In this document: positions 1 to 64,000 of the stretch, piece after piece | Layout: every line of letters starts with the position of its first letter | Position numbering within the stretch: position 1 is the stretch's first letter | Assembly: GCA_021841025.1 (NCBI GenBank) | Contig: JAKBWA010000064.1 | Span: 97,287-161,286, forward strand | DNA from: Bacillota bacterium | Lineage (GTDB): Bacteria; Bacillota; Sulfobacillia; Sulfobacillales; Sulfobacillaceae | Length of the DNA: 64,000 bases | Reading direction: 5' to 3' | Notes under the pieces: model-generated | Databases searched by the model: none | Told to the model about the DNA's origin: nothing | What the model saw: only the letters and a program-made list of their open reading frames with translations | Program-made: the position numbers and the translations under genes

Positions 1-355
1 CAACGCCTTCATAGTGGCCAGCCACAATAATCACATGATCCAGACGGCTGAGCTGTTCGGCTAGCCTTTGATCAAACTTTCGACCTTGTGGAGTAGTCAA
101 TATCACCTGAGCTGGCCTGTGGTGATGGGCCTGGCCCCATTCCACTGCTGGAACGACGACGTCAGGGCGCATAAGCATTCCTATTCCGCCCCCAAAGGGG
201 TAATCGTCTGTCATGTTATGCGGTCCAATACCGAAGTCCCTTAGTGCGATCAGGCGGATGTCCACCAAACCTTGTGACTGCGCTTTCTTAATCATGCTTG
301 CTTGAAACGGTCCCCTAAACATTTCAGGAAACAAGCTCACTATCTGCACAACCAT
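1..355 (-). CDS. trmD: tRNA (guanine-N1)-methyltransferase TrmD, N-terminal part (runs off window)
   Basis: Not in the ORF track. Minus-strand reading from ATG at 355 gives [42 protein letters not shown]...DDYPFGGGIGMLMRPD, typical TrmD; start overlaps the rimM stop (TAATG). Confidence 0.93.
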   Translation of the reverse strand, partial: MVVQIVSLFPEMFRGPFQASMIKKAQSQGLVDIRLIALRDFGIGPHNMTDDYPFGGGIGMLMRPDVVVPAVEWGQAHHHRPAQVILTTPQGRKFDQRLAEQLSRLDHVIIVAGHYEGV

Positions 356-885
356 TATTCGGGGTCATCCAATCCTTCTGGCAATTGAACCACCATGATT
401 CCCTCCTCAAGCCTCACCTCAAGCACCACAGATTTAAGCGCTGGTATTAACAATCCAGGCTTTCCTGGGCGAATAACCTCAAATACATCATGATTCGCCC
501 CCGTGCGAATGATTTTGTCAATAGTGCCAATAATCTCCTGGGTACCATGATCTTGCACCCGCAATCCCTGCAACTGAAACCAGTAATACTCCTGGGAACC
601 CAACGGAGGAAGGGATTTTTTAGGCACATACAAGATCTCTCCGCGCAAGGTTTCGGCCTCTTCTCGGGTGCTGATTTGCTCGAGCTTCAAGATGACGAGA
701 GGAGGATGAGATTGCGCCATGATCACCTTTTGTGGGCCGGAAAGGGAACCTACCCATACGGTCTTTCTACGTAAAAGACGTTTGGGAAAATCCGTAGTGG
801 GATAAACCCGAAAAGCCCCCTGTATCCCGTGCGGAGCCGTGATCTCACCCACCGCCACAAAGTCGGACCAATCGGTATTACGCAT
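355..885 (-). CDS. rimM: 16S rRNA processing protein RimM
   Basis: [34 protein letters not shown]...; ORF track start 921 lies inside rpsP, ATG at 885 is more likely. Confidence 0.92.
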
Positions 886-1168
886 TTTTGTCAGACTTCT
901 TGTTGGCTTGTTTGAGCTCATGAATTTTCCTCAAAACTCCAGTTTGACGAAGCAATGATCTTGCCGTATCCGTTGGCTGGGCTCCGTTTTGGATCCATCG
1001 GATCGCTTTTTCTTCGTCAATTTTTACTACTGCAGGATTTTTTGTAGGATCGTAATATCCGATTTCTTCTAGAAATTTTCCATCCCGTGGAGACCTTGCG
1101 TCGGCCACCACAACTCGGTAAAATGGACGCTTCTTAGCTCCCATACGCCGTAAACGAATCTTAACCAC
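878..1168 (-). CDS. rpsP: 30S ribosomal protein S16
   Basis: [41 protein letters not shown] is a textbook S16 N-terminus. Confidence 0.97.
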
Positions 1169-1206
1169 ACTGTCCCTCCTTTCATTAGTTAAGTAGTCTT
1201 CCGAAT

Positions 1207-2568
1207 CTATTTGAGGTCAGGAAAATCCTTCAAGTCTTTGAATGGCATTTTGGGAAATTTTCTCTTGCGTCCCGTGCCCTTCATTTGTTTCATGAGCTTC
1301 CGCATCTCATAAAATTGTTTGACTAAACGGTTAACTTCCTGAACCGACGTACCACTTCCCGACGCAATTCTGCGCCGGCGGCTTCCATCGATAATTTCGG
1401 GTTTGCGGCGCTCAGAGGCTGTCATGGAATTTATGATAGCTTCTACGCGCTCAAGCCCTTTGTCGTCAACTTGCCCCTTATACTTGTTCAGATTAAAAGG
1501 ACCCATGCCGCCCGGGAGAAGCTCCATGACCTTGGATAGCGGACCTAGTTTTTTTACCTGCTGCAGCATCGCTTGAAAGTCTTCGAAGTTGAAGTCTTTG
1601 GTGCCAATCCGCTTGGCATGAGACTCTATTTCGTCCTTGTCCAGAGACTCTTCGGCTTTTTCAATCAGGGTCAAAACATCGCCCATTCCCAAAATACGAG
1701 AGGCCATCCGATCCGGTTGAAAGGGCTCTAAGGCTTCAACCTTTTCTCCGGTCGCAATCAACTTTATGGGCAAGCCTGTGACCGCACGAATCGACAGGGC
1801 CGCTCCGCCCCGCGCATCCCCATCAAGTTTGGTGAGAATAACCCCTGTTACCGGAAGGAGATCCTTGAAAGCTTCGGCTACCCGTACTGCATCCTGCCCT
1901 GTCATCGCGTCGACGACTAAAAGGGTTTCGTGCGCTGCCACTTCTTGTTGCATTTGAACTAATTCGCCCATCAGATCATTGTCAATATGCAAACGTCCAG
2001 CGGTATCCACCAGGATAACATCTCGCGCCATCTGACGGCTTCGCCGCCACCCTTCCTGAACCAATTGTACGGGAGAGAAGCCGTCTTCATAAACAACTGG
2101 TACCTGGATTTGCTGGCCCAGGGCCTGCAATTGGTCTACTGCGGCGGGCCGGTAAATATCTGCTGCAACAAGAAGAGGCTGCCGCCCTTGCTGCTTAAAC
2201 ATTCGGGCAAGCTTCGCTGCCGATGTGGTTTTGCCAGAACCTTGAAGACCAACAAGATAGATAACAGTAGGAGGATTTGACGCCATCTTAATCCGTTCAA
2301 CCTGTTCACCCATTAACTCAGTCAAGTGATCACGCACAATGCGAACCACTCCCTGAACCGGCGTCAGGCTTTGCAGGATGTCTTGGCCTATCGCTTCTTC
2401 TTCCACCCGACGCAAGAAATCGCGCACGACTTTGAAGTTCACATCGGCCTCTAGAAGCGCCATACGCACATCGCGAAGCCCTTGGCGTACATCGTCTTCA
2501 GTCAGTCTTCCTTTGTTGCGCATTCGCTTAAAGGTGACTTGCAGCTTCTCCGTCAGATTATCAAACAT
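1207..2568 (-). CDS. ffh: Signal recognition particle protein Ffh
   Basis: [34 protein letters not shown] motifs and Met-rich M domain. Confidence 0.97.
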
Positions 2569-2569
2569 C

Positions 2570-2917
2570 TCAAGGCCCCTCCTCTGCTGCTAGGTCTTCG
2601 ATGATCTTTTCGGCTTGCAATCGCCACGATCCCTCAGGGGCTTCATGAACAAGATCCCATAGGACTTTGAGTTGCTGTTGGCGATAATTCATTTGCACGA
2701 TCAAGGATAACTTACTTTCCCACTCCTCGAAAAGTTTCTGGCTCCGTTCTAACACGTCGTGAATAGCTGCCCGGCTCACATGTTTGGCCTCAGCAATTTC
2801 CATCAGCGACCAGTCTTCCAGGTAATATAGGCGCCAGACATCTCTCTGGTGGTCGGTAAGCATGCCTCCATAGAAATCGTACAAAAGGTTAGCTCGCTCA
2901 CGATTCAAACGTTCCAC
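2570..2917 (-). CDS. ylxM: YlxM family SRP-associated DNA-binding protein
   Basis: YDFYGGMLTDHQRDVWRLYYLEDWSLMEIAEAKHVSRAAIHD matches YlxM HTH; next to ffh. GTG at 2917 preceded by GGAGGG is a plausible start (ORF track gives 2950). Confidence 0.88.
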   Translation of the reverse strand: MERLNRERANLLYDFYGGMLTDHQRDVWRLYYLEDWSLMEIAEAKHVSRAAIHDVLERSQKLFEEWESKLSLIVQMNYRQQQLKVLWDLVHEAPEGSWRLQAEKIIEDLAAEEGP

Positions 2918-3478
2918 ATGTCCCTCCGGCATGCTGTTAAGCAATTGCACTTAACAGACAATCCTCATCATAGTGAAAGCATGTGGCTCTGTCAAATATA
3001 AGCTATGTGGACGACTCACGAATTTTCTCCGTCTTAGCATACTAAGCGACACGCGCCTTGGTCATGGCAGCTGCAGCCGCAATATTTCGTCAACGGAATT
3101 AGTTGCCGGTTCTTTACATAGTACGAAGCTAAAAAGTAATGGTCCCTGTTTATGGGGCTTTTAATGCTTACACAAAAGCGTGCAGCATTTCTTGTCGCAC
3201 GCTGTCGCAGAGGCTAAATCTCACTTGTTCTTGCCACCAGGCTGATCCCATCACGTACTAGGCCACATTGTGCAAGTGTTTAGTATCAACACTTACACCC
3301 GTATTTGCTTTCACGAATTCTTAAATCTATATCAGGTATACCGTTGACAACACACAACCTGTCGTCTTAAAGGGAACCCCTCGTCTCCTATGGAATAAAG
3401 CCCTATTGGTTTACCGGCGGTCTTTTAGAACCTCATACACCGCCGGTTCTTATACTCCTTTATAGGGAAGATTGTCAG

Positions 3479-4198
3479 TTACTGACGTTGATTTAGCCAT
3501 TGCTGCAAACCGTCCAATACCCCTAATGCGCCGGGATAACTTGAACGCATAATCCATTCGGGTAAACAGTTTCGAACAGATGCATCACCGTTTGCGACAA
3601 GAACCCCGGGATAGTGATTGGACAACATGTCTCCGTCATTTTCGGCATTGCCGGCTACGAAACAATTCTGTGTTTTGACTCCGACTTGGCGCAGAATATA
3701 GTGCAGTGCTCGACTTTTCAATGCCGTACAAGGGAGAATATCCAACCGCATTTCATCCGGGTGCCACAAGATACGGGCCGGCAGATGATTGCTGGCTAGA
3801 TACGATTTCACCACGGACACTAAAGTCGAGTCCTCTAATTCAAAAGCCACACGCCAATGAGAACTGCGCCCACGATAGATTACTCCAGGAATACTAGCCA
3901 ATGCCGTGCGAAGGCGCCTGGGAGACCAATAACGGCGCTGTTCAAAGGCCCAGAATTCATCAGCGTCCAAATTCGGTCCCCAAAATATGTCGGCTCCCAC
4001 ATCAGTTGCAATGGCCAGAGGACGAGGAAATCCATAGCGGTTAATCAGAGAACACGCATTATTAAGCGTCCGGCCTGTAAGATAAATCACTCCCAGTTCC
4101 GGATGCTCCAGCAAATAGTCACGCACTTCCTGTTCTCCGCCGTGACCAATTAAGGTTCCATCAATGTCAGTAGCCAACACCCGTCTGATGGCGGCCAC
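3479..4198 (-). CDS. HAD-superfamily phosphatase, sucrose-phosphate phosphatase-like
   Basis: VLATDIDGTLIG...YLTGRTLNNA...GNAENDGDML motifs; likely GTG start at 4198 after GAGGAGGTG; overlaps the upstream glycosyltransferase gene. Confidence 0.75.
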   Translation of the reverse strand: MAAIRRVLATDIDGTLIGHGGEQEVRDYLLEHPELGVIYLTGRTLNNACSLINRYGFPRPLAIATDVGADIFWGPNLDADEFWAFEQRRYWSPRRLRTALASIPGVIYRGRSSHWRVAFELEDSTLVSVVKSYLASNHLPARILWHPDEMRLDILPCTALKSRALHYILRQVGVKTQNCFVAGNAENDGDMLSNHYPGVLVANGDASVRNCLPEWIMRSSYPGALGVLDGLQQWLNQRQ

Positions 4199-5393
4199 TG
4201 GATGCCACCTCCTCATACACTGCATGTAAACGCTGCGCCATGTGATTCACGGTATGATGCCTCTGAATCACTTCTTGGCCGCTTATTCCCATTTGCCTGG
4301 CACGATTGGAATTTTGCCATAACTCTAACGCGTTTTGCCACACTTGGTCAACGCGTGAACGATCAACGACAATTCCTGTTAAGTTGGGCTTAATCCAGTC
4401 TTCAACGCCGGGAACATTTGTTCCGACCACGGCGCTGCCGGAAGCCATCGCTTCTGCCACAGCCATCCCCAGCGTAGGCCCTTGATTAGGAGAAACTAAT
4501 ACCACTGAGGACCCCATATACATAGCTACCGCGTGATGAGGCATGGGTCCCAAAAATTTTACTGAAGACCCTAATTGTCGGGCCAGTTCCCGCAACCCGG
4601 GATCCGTGGGCATCCCCTCTACTACTTCTCCCGGACTTCCTCCGATGATGACCAGAACCAAATCTGAGGGAATCGATGAGCGGCTCATCACTTCGAGTAA
4701 TTCTTGAATGCCACGACCGCGATTAAGACGTCCCACATAGAGAATTGGTGGTTTGATGAGACGAAGACCCCGCATCAATGGTCCTGCATCACGGACAAAA
4801 AAGTTCGTAATATCCACACCCGGAGGAACCACGTAAATCGGCACTTCGGGTGCCGTCTGATGTATCATTTCACTTTCCTTTAAATATGGGACAATTACGC
4901 CTTGAGCCTGATCCAGCAGTCGATCTTCGGTTTCCACACGCACCTCGGAGACCTCTTCACCCGGTCTTACAATCCATCGTCCCATCTTATAAGGCGAGTG
5001 TACCCAAGGAATTTTCAGCTCTGATGCGATATAGGAGGCTACCATTCCCGCAATCCAGAAATGGCTGTGAATAATGTGATATTCCCTTTGCTGTTCACGG
5101 ATCCAATTCAAAGCCTGATCAGCAATGGCTTCTCGATTAGTATACCAGTCTTCGTCGAAAGCTAGTTTCTCCTCCCACCCTCTTAGACGAATGACTTGGC
5201 CTAAATGCCCAAAGGAATACCGTTCCGGCAAATCCGCGTGTTTTCGCAATGTCATCACATCTACCGCGTAGCCTAGATGTTGCAAATTGCGTCCCATTTG
5301 TCGAACAATCACTTGCTGACCCCCAGTGTCCCCGCCATCTAGAGGACTAAGAGGATCCGCCCGCAGAGAAATCTGCAGTACCCGCTTCATCAT
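4167..5393 (-). CDS. GT4-family glycosyltransferase, sucrose-phosphate-synthase-like
   Basis: SLDGGDTGGQQVIVRQMGRNLQHLGYAVDVMT, IHSHFWIAGMVAS, PPGVDITNF, YVGRLNRGRGIQELLE, EAMASGSAVVGTNVPG; GT-B retaining fold with the D-GGQ signature seen in SPS/sucrose synthases. Confidence 0.75.
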   Translation of the reverse strand: MMKRVLQISLRADPLSPLDGGDTGGQQVIVRQMGRNLQHLGYAVDVMTLRKHADLPERYSFGHLGQVIRLRGWEEKLAFDEDWYTNREAIADQALNWIREQQREYHIIHSHFWIAGMVASYIASELKIPWVHSPYKMGRWIVRPGEEVSEVRVETEDRLLDQAQGVIVPYLKESEMIHQTAPEVPIYVVPPGVDITNFFVRDAGPLMRGLRLIKPPILYVGRLNRGRGIQELLEVMSRSSIPSDLVLVIIGGSPGEVVEGMPTDPGLRELARQLGSSVKFLGPMPHHAVAMYMGSSVVLVSPNQGPTLGMAVAEAMASGSAVVGTNVPGVEDWIKPNLTGIVVDRSRVDQVWQNALELWQNSNRARQMGISGQEVIQRHHTVNHMAQRLHAVYEEVASSGRHQTGVGY

Positions 5394-5416
5394 GACAAAT
5401 CCCCCTCCACATACCA

Positions 5417-5441
5417 GGAAAAAACCCGGCTTTCCCGGGGG
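5417..5441 (-). terminator. Rho-independent terminator of the riboswitch expression platform
   Basis: Minus strand CCCCGGGAAAGCCGGGTTTTTT directly downstream of the ydaO motif. Confidence 0.85.
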
Positions 5442-5464
5442 AAGGAATCAAATAAAAAAAACAC

Positions 5465-5582
5465 ACCTTGAGCCCCCTTACGCCTACGAAGTTAGCTGAC
5501 GGGTTCGGGCTGCGAGCATGCCCGTTGCAAAGCAATTCACCCCACGACTCACGGGTCCTCCGCTCCTTTGACAAGAATTCGG
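5465..5582 (-). promoter_or_regulatory. ydaO/yuaA (cyclic di-AMP) riboswitch
   Basis: Minus strand contains GGGGTGAATTG...CCCGAACCCGTCAGCTAACTTCGTAGGCG, the conserved core of the ydaO riboswitch. Confidence 0.93.
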
Positions 5583-5601
5583 CGTTATCAAGGATACTAT
5601 A

Positions 5602-5631
5602 AGTATACGAAAAATGAAAAAACTCCGTCAA
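5602..5631 (-). promoter_or_regulatory. Sigma-A-like promoter for riboswitch/SPS-like operon
   Basis: Minus strand TTGACG-N18-TATACT, overlapping the ftsY stop region. Confidence 0.75.
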
Positions 5632-6542
5632 TCTCCTAAAATTGCCTGCACGTAACTTTCCGCATCAAAGGGCATTAAATCTTCGACCTTTTCTCCCACT
5701 CCAATAAACCGGATCGGCAAACCCAGCTGCCTTTGAATGGACAAAGCGATCCCGCCCTTAGCCGTGCCGTCCAGTTTGGTTAGAACAATTCCCGTCACAT
5801 GAACAACTCTTAAAAACACTTCTGCTTGAGCCAGACCGTTCTGCCCGGTTGTCGCGTCGATAACTAACCACACCGCGTGAGGAGCATCAGCGCGTTCTCG
5901 TTGTATCACACGGACAACTTTTTCTAATTCATTCATCAAATTCGATTTGTTGTGCAGTCGGCCTGCCGTGTCGATAATAGCCAGGTCGCGGCTTCGAGCA
6001 ATGGCTGCACGTACAGTGTCATAGGCCACAGCCGCCGAATCGGCCCCCGTTCCCTGGCTCACGACTTCGACACCCGCGCGATGTCCCCATAGTTGCAATT
6101 GTTCTACCGCTGCGGCCCGAAAAGTGTCAGCAGCACCCAATATGACTTGATATCCTTGGCGTTTCATTAAATAGGCAAATTTTCCAGCTGTGGTCGTTTT
6201 GCCCGTACCATTAACCCCAACCATCAGCCATATGCTGGGTCTTTGAGGATCAAGCAACATCGGATCCGAGGTTGGGGGGAAGACATTCACCATGATTTTC
6301 TTCAGTAAAACCATGACATCGTCTCCTCGCAGAGGATTGCTAGCTCGGACCTCCTCACGCAACTGACCCAACAAATAGTCGACGGTGTCAAATCCCAGAT
6401 CTGCCTCATAAAGAATTTCTTCTAAGTTGTCCCACAACGAATCGTCCCATTGGCGCCCTTGAACCAGGGTTTTAATCTTTCCACCAAGATTGTCGCGGGT
6501 TCGGGTCATACCTTCTTTGAGTCGGTTCCAAAAACCAGCCAT
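5628..6542 (-). CDS. ftsY: Signal recognition particle receptor FtsY
   Basis: GVNGTGKTTTAGKFA, DTAGRLHNK, TKLDGTAKGG; MAGFWNRLKEG N-terminus. Confidence 0.96.
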   Translation of the reverse strand: MAGFWNRLKEGMTRTRDNLGGKIKTLVQGRQWDDSLWDNLEEILYEADLGFDTVDYLLGQLREEVRASNPLRGDDVMVLLKKIMVNVFPPTSDPMLLDPQRPSIWLMVGVNGTGKTTTAGKFAYLMKRQGYQVILGAADTFRAAAVEQLQLWGHRAGVEVVSQGTGADSAAVAYDTVRAAIARSRDLAIIDTAGRLHNKSNLMNELEKVVRVIQRERADAPHAVWLVIDATTGQNGLAQAEVFLRVVHVTGIVLTKLDGTAKGGIALSIQRQLGLPIRFIGVGEKVEDLMPFDAESYVQAILGD

Positions 6543-6555
6543 TTTTCGTCATCAC

Positions 6556-9500
6556 CTATCCTTCTCTAACCTCAGGCATTTGTTCAATTTGAACGGAAAC
6601 CAGACGACTCCGTCCTTTTCCATCGCCTGCAACCCCCCACAGAGCATCGGCAATAGCCATTGTTGATTTATGATGCGTCACAATAACATATTGAGTCTTG
6701 CCACGATGTTCCCGAATGTACTCCGCAACCTTATGCGCATTGGCCTCATCTAGAGCAGCCTCCGCCTCATCGAGCACAACAAAAGGAGACGACTTCACAC
6801 TCAATAAAGCGAAGAGCCAGGAAATCCCTCCGAGAGCTTTTTCTCCTCCCGATAAGAGCGACAGAGTTCCGGGTTTCTTGCCTGGAGGCGTAATCCGCAA
6901 CTCCACACCCCGTTCCTCTCCCTCAATCCACCGAAAACCGCCTTCTCCTCCCAACAAGGCTGAACAGGCTTGATTAAACGCCGTTTCAACTTGTTGAGCA
7001 GTTTTAGTGATCCGAAGATCCACCTCTTGGTCAATTTGCCGCAATGTTCCCCGCAACTCGTCAGCCGACAGTTCCACATCGTGCCGCTCTGCCTCAAGGT
7101 ATTCTAGACGTTTCTCAAGTTGTGTAAACAAGGCATAGACACCTGGATGAACCTCCCCTAAACTCTCCATGGTATTTTGCCATTCGTCCAACATCTTCTT
7201 TGCTTCTGGCAATTGGTCATTCTCCAATGGCTCGGTCTGGGCAGGCTCATAGCCTTCCCACTTTGCTCCTGTCCTTACCAATTGCTGTTCCAAATAATTG
7301 ATCCGGCCTGCCGTTTTTCGGTCTTCTGCCATGATGCTCTGGGTTTTGGCCTCGTTTGTTTTCAACGCATCTTCAATTTGGTGCAATTGCTGTTGGACGT
7401 CATGAACTTCTTTGCCCTTCTGGTCAATCTGTTGATTCATCCTGGCCCGTTCTTGGCGCCGTACCGCCAATTGACTGAGAACCTTATCCATAGAATGCCG
7501 CAAGTCGTTCAAGCGCTGTTGTATAGTCTCTTTTTGGACCGTCAATTGCCGACTCTCTTCTTTATAGTACGCCAACAATTCCAAACGGTGGGAGTGAACT
7601 TGCCGAGAATGAAGATATTGCTCGTGGCGTGACTGATAGGCCTCTTTGAGTTGTTGCAGTTCCTGTTCAGTTTCCTGAATTGTTGCGAGAGTTGTGTCCA
7701 AAGTCTGGGTAGCTTGTTTCAAGCGAGTTCCAGCGCTTTCTAATGCGGACATCATGTCCCTAACCGCCTGTGTGTTGATTTCCCCGTCTTGCAGAATTCG
7801 CTTCAACTGGCTCAACCGCTCTTGATAGTGTCCTAGAGATTGCCGCAATTGTCCTTCTTTTGCCTCTAGTCCCGTTAATTCACCTTTTAATTGCTCTTGA
7901 CGACTTTGTCTTTGTCTCAGCACCTCTTTTAACTGGGTGATCCGGTCAGAAAGTGCCCCAAATTTACCACTTTTTTCTCTCACCCGGCTTTCACTTCCGC
8001 CGGAGATTGCCCCTCCGCTCAAAATCACCTGGCCGTCTACGCTCACCATTCGGTACCGAAATTGATGAAGACGCCCCAGAGCGTTTCCCGCTTCCAAAGA
8101 CTCAATCACCAAAACACGTCCCAACACATAACTCATGGCAGGAAAAAGTTCTGGATCAAAAGTAATCTGATCCAGTGCCCATCCAATGGCTCCGGGCTGA
8201 TTGGCCAAGTAACGGTCGCGATCAGGTACAAGAGCCGGCCGAATTTGATCTAGGGGCAAAAGCGTGACGCGTCCGGCTCTTTGACGTTTAAGCCAATCCA
8301 CAACATGTCTTGCATGAATTTCGGTATCGGTAATGACAAAGTACCGCTGAGCCCTCAATGCCACGTCGATCGCCCTGTGCAGTCGTGGAGGAATCGTAAT
8401 AAGAGATCCTACAGTACCTAAGATCCCAGCAATTTGCCCCTCCTTCCCCATCTCCAAAACCGCTCGCACGCTAAAAGGCATAGTCTCTTCCTCTGACTCC
8501 ACCGATCGCAGAGCCTTTATCTGAGCCTCGATCCGCCACAAATCTTGCTGCGCTTCATTTATGTCCTTGTTGACAAGCGCCAATTCTTGTTTCACGGCCC
8601 TATGTGTCTGCTTCACATCCTCATAAGATGCCTCGGTTGACGTATACAGGGTTCGCAAGCGGGATTCTTCGGACTCCCAGTTTGTTACGGTCGCCAGTAA
8701 ATCATCATGACCCGCCAGATTCAGTGCCCCTTCTAAACGGTCCCGGCGCCTCTCTAACTGCCGTGTTTCTTCTGCTAAACTCTTGATAATGGCTTCCTGG
8801 CGCTGCCGATCCTGAATTTGTTCGTCCAAAATGCGTGCCTTGACGTCGAGTGCAGTACGCATCGACTTCAGCTCTGGTTCGCTGCCAGAGGCCTTTTGCA
8901 CCGTATCGAGATCTGCATTATCCTCAGTATCGGTGAGATTTGCTAATTTCTCACTAACATCTTGTAACTGGCAGGTAATTTTTGAACTCTGCTCCTCGAG
9001 ACCCTCTATTTCCCGTTCCAAACCTTCTTGTTCCGCTTCTAACCGGGCAATATAGGTGTCGATCACAGCCATGGATTGTCGCTTGGTTTCAACCGTGTTC
9101 TTTGCTGAATCCAGCCTCTCTTTCATCTGGCCCTGAAGCAAAACTTTCTGATCACGTTCACTTCTGAGAGTTTGTAACTCGACCTCTAAATCAGCTCGCC
9201 GGCGATTCATTCTTGCCAAGGTCTCCTGCCACATGGCTTGATCTTGCATGGCTTGCAGATATTGGGTCAATTGGTAACGCGTTTGCAGATCATGATATCG
9301 GTGTTTTATGTCTAAATAGGTCTTTTCGACATGAGCGTCTTCCGCTATCTCTTCCTTTTGGTTACGAACATCCGCGATAAGATCACCTATGCGGTCCAGA
9401 TTGCGCTGCACATCAGTCAAATGCTGCAATGTCTCCCGTCGTTTCACTTTGTATCTCGAAACACCTGCCGCTTCTTCCAACTGTTCCAATCGTTCTTTTG

Positions 9501-9957
9501 GCTTCATTAACAAGGCCGCTTCGACTCGCCCTTGCCCAATAATGGCGTAATTGAACCGGCCAATGCCGCTGTCAAGAAACAAGTCCACAATATCTTTTAA
9601 ACGAACCACACGCCCGTTTAAAAGATATTCAGAATCACCCGAAAGATAATAGCGACGTGTAATTTGCAGCGATTCGGGCCAGTCTTCCATTTCTTTGTCA
9701 TGATTATCAAACAATAGACTCACTTCGGCCATCTTAGCCCGGTGGTTGTTAGAGTCGGTATGCAATAAGTCCTCCCACCGCTCAGCACGCAGTTCCTTAA
9801 CCCGTTGTTCGCCCAAGGCCCACCGAATAGCGTCGATCACATTGCTCTTCCCGCCGCCATTAGGCCCCACAATCACACTGATACCCGGATTCAATGCGAC
9901 ACGGGTATCTTGCAAAAAGGATTTAAAACCATACAGCACAATATTTTTTAGGAACAT
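6556..9957 (-). CDS. smc: Chromosome segregation protein SMC
   Basis: MFLKNIVLYGFKSF, VGPNGGGKSNVIDAIRWALGEQ, coiled coils, LLSGGEKALGGISWLFALL, VLDEAEAALD. Confidence 0.97.
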   Translation of the reverse strand: MFLKNIVLYGFKSFLQDTRVALNPGISVIVGPNGGGKSNVIDAIRWALGEQRVKELRAERWEDLLHTDSNNHRAKMAEVSLLFDNHDKEMEDWPESLQITRRYYLSGDSEYLLNGRVVRLKDIVDLFLDSGIGRFNYAIIGQGRVEAALLMKPKERLEQLEEAAGVSRYKVKRRETLQHLTDVQRNLDRIGDLIADVRNQKEEIAEDAHVEKTYLDIKHRYHDLQTRYQLTQYLQAMQDQAMWQETLARMNRRRADLEVELQTLRSERDQKVLLQGQMKERLDSAKNTVETKRQSMAVIDTYIARLEAEQEGLEREIEGLEEQSSKITCQLQDVSEKLANLTDTEDNADLDTVQKASGSEPELKSMRTALDVKARILDEQIQDRQRQEAIIKSLAEETRQLERRRDRLEGALNLAGHDDLLATVTNWESEESRLRTLYTSTEASYEDVKQTHRAVKQELALVNKDINEAQQDLWRIEAQIKALRSVESEEETMPFSVRAVLEMGKEGQIAGILGTVGSLITIPPRLHRAIDVALRAQRYFVITDTEIHARHVVDWLKRQRAGRVTLLPLDQIRPALVPDRDRYLANQPGAIGWALDQITFDPELFPAMSYVLGRVLVIESLEAGNALGRLHQFRYRMVSVDGQVILSGGAISGGSESRVREKSGKFGALSDRITQLKEVLRQRQSRQEQLKGELTGLEAKEGQLRQSLGHYQERLSQLKRILQDGEINTQAVRDMMSALESAGTRLKQATQTLDTTLATIQETEQELQQLKEAYQSRHEQYLHSRQVHSHRLELLAYYKEESRQLTVQKETIQQRLNDLRHSMDKVLSQLAVRRQERARMNQQIDQKGKEVHDVQQQLHQIEDALKTNEAKTQSIMAEDRKTAGRINYLEQQLVRTGAKWEGYEPAQTEPLENDQLPEAKKMLDEWQNTMESLGEVHPGVYALFTQLEKRLEYLEAERHDVELSADELRGTLRQIDQEVDLRITKTAQQVETAFNQACSALLGGEGGFRWIEGEERGVELRITPPGKKPGTLSLLSGGEKALGGISWLFALLSVKSSPFVVLDEAEAALDEANAHKVAEYIREHRGKTQYVIVTHHKSTMAIADALWGVAGDGKGRSRLVSVQIEQMPEVREG

Positions 9958-10268
9958 TTAGCCCACCATTTCGCATGCGTAGAGTACCCATTTCTGACTT
10001 GCGGTGACATTGTATCATACAGTCTTTCGGGCCCTCGTTCTGGTAATCTGGCGATACCGCCCATTTACACACTGTATGTTACTCAAAACCAGATGATTCC
10101 TGAAATTTCCACCACCGTTTCTTACCCTCAACAGCACCATTTTCTTGTATATTAGGGACGGTACGGGGTGAAAACGACTGCCACACTCCGGCAGCCGACA
10201 CATAGACCCCCGAAAAAATACAATAAATAAGCGGCGCTAATGCGTTGCCAGGAGGAGATTTTGGACAC

Positions 10269-10829
10269 ATGGAAGTGTTAAATCGCATGGCTTATCTAAT
10301 ACTTGAAGACCCATTCATCACCGCCGCAGAGTTATCCCAAAAATTAGGTTATTCGGAAGAAAAGACGATATATTATTGGCTCTCTAAGGCTCATTATCAA
10401 GGATTACAGGCATTTAAACGCGCTGTTGTCGGGGGACGTTTTCGGTTGCCTGCCCATGCAGCTCGTGAAAATCATTCTCATTATGGGCGCTTGCCTCTTG
10501 TGGGCGGTTTCAGTCAAGATGGCAAGCCTATTGTCACTAAGGAAACTCTTTCGGGAAGTCTTGCCGCAAACGTTCTAGGCCGTCTGGCATGGCGCTATCA
10601 TGGACCCGTGCAAGGTCCGGTTCAAAGTGGCGATCTGCTTCTGCTTAGTCCCTTACAGGACAACGACCCCGCCAAATGGATATTGGTCGGCTCTCCTAAG
10701 TTACCGACAGTGTTACTCCGCGTGGCGTCAGGATCTGACATATGCTACATCCATCCCGATACTTACGAATCGGTGAATGTCGAATCCGAAAAATACCGCA
10801 TTGTGCAGATTCTTCGCAACTTGTTTTAA
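10269..10829 (+). CDS. HTH protein with an S24/LexA-like C-terminal region, hypothetical regulator
   Basis: N-terminal HTH-like segment; RLPLVGGFSQDGKPIV and GDLLLLSPL resemble the S24 fold; ATG at 10269 after AGGAGGAG. Confidence 0.45.
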   Translation: MEVLNRMAYLILEDPFITAAELSQKLGYSEEKTIYYWLSKAHYQGLQAFKRAVVGGRFRLPAHAARENHSHYGRLPLVGGFSQDGKPIVTKETLSGSLAANVLGRLAWRYHGPVQGPVQSGDLLLLSPLQDNDPAKWILVGSPKLPTVLLRVASGSDICYIHPDTYESVNVESEKYRIVQILRNLF

Positions 10830-11028
10830 AGACGCATAGCATTGATACACACATAATTGCCATGTCCCTCCACTATCTCCAATCTGCGCCAGGGTCAAGC
10901 TGTCATGGTTATGTTACAATGGTCTGCAAGTTCCGGGGTCAGTGCCTGGAGATATTGCCTGAATTCCGTTCGACGCCACCGGCATGTTATAGTAGCGTTG
11001 ACAAAGGACGATAAAGGCGAGGGATGAG

Positions 11029-11469
11029 ATGGTGTATTGCCGTCATTGTGGGGATCAAATTCCGGTTGATAGTGTATTTTGTCCCAGTTGCGGCCAAAGC
11101 TTATTGCTAGATACCAGTTCGGCCGATCCTGTTCTGGAGGAAGCTGCAGCAATTCATTCTACAGCACCTAAATCTCCAGGGAAAAAGAACTGGATTGAAA
11201 GAGTAAAGACATCAGCAGTCCGGCGTTACCTTAGATCGACTTTAAGCGTTATACGATTCGACGGGGTTAAACGCCAGACTGCCCGATGGTCCATCTCCCA
11301 AGTACTGCTTGGAGGAAGTTTCGCTTTTTCGCTCGTCGGATTTTTATGGAGTCTCTTTGGACATCAAAACGGAGTCTCATGGATCGGTTTTGGAATTGTT
11401 CTTGGTTTGGGCGCGGTCTACACTAAAGAACCGCCCAATCACGGCGATCCCCCTGAAATATCGGGGTAA
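11029..11469 (+). CDS. Zinc-ribbon membrane protein
   Basis: MVYCRHCGDQIPVDSVFCPSCGQSL zinc ribbon followed by hydrophobic segments. Confidence 0.65.
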   Translation: MVYCRHCGDQIPVDSVFCPSCGQSLLLDTSSADPVLEEAAAIHSTAPKSPGKKNWIERVKTSAVRRYLRSTLSVIRFDGVKRQTARWSISQVLLGGSFAFSLVGFLWSLFGHQNGVSWIGFGIVLGLGAVYTKEPPNHGDPPEISG

Positions 11470-11497
11470 TTTGCAACAAAGGAGATGACATAAGAGC

Positions 11498-14113
11498 GTG
11501 CGTTGCCCTAAATGTGGACAGGAGAATACGGCCGGTTCGGCGTTTTGTCGATTTTGCGGACGGAAATTGCCTGATTCCGCTAAAAAGCGCCGAAAGTTAG
11601 GAATGCCAAACATGGCATCCTCATCCGGCCAAGCAAAGGACAAAGGCAGCAAAGGTAGTAACAATAAGGAAAAAACGCCCAGGGGTTCCCGCCGGAAAAT
11701 ACGTTGGGGCCGCGTTATTCTTTTAGGAGCTACCGGCTTCTTGGTCTCAGGCTTTGGGTATAGCGGCTATGTTGCCTATAAGGCTTTTCAATCGTTGCCG
11801 TCTATTCAATCTATCGTGTCAGCCCAATCTCGCGGTCAAGATTCGGTGATTTATGACCGGTTTGGTCAACCCGTAGCCAGACTTCACGGGTCCACTAACC
11901 GCGTGAATGTGCCCATTTCACAAATCTCTCCTTATATGCAACATGCCATTGTTGCGATTGAAGACCACAGTTTTTATACGAATCCGGGTTTTGATTTAAC
12001 CGCTATTATCAGAGCAGCCGTGGTGGATGTCATTCACTTGGCACCCGTTCAAGGCGCTAGCACAATCACCGAACAACTAGCCAAAGACATGTACTTGAGC
12101 CCGCAGAAAACCATGGTCCGCAAGGCACGTGAATTTCTTATCGGCCTGGAGTTGGCACATACCTACTCCAAGCAACAAATCCTGGATATGTATCTCAACC
12201 AGGTCTATTTAGGCGACGGAGCCAGCGGGGTCTACGCTGCGGCCAAAGCCTACTTCAACGAAAAACCGTCTCAGCTGACCTTGCCGCAAGCTGCAATGCT
12301 GGCCGGTTTGCCACAGGCTCCTTCGCTTTATGACCCTTTGGTGAACTTTAAACTAGCGAAACAGCGTCAACGCTTGGTGCTGGGCGCTATGGCTAAATAT
12401 GGCTATATTACTAACGCCCAAGCCCAGGCCGCTTATAAAGCTCCTCTTCATTTGCACCCCGTGGCTGTTGATGCTGCCAATAGTCAAATCTATCCCTACC
12501 CCTGGTATGTGGATCATGTGATTCGCATGCTGTACAAAAAAGGGTTTACCGGAACACAAATTTTCAGCGGCGGGCTAAAAATCTATACAGCTTTGGACCC
12601 GAAGGTCTATAATATTGCTCAAAATGCCGTAGACAGCAATATGAATCACAACTTCGGTGTCTCCCATTCGTCGAATCCCACTTATCAGGCCGCTGCCGTG
12701 GTGGAAGATCCTCACAACGGATACATCTTGGCCGCTATCGGCGGAAGAAAGTTTAGCCAGCCTTTTCAAGAGAACCTGGCCACCAATTCTAGTGTTCACC
12801 GGTCAACAGGATCCGCTATTAAACCGTTATTAGAATACACGCCGGCCATCGCCAAGGGTTACACCCAAATGTCTGTGCTTCAGGACGTGCCGATTTTCAA
12901 GGTTAATGGCCAATGGTGGCCGCATAACGACAACCATTTATATCGCGGTTATATGGACCTGCGGGATGCGCTGGCGATTTCGGACAATGACGTTGCTGTC
13001 CACTTGCTGCACGACATCGGTCTAAATTACGGCTACAATTTTGCCAAAAACAAATTCGGTTTGCCTTTAAGCCCTTCGGATCTCCATGCGGGATTAGGAA
13101 TTGCCATTGGCGGGCTGCCGCAAGGGTTCAACGTATACCAGATGACCCAGGCTTATTCCACATTTCCGAATAATGGTGTCAGAATGAAGCCCATCTGGAT
13201 CACTAAGGTTGTGAACAGCAATGGGGCCGTCGTGTTTCAAGATACGCCTCATGGAACTACAGAGTTTAGTCCACAAGTAGCCTATGTTATGGATAAAATG
13301 ATGGAACGGGTTTTGGACCCACACCCCATTCCTTCCATTGGACCAGGCTCCTATTCGACCGGTTATGACCTCGGTATAGGGCGGCCCGCAGCAGGTAAAA
13401 CAGGGACAAACAACGGTGAGGCCGACGCGTGGTTTATGGGATATACCCCGCAACTCATGGTTGGGGTCTGGGAAGGCAACCGCAAAGGCGAATATCCGCA
13501 GCCATCTACCCCGAATGGCCCTGCTTACGGAGATGTTGCGGCAGGCCCCATTTGGAAGCAGATCATGCAACAGGTCAATAGTGCAGAACATCTCCCTGTA
13601 AAACATTTTCCTCGACCGAACAACATGGTTTACGTGCCCAATGTTAGTATTACTTCGGGCAAAATTGCGAGCCGTTACGCCCCATCCTCAGATGTTCAGG
13701 GGGCTTGGTTCATTAAGGGAACTCAGCCAACAACAATTGGCAACACTCATTATCCCGTAAAAGTGGTGGCCTCGCATCCGAATGAGCGATGGCAGCCAGG
13801 CTGTGGCCCTTATGTCACATCCACATTCTTGCGTCAAGAATCAGATTGGCATTCTGGGGTACCGGTTCCTTGGGACTCTAAATTCTGGGCTCCCACAAAA
13901 ACTTGCACGCCGAACCAGCAACCGTCAGCGTCCACTTCACCATCTAGTTCACCGTCCACTTCACCATCTAGCTCACCGTCGACCTCGCCATCTCGTTCAC
14001 CATCGAATTCGCCATCCAAATCAACCAGTGTCTCCACGTCACCGTCTTCCACTTCTTCACCCCGCCGGTCGTCCCCTAGTCCCTCATCTTCGCCGTCTTC
14101 TGCATCGCCCTAG
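11498..14113 (+). CDS. Class A penicillin-binding protein (transglycosylase/transpeptidase) with N-terminal zinc ribbon and Ser/Pro-rich tail
   Basis: CPKCGQENTAGSAFCRFCG; AIVAIEDHSFYTNPGFD, QGASTITEQLAKDMYLS (GT51); STGSAIKPL, KTGTNNGEADAWFMGY (transpeptidase); C-terminal SPSSSPSTSPS repeats. Confidence 0.92.
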   Translation: MRCPKCGQENTAGSAFCRFCGRKLPDSAKKRRKLGMPNMASSSGQAKDKGSKGSNNKEKTPRGSRRKIRWGRVILLGATGFLVSGFGYSGYVAYKAFQSLPSIQSIVSAQSRGQDSVIYDRFGQPVARLHGSTNRVNVPISQISPYMQHAIVAIEDHSFYTNPGFDLTAIIRAAVVDVIHLAPVQGASTITEQLAKDMYLSPQKTMVRKAREFLIGLELAHTYSKQQILDMYLNQVYLGDGASGVYAAAKAYFNEKPSQLTLPQAAMLAGLPQAPSLYDPLVNFKLAKQRQRLVLGAMAKYGYITNAQAQAAYKAPLHLHPVAVDAANSQIYPYPWYVDHVIRMLYKKGFTGTQIFSGGLKIYTALDPKVYNIAQNAVDSNMNHNFGVSHSSNPTYQAAAVVEDPHNGYILAAIGGRKFSQPFQENLATNSSVHRSTGSAIKPLLEYTPAIAKGYTQMSVLQDVPIFKVNGQWWPHNDNHLYRGYMDLRDALAISDNDVAVHLLHDIGLNYGYNFAKNKFGLPLSPSDLHAGLGIAIGGLPQGFNVYQMTQAYSTFPNNGVRMKPIWITKVVNSNGAVVFQDTPHGTTEFSPQVAYVMDKMMERVLDPHPIPSIGPGSYSTGYDLGIGRPAAGKTGTNNGEADAWFMGYTPQLMVGVWEGNRKGEYPQPSTPNGPAYGDVAAGPIWKQIMQQVNSAEHLPVKHFPRPNNMVYVPNVSITSGKIASRYAPSSDVQGAWFIKGTQPTTIGNTHYPVKVVASHPNERWQPGCGPYVTSTFLRQESDWHSGVPVPWDSKFWAPTKTCTPNQQPSASTSPSSSPSTSPSSSPSTSPSRSPSNSPSKSTSVSTSPSSTSSPRRSSPSPSSSPSSASP
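13921..14085 (+). repeat. Degenerate Ser/Pro/Thr-coding tandem repeat in the PBP tail
   Basis: Repeating (TC/TCA)CCATCT/G...TCACCGTCCACTTCACCATCTAG units encoding SPSSSPSTSPS. Confidence 0.8.
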
Positions 14114-14172
14114 GATGGTGAATGCGACAAGCTTACAGATGATGGGAGCCGGACTCACGACTCCTCAGTAAA

Positions 14173-14214
14173 AAAGAAAGACGACGAGAAGTTATGCTTT
14201 CGTCGTCTTTCTTT
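14173..14214. terminator. Bidirectional terminator between PBP and rnc
   Basis: 15-bp perfect arms AAAGAAAGACGACGA / TCGTCGTCTTTCTTT. Confidence 0.85.
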
Positions 14215-14233
14215 ATCTCTACTCTCACACACC

Positions 14234-14944
14234 CTACTCGTGGGAAGATGGAGGGGACGGTTCAGATGCTGACGATTGTTCTATGAATTGTTTGAGTGCT
14301 AATCGAGCGCTCTGCTGTTCCGCTTCCTTCTTGCTATGACCAATGGCGCGGCTTATGGCCACTCCTCCCACTGATACCTCCACCTCAAAACTTTTGGCGT
14401 GATCGGGGCCATAAGATCCCACCACTGCATATGTGGCTTCTTCTCCACGTCGCCGCAACCATTCATTAAGGGCTGTCTTGTGATCCCTTCCTGTTTCACG
14501 TTGTTCTACGCTTATCAGAGCAAAGTTCAACACATGCAAAATGAATCGCCGAGCTTGTTCGAGACCGCTGTCCAAGTAAATTGCCCCGATGATGGCCTCC
14601 ATAGCATCAGCCAATAATGAATGCTTGGAACGTCCACCGCTCCGCTCTTCACCTCGCCCTAATCTCAAAGATTCTCCCACATGCAGGTTAAAAGCAGCCT
14701 CGGCCAAGGTCGCTTCACAAACAATGGCTGCCCTTCCTTGACTCAATTGACCTTCGGTCCACTGACCATTGTGAGCGTAGAGCCACTCCGTTACTACAAG
14801 CTGCAACACGGAATCGCCCAGAAATTCCAGTCGTTCATTATGAGCTTCCTTGCGAAATCCCTCGTTGGCATAAGACGAATGCGTTAAAGCTTGTTTAAGA
14901 AGATTCTGATCTTTTATCCACTGTTCAAGGTTGTTGGCGCTCAT
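14234..14944 (-). CDS. rnc: Ribonuclease III
   Basis: ALTHSSYANE, NERLEFLGDSVL, DAMEAIIGAIYLDSG plus C-terminal dsRBD. Confidence 0.96.
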   Translation of the reverse strand: MSANNLEQWIKDQNLLKQALTHSSYANEGFRKEAHNERLEFLGDSVLQLVVTEWLYAHNGQWTEGQLSQGRAAIVCEATLAEAAFNLHVGESLRLGRGEERSGGRSKHSLLADAMEAIIGAIYLDSGLEQARRFILHVLNFALISVEQRETGRDHKTALNEWLRRRGEEATYAVVGSYGPDHAKSFEVEVSVGGVAISRAIGHSKKEAEQQSARLALKQFIEQSSASEPSPPSSHE

Positions 14945-16185
14945 GGAACATACTCCCGTGCGATAAGAGATGCGTTCTGTCCACCAAAGCCGAACGCATT
15001 AGACATTACCACATGAACTGTACGGTTTTGAGGCCGATTCGGAACATAATTTAAATCACAGTCCGGACTTGCGTGGTCCAAATTGACTGTGGGGGGAACT
15101 TGCTGCCGCACAATTGCCAAGAGCGAGGCAATCATTTCGACTGCCCCCGCCGCGCCCAACAAATGACCTGTTGAGGACTTCGTAGAGGATACCGCTAGCT
15201 GATAGGCATGTTCTCCAAACACGCTTTTTATGGCTAGAGTTTCCGCCAAATCTCCTTTCATCGTCGATGTACCATGCGCATTAATATAATCTATCTCTCG
15301 CGGACTAATGCCTGCATCCTCCAGCGCTCGCCGCATCGATTGTGCTGCGCCCCGTCCCTCCGGATGGGGTTCAACCACATGATACGCATCCGCCGAGCGT
15401 CCATACCCTATGAGTTCTGCATAGATGTGCGCCCCCCGGCTTTTGGCAAAGCTAAGCGATTCTAAAACCAAGAAGCCCGCCCCTTCGCCCATGACAAATC
15501 CATCACGCTCCTGGTCAAAGGGCCGGCTCGCATGTTGTGGGTCATCATTGCGGGTTGACATGGCTTTCATAGCGCAGAACCCTGCGAAGGATATGGGCAG
15601 CAACACGGCTTCGGTTCCCCCGGCCAACATGATGTCGGCTTCACCAAACTGAATGGTCCTGTAGGCATCTCCGAGAGCACTGCCCGACGATGCACAAGCC
15701 GTAACCAAAGTGGCATTCGGTCCCTGGAAATTGAACCGGATAGCCAGTTGCCCGCCAGCAATGTTGCCAATCATTTTGGGGATGAAAAACGGACTGACGC
15801 GGCTAGGTCCTTTCGTCAACAAAGTTTCATGTTGTTCCGTAAGGGTTTCCATACCCCCAATCCCGGTTCCCACAGCCACCCCAGCGCGCTCCGGGTCCAC
15901 TTCCTCTTCTATCAAGCCAGCATCATTGTACGCTTCTTGCGCCGCTCCGATCGCTAATTGTACGAAACGGTCCATGTGCCGCATGTCTTTTTTTTCTAGA
16001 TACCTCAGCGGATCAAAATCGTGGACCTCAGCCGCAATTCGGGTGGAAAACTGTGATACATCGAATCGGGTTACAGGTCCGACAGCACTATGTCCGCTGG
16101 TCAAGCCGTCCCAAAAGGCAGAGAGACCGGACCCAACCGGAGATATCACTCCCATTCCTGTAACCACCACACGTTCGCGCTTCAT
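14941..16185 (-). CDS. fabF: Beta-ketoacyl-ACP synthase II
   Basis: VVVTGMGVISPVG, TACASSGSALGDAYR, NAHGTSTMKGD, SSTKSSTGHLLGAAG. Confidence 0.96.
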   Translation of the reverse strand: MKRERVVVTGMGVISPVGSGLSAFWDGLTSGHSAVGPVTRFDVSQFSTRIAAEVHDFDPLRYLEKKDMRHMDRFVQLAIGAAQEAYNDAGLIEEEVDPERAGVAVGTGIGGMETLTEQHETLLTKGPSRVSPFFIPKMIGNIAGGQLAIRFNFQGPNATLVTACASSGSALGDAYRTIQFGEADIMLAGGTEAVLLPISFAGFCAMKAMSTRNDDPQHASRPFDQERDGFVMGEGAGFLVLESLSFAKSRGAHIYAELIGYGRSADAYHVVEPHPEGRGAAQSMRRALEDAGISPREIDYINAHGTSTMKGDLAETLAIKSVFGEHAYQLAVSSTKSSTGHLLGAAGAVEMIASLLAIVRQQVPPTVNLDHASPDCDLNYVPNRPQNRTVHVVMSNAFGFGGQNASLIAREYVP

Positions 16186-16241
16186 TCCTTGCTCCCTCCC
16201 CTAGTACCCAGGAACCCTCTCCTCGGAACCAGGGCCATAAA

Positions 16242-16484
16242 TTAGGCATTTTCCCGAATATATTCAACGGCATCGCTGACCGTACTGATTTTCTCAGCTT
16301 CATCATCCGGAATCTCGAGACCAAACTCTTCTTCCAATGCCATGATTAACTCGACAATATCGAGTGAATCAGCTCCCAAGTCATCAATGAATGAAGCTTC
16401 TGGGGTAACCTCTTCTTCATCCACACCTAGCTGATCCACAATGATGTCTTTAACTTTGTCAAAAACCTGTTCTTTGTTTGCCAC
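16242..16484 (-). CDS. acpP: Acyl carrier protein
   Basis: [35 protein letters not shown]. Confidence 0.98.
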
Positions 16485-16504
16485 GATTCACAACACCTCC
16501 AAAA

Positions 16505-17257
16505 TTAGTCCATTACCAGGCCGCCATCAACCACTAGGGTCTGGCCTGTAATGTAATCCGCTTGAACAAGAAACCATACCGCATCAGCCACATCTTCGGG
16601 ACGCCCGGCGCGCCCTAAAGGGATCTGACTGACCAATTGTTCATAGGCCTCCGGTTTCATCTGTTGAGACATTCCGGTATCGATAATCCCCGGGGCCACC
16701 ACATTGACAGTAATCTGCCGGGATGCCACCTCCCGCGCAACTGAGCGGGTAAACCCTATCACCCCCGCCTTTGCCGCCGCGTAATTTGCCTGCCCTGCAT
16801 TACCAAGAATACCCGCAACCGAAGAGATTGTAACAATGCGTCCAAACCTTTGCTTCAACATCCCGCGCAACGCAGCGCGAGTGCAAGCAAAAACGCCAGT
16901 AAGATTAGTGGCAATAACCTCTTCCCAGTCCTGGCTTCGCATGCGCAACAACAAAGTGTCCCGGGTTATTCCTGCATTGTTCACTAATATATCCAAATGA
17001 CCCCAGTCTTGCGTCACGGAGTTGACCAAGTTTTGTGCGTTATCCAGATTCGAAATATCTGCCGGATAAAGCCCACAACGTCCTCCCTGTGACCGAATGA
17101 TATCTTGGGTCTCTTGGGCAGCACTACTATTGCCACGGTAATTTACTGCAACTATCATACCTTGCTGGGCTAATTTTAGAGCGATGGCACGGCCAAGACC
17201 GCGAGAGGCTCCCGTCACCAGTACTACTCTTTGATCCCAAGGCACCCGCAAATCCAC
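16505..17257 (-). CDS. fabG: 3-oxoacyl-ACP reductase
   Basis: SDR motifs VTGASRGLGRAIA, NNAGITRD, YAAAKAG; fab cluster. Confidence 0.95.
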   Translation of the reverse strand: MDLRVPWDQRVVLVTGASRGLGRAIALKLAQQGMIVAVNYRGNSSAAQETQDIIRSQGGRCGLYPADISNLDNAQNLVNSVTQDWGHLDILVNNAGITRDTLLLRMRSQDWEEVIATNLTGVFACTRAALRGMLKQRFGRIVTISSVAGILGNAGQANYAAAKAGVIGFTRSVAREVASRQITVNVVAPGIIDTGMSQQMKPEAYEQLVSQIPLGRAGRPEDVADAVWFLVQADYITGQTLVVDGGLVMD

Positions 17258-17292
17258 TCCCTATCAGTCATATGGCTTCCAGGCAATAATTC

Positions 17293-18246
17293 TTAGCTAT
17301 TATAGCCTGGGGCCTGGACGAGTTCAAGAGCTTTATTTAAGCTGCTCTCATCTTCTACATTAAAGACTTTTTGCTTACGATCAATCTTTTTTATCAAACT
17401 CGTTAGACTCCGACCAGGCCCAAACTCGATAAAACCTTGAATTTCCATCGTCTTGGCGCGTTCAACACTTTGTTGAAATTGCACGGGATGAGAGACTTGG
17501 CTAATCAAACGAGGTATTATCTCGGACTCGTTGTAACACAGTTCAGCATCCACATTCGCCAGAACACCAAATTCCGCTTTGCCTAGCCGGATGTCGCCCA
17601 AGGCTTTGGACAAAACGGCACCCGCTGGCATTAGGAGCCGGGAGTGAAAAGGTGCAGAAACCGACAGGCGCACCACCCTGGCTCCCATGGATCGAGCGCG
17701 TTCTTCTACAGCCTCGAGACCAGAAAGAAAACCTGATACAACGATTTGTCCCGGTGCGTTATAATTGGCGGGCTGAACCCATCCTATGGTCGACGCTTCC
17801 TGACACAAAGCCTCCACTTCATGACGTTTTAGTCCTAATATTGCGGACATCCCGCCTAATCCTTTCGGAACCGCTTCTTGCATAGCTCGCCCACGTATAC
17901 GCGTTACGCGAACTGCATCCGAAAGGCTAAACACCCCTGACGCCGCGTATGCGGAATATTCTCCAAGTGATAATCCGAACCCGACAGTAATAGGCAAATC
18001 GGCACAACGGCTTCGGAAAGTTCTCCATGCCGCCACACTCGCCACCAATATGGCCGGCTGTTGCACTTCGGTATCGCGCAGGCGTCCCTCAGGTCCTTCA
18101 AATATAATCTCAGACAGTTTGTAGCCTAGGGCATCATCCGCCTCTTCAAAAACTGATCGAGCTTCGGGATAGTTGTCAAATAGTTGCCGACCCATTCCCA
18201 CATACTGAGACCCTTGGCCGGGGAACATAACTGCCCATCCTGACAC
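17293..18246 (-). CDS. fabD: Malonyl-CoA:ACP transacylase
   Basis: AVMFPGQGSQYVGMG, GFGLSLGEYSAYAASG; likely GTG start at 18246. Confidence 0.94.
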   Translation of the reverse strand: MSGWAVMFPGQGSQYVGMGRQLFDNYPEARSVFEEADDALGYKLSEIIFEGPEGRLRDTEVQQPAILVASVAAWRTFRSRCADLPITVGFGLSLGEYSAYAASGVFSLSDAVRVTRIRGRAMQEAVPKGLGGMSAILGLKRHEVEALCQEASTIGWVQPANYNAPGQIVVSGFLSGLEAVEERARSMGARVVRLSVSAPFHSRLLMPAGAVLSKALGDIRLGKAEFGVLANVDAELCYNESEIIPRLISQVSHPVQFQQSVERAKTMEIQGFIEFGPGRSLTSLIKKIDRKQKVFNVEDESSLNKALELVQAPGYNS

Positions 18247-18287
18247 AATCTTCCCCCCTCTTCTAGGCAATTACCGGCACCCGCAGA

Positions 18288-19280
18288 TTACTTACCCCAT
18301 CGAATGACATTAGATCCCCAGCTCAGGCCGGCGCCAAACGCACACAACACGACAACGTCGCCGTCGTGCAGCCGTCCCTCCATCCTGGCTTCCTGAAGAG
18401 CCAAGGGTATCGTCGCGACCGAGGTATTCCCGTAGCGATCGATATTCACCACGACCCTTTCCGGATCTAATTCAAAGCGCCGAACAGCCGCATCAATAAT
18501 CCGCAAATTTGCCTGATGAGGAACAAGCAGGTTCATATCCCCAACGGTAAGTCCCGCCCGTTTTAAACCTTCCTCGACAGCCTCTGGCAACGCTTTCACA
18601 GCGAAGCGGAATGTCTCATTGCCATTCATTTTCAAATAGTGCTGGCGATTTTCTACGCTTTCCTTGCTGGCCGGCATTAGAGAGCCGCCACCCGGTTGAA
18701 TTAACAAATTCCCACCGCGGCCATCTGCCTGCAAATATGAACTCAAGACACCGTGATCTGTGTCTTCTTTCCTCTGAAGAACAAAAGCCCCGGCGGCGTC
18801 TCCAAATAGCACCGCCGTTGTTCTGTCTTCATAATCGGTAATACTCGTTAATTTGTCTGCGCCAATTACCAAAATATTATGGTAGCTCCCCGCTTGAATT
18901 AGCGCCGAAGCCATTTCCATACCATATATTAACCCGGTGCAACCAGCCTGAAGATCAACTCCCGGAATTGGCTTATCCGTCAATTGATGTTGGACTCTCG
19001 CAGCCGTCGAGGGAAATATCGTATCGGGGGTATTCGTAGCACAGACAATAAAGTCCAGATCTTCAGCTTCGATTTGTGCATCCTTCAAAGCGAAACGGGA
19101 CGCTTCAGTCGCCATGGAAGATGTGGTTTCGTCCTCCCGGGCTATGTGACGCTCTCGGATGCCCGTCCTGGTCACAATCCATTCGTCCGAAGTGTCCACG
19201 ATTTTTTCCAAATCATGATTCGTTAAGATAGCCTCGGGAACGTAGGTGCCGAGACCCGCTACAACGGCACGTGTTTTCAT
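18288..19280 (-). CDS. fabH: Beta-ketoacyl-ACP synthase III
   Basis: AGLGTYVPEAILTN, DEWIVTRTGIRERHIA, LQAGCTGLIYGM; ATGA overlap with plsX. Confidence 0.95.
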   Translation of the reverse strand: MKTRAVVAGLGTYVPEAILTNHDLEKIVDTSDEWIVTRTGIRERHIAREDETTSSMATEASRFALKDAQIEAEDLDFIVCATNTPDTIFPSTAARVQHQLTDKPIPGVDLQAGCTGLIYGMEMASALIQAGSYHNILVIGADKLTSITDYEDRTTAVLFGDAAGAFVLQRKEDTDHGVLSSYLQADGRGGNLLIQPGGGSLMPASKESVENRQHYLKMNGNETFRFAVKALPEAVEEGLKRAGLTVGDMNLLVPHQANLRIIDAAVRRFELDPERVVVNIDRYGNTSVATIPLALQEARMEGRLHDGDVVVLCAFGAGLSWGSNVIRWGK

Positions 19281-20281
19281 AGGTGCGTTTCTTCCTCTCT
19301 CACCCGTTCTCGCAACCGATTTTGGGTGTTCTTGTGACAATAATTGTAAGCCAATCGAATAGCGCTGTTAAACGCTTTACTCTGGCTGGCACCGTGTACT
19401 TTATAAACAATTTGTTCGAGTCCCAGCAACGGGGCTCCTCCGTATTCTTGATAATCCATCCGTCGTTTCAATGCCATCAGTCCGTCTTTTAGGAAGTACG
19501 CCGCAAGTTTCGTCGCAAAATTTTGCGTCAGGAGTCCCTTTAATTCTCCCATCAGATCCCGCGCCACACCCTCTGTCAGCTTGAGTGCGATATTCCCGCT
19601 AAATCCGTCTGTCACAACAACATCGGCATGACCTTGTAAAAGCTCACGCGCCTCAATATTTCCGACAAAATTCAATCCCGATTTCTCCAACCGCTCGTAA
19701 GTTTCCCTGACCAAAGGGGTGCCCTTGCGCGGTTCTTCGCCTACATTCAAAAGACCAACCCTGGGGTTGTCAATGCCATACACTTCCTGGCAATAATAAG
19801 CCCCCATGATGCCATATTGAACAAGCTGGGAAGCTTTGGGATCCAAGTTGGCTCCAACATCCAACAAAAGCAAACCCCATCCTCTCATCACCGGCAACAA
19901 AGCCGACAACGCGGGCCGTTCAATGCCGCTCATCCGTCCCACAACAAACAATCCGGCCGTCATCAAAGCTCCTGTGTTCCCGGCAGAAATCACCGCATCG
20001 GCCTTACCGGATTGCGCAAGCCGCATAGCTTGCACCATGGATGAGTCTGGTTTACGGCGTACCGCCTGTACAGGGGCTTCCCCCATCCCAATCACCTCAG
20101 GGGCATGATGAATATGCACTCTGGTGTGACGGGGACGGTCTTTCCAAATGGACGTGATTTCGTCATGATCACCCACCAAGACGATTTCCAAATCCTCAAT
20201 GTTCTCAACCGCCTGCAACGCCCCCAAAATAGGCGCGGATGGCGCGTGATCTCCACCCATCGCGTCAACCGCGATTTTCAC
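19277..20281 (-). CDS. plsX: Phosphate acyltransferase PlsX
   Basis: MKIAVDAMGGDHAPSAPILGA; AVISAGNTGALM. Confidence 0.96.
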   Translation of the reverse strand: MKIAVDAMGGDHAPSAPILGALQAVENIEDLEIVLVGDHDEITSIWKDRPRHTRVHIHHAPEVIGMGEAPVQAVRRKPDSSMVQAMRLAQSGKADAVISAGNTGALMTAGLFVVGRMSGIERPALSALLPVMRGWGLLLLDVGANLDPKASQLVQYGIMGAYYCQEVYGIDNPRVGLLNVGEEPRKGTPLVRETYERLEKSGLNFVGNIEARELLQGHADVVVTDGFSGNIALKLTEGVARDLMGELKGLLTQNFATKLAAYFLKDGLMALKRRMDYQEYGGAPLLGLEQIVYKVHGASQSKAFNSAIRLAYNYCHKNTQNRLRERVREEETHL

Positions 20282-20886
20282 GGTAAAGCCTCCTCTTTAC
20301 GATCCTTCTTCACTCCCAATTTATGACCGTCAAAGGGGTCGGTCAGCACGACAAACTTTCCCCGGAAGACTGTGTTGTCACCAACACGGCTAATCACCAG
20401 CACAACCCACCGATTGCCCCGACGGCGAATAACCTCGGCCCCTGCCACGATTTGCTGTCCCGCCCCCACTACATGCTTGAATTTAGCATTCGCGAGCCCA
20501 GTTACTGCACTGTCTCCATCCACAACGGCCAACGCCAGGGAATCAGCTTGAGCATAAATAAAATGCGACTGAATAATACCAGATCCCACAAAGGCCATGG
20601 ATTCATCCGTAGTCAGTAAAGAACGCCCGCTTTGGCCAATCACCAAGTCAACTAAATCGCCCACCATGTCCTGGCGTTTCAAAGTGCGGGTATGCACGAC
20701 ACTCAGACGCGCCAAGCCCTCTGAGCGAAGGCGCAGCTCCGGGATACCGAGATGAAGCCGATCCAGCCGTATCGTGGGAACACTCACTCCAAACTGTTGA
20801 GCCAGATCCTCATCCGTCTGCAAAGGATTTTCCCGAAGAGATTCAGCTAGTTTCCGTTGCCGCTCGACACGGTTTAAGCGAGCCAT
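20278..20886 (-). CDS. fapR: Fatty acid/phospholipid biosynthesis repressor FapR
   Basis: ERQRKLAESLRENPLQTDEDLAQQFGVSVPTIRLDRLHLGIPELRLR plus hot-dog domain; heads the fab operon. Confidence 0.93.
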   Translation of the reverse strand: MARLNRVERQRKLAESLRENPLQTDEDLAQQFGVSVPTIRLDRLHLGIPELRLRSEGLARLSVVHTRTLKRQDMVGDLVDLVIGQSGRSLLTTDESMAFVGSGIIQSHFIYAQADSLALAVVDGDSAVTGLANAKFKHVVGAGQQIVAGAEVIRRRGNRWVVLVISRVGDNTVFRGKFVVLTDPFDGHKLGVKKDRKEEALP

Positions 20887-20909
20887 ACGGCACCTCCACT
20901 TATGAACAA

Positions 20910-20938
20910 ATCATATGACTATGTCATAAATATGGCAA
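20910..20938 (-). promoter_or_regulatory. fapR operon promoter with overlapping palindrome (candidate FapR operator)
   Basis: Minus strand TTGCCA-N17-TATGAT; spacer/-10 contains the perfect inverted repeat TATGAC-ATA-GTCATA (20914-20928). Confidence 0.6.
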
Positions 20939-20940
20939 TA

Positions 20941-20975
20941 AAAAGATTCCATGACCACAAAAGCCATGGAATCTC
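20941..20975 (-). terminator. Terminator downstream of rpmF
   Basis: Minus strand AGATTCCATG...CATGGAATCTTTTT; 10-bp perfect arms. Confidence 0.85.
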
Positions 20976-20978
20976 CCA

Positions 20979-21158
20979 TTAGACATCGTGTTGCACAACG
21001 ATGCGGCCATTATAATATCCACAGTGCGGGCAAACATGATGAGGCAATCTGTCCTGATGGCAACGTGGACACTCAACCCATTGCGGAGCCGTTAGCCGCC
21101 ACATCGACCTCCTTTTGCGCGTCCTAGACCGCGACATCTTTTTCTTGGGAACAGCCAT
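20979..21158 (-). CDS. rpmF: 50S ribosomal protein L32
   Basis: Not in the ORF track. Minus-strand translation MAVPKKKMSRSRTRKRRSMWRLTAPQWVECPRCHQDRLPHHVCPHCGYYNGRIVVQHDV*. Confidence 0.95.
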   Translation of the reverse strand: MAVPKKKMSRSRTRKRRSMWRLTAPQWVECPRCHQDRLPHHVCPHCGYYNGRIVVQHDV

Positions 21159-21190
21159 ATTCTTCCTCCTCTATAACTTTCATACTCAGA

Positions 21191-21709
21191 TTACGATGAC
21201 GAACTGTCCTCCGGAAACTTGAGTCGACTCAACTGAGCCCAACGATTATCCATCGACATTTCACAATGACATGTCCCCGTATTTAGATTTGTTCCGCATA
21301 TGGGACATAGTCCACGGCACTCCTCACCACAAATCGGAGCATAAGGAATGGATGCGCCGAAGGCATCAGCCACAATTTCGTCCAGCAAAACTTTGTCACC
21401 TTGAAAACGAAAAAAATCCTCATGAGGATCACTCGCTCCCGGTTCTTCGCGAAACTCTTCCGCTACCGAAAACGGTACGGGCAAATCAAACGTTTCGAGG
21501 CAACGTGAACAGACCGCCTCAACATGCCCTACACCATCCAGCTCAACAATCAAGGCCCGGCCGACATTGCGCACAGTGACATCCATTTCCGCTGCTCCCC
21601 GCATGGGATACATGGAGCGCTCTTGCGCTACCTCCGGCCACTCTTCAGAGAGATGCTGCGTTTCCTCGCGACCTACCCATTTTTTAACATCGGAAACACG
21701 GATATGCAT
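21191..21709 (-). CDS. YceD/DUF177 family protein (YlbN-like)
   Basis: CSRCLETFDLPV, DEIVADAFGASIPYAPICGEECRGLCPICGTNLN; directly upstream of rpmF. Confidence 0.88.
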   Translation of the reverse strand: MHIRVSDVKKWVGREETQHLSEEWPEVAQERSMYPMRGAAEMDVTVRNVGRALIVELDGVGHVEAVCSRCLETFDLPVPFSVAEEFREEPGASDPHEDFFRFQGDKVLLDEIVADAFGASIPYAPICGEECRGLCPICGTNLNTGTCHCEMSMDNRWAQLSRLKFPEDSSSS

Positions 21710-21817
21710 ACAGCCCACCTCGCAAAACTCCAATGAATTATAGCCATTACCCACATTGTCTGTCAACTTCTTGGCTTGGACTGGGCCAGGACCTCCTTAA
21801 CTGTATTGTATCATGTC

Positions 21818-23488
21818 TCACAGATGCTTCTTGGCCACCCATTCGACAAACGCCCATACGGCAAGGGCTGCCACTAAGAAGAAACCGATGTCCGCAACAG
21901 GAACACCACCGATTCGCGTAAGATGATCTTTATACACAATGAACGCTGTCCCAAGCATAATGGCCCCAAGTAATAAACTTAGAGCTACACGGTTTATCAG
22001 TTTCTCCCAATGAGCTAGGATTCTCTCAATATGCCTATCTTCCACCACAATCCGGAATTCCCCGCGCCCGAGAGTATTCAACACCGCCTTGATGTCACGG
22101 GGACCGTCAGAGATTAGATGAGACCAATCTGCGCCAATATCGGCAATGTTCTCAACCCACTGGGAGGGACTGAAGCGAGCCCATAAGAGTCGAGGTGCCA
22201 GCTTTTGTCCAAGTTCCACTAAAGACAAACGACTGTCCAATTGACGCACCACGCCATCCGCAATAATAACCGTCCGTGCCAGCAATGTGTACTCGCTAGG
22301 GAGGCGAATATGGTACTTTTGCGTTAGGTGAAGCAGTGCTGCAATGGCTTGGCCCACATTAAAATTTTGTAAGTCGGCATCATAATACCGCCGTCGCAAC
22401 AACTCCACATCATAATAGAGCCGTTCCGTATCCACATGAGGCGGAGCTACGCCCATAGCCAACAAGGCTGAAACTACCTTGTCAGAGCGTCCTCGAGTAA
22501 GAGCGATAATTAAATCCAAAGAGCATTTTCGCATTGGAGGTGAAAACATACCAACAAGCCCCCAATCCAAAAATACAAGCATTCCATTTTCCATCACATG
22601 GACATTACCGGGATGAGGGTCTGCGTGAAACAGTCCCGCAACAAAAACTTGATTATAAATGGCCTCTATGTAGCGTTCCGCGATGTTGCTTACATCCAAT
22701 CCCATATTTTTTAACATATTGGTATCGGATATTTTGACCCCTGATATCTCGTCAAGAACCAAAACATCCGGATGTGTCAAATCCAAAATTGGCAAGGGCA
22801 CCCGGTAGGCGGGGTTCTTAAACGTTTTGTGGGCCAAAGCAGTATAATGTGCCTCTGTCGTAAAGTCCAATTCGTTGTGAAGGGCGTTAATGAGTTCTTC
22901 CACCACATGTCTTAAATCATACTGCCTCGCCCATTCACTGCGTTTTTCTGCCAAAGTGGACAAACTTCTCAGAATAGCGAAATCCGCTTCACTGCGCTGC
23001 ACGATTCCAGGTCTGCGAACTTTGAGCACCACCCGGCGCCCATCTTTGAGCACGCCGCGGTGCACTTGTCCAATCGAAGCGGAAGCCAGCGGTTGGGGTT
23101 CCAAATCCTCCAGAACCTTCGATAATGGCATGGACCAAGCAGCGGTCAGAATATTTTTCACCGCATCAAAACTGAAGGCCGGAACATCGTCTTGAAGGCG
23201 CGACAAAGCTTGAATCAACGATGCGGGGAGAAGATCCGGACGCGTTGACGCCAACTGTCCCAATTTGACGTATGTTGGTCCCAAAGCGGCAAGCACCAGT
23301 ACTAGCCGCTCGGGCCAGTTCGCGTCCATGTCTGGTTGAAATTTTCCCAATAAGCGTGTGGACCAGGGCAGATACCGGGAGAGGCCTAGGCGGTCCAGAA
23401 CCATAACGAACCCATGCCGAGCCAACACGTCTACAATTTCCCGAGTTCTGTGCCAGTGTTTTTGTTTGATAGTCATAAATCCAGGCAT
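21818..23488 (-). CDS. UbiB/ABC1/AarF atypical kinase family protein
   Basis: LGPTYVKLGQLASTRPDLLP, PLASASIGQVHRGVLKDGRRVVLKVRRPGI, LFHADPHPGNVHV; two C-terminal TM segments. Confidence 0.92.
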   Translation of the reverse strand: MPGFMTIKQKHWHRTREIVDVLARHGFVMVLDRLGLSRYLPWSTRLLGKFQPDMDANWPERLVLVLAALGPTYVKLGQLASTRPDLLPASLIQALSRLQDDVPAFSFDAVKNILTAAWSMPLSKVLEDLEPQPLASASIGQVHRGVLKDGRRVVLKVRRPGIVQRSEADFAILRSLSTLAEKRSEWARQYDLRHVVEELINALHNELDFTTEAHYTALAHKTFKNPAYRVPLPILDLTHPDVLVLDEISGVKISDTNMLKNMGLDVSNIAERYIEAIYNQVFVAGLFHADPHPGNVHVMENGMLVFLDWGLVGMFSPPMRKCSLDLIIALTRGRSDKVVSALLAMGVAPPHVDTERLYYDVELLRRRYYDADLQNFNVGQAIAALLHLTQKYHIRLPSEYTLLARTVIIADGVVRQLDSRLSLVELGQKLAPRLLWARFSPSQWVENIADIGADWSHLISDGPRDIKAVLNTLGRGEFRIVVEDRHIERILAHWEKLINRVALSLLLGAIMLGTAFIVYKDHLTRIGGVPVADIGFFLVAALAVWAFVEWVAKKHL

Positions 23489-23612
23489 CTAAGAACGACT
23501 CGCTTCCAACACCTGAACCTCATCGCGCAATCCATAGTTTGCGAAGTCTTGGTTTCAATATCCATATCCCATGGGCATATAAGAGCACAGCCCCCAAACG
23601 GCACGGCAAACA

Positions 23613-24170
23613 TCATTCTTTATTGCCGCTCCCTTTGGTTCCGTGACCCAACACCTGTTCGATTTTGCTGGCAATTTCCTGACTCTGTCGAATCACACTC
23701 CGCAACTTCTTAAGATTAGTTTCCAATTCTTGGCTCAACTCATACTGAGCATGTGTCAAAACTTCGGCAACAGATTGCTCCTTGGTCTCAGACCCTTTCG
23801 AGTGCACTTTCGCTCTTTTGGATTTGGAACTCTCGCCTACATCGGACGCCTTGGAATCTTTCGACTCCTCATGGGAGCTGGAGTGCTTTTGGCTGTTTTG
23901 AGAATTTTTTTTGGAATCCGAGCTATCATGGGATTTCTCCTGAGCTCCTTGTTGCGTTCCCTGCATTTCCAGAATTTCCTTATGAATAAGTTGGCGCAAC
24001 GCTTTAAGGTTCTTTTTTTTCCCGTCTGATCCGCCCGACGAACGCATTGATTCCTCTTCTGATGCTACAGAATCCGAATCCTCATCCGTCTTCATACGGC
24101 TGAGTTCCTGCCGAACCACCTCGCGTATAGACTGCTCATTATCATGGCCATCCGCTGTGCCTTGAATCCC
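23613..24170 (-). CDS. Low-complexity Ser/Lys/Glu-rich hypothetical protein
   Basis: Long ORF with S/K/E-rich centre and two helical ends (REVVRQELSRM; AEVLTHAQYELSQELETNLKKLRSVIRQSQ). Confidence 0.6.
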   Translation of the reverse strand, partial: GIQGTADGHDNEQSIREVVRQELSRMKTDEDSDSVASEEESMRSSGGSDGKKKNLKALRQLIHKEILEMQGTQQGAQEKSHDSSDSKKNSQNSQKHSSSHEESKDSKASDVGESSKSKRAKVHSKGSETKEQSVAEVLTHAQYELSQELETNLKKLRSVIRQSQEIASKIEQVLGHGTKGSGNKE

Positions 24171-24230
24171 CATAGCTATCCCTCCCACAGATTTCTCTGT
24201 CGCAAGTAGTATGGGATAAAGAAGCCACGT

Positions 24231-25253
24231 CTATGCCTTTTGATTCGTCGATTTTTGAAGATCGTGCAAGGCTTGAGTGAGATTCGTCACGGGATAAATT
24301 TTCATCCCGTATCCCTTCTTTTTATTCATGGCTTCAGCTTTAGCATAGTTGGCTTTCGGGCAGAGAAAAATTGTGGCGCCAGCCCGGTGCACAGTAATAA
24401 CTTTCTGCGCAACCCCACCGATGGGCAACACTTTTCCTGAGGGAGTAACCTCTCCCGTTCCCGCCACATTGCGTCCTTTGGCTAAGTTGGTTCCGGTAAT
24501 TTGGGAATAAATCGCTAGAGCAAACATCATGCCCGCACTGGGACCGCCGATATTACCACTATTAATAGTGACCGGTCGCGGAACAACTGGGGTCGTAAGA
24601 CTCGTAATCATTACCCCAATGGCTGGAGCGCTGTCATGCGGAATATGTGTTGTGCGAATGGGCACAACTTGCGTCTGATGATGGTATTTCACGGTAAAGG
24701 GCACCACTTCACCGAATTTAAAGTGCTTCTTCATAATCCCATGAACCTGCTTCGGGCTACTCACAGGATATGAACCGACCTTGGTGATTAGATCCCCTGG
24801 CTTCAGCTTGCCGCGAGCATTGCCGGTTTTCAAAACCGACAACACCAGTGCCCCGGGTACCGTTTTGACATAGGCGTGAAGCCCGGCCAGTTTTTCTCCT
24901 GCCACTTCAGCGGTCAATTTGCTGTTTAACATCAGATTGGCATTAAACTGAATATACTGTTTCATATTTAAGCCACCCATGGCATAACTGGCTTTCAACA
25001 GTTCCACATTAGGATCCAGACGGGACCCCAGATACGTCAGTTCATTAACCCGCGCTATACCGACTGCTACCATAAACAGCTGCCCTTTGTTATGTTGTTT
25101 ACCGCCTTTTACCCTGACCATCTGCGCCAAATTTCCCGTCACACCGGGATATACCACAATGTACGGCGTAGGAATAAACCACAATACAATGGCAGCAATA
25201 ATCAAAATCACAAAACTCCAGATGATCCACTTCAGGGATTTTCGTTTGGTCAT
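24231..25253 (-). CDS. PDZ-domain Lon-like (S16) serine protease, YlbL-like
   Basis: N-terminal TM, PDZ (GKLKPGDLITKVGSYPV), GGPSAGMMFALAIY catalytic Ser, GTGEVTPSGKVLPIGGVAQK. Confidence 0.9.
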   Translation of the reverse strand: MTKRKSLKWIIWSFVILIIAAIVLWFIPTPYIVVYPGVTGNLAQMVRVKGGKQHNKGQLFMVAVGIARVNELTYLGSRLDPNVELLKASYAMGGLNMKQYIQFNANLMLNSKLTAEVAGEKLAGLHAYVKTVPGALVLSVLKTGNARGKLKPGDLITKVGSYPVSSPKQVHGIMKKHFKFGEVVPFTVKYHHQTQVVPIRTTHIPHDSAPAIGVMITSLTTPVVPRPVTINSGNIGGPSAGMMFALAIYSQITGTNLAKGRNVAGTGEVTPSGKVLPIGGVAQKVITVHRAGATIFLCPKANYAKAEAMNKKKGYGMKIYPVTNLTQALHDLQKSTNQKA

Positions 25254-25295
25254 TTAATGCCTCCTTGCCCTTTGTCGGTCGACAACCACGTTGAA

Positions 25296-26063
25296 TTAGC
25301 TGTTGAGCTTTTGCATAATCAGCCCGATAGCTTGTTCGCAGGCCTCTTCCCCCGCCCGAACCAATTCTTCCACGTGACCAAAATGAGCATCACGGATAAA
25401 GCCCACTTGTGGTTCGATTACAACGTCAGCCTCCACGGGTTGATAACGCCGTAAGTCTCGTACCATAATATCAAATGTCTGAAACAGCACATCAAACATT
25501 GAATTCACTTGAGGTGAGAGATCCACGCCAACATCAACCGCAACCACGAGATTATGAGGCATTGTCCGGGCTACATTAACCGGTACCCGGTTAACAACCC
25601 CGCCATCGACTAATATTCGCCCGTCCATGACCACCGGACTGAAAATCCCCGGGACTGAGGCAGTTGCACGGATAGCTCGCGCTAAGGGACCAGAGTTCAA
25701 AACGACCTCCGTTCCTTTTTCAATGTCCACGGCAACGACTTGCAAAGGAGGACGGCAGTCTTCAAATGATTTTCCTTGCGTAAACAGGTTAATGAGTCCC
25801 TCAAGTTTTTTTCCTGCTAACAATCCCATCCGAGACACGGAAAAATCTATCCAGTGGGTACGCCTTATTCTCTTTACCAGATTCTCCAACATTTCCCCTG
25901 AGTACCCGCTGGCATAAAGAGCTCCGATCACTCCACCCATGCTGGATCCGGCAATGCCGGATATAGGAATCTGGTACCGTTCCAAGACTTTTAATACCCC
26001 GATATGAGCCAGTCCCCGGGATCCACCCGCTGATAGCGCCAATGCTATTCCTTGTGTCTTCAT
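25296..26063 (-). CDS. Patatin-like phospholipase (YlbK/RssA-like)
   Basis: LSAGGSRGLAHIGVLKVL, GSSMGGVIGALYASG (GxSxG), DGGVVNRVPV. Confidence 0.9.
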   Translation of the reverse strand: MKTQGIALALSAGGSRGLAHIGVLKVLERYQIPISGIAGSSMGGVIGALYASGYSGEMLENLVKRIRRTHWIDFSVSRMGLLAGKKLEGLINLFTQGKSFEDCRPPLQVVAVDIEKGTEVVLNSGPLARAIRATASVPGIFSPVVMDGRILVDGGVVNRVPVNVARTMPHNLVVAVDVGVDLSPQVNSMFDVLFQTFDIMVRDLRRYQPVEADVVIEPQVGFIRDAHFGHVEELVRAGEEACEQAIGLIMQKLNS

Positions 26064-26558
26064 GCGTTTTGACGCCCTCACCCCCGAAACACTATCTTCG
26101 TAAGGATACGTACCGACTCTTTTCTCTTCGTGGATTGAGGATGTTCATTCCACTTCTTAATATGTGCTCCGCGCGCAATCCCTACAACGTACTTGTCTCG
26201 AAATTACCGGCAATTTTCCTATCACCAGTTTACCCAATGTTCTTGAATAACTGAGCTGTCACACTCCATTTGGCGTTTCAAAAGACCAATAAAGTCTCAC
26301 CTTTTCTGTTTCTCCCCTTTAAGCTAACCTCGGTTGCAAGGAATTGATCTGGAGGCCGGTTATCTTGTTACGCTGGAGAGCACATGAGTCACTTCAACTA
26401 TCGGCTGCATAGGCGTAATAGACTGGGTTGTCTTGAATGTGTGATATGTTCACTATTGTAGCGATGTCCCTCATGCCACGCCAAAATTGTTCCGGCTCAC
26501 CACGTTAACGGACGCCGGGCGGCGGTCATATTCTTTTTGCAATGACGGACAGCCACGA

Positions 26559-27023
26559 TTATTCTTTGCGCAATTCCGCTCGGTTGGCTTCCAAATTTTC
26601 TGCCGTCTGGTGCAACTCCGCCACCAGCCTAGCCAGAATTTCATCGGCATAGGAGCGCGCACCGATATGAATCTCATGAGCCGTATTGCGGGCCTGATCG
26701 ATTATTTGATCAGCCTTTCGCCTGGCTTCCTGTAAGACCTGAGATTCGTTGGACAATTTTTCAACTTGGCCTTGAGCATGGGTAATGAGAATATCTGCCT
26801 GTTCCCCTGCCTCGCGCAAAATCCGGTCACGCTCCTGGATAATCCAACGAGCCTGTTTAATTTCTTCAGGCAGAACGTGTTGAATTTGGGTAATCAATGT
26901 GGTGAGTTCAGCCTCATCCATCAACACCCTTCCCGTCCAGGGCAAATGCCTGGATTGTCGGATGAGGTCGCGAAACCGATCCAAAAGAGCACCTAACTCC
27001 GACGTCATAGGTTCATTGGTCAT
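26559..27023 (-). CDS. Coiled-coil protein (DivIVA / ATP-synthase-B-like)
   Basis: QEARRKADQIIDQARNTAHEIHIGARSYADEILARLVAEL; overlaps coaD start. Confidence 0.65.
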   Translation of the reverse strand: MTNEPMTSELGALLDRFRDLIRQSRHLPWTGRVLMDEAELTTLITQIQHVLPEEIKQARWIIQERDRILREAGEQADILITHAQGQVEKLSNESQVLQEARRKADQIIDQARNTAHEIHIGARSYADEILARLVAELHQTAENLEANRAELRKE

Positions 27024-27520
27024 ACTGATCCTCGATTTCTGTAGAATTTTTCGTGTAGCGCGGACTCGACCTGATCAGGAACCAAATTTTTTAACTCAGC
27101 ACCGTAAGACGCCAGTTCTTTGATCAAGGTTGAGCTTAGATAAGAATATTTCTCTCCGGTAAGAATAAATATCGTTTCCAGATCAGGAGCCATCTTTTTG
27201 TTCATCAAAGCAATTTGAAATTCGTAATCAAAATCCAGTACCGCCCGCAGTCCCCGCACGATCGCGTTGACCCCACGCTTTTGAGCGTAGCGCACCAAGA
27301 GGTCATTGCTTTGTTCGACACTCACATTAGCGATATGTTTAATGGATTCATGCACCATTTGCAACCGCTCACTTTCCGAAAACAGGGGGGTTTTAGAAGT
27401 ATTCACGAAGACCGCCACAATCAGCGTATCAAACAGTTTTGCTGCCCTTTCGATAACATCAACGTGCCCCAGGTGAATCGGATCGAAAGAACCTGGATAA
27501 ACTGCGATCCTTTCCATCAC
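27020..27520 (-). CDS. coaD: Phosphopantetheine adenylyltransferase
   Basis: AVYPGSFDPIHLGHVDVIERA; SSTLIKELASYGAEL. Confidence 0.96.
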   Translation of the reverse strand: MMERIAVYPGSFDPIHLGHVDVIERAAKLFDTLIVAVFVNTSKTPLFSESERLQMVHESIKHIANVSVEQSNDLLVRYAQKRGVNAIVRGLRAVLDFDYEFQIALMNKKMAPDLETIFILTGEKYSYLSSTLIKELASYGAELKNLVPDQVESALHEKFYRNRGSV

Positions 27521-27567
27521 CGTTCCCCCTTCCCATCCAGTCCAGCCTTAGGAATCTGGCGCGAGTA

Positions 27568-28098
27568 TCATGCCATCCAATAACTTAACATGGTTCCGCC
27601 GTACTTTCTTTGCTTCCACAAAGTGAGGTTTTTAAATGGGCCAAAATCTTTTCCTGCGGGGTGTTCAACCAACAAAATTCCGCCATGACCCAATAATCCC
27701 GGCAGAGCTTGACCAACACTCTGACTCAATCCCTCACGCCATGGTGGATCACAAATAATTAAATCAAAGATCCGTTGTTGTTCCAACAAAGCCCTTATCG
27801 CCTGTTCCGCTGTGATAGGCCACAATTCGGCCGATGCCGTGACGGCAAGTGTAGCAATATTCGCCCGAATGGACGCCTGTGCGTGTCGATTGGGTTCAAC
27901 AAAAAGACACTGTTCGGCTCCCCATGACACGCTTTCCAATCCCATTGCTCCGCTTCCAGCATAGAGATCCAGCACCCGGGCTTGAAATAAATGATCCTTG
28001 AGACTATTAAACGCCGCCTCGCGAACTCGTTCGCCAGTTGGACGGGTAGATCGTCCTAGAGGTGCCGTAATTCGTCGCCCGGACAGTTCTCCCCCCAC
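27568..28098 (-). CDS. rsmD: 16S rRNA (guanine966-N2)-methyltransferase RsmD
   Basis: RPTGERVREAAFNSL, VLDLYAGSGAMGLES, IICDPPW. Confidence 0.94.
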   Translation of the reverse strand: MGGELSGRRITAPLGRSTRPTGERVREAAFNSLKDHLFQARVLDLYAGSGAMGLESVSWGAEQCLFVEPNRHAQASIRANIATLAVTASAELWPITAEQAIRALLEQQRIFDLIICDPPWREGLSQSVGQALPGLLGHGGILLVEHPAGKDFGPFKNLTLWKQRKYGGTMLSYWMA

Positions 28099-28179
28099 AA
28101 TACGAATCCTTTCACTCCCCTTTTTGCATTACGAGAACTGATTGCTGATTGCACTGCCAGTATACCATTGACCCTTCCT

Positions 28180-28926
28180 TCATTGCATCTTCATCAATTG
28201 CGAAACAGTAACAAAGCGATAACCTCGCAGTGTCAAGTCCTTAAGTATAATCGGCAAGGCCTCAATGGTCTGCCGGCGGTTTGAGCCTCCATCATGAAAT
28301 AGCACGATGTCCCCAGGTTGAATGTGGCTGAGAACACGGCTCACAATAGTTTCCACCCCGGGATTGGACCAATCTCGGGTATCTTCTGTCCATGACCACA
28401 TCACTATATGCAAGTGAGTCATTTGAGCCGCTTGCAGTACGACCTTGTTGTAGGTTCCGTATGGTGTGCGAAGCAGCGTCGGGGTGATTCCAGTGACTTT
28501 TTTAATCGTCTCGTTGGCCTTTTTCAAATCAGCCACGTCTTCAGAAAGACTGTGCCGGGCTAAATTGATATGACTGTAGGTATGGTTTCCGACCTCCATT
28601 TTGTCATGAATTTCTTGTTGGACAATTTGGGGATTGCGCAAAACTTGTTGCCCTATCACAAAAAACGTGGCAACGGCATGATGGGTCTTCAGGATGTGAA
28701 GAATTTTGGGAGTAGAGGATTTCCAAGGGCCGTCGTCAAATGTGAGCGCTACCACCTTGTGTGTCGTTTTTACGTACCACGTAATCTGCGGATTTGTTCC
28801 TCCCCGCAATGAGACTGCCTCGCTTTGATGCCATTCTATCATTCCGACTATGAATAGTAAGACAGCCAGTACCAGTTTCCAATACGGATAATAACGCCGA
28901 ATCGATACGGTAAAGAATCCTGTCAT
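28180..28926 (-). CDS. Polysaccharide deacetylase
   Basis: VVALTFDDGPW, GNHTYSHINLARHS, RTPYGTYN, ILFHDGG; ATG at 28926. Confidence 0.9.
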   Translation of the reverse strand: MTGFFTVSIRRYYPYWKLVLAVLLFIVGMIEWHQSEAVSLRGGTNPQITWYVKTTHKVVALTFDDGPWKSSTPKILHILKTHHAVATFFVIGQQVLRNPQIVQQEIHDKMEVGNHTYSHINLARHSLSEDVADLKKANETIKKVTGITPTLLRTPYGTYNKVVLQAAQMTHLHIVMWSWTEDTRDWSNPGVETIVSRVLSHIQPGDIVLFHDGGSNRRQTIEALPIILKDLTLRGYRFVTVSQLMKMQ

Positions 28927-29192
28927 CGTGTCGTTCCCCACAAAATCATGACCACACCAGCTGCAATCCAAGCAATCTTATTAAAGGAAACGTTGCTGGC
29001 CGTCATCCCGGCGATGCCTAAAAGCATGGTGCTGGTCAAAACAATCGGGCCTGCCAGACCTAAAAACCCGTTGATTCGTACAGCCACATCCAATCTTTGG
29101 AAACGCCACATGAGAATGGCGCCCGTCAATTCAATGCTCGCGGAAATTAACCGAATTAAGACCATTCCCTTCAAATACACGTCATTTGACAT
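28923..29192 (-). CDS. YqhV/DUF2619 family small membrane protein
   Basis: VLIRLISASIELTGAILMWRFQRLDVAVRINGFLGLAGPIVL. Confidence 0.75.
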   Translation of the reverse strand: MSNDVYLKGMVLIRLISASIELTGAILMWRFQRLDVAVRINGFLGLAGPIVLTSTMLLGIAGMTASNVSFNKIAWIAAGVVMILWGTTR

Positions 29193-29229
29193 ATCCTGCG
29201 GTCCTCCTTCTCAAATCTTTAAGTCTCAT

Positions 29230-29700
29230 TTAGCGTATCAGCCGAAGCATCCAATCAATTATCTGCAGCATCAAGTAAGTGGTCCCGGCGGCCATTAAGG
29301 GGCCCACCGGTATGCCTCCCCAAAACACAATTCCCAGGATAGAGCCCACAATTAATCCCAGCATCAAATGACTATTCTCCGCCAATAATTGAAGCCCTCG
29401 CCCGTTGAGATTCGTGGCTACTGCTCCCCCAATCACGGCCAGTATTCCCGGGATGGTCAGAAAACTGTGGAAAACTTCTTTCATATTGACTTTACCCACC
29501 GCAAATGGCACCAGCATGCCCAGAGTCAAAAAGAGCAAACCTATTTCCACAGCTCTCCGTTCTAAGACAGGATACAAGGAGGTCATTCGCATAAATCGAA
29601 TCCCTAAAAGAATAGCGGCCGACGCCGCCACAATATTGGAACGAGCCCAAATTCCCAGAATTAAGATAAAGAGAAGACCAACACTTTCCGTGGTAAACAT
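29230..29700 (-). CDS. DUF441 family membrane protein
   Basis: FLTLGMLVPFAVGKV, PGILAVIGGAVATNLNGRGLQLL, GSILGIVFWGGIPVGPLMAAG. Confidence 0.82.
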   Translation of the reverse strand: MFTTESVGLLFILILGIWARSNIVAASAAILLGIRFMRMTSLYPVLERRAVEIGLLFLTLGMLVPFAVGKVNMKEVFHSFLTIPGILAVIGGAVATNLNGRGLQLLAENSHLMLGLIVGSILGIVFWGGIPVGPLMAAGTTYLMLQIIDWMLRLIR

Positions 29701-29752
29701 AACGGCCCCCTTGTTTCTTGTCCCACGGCCAGTTTATGAACCGTGCCACAAA

Positions 29753-29787
29753 AAAAGACCGGTCCTCCTGTGAAGGACCGGTCTTGC
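29753..29787. terminator. Terminator hairpin
   Basis: AAGACCGGTCCT-N7-AGGACCGGTCTT preceded by an A-run (minus-strand U-tract). Confidence 0.8.
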
Positions 29788-29800
29788 ACCTTCGTGCCCG

Positions 29801-30490
29801 TTAAGAATAGGCAAACCAATTTGTGGACTGTCGAACGGGAACCCTAGAATATATGTTGAGGGATGCCGCAAAATCCACATCTTGCTCCAAACCTTGATTA
29901 ATCAGTGTTTTGGCATGAGAAGCGAGACGAATTCCTTGCACAAGATCATCTTGCCATCGCCTATAGAAGGCACAGGCCAAATGCGCACCATCGCCTCGAA
30001 GATCCGTCGGCCAGTAGCTAACAATAGATCCTGCGGCAAGCACATCCTCCAAGGCCACTTGACCTTCCGTTCCGGCGCACACTACTAGTCCTGTGTCCGC
30101 CGCACGTATTTGCTGCTCGAAACAGGCTCTGGCATTAACCAATGCCCCCAATGCCACCCACGAAGCATCTCTGACACGCTCCACAGCCTGCGTCCCGTTT
30201 GTTGTGCTTAGCACTACGAGTCGATCTTGAACCATAGATTCGGGATAGTCAAAAGGGGAATTGCCTGCATCAAATCCGGGAAGGGGACGATTATGCCTTT
30301 CCCCGCCCAACAAAACATGGGGATTTTTATCCCGCAATGAAAAAGCCTCGTCAACATCAGCAACGGGCAGCACTCCTTGGGCACCCCGTTCCAATATCGT
30401 AGCCATTGTCGTTGTGGCCCGTAAGGTATCCACAACCACTACTGCGTAATTTTCCAAGGGAGGCATGTCATCTTGCCACCGAAATACCAC
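29801..30490 (-). CDS. comB: 2-phosphosulfolactate phosphatase
   Basis: VVVDTLRATTTMATILERGA, LLGGERHNRPLPGFDAGNSPFDY, LSTTNGTQAV. Confidence 0.9.
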   Translation of the reverse strand: MVFRWQDDMPPLENYAVVVVDTLRATTTMATILERGAQGVLPVADVDEAFSLRDKNPHVLLGGERHNRPLPGFDAGNSPFDYPESMVQDRLVVLSTTNGTQAVERVRDASWVALGALVNARACFEQQIRAADTGLVVCAGTEGQVALEDVLAAGSIVSYWPTDLRGDGAHLACAFYRRWQDDLVQGIRLASHAKTLINQGLEQDVDFAASLNIYSRVPVRQSTNWFAYS

Positions 30491-30491
30491 A

Positions 30492-31391
30492 TCAACCGAG
30501 CGGATTTTTTACACCTCTTTCCACGCCGTGTTTTACCGATGTCGGCCCAAGACCAGGCGTTTTAACTTGACACACAGTTAGATAGTAATGGCGCAAGGTG
30601 TCTCCCCGCAAGCCTACTCGCAAAGCTTCCAGTGCCAAAACATCTTGAGGCTGCACATTGCCGAGATTGACGTTGGGACCAAAGCGCAAAATAAGTTCCT
30701 GTTGTTGGGATTTTTGCGGCGCCTCCCACAAAATGCGCCCTGGATCAGCAATATGAGTAACCAATTCCTGCAACTCCTCCTCAAGCACCTGACCCTCGTC
30801 GTCATAAATTACCGTCCCTGATCCCCCTTCCCGGCCTTCGACAATGACGGTGTCGGCTCCGGCTTCCAAATCTCTATTCACTTGTTGTGACAGTGTCATC
30901 TCCGTGATTGCATCACGACGGTCCTTCTTCCCCACTTCGCTTAAAATCATTGAAAATCCATACGCACGGGCTAACTGAATGGTCTGCCTCCGAGTTTCCG
31001 GGTCCAGAACAATTGTCCCGTCGGAAACCTCGATCCCGGTAAAACCCAGTTCTCGAGCTCGTTCCAGATATTCCACCACCCGTCCTTGTAATAACGCCAA
31101 CTCTAAGAATGTGCCACCAGGAAATATGTCCACACCATAAGATTTAATTAACTCAATTTTTTGCCGCAACAATCGTGTTTTATAAAATGCCGATGTGCCA
31201 AAAGTCAGTTTGACGTGATCCACATAATCACTGGCCAACTCCATTAAATCCCGACTGTCGGTTAAACCCAATCCCTTATCAATGACCATGGTCAATCCAC
31301 GCTGCCTTGGCTTTTCTGTACGATCAGGATGAGGAAAGTCCAAGATATCACACCAAGCTTTATCTTTCTTGCTCACCGTAGGCGCCTCCAT
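30492..31391 (-). CDS. comA: Phosphosulfolactate synthase
   Basis: GLTMVIDKGLGLTDSRDLMELASDYVDHVKLTFGTSAFY, FPGGTFLELALLQG; likely start at 31391 (MEAPTVSKK), ORF track start 31640 too long. Confidence 0.9.
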   Translation of the reverse strand: MEAPTVSKKDKAWCDILDFPHPDRTEKPRQRGLTMVIDKGLGLTDSRDLMELASDYVDHVKLTFGTSAFYKTRLLRQKIELIKSYGVDIFPGGTFLELALLQGRVVEYLERARELGFTGIEVSDGTIVLDPETRRQTIQLARAYGFSMILSEVGKKDRRDAITEMTLSQQVNRDLEAGADTVIVEGREGGSGTVIYDDEGQVLEEELQELVTHIADPGRILWEAPQKSQQQELILRFGPNVNLGNVQPQDVLALEALRVGLRGDTLRHYYLTVCQVKTPGLGPTSVKHGVERGVKNPLG

Positions 31392-31574
31392 TTCGTTGTA
31401 CTTTGATTTCTTTGGCACCATATTCGAACAAACCGAACAAAGTGAGAGAAAAATATTGGATGATGCCGTACCATCCGGTGCCAATCTCTTCACAAATATT
31501 GGAATCATGCCCGAGACTAAAGCAGGACATGTTAACGGTGTTAATGTCGATGACATGATAGGGAGGCGAACGGC

Positions 31575-32924
31575 ATGGCTCAACATGCCCAAGAGGGTCA
31601 CAGACATCACCCGAACAACTCTTCCGACCAATTGTCCCACGGCTGGAAGTTATGGATTTTGACCACCGTTCCATTTATTATGGTTCTGGGCAACTCCATG
31701 TTGATTCCGGTTTTGCCCAAGATGATGAAGGTCATGCACCTTAGCTTGTTTCAAGTGGGCCTCATTATCACCATTTTCTCTATTCCGGCTGGAATCATCA
31801 TTCCCTTCGCCGGAGCATTATCAGACCGTATCGGCCGGCGTGTTATAATGACTCCCGCATTGCTGCTATACGGTATAGCAGGACTCGGAGCCGGAGTTTC
31901 CTCATGGCTGGTTCCCAATCCCTACTATTGGATTATGGGTTTTCGATTATTGCAAGGGATTGGTGCCGGAGGCACTTATCAGCTCGCGATGGCCGTAGCC
32001 GGAGATATGTTTCAATCTCAAAAAAGGGCGCAAGCCTTAGGCATTTTAGAAGCAGCCAACGGATTGGGAAAAGTCATCTCACCAATCAGCGGCTCCCTTC
32101 TGGCCCTGATCATTTGGTTCGCCCCTTTTTTCGTTTATGGGCTATTGTCATTCCCGGTTGCTCTAGCCATATGGTTCTTTATCAAAGAGCCTGATCCCAA
32201 ACCTCAAGGCGGTTTGAATAAATATTGGCAAGGATTAAAAACAACATTGGCAACCAAAAGCGGGTCCATTCTCACCACTTTCCTGGGTGGTGCAGTTGTT
32301 CTCTTTATCCTCTTCGGAGTGTTAAGCTACCTTGCTGACATATTGGAAAAGAACTTTGGGTACGGAGAATTTGCGCGCGGGTTGATTATCGCTATCCCGG
32401 TTCTGGCCTCAGCATTGACATCTTATGTTTCGGGAACTGTTTTGCAAAAACGACTGGCCCAATGGTCCCGCCCTGTAGTGGTCCTCGGGATGAGCCTTAT
32501 AGCCCTCTCTATGGCTATTGAACCATTTTTTGTCACCGTTAACCTCTACATAGCCATGGGCATTCTGGTCTTCCAAGGAATCGGCACTGGCAGCGTGCTT
32601 CCTTCAATCAATACTCTAGTCACCAGCGCAACGACTTCAAGGGAACGGGGCGTTGTCACAAGTCTTTATGGCAGTGTCAGGTTCTTTGGGGTCGCGATGG
32701 GACCGCCTCTCTTCGCAGTGGCGATGGTTCACCGTTATATGACATTTTGGGCGGTAGCAGTGCTGGCGGCCGTAACTGCCGTGTTAAGCGGGTTTTTCAT
32801 CAACGAAAAACAAATGTTGCCCAAATCCATTCGTACAAGCGACAGGAAAGTCAGAAGCGATCAAATAGATTCTGAGACACCGGACGAACATGCACCATCA
32901 CCCCGGTCTCGGATGCGCCCATAG
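31575..32924 (+). CDS. MFS transporter
   Basis: ~12 TM segments; PFAGALSDRIGRRVIM motif A; RBS gggaggcg. Confidence 0.9.
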   Translation: MAQHAQEGHRHHPNNSSDQLSHGWKLWILTTVPFIMVLGNSMLIPVLPKMMKVMHLSLFQVGLIITIFSIPAGIIIPFAGALSDRIGRRVIMTPALLLYGIAGLGAGVSSWLVPNPYYWIMGFRLLQGIGAGGTYQLAMAVAGDMFQSQKRAQALGILEAANGLGKVISPISGSLLALIIWFAPFFVYGLLSFPVALAIWFFIKEPDPKPQGGLNKYWQGLKTTLATKSGSILTTFLGGAVVLFILFGVLSYLADILEKNFGYGEFARGLIIAIPVLASALTSYVSGTVLQKRLAQWSRPVVVLGMSLIALSMAIEPFFVTVNLYIAMGILVFQGIGTGSVLPSINTLVTSATTSRERGVVTSLYGSVRFFGVAMGPPLFAVAMVHRYMTFWAVAVLAAVTAVLSGFFINEKQMLPKSIRTSDRKVRSDQIDSETPDEHAPSPRSRMRP

Positions 32925-32975
32925 ACCGTTTGTTAAACATTGTCATTTTATATCAAGCAATTCCCAAAGGTTTCC

Positions 32976-33005
32976 GGATTAAAAAACTTAAGTCGAGTCA
33001 TACTA
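32976..33005 (+). promoter_or_regulatory. Candidate sigma-G type promoter for the SASP gene
   Basis: GGATT-N18-CATACTA resembles the forespore -35/-10 pattern (CATnnTA) upstream of an SASP gene. Confidence 0.45.
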
Positions 33006-33036
33006 ACAACAGCACGCAAGCAAGGAGGTGAAAACA

Positions 33037-33258
33037 ATGGCACGAGGAAGCAATACCGGAAATCGCGCAATCGTAACCGGTGCTCAAAAAGCCCTGGATC
33101 AGTTCAAATATGAAGTTGCCCACGAACTGGGTCTGCAAGGTGTGGAAGACGGCTACTGGGGAGAAGTTCCTGCCCGCCAGTGCGGCGCGGTTGGAGGACA
33201 CATGGTGCGAAAGATGATTGAAATGGCCGAACAAAACATGGCTGGCCGCAATCGTTAG
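33037..33258 (+). CDS. Alpha/beta-type small acid-soluble spore protein
   Basis: ALDQFKYEVAHELGLQ...YWGEVPARQCGAVGGHMVRKMIEMAEQNM; strong RBS aaggaggtg. Confidence 0.9.
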   Translation: MARGSNTGNRAIVTGAQKALDQFKYEVAHELGLQGVEDGYWGEVPARQCGAVGGHMVRKMIEMAEQNMAGRNR

Positions 33259-33282
33259 TCTGTCGAACTCTCCTGACCAATG

Positions 33283-33317
33283 TCAAGAAAAATGGACGAT
33301 TTCCCGTCCATTTTTCT
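33283..33317 (+). terminator. Terminator after SASP gene
   Basis: AAGAAAAATGGACG-atttcc-CGTCCATTTTTCTT. Confidence 0.88.
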
Positions 33318-33364
33318 TGTTTGTTAATATATCTTGACATATAATGTAAATGTTTTTTTACATT
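33317..33364 (+). promoter_or_regulatory. Promoter with overlapping inverted-repeat operator for the ABC transporter
   Basis: TTGTTT-N17-TATAAT; AATGTAAA-N6-TTTACATT (33343-33364) overlaps the -10. Confidence 0.65.
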
Positions 33365-33386
33365 CCTTCAGGAGAGTGATTAAACC

Positions 33387-34379
33387 GTGACAGTCAAAAA
33401 CCTGCGAGTTTCCGTAGCGCTCCTAAGTTTGTGTGGCCTTTTGGCCGCCTGCGGATCTCCCGTCTCTTCGCCAACCCATAACAGTTCCCAGTCCACCGTG
33501 CACGTTGTGTTCGCCGGTTCCCTGGAACAAGTGAATAATCAATATTTCGGACCCGCTTTTGAAAAATCTAAACATATTCGCTATCAAGGACAAGGTGGCG
33601 GTTCTTACGGCATGGCTCATGAAATTGCTTCCCACAGTATCCCGGCTGATGTATTTGAAAGTATTGGCCAAGGACCCATTCAGGCTGCCGGTAAGTCCGC
33701 AGATCCGTGGGCCATCGCTGTGGCCTCAAGTCCTTTGGTTCTCGCATATAACGCTCACTCACCATATGCCGCTGAACTCAACTTGATTCGAAGGGGAAAA
33801 AAGCCCTTTCGCGACCTCTTTCAAATCTTAGCCAAACCGGGCTTCAAGTTAGGACGCACCAATCCAAATACCGATCCTCAAGGTCAAGCTTTTGTCATGG
33901 CTATGGACCTGGCCCAGAAACTATACCATTTGCCCACGGGTATGCCAAAACAAATCTTAGGACCCACAACCACAGGGTCTGAAATTTACACGGAGGAAGG
34001 AATTCTCTCGCTGCTTCAATCCGGTGGTTTAGATGCCTCTAGTGCATTTTTATCCGAAGCCATACAGCGCCACTTGAATTACATCGTATTTCCCTCCAAA
34101 CTCAATTTTTCCAACCCCAAAGATGTGAGGTGGTACCACCAAGCCTATGTTAAACTGTCGAACGGCCAAATTGTTCATGGAACACCTTTAGCGATTGATG
34201 TTACGGCCATTGGCCGTCCTCCGTCTTCCGGAGCCGTGAGTTTCATCCAATTTTTATTGTCCACCCAAGGACAATCCCTCTTCCGTCAGGAAGGTTATAC
34301 CGTTTTTCACCCCTATGTCGTGGGCCAAACTCACGCCCTTCCTCAAGTTTTACGCAAGGAGTTGAACCATGCTGTATAA
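33387..34379 (+). CDS. ABC transporter substrate-binding lipoprotein, molybdate/tungstate type
   Basis: Lipobox LLAACGS; VVFAGSLEQVNNQYFGPAFEK; FKLGRTNPNTDPQGQAFVMAMDLAQKLY. Confidence 0.85.
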   Translation: MTVKNLRVSVALLSLCGLLAACGSPVSSPTHNSSQSTVHVVFAGSLEQVNNQYFGPAFEKSKHIRYQGQGGGSYGMAHEIASHSIPADVFESIGQGPIQAAGKSADPWAIAVASSPLVLAYNAHSPYAAELNLIRRGKKPFRDLFQILAKPGFKLGRTNPNTDPQGQAFVMAMDLAQKLYHLPTGMPKQILGPTTTGSEIYTEEGILSLLQSGGLDASSAFLSEAIQRHLNYIVFPSKLNFSNPKDVRWYHQAYVKLSNGQIVHGTPLAIDVTAIGRPPSSGAVSFIQFLLSTQGQSLFRQEGYTVFHPYVVGQTHALPQVLRKELNHAV

Positions 34380-35130
34380 AACGAGCCAGACGGTGGGTAT
34401 TGTTGTCTTGATACTAACCGCGCTGCCACTCGTCGTGTTAATTGAGCAAGGTTCCCAATCATTGACTTCCTCGATTGCAGCCCCCGGCGTCTTACGCGCT
34501 TTATGGACCACCCTGTCGTCGGGTGTGCTAGCTTTGGGACTGTGTTTCGCTCTTGGCCTGCCCACAGCTTACTGGCTGCGCAATCAACATTCTCAAGGCC
34601 GCATAAAGCGATTGTTCGCCGTTTTGCTGGTAACGGCATTGCTCATGCCTCCACTGGTTCTCGGGTTGGTCTTAGCCTTTATCATGGCCCCAACCACCTT
34701 CACAGGTTCCTGGCTCAATACGGTCAACAGTGCCTCCAACACATTTCCGGCTCTGGTTCTGGCCCAAGTCTATGAGGCGCTGCCTTATTTCGTCTTAACC
34801 GCATGGAGCGCATTTGCTATGATCCCTACGCAATGGGAAGAGGAGGCCTGGGCACTGCATAAGACACCATGGCAGACGTTTCGCTTTGTGTTGTGGCCAG
34901 CTTCCCGCCCGGGATTGTTTACCGCTACCTGGATGGCCTGGGCACGCATTGTGGGGGCATTTGGGTCACCAGTTGTGGTCGCCTATCATCCCACGGCACT
35001 GCCCGTGCAAATTTGGATCACAATTGAAGAATCAGGATTACCCCAGGCTTTGGCTCTTGCGTTATGGCTCGTTCTTATCGGCTTACCCATCCCTGCATGG
35101 CTGACGTGGAAGAAAGGAGGCATATTGTGA
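34369..35130 (+). CDS. ABC transporter permease, molybdate/tungstate type
   Basis: Multiple TM; EEEAWALHKTPWQTFRFVLWPASRPGL EAA loop. Confidence 0.87.
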   Translation: MLYKTSQTVGIVVLILTALPLVVLIEQGSQSLTSSIAAPGVLRALWTTLSSGVLALGLCFALGLPTAYWLRNQHSQGRIKRLFAVLLVTALLMPPLVLGLVLAFIMAPTTFTGSWLNTVNSASNTFPALVLAQVYEALPYFVLTAWSAFAMIPTQWEEEAWALHKTPWQTFRFVLWPASRPGLFTATWMAWARIVGAFGSPVVVAYHPTALPVQIWITIEESGLPQALALALWLVLIGLPIPAWLTWKKGGIL

Positions 35131-36095
35131 GTTTGTCATTAAAAACTGCCGGACATCCCTTCTTAAGAGGAGAAGCCGAGTGGAACCGAGGACTCAATGC
35201 AATCATTGGCCCCTCCGGAGCAGGGAAAACCACGTTGTTGCGTCTTTTGGCGGGACTCGGAGAAAAAGCAGGAGACATTCAGTTCGATGGCCGCGCGTGG
35301 CAAGAAGGCAGTCATCATGTGCCTCCCTATCGAAGACCCATGGCTTTTGTTCCCCAAGAACCCAGCCTTATTCCTTTTCGTCCCATCCGTCAGCAAATTG
35401 ACTGGGTGTCGGCTCCCGGGTTCAAATCCAACTCGGAAGAATGGGCTGAGAAACTGGAAATTAGTTCTGTCTTGGACCGCTATCCGAGAATGCTATCCGG
35501 AGGAGAGCAGCAACGAGCAGCCATAGTGCGGGCGCTGGCCACCCATCAGCCCATACTATTATTAGACGAAGCTTTATCTCAGGTTGAGGATCGCTTGCGA
35601 CAACACTATTTGCAATGTCTTAAGAACGGTCCCCCGGCTCCGTGGGTTTTGTATTCCACCCATCACCTAAACGAAGCGCTCGAATTTAGTGACACAGTAA
35701 CCGTAATTTTGAAAGGACAGATTTACTCCCCCAGGACGCCGCAAGATCTCATCATGACTCCCCCTAACGCGGAGATCGCGTGGATGCTAGGATATCGTGG
35801 AAGTTTCCCTTTGGACAATGGCCGCTATGTCCTCATACACCCCTCGCGTGTCGTTCCCGGAACTCATCCGGACCAGGGTGTTGTCTACCCAGCTTCGGTC
35901 ACCATACAGCCCAAGCCTCATTCCCTTTTGAGTCAATGGGTCGTGAAAGGACACCATACTACCTGGCAGTGGGAATTACCCCAATATTCTAAGGAATGGA
36001 AGGGGAATGCCATCACCATTATTAACCCCGCCATTGTTCCTTATCCCTTAAATAGCGAGGAGGTTCTCTCATATGCTCGCCCTATCTCTTGGTAA
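35127..36095 (+). CDS. ABC transporter ATP-binding protein
   Basis: IIGPSGAGKTTLLRLLAG, MLSGGEQQRAAIVRAL, LLLDEALS; GTGA overlap start at 35127. Confidence 0.92.
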   Translation: MSLSLKTAGHPFLRGEAEWNRGLNAIIGPSGAGKTTLLRLLAGLGEKAGDIQFDGRAWQEGSHHVPPYRRPMAFVPQEPSLIPFRPIRQQIDWVSAPGFKSNSEEWAEKLEISSVLDRYPRMLSGGEQQRAAIVRALATHQPILLLDEALSQVEDRLRQHYLQCLKNGPPAPWVLYSTHHLNEALEFSDTVTVILKGQIYSPRTPQDLIMTPPNAEIAWMLGYRGSFPLDNGRYVLIHPSRVVPGTHPDQGVVYPASVTIQPKPHSLLSQWVVKGHHTTWQWELPQYSKEWKGNAITIINPAIVPYPLNSEEVLSYARPISW

Positions 36096-37116
36096 TATTA
36101 TCCGTCAAGAGCGTCAGATCAAGGGAATGACGCAATCACAACTTGCCGCTTTGCTGGGAATTTCGCGGCAAAGTCTTATTAATGCAGAACAAGATAAAGT
36201 GAGCGTTTCATTCGAAACGATGGCACGCCTGCAACAAATTCTTGGTATCTCACTCGACCAAATTGCCATCGACTTAACTCCAGCGGCATCATGGCAATGG
36301 TGGCCTGAAATGCCTCTTCAATCGGGTCCCGTGGTCGCCGCTGCCATGAACGGGCAGTTGATTGTATCGCCAATTCAAGCAACCTTGACTCAGGATGTAA
36401 GTAACGGGTGGTGGGACATGGAAAGTGGACAAATTCACTGGTATAGCCACAACGATATATCACGCCAAATTTTTGCCGCTGGCTGTGATCCTTACCTTCC
36501 GTGGCTGGTTCGGGCTTTTCATGAACATCAAAGTGCCTATCGTCTCATCCCGTTTTCCATGGCGAGTGAAAAAGCTGTCAATTCTCTGCGTCGGGGCGTT
36601 GTTCATCTTGCCGGTTCTCACCTCTACAATCCTCAAGAACATACCTACAATCACATTGCACGCCATGGCGAAAAGTGGCTGTATATCGGCTACCTGGACT
36701 GGGAAGAGGGGCGGGTATACCGCTCGGGGAGTTCTCAGGGTGAGCAGGGTGAGTCCCATCAGTGGGCACTGCGAGAGCCAGGCAGCGAAGCTTTAGCTCT
36801 GTTTTATCGCCACTGTGCCCCGCAAGCGGTGAATGGTGATCAGATCCGACATTTCTTGACCCATCGCGATTTGGTCTCGTTTGTTCACTCTTCCGGGATA
36901 CAAGGTGTCTCGATCGGCAGTTTGGCTCATCTGCAAGGGTTGTCTTTTGAGCCCTGGGCTACAGAACATTTTGAGTGGATAGCCCATATGGACAACATTG
37001 AAAAACCGTGGCTGAAAGCCTTTATGGCCGTGCTGGAACATTCTTCTCTTTCCCGCCAGCTGGAGGCATTACCCTATCAAAATTGCTCCAACTGGGCTCG
37101 TGTCCGGCAGGATTAA
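36073..37116 (+). CDS. XRE-type HTH regulator with periplasmic-binding-protein-like domain
   Basis: IIRQERQIKGMTQSQLAALLGISRQSLINAEQ HTH; C-terminal region with AAGCDPYLPWLVRAF... substrate-binding-like domain. Confidence 0.85.
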   Translation: MLALSLGNIIRQERQIKGMTQSQLAALLGISRQSLINAEQDKVSVSFETMARLQQILGISLDQIAIDLTPAASWQWWPEMPLQSGPVVAAAMNGQLIVSPIQATLTQDVSNGWWDMESGQIHWYSHNDISRQIFAAGCDPYLPWLVRAFHEHQSAYRLIPFSMASEKAVNSLRRGVVHLAGSHLYNPQEHTYNHIARHGEKWLYIGYLDWEEGRVYRSGSSQGEQGESHQWALREPGSEALALFYRHCAPQAVNGDQIRHFLTHRDLVSFVHSSGIQGVSIGSLAHLQGLSFEPWATEHFEWIAHMDNIEKPWLKAFMAVLEHSSLSRQLEALPYQNCSNWARVRQD

Positions 37117-38078
37117 GCCCATTCACTACTATCGAGACGTGGCTGCAACGACCGATTCAGGGATTCAGCGAGAACATCTGCCATATCATTGATTAATAGA
37201 TCGATTTCCTTAGGCGTAACCATTAATTCTCCCAAGCGTTCGTTCAAAACTTCTTGCACAAGCCCTTTCTGATTTGTTTCGCCTAATTCCTTTAGGATCT
37301 TATAGAATTTGACCTCATCGGCTAATTGTCGGGCTAGCAGCTGAACAGCTTCTTCAGCTATACTCATTGCTTGTACTACGGTACAGACCCCAATTGCCAG
37401 AACCGGGACACCAACCGTATCCTCCGTAACTCCATGACGCCGGTTGCCAACCCCGGAACCGGGATGAATCCCAGTATCGGCAATTTGAACACTGCCTAGC
37501 AATCGATCTAAATTGCGAGCTGCCAAGGCATCAACCGCAATTGTCAAATCTGGCTTGCTTTCTTTAACAATGCCTTTAATCATATCAAGGGTTTCAATCC
37601 CGGTTACCCCGAGAACTCCGGGCGCCACCGCAGCGACCGAACGCATCCGCTTTCCCACGTCCTCAGGGACAACATTGGCCAGATGGCGGGTAACCAAAAG
37701 ACGTTCCACGACTCTTGGGCCCAAGGCATCAGGCGTGGCATTCCAATTCCCTAATCCTACGACCAACACGCTCCGCTCTATATTCTCCGGAATCAAGTGA
37801 TTAAGTTCCGCCGTTAAGACATCGATTAGCCCCCGACGCACCGTAGCATTTCGTTCACGGAAGTGAGGAACATCTAGAGTAATGTAATGGCCTCGAGGCT
37901 TTCCCATCAATCGCGCTCCCTCATCCGTAAAAACCTCCACGCGAGTAATTTCCACGCCTTGATCGTTCTTGCGGTTCACACGAACCCCCGGGACCTCTGC
38001 ATGGGCGTCTCCACGCACGATGTCCCGAGCCTCAATGGCCATATCCGTGGAGATTTGTATCGGCTGAAAATTTGCCAC
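37113..38078 (-). CDS. gpr: Spore germination endopeptidase GPR
   Basis: TDMAIEARDIVRGDAHAEVPGVRV, VVGLGNWNATPDALGPRVVERLLVTRHL, HPGSGVGNRRHG. Confidence 0.95.
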   Translation of the reverse strand: MANFQPIQISTDMAIEARDIVRGDAHAEVPGVRVNRKNDQGVEITRVEVFTDEGARLMGKPRGHYITLDVPHFRERNATVRRGLIDVLTAELNHLIPENIERSVLVVGLGNWNATPDALGPRVVERLLVTRHLANVVPEDVGKRMRSVAAVAPGVLGVTGIETLDMIKGIVKESKPDLTIAVDALAARNLDRLLGSVQIADTGIHPGSGVGNRRHGVTEDTVGVPVLAIGVCTVVQAMSIAEEAVQLLARQLADEVKFYKILKELGETNQKGLVQEVLNERLGELMVTPKEIDLLINDMADVLAESLNRSLQPRLDSSEWA

Positions 38079-38178
38079 GCGTCCATTCCCTCCTCAATCA
38101 ACTGACTGTTAGATTGCGCACAATTTCGAGAGTTTATACCGAGAGCGTCAAGAACGAGTCTCAAGAAATATCGCAAAC

Positions 38179-38281
38179 CATGTCAATCATTCATACAAAA
38201 CGTGCCACAGCGTTCCAACTTCTGCCGCGAGACCTCCCGACTTACCTCCGCAGATACCGATCTCAAATGAGATTGACATGG
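38179..38281. repeat. Long-range inverted repeat between gpr and spoVB-like gene
   Basis: CCATGTCAATC(ATT) at 38179-38192 and (AAT)GAGATTGACATGG at 38266-38281; 11-bp perfect core. Confidence 0.7.
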
Positions 38282-38415
38282 CCCTGGGGCCAATCACACC
38301 GTGTGTTTTTTTGCTTTGACAGCAATTCCCGTGTCCCCGGCTCATTTCTGTTCTCCATTGTTGTAAGGGCAATTAGCAATATCGGACATCTTGAGTCATA
38401 CAACTACAAGGGGGG

Positions 38416-39924
38416 ATGGACATGCAACACAAACGCCGCACCTTGTGGTGGGGCACACTAACCTTAACCGGAGCTGCACTAGCATCTCGCGGACTTGGGT
38501 TAATTTACCGCATGCTATTGGCTCGGTTCTTGGGTTCCGAAGGTCTGGGGTTTTTTCAAATGATTTTCCCTTTATATATTTCTTTGGTAACCTTGGCTGT
38601 CGCAGGCACACCTGTCGCCATCTCACAGCTGGTGGCCGAGGAAAACATTGATGGAACCCTCTTGGTGCGCCAATCTTTAGTCGTTGTGACGACCATCAGT
38701 GTTCCATTGATGGTTATAGTGATTTTGGCTGCCAAACCTTTAGCCACAACACTTTATCATGACGGACGGTTTTCCGTGCTATTAATGACTTTAGCTCCAG
38801 CCCTGTTGGCTGTTGGATTATCTGCTGTATTGAGGGGATACTTTGTTGGGGTTCAGCGCCTTAGCTACCCAGCCTTTTCTCAAGTAGCCGAGCAACTCGC
38901 CCGGGTCGTCATACTCTATACTGTCTTGAACGCATTCGGCCAACAGGCCTTTAATAACGCCCCTTTGGTTGCCGTTGCCCTCATTCCTCTAGGTGAGGGT
39001 ATCAGTCTAGTCATATTGGGAGTGGCCTATTATCATACATTATCCTACGCCCTCCCCCTGGATGCTTCATCAAAACCCAAAATCATTACCATACCCCAAA
39101 TTCTTAAGGTTTCACTTCCCGTAACCCTAAGCCGGCTCTTAGGATCTCTTGTCGGCGTTATCGAGGCATTTTGGCTGCCTTGGCGTTTGGAACGAGCCGG
39201 CATGAGCACATATGATGCGATACGTTATTTCGGCCAGTTGACTGGTATGGCTATTCCCCTCATTCTATTTCCTACGGCACTGACAATGGCCTTAGCCACC
39301 AACCTCATCCCCTTAGTTTCACAAGCCCACTCCCGCCGTGATCAGTCGGGAATTCGTTCCGTGCTCATGGAAAGTCTGCAAACCACAGCCGTGTTCACCG
39401 TCCCCGTCACTATGTTTTTATTGATATTCGGCCCCCATCTTGACGATCTCTTCTTTCACACCCATGTTGAGGCCAGTTTGTTCTACCCTTTGACCCTAGG
39501 AGGATTCTTTCTCTACTTCGACATTACCTTGTCAGGAGCTCTGCGCGGACTGGGAAGGACAGATATTCCCATGCGCAACGACCTCATTGCCAGCGGTGTC
39601 GAATTAGGCTTGATTTGGATTTTCACGACCAATTTACAGATGGCTCCTTTAGGGGTTGCCACAGCCATCGCTATCGGTTTTGTTATCAGCCCTCTACTCA
39701 ATATTTGGAGTCTAGTCCGGTTGACTCATATATCCATTCCATGGGGCAAAATTCTCTCCAAACCTCTCATGAGCGCTATACCTGCAGTGATGACCATGCT
39801 CCTGTGGCATCTGTGGACCCTCACCCTGCATTTGAATCCAGTGCTCAACCTCACACTCGCCATCACTAGTGGTCTTGTGGCCTACCTGGCTGCTCTCGTT
39901 ATGATCCAAGACTCTTTGGTCTAA
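38416..39924 (+). CDS. MOP-superfamily flippase, stage V sporulation protein B-like
   Basis: GLGLIYRMLLARFLGSEGLGFFQMIFPLYISLVTLAVAGTPVAISQLVAEE. Confidence 0.88.
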   Translation: MDMQHKRRTLWWGTLTLTGAALASRGLGLIYRMLLARFLGSEGLGFFQMIFPLYISLVTLAVAGTPVAISQLVAEENIDGTLLVRQSLVVVTTISVPLMVIVILAAKPLATTLYHDGRFSVLLMTLAPALLAVGLSAVLRGYFVGVQRLSYPAFSQVAEQLARVVILYTVLNAFGQQAFNNAPLVAVALIPLGEGISLVILGVAYYHTLSYALPLDASSKPKIITIPQILKVSLPVTLSRLLGSLVGVIEAFWLPWRLERAGMSTYDAIRYFGQLTGMAIPLILFPTALTMALATNLIPLVSQAHSRRDQSGIRSVLMESLQTTAVFTVPVTMFLLIFGPHLDDLFFHTHVEASLFYPLTLGGFFLYFDITLSGALRGLGRTDIPMRNDLIASGVELGLIWIFTTNLQMAPLGVATAIAIGFVISPLLNIWSLVRLTHISIPWGKILSKPLMSAIPAVMTMLLWHLWTLTLHLNPVLNLTLAITSGLVAYLAALVMIQDSLV

Positions 39925-39995
39925 AACTATAGACCCCACGTCCCGTAGATGACGGGGAATACATACAATCTGGACAAAAGATGGGAAGGTTAAAA

Positions 39996-40634
39996 TCAGG
40001 AATGCAGCAACTTGTGAAGATAGGAAGTCATACTATGTTGGGACAAAAATGGCCCTCGGTGCACAGCTAATATTTTCCCATTGGGTCCAATGAATACTGA
40101 CGTGGGATAGAACTCAATTCCATAGACCGCTGCGACCGATCCCTGGGAGTCTAAAAGCACAGGATAATTCATGTGTTCCCGGCTCATGTACCGAGACACT
40201 GTTGGTTGGGACTGTTGAACGGCCACCCCGTACAAATCGATCTTTTTTCCGTATTGTTGTTGCACCTTCTTGAGTTCCGGGATCTCCTTCTGGCACCACG
40301 TACACCATGTCGCCCAAAAATTCAACCACAGTGGATGACCGTGCAGTTGAGACAGACTTACCGTAGCCCCAGTTGTTGTCTTCAGGGTGAACCCCGGCGC
40401 AAACTGGCCAACTTGCAAACCGGACGCGGCGCTTGCGGTGGCCCGGGATGACTTATGGGACCCTGAGCGTGAAGGCTTCGATGATGGGGATATCGCTGTT
40501 GTATGTTCAGGCTTTTGGGTGGCATGAAGCGCTCTTGAGGCCGTATTGGTCGTGGAATGACCCACCAAATAACCGCCATAAAGAAAAGTCGCTAACAAAA
40601 CCACCCAACCTGCCACGCGTTTTTTTGATGACAC
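39996..40634 (-). CDS. TlpA/ResA-type thiol-disulfide oxidoreductase
   Basis: LWLNFWATWCTWCQKEIPELKKVQQQY (CxxC) with N-terminal TM. Confidence 0.9.
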   Translation of the reverse strand: MSSKKRVAGWVVLLATFLYGGYLVGHSTTNTASRALHATQKPEHTTAISPSSKPSRSGSHKSSRATASAASGLQVGQFAPGFTLKTTTGATVSLSQLHGHPLWLNFWATWCTWCQKEIPELKKVQQQYGKKIDLYGVAVQQSQPTVSRYMSREHMNYPVLLDSQGSVAAVYGIEFYPTSVFIGPNGKILAVHRGPFLSQHSMTSYLHKLLHS

Positions 40635-40663
40635 CGCTTTAGCCCCTTTTGCAACTTCTTAAC

Positions 40664-43273
40664 CTATCCGTTGTAGACGGGCGTGTTTGTAATATCACTG
40701 ATATCAAAATGAATATTCCCGTCAATTTCATCAACTGTGACGAGTTTCTTTCCGGCCAATTCTCCATCTAACACTTTCATGGCCAAAGGATCTTGAACAA
40801 CTCGCTGAATTAAGCGTCTCAAAGGCCTGGCCCCAAATTGCGGATCATAACCGCGGGCAGCCAACAAATCGAGAGCTCCTTCGGTTACCCGCAATTCAAT
40901 GTCTCGCTCCGCCAGACGTATCTCGACGTCTTTCAGATTGAGACGGACAATCTTTCGCAAGTCCTCTTGAGTCAGCCGCGAGAAAATAATCATGTCATCC
41001 ACTCGGTTCAAGAATTCCGGTCGAAATGCTTGATGCAAAATGCTTTGAATTTTGCTTTCTCGCACATCAGGTCTATCTTCCTCCAATATAATCTGACTGC
41101 CTAAATTCGAGGTCATAATAATCACAGTGTTTCGAAAATCTACGGTCCGTCCCTGTCCATCTGTCAGCCGACCATCATCCAGCACCTGGAGCAAAATGTT
41201 GAAAACCTCGGGATGCGCTTTTTCTACTTCGTCCAGAAGGACGACGGAGTATGGTCGCCTCCTAACGGCCTCGGTTAACTGTCCGCCCTCTTCATAGCCG
41301 ACGTATCCTGGAGGTGCACCAACCAAACGAGACACTGTATGACGCTCCATGTATTCCGACATGTCAATTCGCACCAGGGCATTTTCATCGTCAAACAAAA
41401 ATTCTGCCAACGCCCTGGCCAACTCGGTTTTCCCGACTCCCGTCGGTCCCAAAAATAGAAAAGAACCCATTGGCCTTCGCGGATCGGACAATCCCGCCCG
41501 AGCGCGGCGCACCGCATTGGATACCGCTTCCACGGCCTGTTTCTGCCCGATCACTCTCTCACTCAAACGTTTCTCCATTTCAACCAGCTTCATCCGCTCT
41601 CCCTCCAAGAGACGGCTGACCGGGATCCCTGTCCACCGAGCCACAACTTGCGCGATATCTTGTTCTGTGACTTCTTCACGTAAAAGACGATTGGAGTTGT
41701 CGAGCATCTGTACTTCTTGTTGCGCTTGCTCCAATTCTCTTTGTAAACTCAAAAGCTTGCCATAACGCAGCTCTGCAGCTTTGGCCAAGTCTCCCTCCCG
41801 TTCCGCTTGTTGCTCCAAAACACGAGTTTCATCAATTTCTTGCTTAATCTTATTCACTTTGGCCACCTGTTGCTTCTCCTGTTCCCATCGCGCGAGCAGA
41901 GCGTCCCGGCGTTCACGAATGTCGGCCAACTCTTTCTGGAGCTCTTCAAGTCTGGCTTTGGAACCAGGGTCATCTTCCTTGGCCAAAGCCTCTCGTTCGA
42001 TTTCTAACTGAAGACGATGCCGTTCCATTTCGTCGAGTTCTTCGGGCATGCTGTCCATCTCGACACGCAAATGGGAGGCTGCTTCGTCTATCAGGTCGAT
42101 GGCTTTGTCCGGCAAAAAACGATCAGTGATGTAACGATGACTGAGTCGGGATGCGGCAATCAGTGCGCTATCCCGGATACGGACACCATGGTGAACTTCG
42201 TAACGTTCTTTCAAGCCACGCAAGATGGCAATGGTGTCTTCAACACTGGGCTCGTCAACATAAACAGGTTGGAATCGGCGCTCCAACGCGGCATCTTTTT
42301 CAATGTACTTTCGGTACTCATCAAGCGTCGTGGCTCCCACGGCACGCAATTCCCCTCTTGCCAGAGCAGGCTTCAGAAGGTTGGCCGCATCCACGGCACC
42401 TTCGGCTTTTCCAGCCCCCACTAAAGTGTGTAGCTCATCAATAAAGAGAATAATGCTGCCTTGAGCACTTTCAATTTCTTTGAGGACCGCTTTGAGCCGA
42501 TCTTCAAATTCACCCCGGAATTTACTGCCCGCAACCAGGGATCCCAAGTCTAACGCCAAAACCTTCTTATCTTTCAAGCCTTCAGGGACATCCTGCTGCA
42601 CAATACGTTGGGCCAGACCCTCCACAATAGCAGTTTTGCCGACACCCGGCTCGCCAATCAATACCGGATTGTTTTTCGTTCGACGAGAGAGCACTTGAAT
42701 AACACGACGAATTTCCTCATCACGTCCGATAACGGGATCTAATTTCCCTTTTCGTGCAAAATCCGTTAAGTCTTTGCTATATTTTGCTAAAGCTTGATAT
42801 TTTTCTTCGGGGTTTTGGTCCGTTACCCTGGCTTGACCGCGCACATCCCGAAGTGCCATCAATACCCCATCCCGCTTGACACCGTAGTCACGCAAGATCC
42901 GCCCCGGACTCGTACCGGGTTTTTCAATCAAGGCCAAAAGCAAATGTTCTGTGGAGACGTATTCGTCCTTAAGCGCATCGGCTTCCTTTTCCGCTTGCTC
43001 CACAATCTGAGCCAAACTTTGACTCAAATATGCCCCGGGCTGCGTTCCTGTTACCTTCGGCAGTTGACCCAGTTCGCGGCGGGCCGATTGTTCCAAAGCG
43101 GCTAGGGGAACCCCCACCTTTTCAATCAGAGGTCTAACAATGCCGTCAGTTTGTTCTAGTAGTGCTACAAAAAGATGCTCCGGAAAAATTTCCTGATTCT
43201 CTAATTCCCGGGCAAGCGACTGAGCTTCAGATAATGCCTCTTGCGATTTCACCGTCAACTTATCAAGGCGCAT
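40664..43273 (-). CDS. clpB: ATP-dependent chaperone ClpB
   Basis: [37 protein letters not shown], middle coiled coil; ATG at 43273 overlaps dnaJ end. Confidence 0.95.
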
Positions 43274-44198
43274 GGATTTCTCCCCCCACTTCCTTATGAT
43301 TCTCACGAAGTTTTTGATAGAGTTGGTCATCTTCCGCTGTAAACGGCTCAGGAAATCGTAACGTCACTTCCAGCAACAAATCGCCTTTGATGTTTGTTCC
43401 CCTTTGAGCCAAGCCCCATCCCCGCAATCGCATAATTTTCCCTTGGTTCGTATGGGGCGGGATTTTCACCATTACGACATCGCCAATCAACGGTTTTACC
43501 GGAACTTCTCCTCCTGCCGCCGCTAAGGGCACAGGAACCATTAGCCTCCCCACCAAATTATTGCCTTGCCGAACAAAACGGGGATGCGTCGCTACTTCAA
43601 CTCGCAACCTGGCATGATTACCCACACGCAGAGTGGAACCGTTTTCCACCCCCGGTGGAATCGTTACCGAAAATTTCTTCGGTTCCATCACCTGGCCGAG
43701 TCCTCCGCATCTTGAACAATTTGCGTTCATTCCACGGCACACAGGACAAACTTGAGGCTCACTCACGGTAAGTTGAATAGTTTCTCCCCGAGCCACTTGT
43801 TCTAAGGTTAGAGTTACAGTTTCTTCAGGAACCTGCTGTGTTCGAGTTCTTGTTGTCGCAAAACCTGGGTCAGTTTTAACTTGAGAAAACAAATCCTCAA
43901 AAATGCTGCCCCAACCGTCAAATCCATCGTCAAATGTTACGCGCTGATAACCGGGCCCTTGACTTCGGGCCTGACGGTGTGCATAACCCACACGCATTTG
44001 ATCGTATTCGCGCCGTTTTTTCGGATCGGAAAGGACTTCGTAGGCTTCATTTATTTCTTTGAATTTGTCCTCCCCGGACTTTCCACTTACGTCCGGATGG
44101 TATTTCCGCGCCAAACGCCGATACGATTTCTTGATCGTTTCTTGATCGGCATTTTCCCCCACTTCGAGGATCTTATAATAATCCTTTGGCGCAGCCAT
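43263..44198 (-). CDS. DnaJ-type co-chaperone with reduced Cys-rich domain
   Basis: [34 protein letters not shown] domain (HPD); only CPVCRG...CSRCGG in the zinc region. Confidence 0.9.
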
Positions 44199-44267
44199 CT
44201 CTCCATCACCTCACCTCGGCACTTAGAAGGCTGGCATAAAAAGCCAGCCCCCTCATCTTGGTCAGTA

Positions 44268-46196
44268 TCAATCTGTAGGCCGGAAGTCTGCATCAATCAC
44301 GTCATCGCCTCCACCGCCTTGTGTGGATCCGCCGCCTTGTGTGGATCCGCCGCCACCGTCCGGAGGCGGGTTCTGATCTTGAGAATTAGCCGCGTTACTC
44401 TTGTACAAGGCTTCAGCCAGCTTGTGAGACACGGTTTCCAGTCGGCTCAACGCCGAATTGATTGCTTCCTTGTCGCTACGCTCAACGGCTTCGCGAACCG
44501 CTTTAATGGCTTCTTCAGCCTCGGTTTTGTCGCTTGCATCAACCTTTTCTCCCAAGTCGCGAATGCTCTTTTCCGTGGCATAAGCCATAGACTCGGCGCG
44601 GTTCTTCAAGTCAGCCAACTCACGGCGTTGTTCGTCCTCATGAGCTTTTTCCTGGGCTTCACGGACCAGGCGTTCGACTTCGTCCTTGGACAATTGAGTC
44701 GATGCCGTCACCGTAATCCGTTGTTCTTTTCCTGTACCCAAATCCTTAGCTGAAACATTGACGATACCATTGGCATCAATGTCAAAAGTCACCTCAATTT
44801 GAGGCACTCCCCTGGGAGCGGGCGGAATATCCGCCAGACTAAAGCGGGCCAACGTCCGGTTGTCGGCCGCCATGGGCCTTTCACCTTGAAGCACATGGAT
44901 TTCCACGGATGTCTGGTTATCTGAAGCAGTCGTAAAAGTTTCACTCTTTCGGGTGGGAATCGTAGTATTGCGTTCGATAAGTTTGGTAAAAACTCCCCCC
45001 ATCGTCTCAATTCCCAGGGACAGCGGTGTCACATCCAGAAGAATAACGTCTTTGACTTCTCCTGCTAACACACCGCCTTGAATTGCTGCCCCGACCGCAA
45101 CCACCTCATCGGGATTGACACCGCGGTGCGGTTCCTTCCCCGTCAATTTCTTGACCAGTTCTTGAATAACGGGCATACGGGTCGAACCACCCACCAAAAT
45201 GACTTCTGCAATTTGATCTTCTGTCAGCTTCGCATCTTGCAATGCTTGGCGGAAAGGTTTTACCGTACGTTCCGTCAAATCCTGGGTCAATTCCTCAAAC
45301 TTAGCGCGCGTAATCGTCATTTCTAAATGCTTAGGACCTGTTTGGTCTGCGGTAACAAACGGCAAACTCACCTGGGTTTCAGTCACTGATGACAACTCAA
45401 TTTTTGCCTTTTCAGCGGCTTCAATCAGACGTTGCAGTGCCTGGCGATCCTGTCGTAAATCAATGCCGTTTTCTCGTTTGAACTCGTCAGCAATGTAGTC
45501 GACCAATTTCATGTCATAGTCATCACCGCCTAAATGCGTGTCTCCGGCAGTGGATTTAACCTCAAACACTCCATCGCCCACTTCAAGAACAGAAACGTCA
45601 AAAGTTCCGCCCCCCAAGTCCCACACCAAAATCGTTTCGTTTTTCTTCTTATCCAATCCGTAAGCTAGCGCGGCTGCCGTGGGTTCATTGATAATGCGCA
45701 AAACCTCAAGACCTGCAATCTTTCCCGCATCTTTGGTGGCTTGGCGTTCCGCATCGTTGAAATAGGCAGGAACTGTAATCACGGCCTGCGTAACACTCTC
45801 GCCCAGATGCTTCTCGGCGTCAGCTTTGAGTTTGGCCAATATCATGGCCGATATTTCTTCCGGCGTCATTTTTTTCCCAGCATTGGGGAGATCAACCAAA
45901 ACTTGCTGATTGGGTCCTTCAACCACCTTATAAGGCACCCTTTCCCGTTCCTGAGCCACTTCGCCGTAGCGTCGGCCGATAAACCGCTTAATGGAAAATA
46001 CCGTATTCTCAGGATTCATGACCGCCTGCCGACGAGCCAATTGCCCTACCAAACGCTCTCCATTTTTTGCAAATCCGACCACGGATGGGGTGAGACGGCT
46101 CCCTTCACTGTTTAGAATTACGGTGGGTTGTCCGCCCTCCATGACCGCAATTACTGAGTTAGTCGTTCCCAAATCGATTCCTACGACCTTCGCCAT
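44268..46196 (-). CDS. dnaK: Chaperone DnaK
   Basis: [32 protein letters not shown]; full Hsp70 signatures. Confidence 0.97.
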
Positions 46197-46518
46197 AAGT
46201 CAATTCCCTCTCCTTGTCTTTCGATGTTCTTTCTATGTAGTGCTTCGCAGGCATTTCCGTAATGCCCAGTATAGCGCGAATTCCAGCCGCATTAACACCT
46301 TGCCTGGTTAATTCGCGGATGCGTACGAGACGATAAAAATCATTTTCTGAATACAGCCGATTATTTGTCTCTGTTCGGGCCGGGGTTACCAAACATTCCC
46401 GCTCCCATATGCGAAGCATCTGCGACGACACCCCGACCAGCCGTGCCATTACACCTATCGTGTACACGGGCTCGTCAGGACCGTGAATCGGCATACAGCA
46501 CCACATCCTCAACAACAT
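46159..46518 (-). CDS. hspR: MerR-family heat-shock regulator HspR-like
   Basis: [67 protein letters not shown], directly upstream of dnaK. Confidence 0.88.
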
Positions 46519-46726
46519 AACTCTGTCTGCCTTCAGAGTCTAGCGCCTAATGGCATTCAAAAAACTTAATTAACTCCGATAAGAAATCTATAACATTATT
46601 TCATATTTTTCAAGCCCCCGCCATAAACTATTTATCGAACAACAAAATACAGCCACTACCCAATTTGATTAGGAACAGCAGAGAACCCACGAAATCTCGC
46701 GATTCGAGAAAGGAAGAAAAGAATCC

Positions 46727-47308
46727 ATGCGAAAACGGCTGACTGCCCAAATTACGCAAGTTTTCCATTCCTCATTGGGGGCCGTGCGCTACCACCCCCT
46801 TGAGTCCTTCCACCGCTTCGATTTTACGAACATCGACAATCCCTATGTGCTCTACTGGTTCAGCCTTTCCATCACAGCCCTTTTAGTATCACTGTATCAG
46901 TTCTTTAGTATTCTTCCCGCTCGCCAAGCCCTAATACGCATCGCATGGGCTGTGCCTGTAGTTTATGCCGGAGGTTTCATCTTTCTATACGGGCTCATTT
47001 TTGCCACCCGCACCTTATTGAGTTTATTCAACTACGACGACCGTGTGGATAAACTTCCTCTGGTTTTTATGGCGGCAGGGCCCTGGATCGCCGTGATCAC
47101 CTTCGTGGCATGCATTACGTCCATCTATTGGCCAAGTGATATTTTGGCTCTTATTGCCATTATAATGCTGACTGTGCGCATGACGACCACTCTCGGTATC
47201 CCTCTTCGTCAATCTGCCGCCGTTCTTAGCATCGCTTTGACTCCGATGCTGGCAATAGTATTCTATTGGTCATGGGTCAATGGTTGGAATCTATTCCCTT
47301 TTTGGTGA
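46727..47308 (+). CDS. Membrane protein, possibly Yip1-like
   Basis: About five hydrophobic segments; FPVLYWFSL.../MTTTLGIPLRQSAAVLSIALTPML. Confidence 0.55.
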   Translation: MRKRLTAQITQVFHSSLGAVRYHPLESFHRFDFTNIDNPYVLYWFSLSITALLVSLYQFFSILPARQALIRIAWAVPVVYAGGFIFLYGLIFATRTLLSLFNYDDRVDKLPLVFMAAGPWIAVITFVACITSIYWPSDILALIAIIMLTVRMTTTLGIPLRQSAAVLSIALTPMLAIVFYWSWVNGWNLFPFW

Positions 47309-47509
47309 AACTATGAATCCATTGTGATGGGGGGCTCTAGCCATTTCGGCAGAAGCTGCTGCAAGAACGCGCCTGGATCATCGGCCAGTTAGCCAGTGGC
47401 ACAGCGGTAGGATGATGACAGGCGCATCAACATAATAACTGGGTCCAATTCGGGCACTCGATAAAATCGCCATGAGACGTGTATATGGCCAAATAAAACA
47501 GGATTAGAA

Positions 47510-48292
47510 TTAAATGGGACGTCCGGATTGCATACCAGCGGGTTTCCACACCTCGATGGTGCCAATCGTCTCAAACCCCACCTTGCTTAAAATCGGCATG
47601 GATGTCTCATGGTTGGCGTAAACGGCCGTGAACGTGCTATTGGTCTGTCTAATGACGTGCATCCGTGCGGCCAACACAGCGTGGTACAGCCCTTGTCGCC
47701 GAAACGCAGGATGGGTTTCCCCACCCCATAATAACGACCAGCCCGGGAAATGGGTCAGGCCGCCAGCAACCTTGGCAATCCCATCATCACCCCGAATGAA
47801 GAAGAGGCGGCGGCGCCATCCCAAGCGCGCCAGTTCCCGGGCCGTACCCTCCGAGTCAGGAACGGAATCACGAAAGACAAGATGGTCTAGCGCCAATACC
47901 TGCCTCAAATCCTCCACCGTCTTCACTTCATGGACGATACAGGACGCAGGCCCGATTTTATGAAACGCCTCGCGATGGAGCACTAGCACCGTCTCCGACG
48001 TTTCTCGGTGGTAGCCATGGGATTCAAGCCAACGGCCAAGGCCCGGAGTTTCCCTTGGACCTATCATAAAGCGCGGAAGCTGCCTCCAGTAGCGCCTGGT
48101 AATTTCCGCCCAAAAGGATTCCATGGCTTCGGCAGGAACACGAATCCGCTCGACGGACGCACCATATCCTGCCGCGTCCGGAATGCTGCCGAAGCTACCC
48201 CATCTATCGCCCCACGGGGTTGATCCCGGCCAGATTTCAGGATCAGAGGACTCCATGATGTCCCAATAATAACGGGATTCCGGCACGATCAC
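47510..48292 (-). CDS. GNAT-family N-acetyltransferase
   Basis: LLWGGETHPAFRRQGLYHAVLAARMHVIRQTNSTFTAVYANHETSMPILSKVGFETIG. Confidence 0.85.
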   Translation of the reverse strand: MIVPESRYYWDIMESSDPEIWPGSTPWGDRWGSFGSIPDAAGYGASVERIRVPAEAMESFWAEITRRYWRQLPRFMIGPRETPGLGRWLESHGYHRETSETVLVLHREAFHKIGPASCIVHEVKTVEDLRQVLALDHLVFRDSVPDSEGTARELARLGWRRRLFFIRGDDGIAKVAGGLTHFPGWSLLWGGETHPAFRRQGLYHAVLAARMHVIRQTNSTFTAVYANHETSMPILSKVGFETIGTIEVWKPAGMQSGRPI

Positions 48293-48531
48293 GCCTCCGA
48301 TACAAATTCATGCTATTTTCTCATCGTATCACTGATGCTCCGGCTTCGCCCTCGTATGCCGGACGTATTATCAAGGTCCCCGGCAATACGGCTTTGTCCA
48401 GCAAAGATTAGAGGCCCAGGTCAAAAAGACAAGGCATAATACGATCCGATAAAGAGAGAGAACGTGTGGAAATTAAAAAGCCCCAGTCTTACCCCGAGGC
48501 CAAAAATCACAAAAACCGGGTTAATCGCCCG

Positions 48532-49686
48532 TTAGGGGCTGGCTATTGTTTGTCCTCGCTTGAAAGTTCTCAGCACCCTGTATTCGCTGTCCAATTCCAC
48601 CAAATCGGCAAAATAACCTCGTTCGATGCGACCCAATCCTGTGAGTCCGAAGCGCAGCGCAGGGGCTTCACACCAGCTGTGAACGATTTGACGCATGGGA
48701 ATGCCCCATCGCAACAAATTCCTCACCGACTGATCCGGCGTCAGAACACTTCCAGCAAGTGTGCCATCTTCGAGTCGTGCCGAATTTTCATCAACGTTGA
48801 CGAACCATTTCCCCAATTTATGTTGCCCAGGCAAACAATCAGTCGCGGATATTCCGTCCGTCACCAAAATCACGCGAGATGCCGCCGCATGAAACACGAG
48901 GCGAACCACCTCAGGATGAATATGAATCCCATCAGTGATTAATTCCAGCCACAGACTGTCCTCGGTCAAGGCAGTCCCCACAATTCCTGGTTGTCGATGA
49001 TGTAATCCCACCATCCCGTTGAACAAATGGGTAATGCCATCCGCCCCATTTTTCACTGCTGCCATGGTCTCTTCTTGCCCGGCTCCCGTGTGCCCCAGGT
49101 TCACATGTATACCTCTGGCCGTTAGCCATTGGGTCAGTTTGCCGCTTAAGGGAAGGTTAGGTGCCAAAGTCATAAGTCGAACCGGTACCATATCATCCGT
49201 GCGCCCGCTCAATAGCGTTTCAATTTCCCTTAAATCAACCGGACGGACGGCTTCTGCGGGTTGAGCCCCCTTAAACGCGGGATCGATATAAGGCCCTTCC
49301 CAATGCAACCCCAGCCAATTGCTTTGGGGATGCCGGGGATAGTTTCGCGCGCATTCCATCACTTCTTGAAGTTCGGAGGCTAAAGCAGAAATAGTGGTCG
49401 CCAAAAATCCTGTGACCCCGTGCTTGGCCAAGCCATAGCTTATCGCCTCCCAACTCTCAATAGTCGCTTCCATCACATCATGTCCTTGAGCACCATGGAC
49501 ATGCTCATCAATAAAGCCTGGTAGAATGATTGACAAGTCGTTGGCTCTGGTGTCTAATCGAATAATTCGCTCAATTCTCCCCGTAGTATCCCATTCTATA
49601 CGAGCGGGTTCCAAATTTCCCGTTGTTGGCAGGTATACCCGCCCTTCAGCAGAATTTTCATTGTGAAAGGTACTCCTCAGTGTCAT
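48532..49686 (-). CDS. nagA: N-acetylglucosamine-6-phosphate deacetylase
   Basis: LPGFIDEHVHGAQGHDVMEAT, GLHWEGPYIDPAFKGAQP, HLFNGM, VTDGISATDCLPG; likely ATG at 49686. Confidence 0.9.
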   Translation of the reverse strand: MTLRSTFHNENSAEGRVYLPTTGNLEPARIEWDTTGRIERIIRLDTRANDLSIILPGFIDEHVHGAQGHDVMEATIESWEAISYGLAKHGVTGFLATTISALASELQEVMECARNYPRHPQSNWLGLHWEGPYIDPAFKGAQPAEAVRPVDLREIETLLSGRTDDMVPVRLMTLAPNLPLSGKLTQWLTARGIHVNLGHTGAGQEETMAAVKNGADGITHLFNGMVGLHHRQPGIVGTALTEDSLWLELITDGIHIHPEVVRLVFHAAASRVILVTDGISATDCLPGQHKLGKWFVNVDENSARLEDGTLAGSVLTPDQSVRNLLRWGIPMRQIVHSWCEAPALRFGLTGLGRIERGYFADLVELDSEYRVLRTFKRGQTIASP

Positions 49687-50581
49687 AAGGCCGTCTCTCC
49701 TGATTCCATTTTTTTGCAAGCCAGAGCGCACCACAAACAGCTTGACGTGTGATGACTGCAAAGTGTATCCCGCACTTTTGAACGTCGGACCGATTTTGCA
49801 GATAAGGGTGCCACAAATGCGCCATCCCACCGCTCAATCCAACCGATGGCTCAGATATGTCCAATCTGTCAACCGCCGCATTGATCATGGCTAACATCTG
49901 ATGTCCTTCGTCAACCAACACACTGGTGGCGACCACATCTCCTCGTTGTGCTGTGTCAAAAACCACGGGAGCAAAATCGGCTAGTTGGCGTAGAGAATAG
50001 TCGGGCGTGTACAGCGTCTCAATGATTTGGTCTATAGACTGAACGTTGAAAAAAGTCAAAGCCTGTTCTACCAACGCAGTGGGTTCTTCTATCCCTTCTT
50101 GCGACAATATAGCCTTTTTTATGGCTTGACGTCCGATCGACAGTCCGGACCCTGGATCTCCCAGCTTCCAGCCATATCCTCCCAATCGGATCGTGTGATT
50201 GTGACTTTGGCCAAAAACTACTGACCCGGTTCCAAAAATCGCAATAATCCCCTCTTCCCCATGGGTAAAATTTGCCCAAGGCAACCAGTAATCTCCTGTA
50301 ATCCAAACTCGTTTTAGCCCCCTTTGCATACAGTATTTCTTCCATGCCTCACGGACGTACGCGCGATCACATCCTGCTAACCCCAAAACACCAGGGTATT
50401 TGGCCAGGGGCATAGAGTGTTCCATCTTCTCGAGAACGGCGTCCATTGCAGCAAACGCTTTATCTTGGCCGACAACTAGGATATTAGACGCCGCGGCCGA
50501 TGCCAAGTCAGTGCAGTTACCTATTTTTGTCTGAAAGACACCACGGGTTGATGTCCCTCCTCCGTCCACACCCCAAAACAT
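49658..50581 (-). CDS. BadF/BadG-family kinase, N-acetylglucosamine kinase-like
   Basis: FWGVDGGGTSTRGVF, GIIAIFGTGSVVFG, LGGYGWKLGDPGSGLSIGRQAI; overlaps nagA. Confidence 0.85.
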   Translation of the reverse strand: MFWGVDGGGTSTRGVFQTKIGNCTDLASAAASNILVVGQDKAFAAMDAVLEKMEHSMPLAKYPGVLGLAGCDRAYVREAWKKYCMQRGLKRVWITGDYWLPWANFTHGEEGIIAIFGTGSVVFGQSHNHTIRLGGYGWKLGDPGSGLSIGRQAIKKAILSQEGIEEPTALVEQALTFFNVQSIDQIIETLYTPDYSLRQLADFAPVVFDTAQRGDVVATSVLVDEGHQMLAMINAAVDRLDISEPSVGLSGGMAHLWHPYLQNRSDVQKCGIHFAVITRQAVCGALWLAKKWNQERRPYDTEEYLSQ

Positions 50582-50833
50582 CTAAAACCTACCCTTCTCT
50601 TTTAAACATGATATATTACCCTAATGTCTTGCCTTACAAATGGAATTAAGCGGGCAAGAATGCGAACATAGACTTCACACGAAGTCCTCACAGGATAGCC
50701 GAGATGTCTTTTGAAGCCACACCATGCGCAAACAACAGGAAAGAGACAGGCTGGATGGCATCATGCCACGATAGGTGAAACTCAGTTGGTGTGTTTGGGT
50801 CTTATGCACAGAGTTCTGTCTCCGTTCCGCAAT

Positions 50834-50855
50834 CTGTTAATATGCTGTTAATATG
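50834..50855. repeat. Perfect tandem 11-bp repeat
   Basis: CTGTTAATATG-CTGTTAATATG (minus: CATATTAACAG x2). Confidence 0.9.
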
Positions 50856-51010
50856 GATCATAACTTATACGAGAGAACCGCTTTAGTCAGTTGGCATTTC
50901 CTTCACAAGAAGAGGCTTTGTGCCACGAAATGACCCCTGGGAACTACTTTTTTGTGCATACAGGAACCAACTTCACCATCCGTTAGATAGAAATGCCCGT
51001 TGTCATTTAG

Positions 51011-52315
51011 CTAATCTCGAAATACCTCTCCCTGTTGCCACAACCGATATTGATCAAAAAAAGTAGGATAACTAATACGAACACTGTCTTCATCGTCAAG
51101 AACAACCGGTCCGTGTGCTGTTGCTGCAGCAACCGCTAACATCATAGCCATACGGTGATCGCCAAAAGTTTTGACCTCCCCGCCGCGTAAAGGGGTTGGT
51201 CCTTGCACAACCATGCCATCGGGGAGTTCCTCAATATGAGCTCCCAACGTGCTGAGATTTTCCACAGTCGCGCGAATCCGATCTGTTTCCTTGACACGTA
51301 ACTCGCCAGCTCCCCTAATTACCGTTTCCCCCGCGGCTTGAGAAGCCATTAACGCGATTAACGGAATCTCATCGACCATGTCGGGCACTTGGGCTGCGTC
51401 TACATTACGTCCTCTTAATGGATTATAGCCTATAGTAATGTTGCCAATTTGCTCATCATCCGCCTGACGATTTAGATTTACGTAAGTTCCCATTTTCTGC
51501 AGATGGAGGAAAAATCCCGTACGACGTAAACTAATTGATACGTCCCGCAACGTCAAATGGGACCCAGGCACAAGCGCCGCCAAGGCTGCCCAAAATGCTG
51601 CCGAAGAAGGATCTCCAGGCACATGAAATACTACAGGCTTTAGGGCTTGCCAGCGATTCACGGGCTCCACGCGAATGTTATTTTGATTTTGAGAGATTGT
51701 GATCCCCATTTGCTGCAGCATACGTTCCGTATGATCACGAGTCGGATAAGGCTCAACAATTTCGGTTGGTTCAGTTCCTTGCAATGCCGCTAGAATAATT
51801 GCCGACTTCACTTGTGCAGACGCCACAGGCATAGTATAAGTGATGCCCCGGATCGATTTGCCATGATATACTGTGACGGGTGGATAGCCTTCTGTAGTCG
51901 AGCAGAAAATTCCCATTTCACGCAATGGTTTAGCAACCCGTTCCATCGGACGTTTGGACAAAGACGCATCACCTATGAGTGTCCGGGGTTCACGAGAGAT
52001 GGACAACAACCCCATCGCTAAACGCATTGTCGTTCCAGAATTGCCGCAATCAATCTCCCGGGTTTGTGCTAACCAATGTGTCGGTCCCGGGGACGATAAA
52101 ATCCACTCATTGGAATTGACCTCGACCCGGACCCCAAGACTTTCCACTAAACGGCGGCTGGATAAAGTGTCTTGCGCCACCAGGGGATTGTTAATGTGTG
52201 TGAAACCGGCGACTAGACTGGAAAATAAGATGGCCCGATGTGTAATCGATTTGTCGCTCGGAGGACGCAAGGTTCCTTTAACAGGAATCCGGCGGGGTAA
52301 TAGTTCCATAGTCAT
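51011..52315 (-). CDS. aroA: 3-phosphoshikimate 1-carboxyvinyltransferase
   Basis: LRPPSDKSITHRAILFSSLV, GNSGTTMRL, RVKETDRIRA, FGDHRMAM. Confidence 0.96.
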   Translation of the reverse strand: MTMELLPRRIPVKGTLRPPSDKSITHRAILFSSLVAGFTHINNPLVAQDTLSSRRLVESLGVRVEVNSNEWILSSPGPTHWLAQTREIDCGNSGTTMRLAMGLLSISREPRTLIGDASLSKRPMERVAKPLREMGIFCSTTEGYPPVTVYHGKSIRGITYTMPVASAQVKSAIILAALQGTEPTEIVEPYPTRDHTERMLQQMGITISQNQNNIRVEPVNRWQALKPVVFHVPGDPSSAAFWAALAALVPGSHLTLRDVSISLRRTGFFLHLQKMGTYVNLNRQADDEQIGNITIGYNPLRGRNVDAAQVPDMVDEIPLIALMASQAAGETVIRGAGELRVKETDRIRATVENLSTLGAHIEELPDGMVVQGPTPLRGGEVKTFGDHRMAMMLAVAAATAHGPVVLDDEDSVRISYPTFFDQYRLWQQGEVFRD

Positions 52316-52342
52316 AATGGTGCTCCTTTCCAGACATTACAG

Positions 52343-52421
52343 AGAATCATTCGTTGCTTTGACACTCCCCACGGCGAAATCGGGGAGATTCTTGCGACAA
52401 ACACACTCACGTAATGATTCT
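52343..52421 (-). mobile_element. IS200/IS605-type right-end / omega-RNA-like relic
   Basis: Minus strand AAGAATCTCCCCGATTTCGCCGTGGGGAGTGTCAAAG hairpin typical of TnpB-element right ends; flanked by outer 9-bp inverted repeat AGAATCATT/AATGATTCT; no intact tnpB. Confidence 0.5.
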
Positions 52422-52572
52422 TCGTGTACCGGCATTTCACGCAGGGTTTCCTATTCCCGCTTGTTGAGTGTTTTGGCTGGGTTACTCTGTATCAAGTACA
52501 CATTCATCCCTGCCAAGGTCGTTGAGGCAAGCAACCACATGCTTTCGACAAGTACCCTTACATCCCCATGCT

Positions 52573-53418
52573 TTACGGCCTATCGGATAACCTTCTCTTA
52601 GGTGTTGCCTTGCGGCGGATTGCCGCCGATTGTCCTAGAGACTTTGGCCATTTTCCTTGCTGAATATCCTCATTCCATTTTTGAACCAAATGCGTAAAAG
52701 CGGAAAATGTCTCCTTAATGTTTTCCTGATTGGCCTGCAATATTTCTTGCCATAACTGGTCGTCGCTGGCACCAATCCGGGTTACATCAAGAAAACCGGT
52801 TCCAACCACATGGGGCCATAACGGGAAGCGCGCCTCATAGCTTTCAGCCAGTACCAATATCGCTGCAGAGATCAAATAAGGAGTATGGCTAACGATGGCC
52901 ATCAGCGTATCATGTTGTTCCAAGGGAATCCAAACCGGAACACTGCCCAAAACTGACATCCACTGCTCAATCACCGGCATGTCCGGGTCCAGACCGGTTC
53001 CTTTAACCACAAGACACGGATGCTCCGAAAACAGATCAGCATTACTGTGGACAAATCCGCGCACTTCCTTTCCCGCCATGGGGTGCAAAGACAACAAGGA
53101 AAAAGGAGAGCGAATTTGGGCATAAGCAGCTGAAAGACTTGTTTTGACCGAACTTACGTCCACAATAGTGCACCCGTGAGAGGATTCTAGTATGGTCTCA
53201 ACCCATTGACCCACTTTATTGATGGGCACGGACAAAACAATTTGGTCCACATCCTGGGCCCATTCTTCCCACCTTTTGTTGACAATAACGCCATGATCAG
53301 CAGCCATTGGCATAACATTTGCATTCACATCGTAACCAAATACCGTCCATCCGGCTTTAAGGCAGGCCTTAGCTATCGAGCCTCCAATAAGCCCGAGGCC
53401 AATTACTCCGACTCTCAC
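52573..53418 (-). CDS. tyrA: Prephenate dehydrogenase
   Basis: [41 protein letters not shown]. Confidence 0.93.
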
Positions 53419-54425
53419 AAGGTTCTTCCTACTGCCTCGGCAATGGGCCGCAGTGAGTCAACGAGTTCACTTAAATGTGGCAAACTCAGACTTTGCGGGC
53501 CATCCGATAAGGCTTCCAAAGGATTCGGATGCGCCTCGATAATAAGTCCATCCGCTCCAGCCGCCACCGCTGCGCGTGCCATCGGCGCAACCCAGCTCCA
53601 CTGTCCGGTGGAATGCGAGGGATCAATAACAATAGGGAGGTGCGATAATTGCTTGACGACGGGAATGGCGCTTAAATCTAATGTATTGCGCGTCTTGGTT
53701 TCATAAGTGCGAATGCCCCGTTCGCATAAGATAACGTTAGGATTGCCGTTCGCAGCCACATATTCTGCTGCCATTAACCATTCATCAATAGTCGCCGACA
53801 AACCGCGCTTTAACAAAACCGGCTTGTTGGCCTGACCGGCGGCTTTCAGTAGTTCAAAGTTCTGCATGTTTCGGGCACCAATTTGTATCATATCGGCCCA
53901 TTCCACAACATAATTCAAACTTTCTCGGTCAACTGCCTCTGTAACCACCATCAGTCCAAACCGTTCACGAGCTTCTGTTAAGATCTTTAATCCTTCCACA
54001 CCCATTCCTTGAAAACTGTATGGTGATGTTCGGGGTTTGTAGGCCCCTCCTCGCAGTACCATCAATCCCATGTCATGGACGGCTCTTGCCGCTTGCATGA
54101 GCTGATCGTGGCCTTCAACAGCACAAGGGCCCGCAATCACCACAACCTGTTTGCTGCCGAACCCAGCCTTCCCCACTTGAACCACCGTATCATCCGGATG
54201 AAAATCTCGGCTGACTAATTTGTATGGTCTTCTGACCGGAACCACCTGCTCTACAGACTGCATTGACGCCAAGCGAACTACCTCCTCTGTCCGTTCCCCT
54301 ATTACCCCAATCACTGTTCTTTCCATTCCGCGTGAGATATGCACTTGAAATCCTTCCGATTCCAAGCGCTCGGTAACCGCGTCAATGTCTTGGTCTGGTG
54401 CATTGGCTTTCATGACCACAACCAT
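53415..54425 (-). CDS. aroF: 3-deoxy-7-phosphoheptulonate synthase (AroF type with N-terminal regulatory domain)
   Basis: [52 protein letters not shown]. Confidence 0.95.
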
Positions 54426-54454
54426 CTCGTTTCATCCCTCTTCCTGAGTAATTT

Positions 54455-54722
54455 CCCAAAAAAAATAGGCCCTATGTCCCTTAGGGACGAAGGCCTTGAC
54501 TTCTCCGTGGTACCACCCTATTGGCTAGTTACCTAGCCACTCTGCTGGCTGCTAGCACAGCCACTCCTCTATAACGGTAGGACTCCGGATTCTCTACTAG
54601 CAATTTCTTACGTTCGATTCACACTCATGGGGGTACGGTCTGGACTCAAAGCATCGGTTTACACCATCCACCGACTCTCTTTGCCTTTGACTTCCGACCC
54701 CTTCCCATTCATCGCTTTATCC
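54455..54722 (-). promoter_or_regulatory. T-box leader, Tyr (UAC) specifier, upstream of aroF-tyrA-aroA
   Basis: Minus strand AGCGATGAATGGG stem I start, AATAGGGTGGTACCACGGAG T-box, terminator AGGCC-GTCCCTAAGGGAC-GGGCCTATTTTTTTT; specifier GACCG-UAC-C-CCCATGAG. Confidence 0.93.
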
Positions 54723-54734
54723 TATTTTTTAGGG

Positions 54735-54763
54735 ATAATACCTCGTTGTAAAGCGAATGTCAA
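54735..54763 (-). promoter_or_regulatory. Sigma-A promoter of the aroF T-box operon
   Basis: Minus strand TTGACA-N17-TATTAT just downstream of trpA stop. Confidence 0.85.
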
Positions 54764-54767
54764 GACC

Positions 54768-55562
54768 TCAATTTGATAATGCTTGGCGCAAAGATGCAAC
54801 AAATTCCTGGGCCCTTTGGCTAGCCCGAGATCGATCTTGGTCAATGAGCCGCACCAGTGCGCTGCCAACAATCACACCATCCGCCATTTGGCCTACATAC
54901 GAAGCCTGTTCGGGTGTGGAAATTCCAAATCCTATGGCCAGTGGCAATGATACATACTGTTTGACCCGGTCAACAAGGACCTTCAACCCAGAATCGACAT
55001 CTTTTCGCACACCGGTCACCCCGGTTACGGATACCCCATATATAAATCCTGTGGCCTTCGCTAACGACGCAATATGGCGGTTTGTTGACGTTGGAGCAAC
55101 TAAGGGAATTAACGACATTCCCAACTCTTGGGTGTAATTGAACACTTCGCCACTTTCTGACCAGGGTAAGTCTGGAATGATGAGTCCTCTCACCCCACTA
55201 TCCCGCGCGGCTTCCAAAAATCTGCGCACCCCAAAATGAAACACAGGATTGAAATAAGTCAGGTAGACAATGGGTACACTGTAGGCGCTAAGGTCCGCGG
55301 TGATGCTCAAAATATCGCGAATTTTAACACCCTGGTTGAGGGCCTGGGTCGCAGCCTTCTGCAACACGGGACCATCCGCCAGGGGATCGGAGAAAGGAAT
55401 GCCGATCTCAATGATGTCCGCTCCTCCATCATTGAGTGCCCCAACCAGTTCCGGCAGATCTGTCAAGCTCGGGTGCCCAGCTGTTATATAAGGTATAAGC
55501 GCGACTCGCCGTTCCCTCTTGGTTCGTTTAAAGACTTCGGAAAGTGCAGTTCCCGCACTCAT
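54768..55562 (-). CDS. trpA: Tryptophan synthase alpha subunit
   Basis: IPYITAGHPSLTDL, IEIGIPFSDPLADGPVLQKA, GFGISTPEQA. Confidence 0.96.
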   Translation of the reverse strand: MSAGTALSEVFKRTKRERRVALIPYITAGHPSLTDLPELVGALNDGGADIIEIGIPFSDPLADGPVLQKAATQALNQGVKIRDILSITADLSAYSVPIVYLTYFNPVFHFGVRRFLEAARDSGVRGLIIPDLPWSESGEVFNYTQELGMSLIPLVAPTSTNRHIASLAKATGFIYGVSVTGVTGVRKDVDSGLKVLVDRVKQYVSLPLAIGFGISTPEQASYVGQMADGVIVGSALVRLIDQDRSRASQRAQEFVASLRQALSN

Positions 55563-56761
55563 TATGGCTGACTCCCTTCATATTCACGCACCGACTCAAC
55601 ATCTTTATCTCCTCGTCCCGACAAATTAATAATAACTTTGGCATTTTGTCCTTTGAGATGATGTTGTGCCTTAATAACCCAGGCTACAGCGTGCGCGCTT
55701 TCCAAGGCAGGAATAATGCCCTCCAGCTCTGACAACCGATGAAAGGCGTCTAATGCCTCCTGATCCGTAATGGCCTGATATTGAGCCCGTCCTATGTCGT
55801 GAAAATATGCATGTTCCGGACCAACCCCAGGATAGTCAAGCCCTGCGGATACCGAGTGCGCAGGCATCACTTGACCGTCATCATCTTGCAACAGATAACT
55901 GAGACTGCCATGCAAAATGCCTTTAACGCCCACAGTAATAGTCGCCGCGTGTTTTCCGGTATCAATACCGGCTCCTGCAGCTTCTACCCCTATCAATGAT
56001 ACGGGGTCATTTCGAAAAGCATAGAATATCCCCATGGAATTCGAACCTCCGCCTACCGGGGCCACAATGTGCGTCGGCAATCCTCCCGTGAGTTCTTGAA
56101 ATTGAAGGCGGGCTTCCTGACCGATGACCGACTGAAAGTTTCTGACCATCATGGGATAGGGATGAGGTCCGACGACCGACCCAATAACGTAAAATGTCGT
56201 GCGCACATTCGTAACCCAGTCGCGAATGGCTTCGTTCGTCGCATCCTTCAACGTCCTAGATCCCGATGCTACCGGAATGACTTCAGTACCCAAAAGCTTC
56301 ATTCGGTAAACGTTTAAAGCCTGCCGCTTTACATCTTCTTCACCCATATACACTTGTGACTTCAGTCCAAACAATGCTGCTGCAGTCGCCGTAGCCACCC
56401 CATGTTGTCCGGCTCCGGTCTCGGCAATAATACGGGATTTGCCCATGCGTCGTGCCAGCAAAATCTGGCCAACAGTATTATTGATTTTATGGGCCCCCGT
56501 ATGATTCAAATCTTCGCGCTTCAAATACACGTCAAACCCTAAAGCTTCGCTAAGACGGTGCGCCTTGCGCAGTGGAGTAGGGCGGCCAACATAGTCCTTT
56601 AAAAGAGATGTAAATTCGAGGTGAAAATCCTGATCCTGCTGGGCCTGGGCATAGGCTTCGAACAACTCTTCGAGTGCGGGAATCAGAGTTTCCGGGACAT
56701 ATTGTCCTCCAAAAGGCCCGTAACGGCCACGATCATCCGGAACATCTTTCATCATTGCCAT
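55562..56761 (-). CDS. trpB: Tryptophan synthase beta subunit
   Basis: [58 protein letters not shown]. Confidence 0.97.
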
Positions 56762-57315
56762 TGTTTGGCCTCCTTAATGAACTGCCGAATTTTTATGAGA
56801 TCCTTAACTCCATCCGTTTCAACGCCGCTGGAGACGTCGACTCCATTGGGTTGCAGTCTCTGAACGACACTGCGTACATTGTCGGGCATTAATCCTCCTG
56901 CAATCCAAAACGGCTGGGAACACGCCGGCCGCTGCCAGTCCCATGCCTGGCCTTTTCCGGGTTCTGGCCCATCTGTGAGGATGATGTCAGCATCTTGTTC
57001 AACTGTTGTCGCAATGGCTTTGAGGCCATAATCATGAACAGCATGGATCCAATTAAAATCCGTTTCTCCATGATGTTGAAATGCCCATAAAGGCACTCGC
57101 TCCAAAACCTTCTCGAACATATCCCGACTCATATGCCGAGCCACGGCAACAAACCGAATCCACGGTAATGATGTGACAATGTCACGGGCTTGCTCCAAAG
57201 AGATCTGGCGGGGGCTTGATGTGAGTACTAATCCGATATAATCTGCTCCCGCCTCGTATGCGGCTAGTGCCGTGCTAACATCTTTTACACCGCAAATCTT
57301 GACTTCAGGCGTCAC
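56752..57315 (-). CDS. trpF: Phosphoribosylanthranilate isomerase
   Basis: [49 protein letters not shown]. Confidence 0.94.
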
Positions 57316-58075
57316 CTTGAAGAACCTCCAACAAATTCCCCCCCCGCATTAAATGCTCACCAACCAGTATTCCAGAGTATCCGTGATTAATGATCTGCTC
57401 AACGTCCCGGTAAGACTGAATGCCGCTTTCACTGATTTTCACTATATTAGAGGGAATGTGTGCAGCCATATTCAGTGAAAAATCAAGATGCGTATCAAAA
57501 CTGTCCAGATCGCGATTATTTACCCCTAAGATATCGGGTTCAATCGCCATAGCCCGGTCCAGTTCTGCCGAGGCATGGATCTCCACCAAAATTTCGAGAT
57601 CAACATCACGGGCGGCCTGGGCCAAATCTCTCAAAAGCAGGTCATCAACGATGCGAACAATAATTAATACGGCATCAGCCCCAATAGCCCGACTCTCAAA
57701 AATCTGCACAGGATCCAATACAAAATCCTTGCGCAAAACCGGCACACTCACAGCCTCCTTAACATTTTCCAAATGATGATTATCTCCAGCGAAAAATTCC
57801 GGTTCCGTCAATACAGATATTCCGTGGGCCCCTCGGCCTTCATATCCTTGGGCCTGAGTCACGGGGTCATAGGTTCTGGTCAACCAACCTTTAGAGGGGG
57901 ATTTCTGTTTGCATTCAGCGATAATACCTAAAGGCATGGACTCATGGGCGCGAATTGCTTGCGACAAAAAACGTCTGACTCGTGGTTGCTTCGCGACGTG
58001 ATATAATGACGCCTCACGATTTCGCAACGCCTCGACCCGTCCTCGGACAGATTGAACAATCTGATCGAGAAACAT
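57305..58075 (-). CDS. trpC: Indole-3-glycerol-phosphate synthase
   Basis: IIAECKQKSPSKGWL, ISVLTEPEFFAG, VLRKDFVLDPVQI, GVNNRDLDSF. Confidence 0.95.
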   Translation of the reverse strand: MFLDQIVQSVRGRVEALRNREASLYHVAKQPRVRRFLSQAIRAHESMPLGIIAECKQKSPSKGWLTRTYDPVTQAQGYEGRGAHGISVLTEPEFFAGDNHHLENVKEAVSVPVLRKDFVLDPVQIFESRAIGADAVLIIVRIVDDLLLRDLAQAARDVDLEILVEIHASAELDRAMAIEPDILGVNNRDLDSFDTHLDFSLNMAAHIPSNIVKISESGIQSYRDVEQIINHGYSGILVGEHLMRGGNLLEVLQGDA

Positions 58076-58077
58076 AT

Positions 58078-59124
58078 CTATGCCTCCTGCTCTTCTTGTT
58101 GTCGGCTTCGTGCAATCAGTTCCTCCACGACACCGCGAGCCCGGCCGCTTGTGATTGATTCTCTGGCCAGAGCCACACCGCTTTGGGGAGAATCAGCGGC
58201 CCCGCACGCGTAAAGAGAAACTCCCGTGTTGGCCAAGACTATGTCCAAATAAGGTCCCGGTTGTCCTTGCAGAACTTCATAACATATCTTAGCGTTTATC
58301 GCCGGATCCCCACCGCGAAAGGCTTCCTTAGGATAGGATGGCAGTCCTAGATCACTAGGTTCCCATTGTCCGAACTGCACCGAATCTCCCTCTGTCAGAC
58401 CATAGAGGGTAGGGCCAGATAAAGAGACTTCATCCAGTCCGCCTGATCCATAGACCACTACAGCCCTTTTCAATCCCAAGCGGGACATAACTTCCGTCAC
58501 CGGCCTTACCCAAGACTCCGAAAAAACCCCCAGCAGCTGGTATTCAGGATGGGCGGGATTGGTCAACGGCCCCAGCAAATTGAAAACAGTGCGCACGCCC
58601 AGTTCTTTGCGAGGCTGCGCCGCAAATTTCATCGACGTGTGCATTTGCTGAGCAAATAAAAAGCCAAAGCCCACTTCATCAACTAGCCGGGCCACTTCTC
58701 CAGGACTCTGATTTATACGAATTCCGAGTGCTTCCAACAAGTCGGCGCTGCCACTTTTCGAAGTTGCCGAACGATTTCCGTGCTTAGCCACGTGAACACC
58801 ACATCCAGCCGCCACAAACGCCGACACCGTGGACACGTTAAAAGTAAACGAACGATCTCCGCCGGTTCCACAAGTGTCCAGCACAGGCCTTGTCTTTACT
58901 TGAACGGGGGTGGCATGGGCACGCATGGCTCGAGCAAATCCGGTCAGTTCATCAACTGTTTCTCCCCGAATTGCCAAAGCCATTAGAATGCCCGAAACCT
59001 GAACAGGAGTTGCCGCTCCATTCATTATTGCGTCCATTAAGGCGTAGGCCTCATTCTCGTCGAGCTTTCCGCCTTGACTCAGAACAACTAAATTCTGACG
59101 AATCAATTCTTCACCGCTGTTCAT
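58078..59124 (-). CDS. trpD: Anthranilate phosphoribosyltransferase
   Basis: DTCGTGGDRSFTFNVST, KHGNRSATSKSGSADLLEALG, NLLGPLTNPA. Confidence 0.96.
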   Translation of the reverse strand: MNSGEELIRQNLVVLSQGGKLDENEAYALMDAIMNGAATPVQVSGILMALAIRGETVDELTGFARAMRAHATPVQVKTRPVLDTCGTGGDRSFTFNVSTVSAFVAAGCGVHVAKHGNRSATSKSGSADLLEALGIRINQSPGEVARLVDEVGFGFLFAQQMHTSMKFAAQPRKELGVRTVFNLLGPLTNPAHPEYQLLGVFSESWVRPVTEVMSRLGLKRAVVVYGSGGLDEVSLSGPTLYGLTEGDSVQFGQWEPSDLGLPSYPKEAFRGGDPAINAKICYEVLQGQPGPYLDIVLANTGVSLYACGAADSPQSGVALARESITSGRARGVVEELIARSRQQEEQEA

Positions 59125-59729
59125 AACGATTGCTCTCCTTGATAACCAGACTTGAGTGTATCCGACAAGGTGAGGAAGTTTCGCAATATGTCAAACCCCA
59201 GAGGGGTTAGCACCGACTCTGGATGAAATTGAATACCAAACACCGGATGTACCTGGTGGCGAATCGCCATTATCGTTCCGTCACTGCTCGATGCCGTGAT
59301 TTCTAGTTCCTGCACTCCGTCCACATTCACTGCCAGAGAGTGATAGCGACCTGCCACAAATCCCTGGGGAAGTCCCCTAAAAATATCCTGTTCGTTATGA
59401 AAAATCTTATCTTCCTTACCGTGCATTAAACGTACCGCCGGTTCAATTTCGCCTCCATAGGCGTAGGCAATGGCCTGGTGTCCTAGGCAAACACCCAATA
59501 TCGGTATCGTGGCACCTAGATGAGCAATGACATCCACCATAATACCGGCATCTTCCGGACGACCTGGCCCTGGGGAGAGAACTATGCGTGATGGTTCCAG
59601 TTGTCTAATCTCTTCAACACTTACTTCGTCGTTGCGCACAACCCGCACATCGTTGCCCAGAATGCCCAGATACTGTACCAAGTTGTAGGTAAACGAATCG
59701 TAATTATCCAGAACAAGAATCACAGCCAT
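59121..59729 (-). CDS. trpG: Anthranilate synthase component II
   Basis: DNYDSFTYNLVQYLG, LSPGPGRPEDAG, GVCLGHQAIAYAYGG, FGIQFHPESVLT. Confidence 0.94.
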   Translation of the reverse strand: MAVILVLDNYDSFTYNLVQYLGILGNDVRVVRNDEVSVEEIRQLEPSRIVLSPGPGRPEDAGIMVDVIAHLGATIPILGVCLGHQAIAYAYGGEIEPAVRLMHGKEDKIFHNEQDIFRGLPQGFVAGRYHSLAVNVDGVQELEITASSSDGTIMAIRHQVHPVFGIQFHPESVLTPLGFDILRNFLTLSDTLKSGYQGEQSL

Positions 59730-61159
59730 TCCTCCTCGCTGGAATGAAGTACGGAAAGAGCCGCAGCAGCCTTGTTCATTGATTCCTGAAATTCAAATTC
59801 CACTTCAGAGTCAGCCACAATTCCCCCGCCGGCCTGCACTGTGACACTATCCCCCATGATGTCTAGTGTTCTAATGGTAATACAGGCATCCAGATTTCCC
59901 CGGTGTGAAAAATATCCCACCACTCCGCCATACGATCCGCGCGCCTCGGGTTCCAATTCTTCAATGATCTCCATGGCGCGGATTTTTGGCGCTCCGGTTA
60001 AGGTGCCCGCCGGAAAACATGCAGCTAGAGCATCTAAAGCATCGAAACCTGGTTTCAGTTGTCCTTGAATTTCGGATACAATGTGCATGACATGGGAATA
60101 AATCTCTTTCGTCATGAATTGCGAGACAGTAATAGAACCATACTCGCAGACACGCCCCAGGTCGTTACGTGCTAAATCAACCAACATCACGTGTTCCGCT
60201 TTTTCTTTGGGGTCATTAATTAAATCATTCCACAAGCGCTCGTCCTCTTGGGAATTTCCTCCTCTTCTGCGAGTTCCCGCAATCGGACGGTTCATTGCTA
60301 TATTGTCTGTCACCCGCACTAATGCTTCCGGCGACGACCCCGCCAGGGTTCGGCGCGGCGTCTCCAAATAAAACAAATAAGGGGACGGATTCACGTGCCG
60401 CAATTTGCGGTACAAAGAAAACGGGTCACCCGCAATTCGAGTAGTTAATGCTTGAGATAATACCGCTTGAAAAATATCACCGGCCACAATGTAGTCCTTA
60501 GTGCGCTCAATCATATTATGGTAATAATCCTGCGTCATATTTGACTTCATCGGCGTTAACTGTCTAATATGCGGTTCAGCCAGCATCAGAGGCTGCCTTA
60601 ACGCGTCCAATAAAATTTCCATTCTTGTGAATGCCTGGTCCAATTGATCCCGCACAGATTCCACCACAACTGCCACCTCTTGCTTACGATGATCAAAAGC
60701 AACCACCGCTTTCGGCCACACCCATTCCCATTCAGGACCGCGTTTGGCGTGGCGCCGAGGAAGGTTTTCCAAATGGCGTATCCAATCATAACCGAAATAG
60801 CCAATGGCCCCTCCAACATATGGCCACTTAACATCTTCAGGTACGGCAATACGCTGGCGATATTGCTGGCGCCTAATCAATTCGAGCGGATCATCAGCCA
60901 CTTCAGTTCCTTCTGGCCCGACTAGCACAGCTTGCCCATCTGCCTCAAGAAGCCGGGCCCACTCGCCAATGGCAATAAATGAGTACCGGGCAACTTTGTC
61001 ATCCCCTTCAACACTTTCCAATAATGTGTGAGCCCCAAAAGGGCGCAACCGCAAGAAAGCAGAAATCGGAGTAATTTGATCCACCGCAAAGTGTCTTGCG
61101 ATGGCAACATGTTCCAGATCCGGACTATCCCATATTTCGTTGTGGCCGATTCGGTCCAT
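59720..61159 (-). CDS. trpE: Anthranilate synthase component I
   Basis: IAGTRRRGGNSQEDERL, AEHVMLVDLARNDLGRVC, FPAGTLTGAPKIRAMEII. Confidence 0.95.
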   Translation of the reverse strand: MDRIGHNEIWDSPDLEHVAIARHFAVDQITPISAFLRLRPFGAHTLLESVEGDDKVARYSFIAIGEWARLLEADGQAVLVGPEGTEVADDPLELIRRQQYRQRIAVPEDVKWPYVGGAIGYFGYDWIRHLENLPRRHAKRGPEWEWVWPKAVVAFDHRKQEVAVVVESVRDQLDQAFTRMEILLDALRQPLMLAEPHIRQLTPMKSNMTQDYYHNMIERTKDYIVAGDIFQAVLSQALTTRIAGDPFSLYRKLRHVNPSPYLFYLETPRRTLAGSSPEALVRVTDNIAMNRPIAGTRRRGGNSQEDERLWNDLINDPKEKAEHVMLVDLARNDLGRVCEYGSITVSQFMTKEIYSHVMHIVSEIQGQLKPGFDALDALAACFPAGTLTGAPKIRAMEIIEELEPEARGSYGGVVGYFSHRGNLDACITIRTLDIMGDSVTVQAGGGIVADSEVEFEFQESMNKAAAALSVLHSSEEEWL

Positions 61160-61209
61160 CCGGCTACCCTTCCTTTCCTCAGTTCCACGCTGTAAAAGTC
61201 ATTTATAAC

Positions 61210-61475
61210 AAAAAATAACCTTCAACCCTATGCTAAGGGACGAAGGCCTCTCCGTGGTGCCACCCTATTTTAGACTACTGAAGTCTCTTGTTTCCATACG
61301 GGTATCTCAACCGATATGGCTTCTTTGATAACGGTAGAAGAACCCGGCCAAGTCTACTCAATTTCGATTGGCTGCTCATGGGCCCATTCTCACGCAATCC
61401 CCTTATCGGCCTCTCACCAACACCGACTCGCTAAAAAGGTTACTCGGTGATACTCTTCCCATTCATCGCTAATAG
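61210..61475 (-). promoter_or_regulatory. T-box leader, Trp (UGG) specifier, upstream of trpEGDCFBA
   Basis: Minus strand AGCGATGAATGGG..., AAAATAGGGTGGCACCACGGAG T-box, CCTTCGTCCCT..AGGGTTGAAGGTTATTTTTTG terminator; specifier GAGAA-UGG-G-CCCATGAG. Confidence 0.93.
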
Positions 61476-61497
61476 TGATTATTAATATTTTAAATTC

Positions 61498-61526
61498 ATT
61501 TTACGGATTTTCCTTTTCAATGTCAA
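61498..61526 (-). promoter_or_regulatory. Sigma-A promoter of the trp T-box operon
   Basis: Minus strand TTGACA-N17-TAAAAT. Confidence 0.8.
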
Positions 61527-61715
61527 TGCTACTATAGCCCACTCAGAAGTAATTTCGGGTATCCGGGATTTGTGATTGGTGTCAGATAATTCAGTCTGCG
61601 CAACATGCCGTGCTAAAAACGGGGTTTGTAATGGATCGTAATGGATCGTTGGTGATTGTCATGGTAAAGTAAAGACGGATTTTATGATGGATGCAATAAC
61701 GAATCTGGAGGCTTC

Positions 61716-63074
61716 ATGCATGGTCGTATGGCGGCACCCGTGCCGAACCTGCTCAACTTGCCCGACTACCGCATCATCACGGTGGATGAAACCGATGACG
61801 CCTACCATATTGCCGCCGAGACTCTGGTAGCCCCGAGGATGTGTTCCCATTGTGACGGCACGGCCATCGTGGGTTATGGCCGTCGTGAGCAATGGATTCG
61901 GGATCTGCCCATGCATGGGAAGCGCGTGGGTCTCTATTTTCAAACGCGCCGCTTTCGCTGTAAAGCGTGTGGGAAGACCTTTTACGAGGATTTGCCCAGC
62001 GTGGATACCCAGCGGTTTATGACGGAACGGTTAGTCGCCTGGATCGGACCGGCGGCTATCCGACAGCCCTTTGCCCACGTGGCGCAGGAGGTGGGTGTCT
62101 CCGAACGGACGGTCCGCGATATTTTCCACGATCATGTGACCGCATTAGAAGCGCATCGTCAGGTCGAGACTCCGCAATGGCTGGGTCTCGATGAAATCCA
62201 CCTCATCCGTCCTCGGGGCGTGGTGACCAACGTCCAAGAATGTACGCTGGTCGATTTGCTGGTGAACCGCAATAAGGAGACCGTGACGGCGTACCTCATG
62301 CGATTGCCGCATCGACAGCGCGTGCAACTGGTGACGATGGACATGTGGCGCCCCTACCAGGAGGCCGTCCAGGCGGCCCTCCCGCAGGCCACCGTGGTCA
62401 TTGACAAGTTCCATGTGCTCAAGATGGCCAATGCCGCCGTGGACCGGGTGCGCAAGCAACTCCGGGAGGCGCTGACGCCGGCCCAGCGCCGGGGACTCAT
62501 GCACGATCGATTCGTCCTCCTCAAACGGGAGGCCGACCTGACCGACCGGGAAGCCTTGCTCCTCTCCACGTGGGTCAAAAACTATCCGGTTCTGGGCGAG
62601 ATCCATCGCTTGAAGGAATCATTCTTCGGGCTCTATGATTGCGCCAGTGCCGCCGAGGCTCGATCCTATTATCAGACGTGGGAGCAGTCACTCACGCCCG
62701 ACCAACGCGCCGCCTTTGCGGAGGTGCTGACCGCTTGGCGGCACTGGGAGACGCATATCGTGGCGTACTTTGATCATCCGGTGACGAACGCGTATACCGA
62801 GAGTCTTAATAATCTCATCCGCGCGACGGATCGTCTGGGGCGCGGCTATAGCTTCGCGGCCTTGCGCGCGAAGATGCTCTGGGCCGAAGGGGTCAACAAA
62901 ACGCGTCAGCGCCCGCTAGCACGGCAAAGTCCGTTCCGGGAGCAATTACCGCCTATCGGTAATGCCCAATTCGCACGGCCCACCATCATGGGGTCCGACG
63001 TGTCGACGGTTCCGGTCGACGTCGGGGTTGATATGGTGGCATTGAGTCGGCAGTTGGAGACGGGGCAGTTGTAA
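61716..63074 (+). mobile_element. ISL3-family transposase, full length
   Basis: CSHCDGTAIVGYGRREQWIRDLPMHGKRVGLYFQTRRFRCKACGKTF zinc region; DMWRPYQEAVQAALPQATVVIDKFHVLKM; ESLNNLIRATDRLGRGYSF. Confidence 0.92.
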
Positions 63075-63200
63075 CGCATCGATTCGGATAATCCGTCACA
63101 GTGGTCTACTAACGTAATATAGAACGCCTAATGAATGTCTGGTAGGCAAAAAGCGGCCTTGAGATTTGCTTCTTCGGCGAGTTGCTGTTTGCGTCGCGTT

Positions 63201-63524
63201 CTAACGACCCGGTTCGCTTACGGCTGCAATCCACAAGGCCTGGTGATCAACGATGGCTTGTCCTGATGTGGGTTTTTGCGGAACCCACATCGCCGCAATC
63301 ACAAGGGCTTTCACATTCGGCCAAACGCTCGTATGCGGATCCACAATCAACAAGCCACTCGAATCTAACTTGCAGCCGCGACCCGAGGGATAGGTCACGT
63401 TGACCGAACAACTAGCAAACACCATGCCTGGCGTCACCGGTGAACCCTTTTCCACCCCCTCAGGAAACATGACACACGCGATCGCTCCCTGGTAGAGTAA
63501 ATCCGAGCACCGCATTCCACGAGG
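63201..63524 (-). pseudogene. Possible gene remnant of unknown function
   Basis: Protein-like ORF (GSPVTPGMVFASCSVNVTYPSGRGCKLDSSGLLIVDPHTSVWPNVKALVIAAMWVP) trapped between two IS elements; no recognised domain. Confidence 0.25.
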
Positions 63525-63536
63525 AGGAGGGTCTTT

Positions 63537-63806
63537 ATGAGTCAAACCTATTCATCAGAATTGAAGGAACAGGTGGTGCAGGAAGTCAGCGAGACCCACA
63601 ACGCGACGCGGGTCGCTCGACGCCATCCACTCCCGCCCGGGATGGTGCGCCGATGGGCTCGGGAAGCTCGTCAACGCCGGGAAGACCATGCCGAGGGATT
63701 GACGCCGGCGCAGGAAATTGCGCAACTAAAACGTTTGGTGATTGAGCGCGATCGGCCAATCATGGTGTTGCAAGATGCTCTCCGAAAAAAAGGGCTCCGT
63801 CCGTGA
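63537..63806 (+). mobile_element. IS3-family transposase OrfA
   Basis: SSELKEQVVQEVSETHNATRVARRH...MVRRWAREARQRREDHAEGLTPAQEIAQLKRLVIERD. Confidence 0.82.
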
Positions 63807-64000
63807 GTGAATGGTGCCACTGGACAGATTATTGGGTACCACGAGGGAACCCGGTGCAGGCCCTCTGCGCGGTGTTCGAGTTGCCTCGCGGGAGTTATTA
63901 CGCTGGGCGGAGCCGGCAACAGCGAGACCTGCTCTCCACCATCTGCCGCTCCCCCGCTACCGCTCACGAGGGCGTCACCGGGGCTGTCTCAAAAGGTATG
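63804..64000 (+). mobile_element. IS3-family OrfB, N-terminal part, possibly interrupted near the window edge
   Basis: GTG frame VSEWCHWTDYWVPRGNPVQALCAVFELPRGSYYAGRSRQQRDLL follows OrfA; downstream sequence diverges at GGGGCTGTCTCAAAAGGTATG. Confidence 0.55.

Follow-up and report, generated by a model that had tools for sequence, protein, structure and literature searches.

A probable internally deleted remnant of a TnpB element between tyrA and aroA in a Sulfobacillaceae genome

The window analysed here is a 64-kb stretch of DNA (G000:C48:97287-161286) from a genome of the same genus as those behind loci L049-L054. On its minus strand the genes run trpC, trpF, trpB, trpA, followed by aroF (DAHP synthase), tyrA and aroA. 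A gap of 257 bp (52316-52572) separates tyrA from aroA, and in this gap the original prediction had placed the right end of an IS605/TnpB element, in the form of a relic with no intact tnpB frame. The features recognised in and around the gap are as follows.

51011-52315, minus strand: aroA (EPSP synthase; Pfam PF00275), the downstream gene, with its own ribosome-binding site.
52343-52358, minus strand: former guide-position flank AGCAACGAATGATTCT, so assigned by its position directly 3' of the right end; it holds the outer arm of a dyad.
52359-52412, minus strand: right end, last 54 nt, ending GGGGAGTGTCAA; placed by identity to L011, BLASTN and a common end point.
52413-52415, minus strand: deletion junction, where most of tnpB has been lost together with the 5' half of the omega-RNA; placed from blocks that lie ~0.7-1.2 kb apart in relatives.
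52416-52508, minus strand: tnpB pseudogene, first ~30 codons, with a TAG at 52453-52451 and a 2-nt frameshift.
52509-52585, minus strand: decayed left end, including the TAA that now ends tyrA (52573-52575); aligned with the left ends of TnpB-bearing relatives.
52586-52590, minus strand: TTATC motif immediately 5' of the element, the presumed TnpA target or TnpB TAM; it precedes related left ends.
52573-53418, minus strand: tyrA (prephenate dehydrogenase; Pfam PDH_N and PDH_C, PF02153/PF20463; comparison with six relatives).

The predicted minus-strand right-end sequence was present in the tyrA-aroA gap. Dozens of IS605/TnpB right ends, from the genome itself and from the family, match its final 54 nt (minus strand 52412-52359); L011 is identical at 47 of these 54 positions. 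BLASTN of 52320-52620 against the genome itself returned a right-end block of 36-47 nt at many places (E = 9e-7 to 3e-6 and weaker), so similarity to transposon ends was found as predicted. Among the relatives, one or both blocks matched in 21 of 60, the best E value for the right end being 8e-12 over 54 nt. Matches of this strength for the right end far exceed what chance would give. When the copies were stacked on their right ends, conservation ended abruptly after ...GGGGAGTGTCAA (...GTGTCAA) and gave way to unrelated DNA, which places the end of the element at 52359. The terminal hairpin of the right end, CTCCCC/GGGGAG, is kept, with a decayed tip.

The description of the locus as a right-end relic held for the right end but was incomplete, since a left end and a 5' piece of tnpB are also present. 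The left end of relatives that aligns with the relic reads TTATC(A/C)..TGCGCCGTAAA...GGGGATATAAGG, and TTATC (or TTAGC) stands before the left end in related copies whose 5' flanks differ. By analogy with the way IS608 and ISDra2 work (PMC8612924), TTATC would be the target rather than part of the element. Deletion of the left-end CCCC arm in the relic has removed the subterminal hairpin, and folding of the relic left end as single-stranded DNA gave no hairpin (z = +0.42). Aligned over 95 columns with the start of tnpB in G001, the adjoining block (52508-52416) shows 78% DNA identity, and its translation, MNVYLIQSNPAKTLNKRE*ETLREM, compares with VTNVYLAQSNQIKGLDKSEYEALREM in G001. As predicted, no intact tnpB frame remains: ~30 codons are left, interrupted by the TAG and the frameshift. 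The protein of the relatives is TnpB (OrfB_IS605, 2.5e-21; Cas12f1-like_TNB, 1.5e-8; NCBIfam guided_TnpB, 1e-55), and in TnpB-bearing relatives (G001:C89, G002:C118, G028:C48) the tnpB-start block lies ~0.7-1.2 kb upstream of the right end. The right-end matches, the left end, the tnpB 5' piece and the TnpB domains of the relatives bear out both the IS605/TnpB origin and the relic status, and indicate that what survives is an entire TnpB-only element, shortened by an internal deletion to about 227 bp (52585-52359, minus strand).

The element is absent from the tyrA-aroA junction of all six congeners that have the operon (6/6), where the spacer is short or missing. The tyrA frame of the window continues into the left end and terminates at the TAA (52573-52575) inside CCGTAA, which left ends throughout the family conserve; tyrA now takes its stop codon from the insertion and has its last codons in the element. 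With the flanks joined after TTATC, the frame ends ...KRRLSATNDSL*, which is plausible, but the tyrA-aroA junctions of the relatives align weakly and are too diverged for base-by-base proof of the ancestral site or a base-exact comparison of a target-site duplication.

We propose that a TnpB-only (IS1341-group) IS200/IS605 element inserted 3' of TTATC at the 3' end of tyrA, presumably through TnpA acting in trans; Y1 transposase (TnpA) genes are found elsewhere in the genome. An internal deletion would then have taken ~0.7-1.2 kb and fused the tnpB start to the final 54 nt of the right end; later point mutations would have disrupted what was left of tnpB, destroyed the left-end hairpin and damaged part of the right-end one. 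The outcome would be an immobile non-coding spacer in aroF-tyrA-aroA, probably transcribed and without guide-RNA function, whose sole visible effects are the new tyrA stop codon and the longer tyrA-aroA spacer. What is observed is that both ends and the tnpB piece have homologues, together with the deletion, the absence from relatives and the loss of scaffold described below; the insertion may well have been neutral, and the relic is probably inert. Taken as a whole, we have high confidence in this account of a dead, internally deleted TnpB-element remnant in the operon.

The family is present in several copies in this genome, because a related tnpB (78% identity) occurs in C7, cut by the contig end, and right ends occur at the starts of C8, C74, C113 and C99. 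Since the draft contigs C7, C8, C74, C99 and C113 break at their ends inside TnpB elements of the family, intact copies were probably collapsed in the assembly. The PF07282 TnpB genes of the genome (L078-L084) were considered as the obvious source and set aside, as the family ends were missing from them in a simple pattern scan.

The junction is most simply read as the result of a deletion in place. It is also possible, if rather unlikely, that the element arrived short and already deleted, as a non-autonomous unit mobilised by TnpA like the PATEs described in Haloquadratum (PMC3119063) and Halanaerobium (PMC7290912). The relic has both ends within about 227 bp and no reading frame, and the genome holds other deleted derivatives (L034 in C81, L046 in C17). 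Against such an arrival, the left-end palindrome is lost, and BLASTN of the genome and 60 relatives found no other locus that joins the two blocks as the relic does.

Upstream of aroF lie a TTGACA-17-TATTAT box (54763-54735) and a T-box leader that precedes aroF-tyrA-aroA (54721-54480, minus strand; 88 bits, E = 3e-19, against an Rfam cut-off of 93 bits). With this box and leader upstream, the aroF-tyrA-aroA mRNA probably includes the relic in sense orientation, and the predicted transcription from the aroF promoter is plausible. The aroF T-box is accompanied by a terminator hairpin and a promoter, and its predicted specifier may be UAC (Tyr). Another T-box leader (61233-61475, minus strand, 116 bits) lies upstream of the trp genes, and a c-di-AMP (ydaO/yuaA) riboswitch lies at 5466-5594 (minus strand, 85 bits). 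A search of the window at Rfam gathering thresholds returned a T-box and a c-di-AMP riboswitch only, with no match at the relic.

The original prediction further took it as conceivable that such a transcript yields an orphan omega-RNA with the aroA leader at its guide position. To define the omega-RNA of the family, we used an alignment (A2) of 19 right ends from TnpB-bearing and TnpB-less copies. Four helices emerge in its consensus, and a few of their pairs show double changes (at pair 9-31, 10 copies have C-G and 8 have G-C). An invariant AGAC near the 5' end of the scaffold is complementary to the 3' GTGTC; this complementarity, together with the ISDra2 omega-RNA (PMC10097598), suggests an AGAC/GTGTC pseudoknot in the family. 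In ISDra2, the 116-nt scaffold with its pseudoknot is what the structure shows and what active trimmed RNAs retain (PMC10097598). With a covariance model of 119 positions built from 19 related copies (R1), intact or well-preserved copies scored 110-147 bits and the relic 25.6, so the comparison with the omega-RNAs of other copies went against the prediction.

Aligned with the scaffold, the relic is identical at 47 of 54 positions in the 3' part, whereas the 25 of 57 in the 5' part reflect fitted tnpB 5' sequence and not true homology. Of about 119 scaffold positions, the relic thus has the final 54 and no others: 4 of the 11 pairs of helix 3 survive, the long hairpin is without its 5' arm, and AGAC, the putative 5' partner of the pseudoknot, is absent from the aligned 5' stretch of the relic. 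A 72-nt relic RNA folds no better than its shuffles (z = -0.57). The terminal hairpin alone reaches -13 kcal/mol (z = -1.6), and this residual folding could be residual constraint or chance. An active orphan omega-RNA at the relic is unlikely, because the 5' half of the scaffold is missing and the R1 score is low.

The full route, from the aroF promoter through processing and loading into a TnpB encoded elsewhere to guiding by the aroA leader sequence, is very improbable. The orientation is right, the relic presumably shares a transcript with aroF, fragments of related TnpB genes lie at contig breaks of the genome, and the relic still has its right end next to a guide-position sequence that is unique in the genome. 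However, what is gone includes the invariant AGAC and the 5' arm of helix 3, in a scaffold of the kind that the active trimmed ISDra2 RNAs retain with its pseudoknot. In addition, with up to 2 mismatches allowed, the genome has no second target for the guide-position sequence; the relic would be the only guide match, and no TTATC adjoins it any more. That the hairpin in the operon gap is instead a regulatory element of the aro operon unrelated to transposons (an attenuator, terminator or RNA-processing site) is barely credible, as it is missing from the same operon in six congeners, no terminator-like site was called and no Rfam match was found there, and the strong transposon-end homology contradicts it; a terminator at the relic was also rejected for want of a T-run.

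An outer dyad, AGAATCATT/AATGATTCT, had also been predicted and is present (52343-52351 and 52413-52421), but a functional meaning did not hold up. Its outer arm lies in the flank, outside the element, and its inner arm in the tnpB fragment. Perfect 9-nt inverted repeats with a loop of <=100 nt number 67 in the 64-kb window (~1 per 950 bp, or about 0.27 per 257 bp), and one such repeat arises in 4.7% of shuffles of the gap. The dyad was rejected as a functional structure on account of this chance-level frequency and because it straddles the element boundary.

Several right ends of the family have no preceding tnpB. Near-identical elements about 330-350 bp long and free of coding sequence lie at six loci in the genome (L182, C37:19717; L040, C38:67456; L183, C27:98393; L181, C52:478; L180, C92:286; L179, C100:36780), five of them seen complete and the one in C100 cut by the contig end. 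The layout of these mini-elements is TTATC|CAGTGCGCCGTAAAACCC..., a conserved body of ~200 bp, a complete omega-RNA scaffold (116-124 bits) and GTGTCAA, with differing flanks. Matches to the body occur in 15 of 34 family genomes, at >130 places. At differing cut-offs for the two, matches to the omega-RNA far outnumber those to tnpB in G013 (at least 31 vs 3, the latter partial or broken), G021 (at least 31 vs 4) and G000 (23 at E <= 0.001 vs 2 at E <= 1e-20). Most of the omega-RNA copies examined belong to homogeneous TnpB-less elements, and this genome and 14 other family genomes contain many near-identical copies of TnpB-less mini-elements, most of which have kept the omega-RNA scaffold intact and are flanked by different guides.

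Other arrangements were seen alongside these. A second coding-free variant (L253-L260, in G010, G019, G021, G024, G029 and G013) shares with these mini-elements the left end and the body, with the 5' module GGTTGTCTCCCGCAATCGTGGGAGACGTAAAATGTATCGCGTCGTCA; its 3' RNA differs and ends near CAGAATCTCCGCCCTTTAGGGCGGGGAGGTTCA. A permissive Rfam search with three loci of each kind of mini-element gave no match, only sub-threshold chance hits. L034:1846-2172 (G000:C81) is a deleted TnpB element in which the 5' part of tnpB is joined to a good omega-RNA (127.6 bits), and L046 (G000:C17:2997-3099) is short, made up of a left and a right end, its scaffold having decayed (22.8 bits). In the PMC literature on TnpB-less omega-RNA elements, with subscription papers outside its scope, we found PATEs and nothing like the mini-elements.

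On their sequence, the mini-elements are candidate guide-RNA-only mobile elements. We suggest, tentatively and with somewhat less than even confidence, that in this genome and much of the Sulfobacillaceae the family has produced coding-free, guide-RNA-only parasites, each made of a left end, a conserved non-coding body, a complete omega-RNA and a right end, and carrying another guide at every site. They would move with a borrowed TnpA and have their sites protected or restored by a borrowed TnpB, and the relic would be a broken cousin and not a member. The earlier idea of an orphan guide fits the mini-elements, not the relic. Taken alone, the relic is ordinary, an example of a TnpB element that died through internal deletion within an amino-acid operon and left tyrA a stop codon. 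Its value is as a pointer to omega-RNA copies that greatly outnumber TnpB genes in the family, and the sibling mini-elements are the more interesting lead. The excess of omega-RNA and the TnpB-less elements make the use of TnpB in trans by non-autonomous transposons directly testable.

The relic resembles TnpB-only IS1341-group elements of Sulfobacillaceae (L043 in G026, L030 in G002) in its left end, TTATC flank and tnpB start, and the terminal 12 nt of its right end are the same as theirs. In contrast to those elements, it is without ~0.7-1.2 kb of tnpB and the 5' half of the omega-RNA, and carries a nonsense codon and a frameshift. Since only ~30 codons of tnpB remain, with the TAG and the frameshift, the relic is a remnant of an IS1341-group element rather than a working member. 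It shares with PATEs and core-deleted IS605 elements (Haloquadratum, PMC3119063; PATE-like elements of Halanaerobium, PMC7290912) a short, non-coding form with an internal deletion and both ends. Unlike PATEs, it is single-copy, and has lost the left-end palindrome while keeping the right-end hairpin; what it retains of tnpB is the 5' end, whereas they keep the 3' end. The ISDra2 omega-RNA (reRNA; PMC8612924, PMC10097598) has a scaffold of 116 nt, compared with the 119-position model in the Sulfobacillaceae family, whereas the relic has the last 54 nt of the scaffold only. As in ISDra2, this sequence comes from the right end of the element, and the guide would be the 3' flank.
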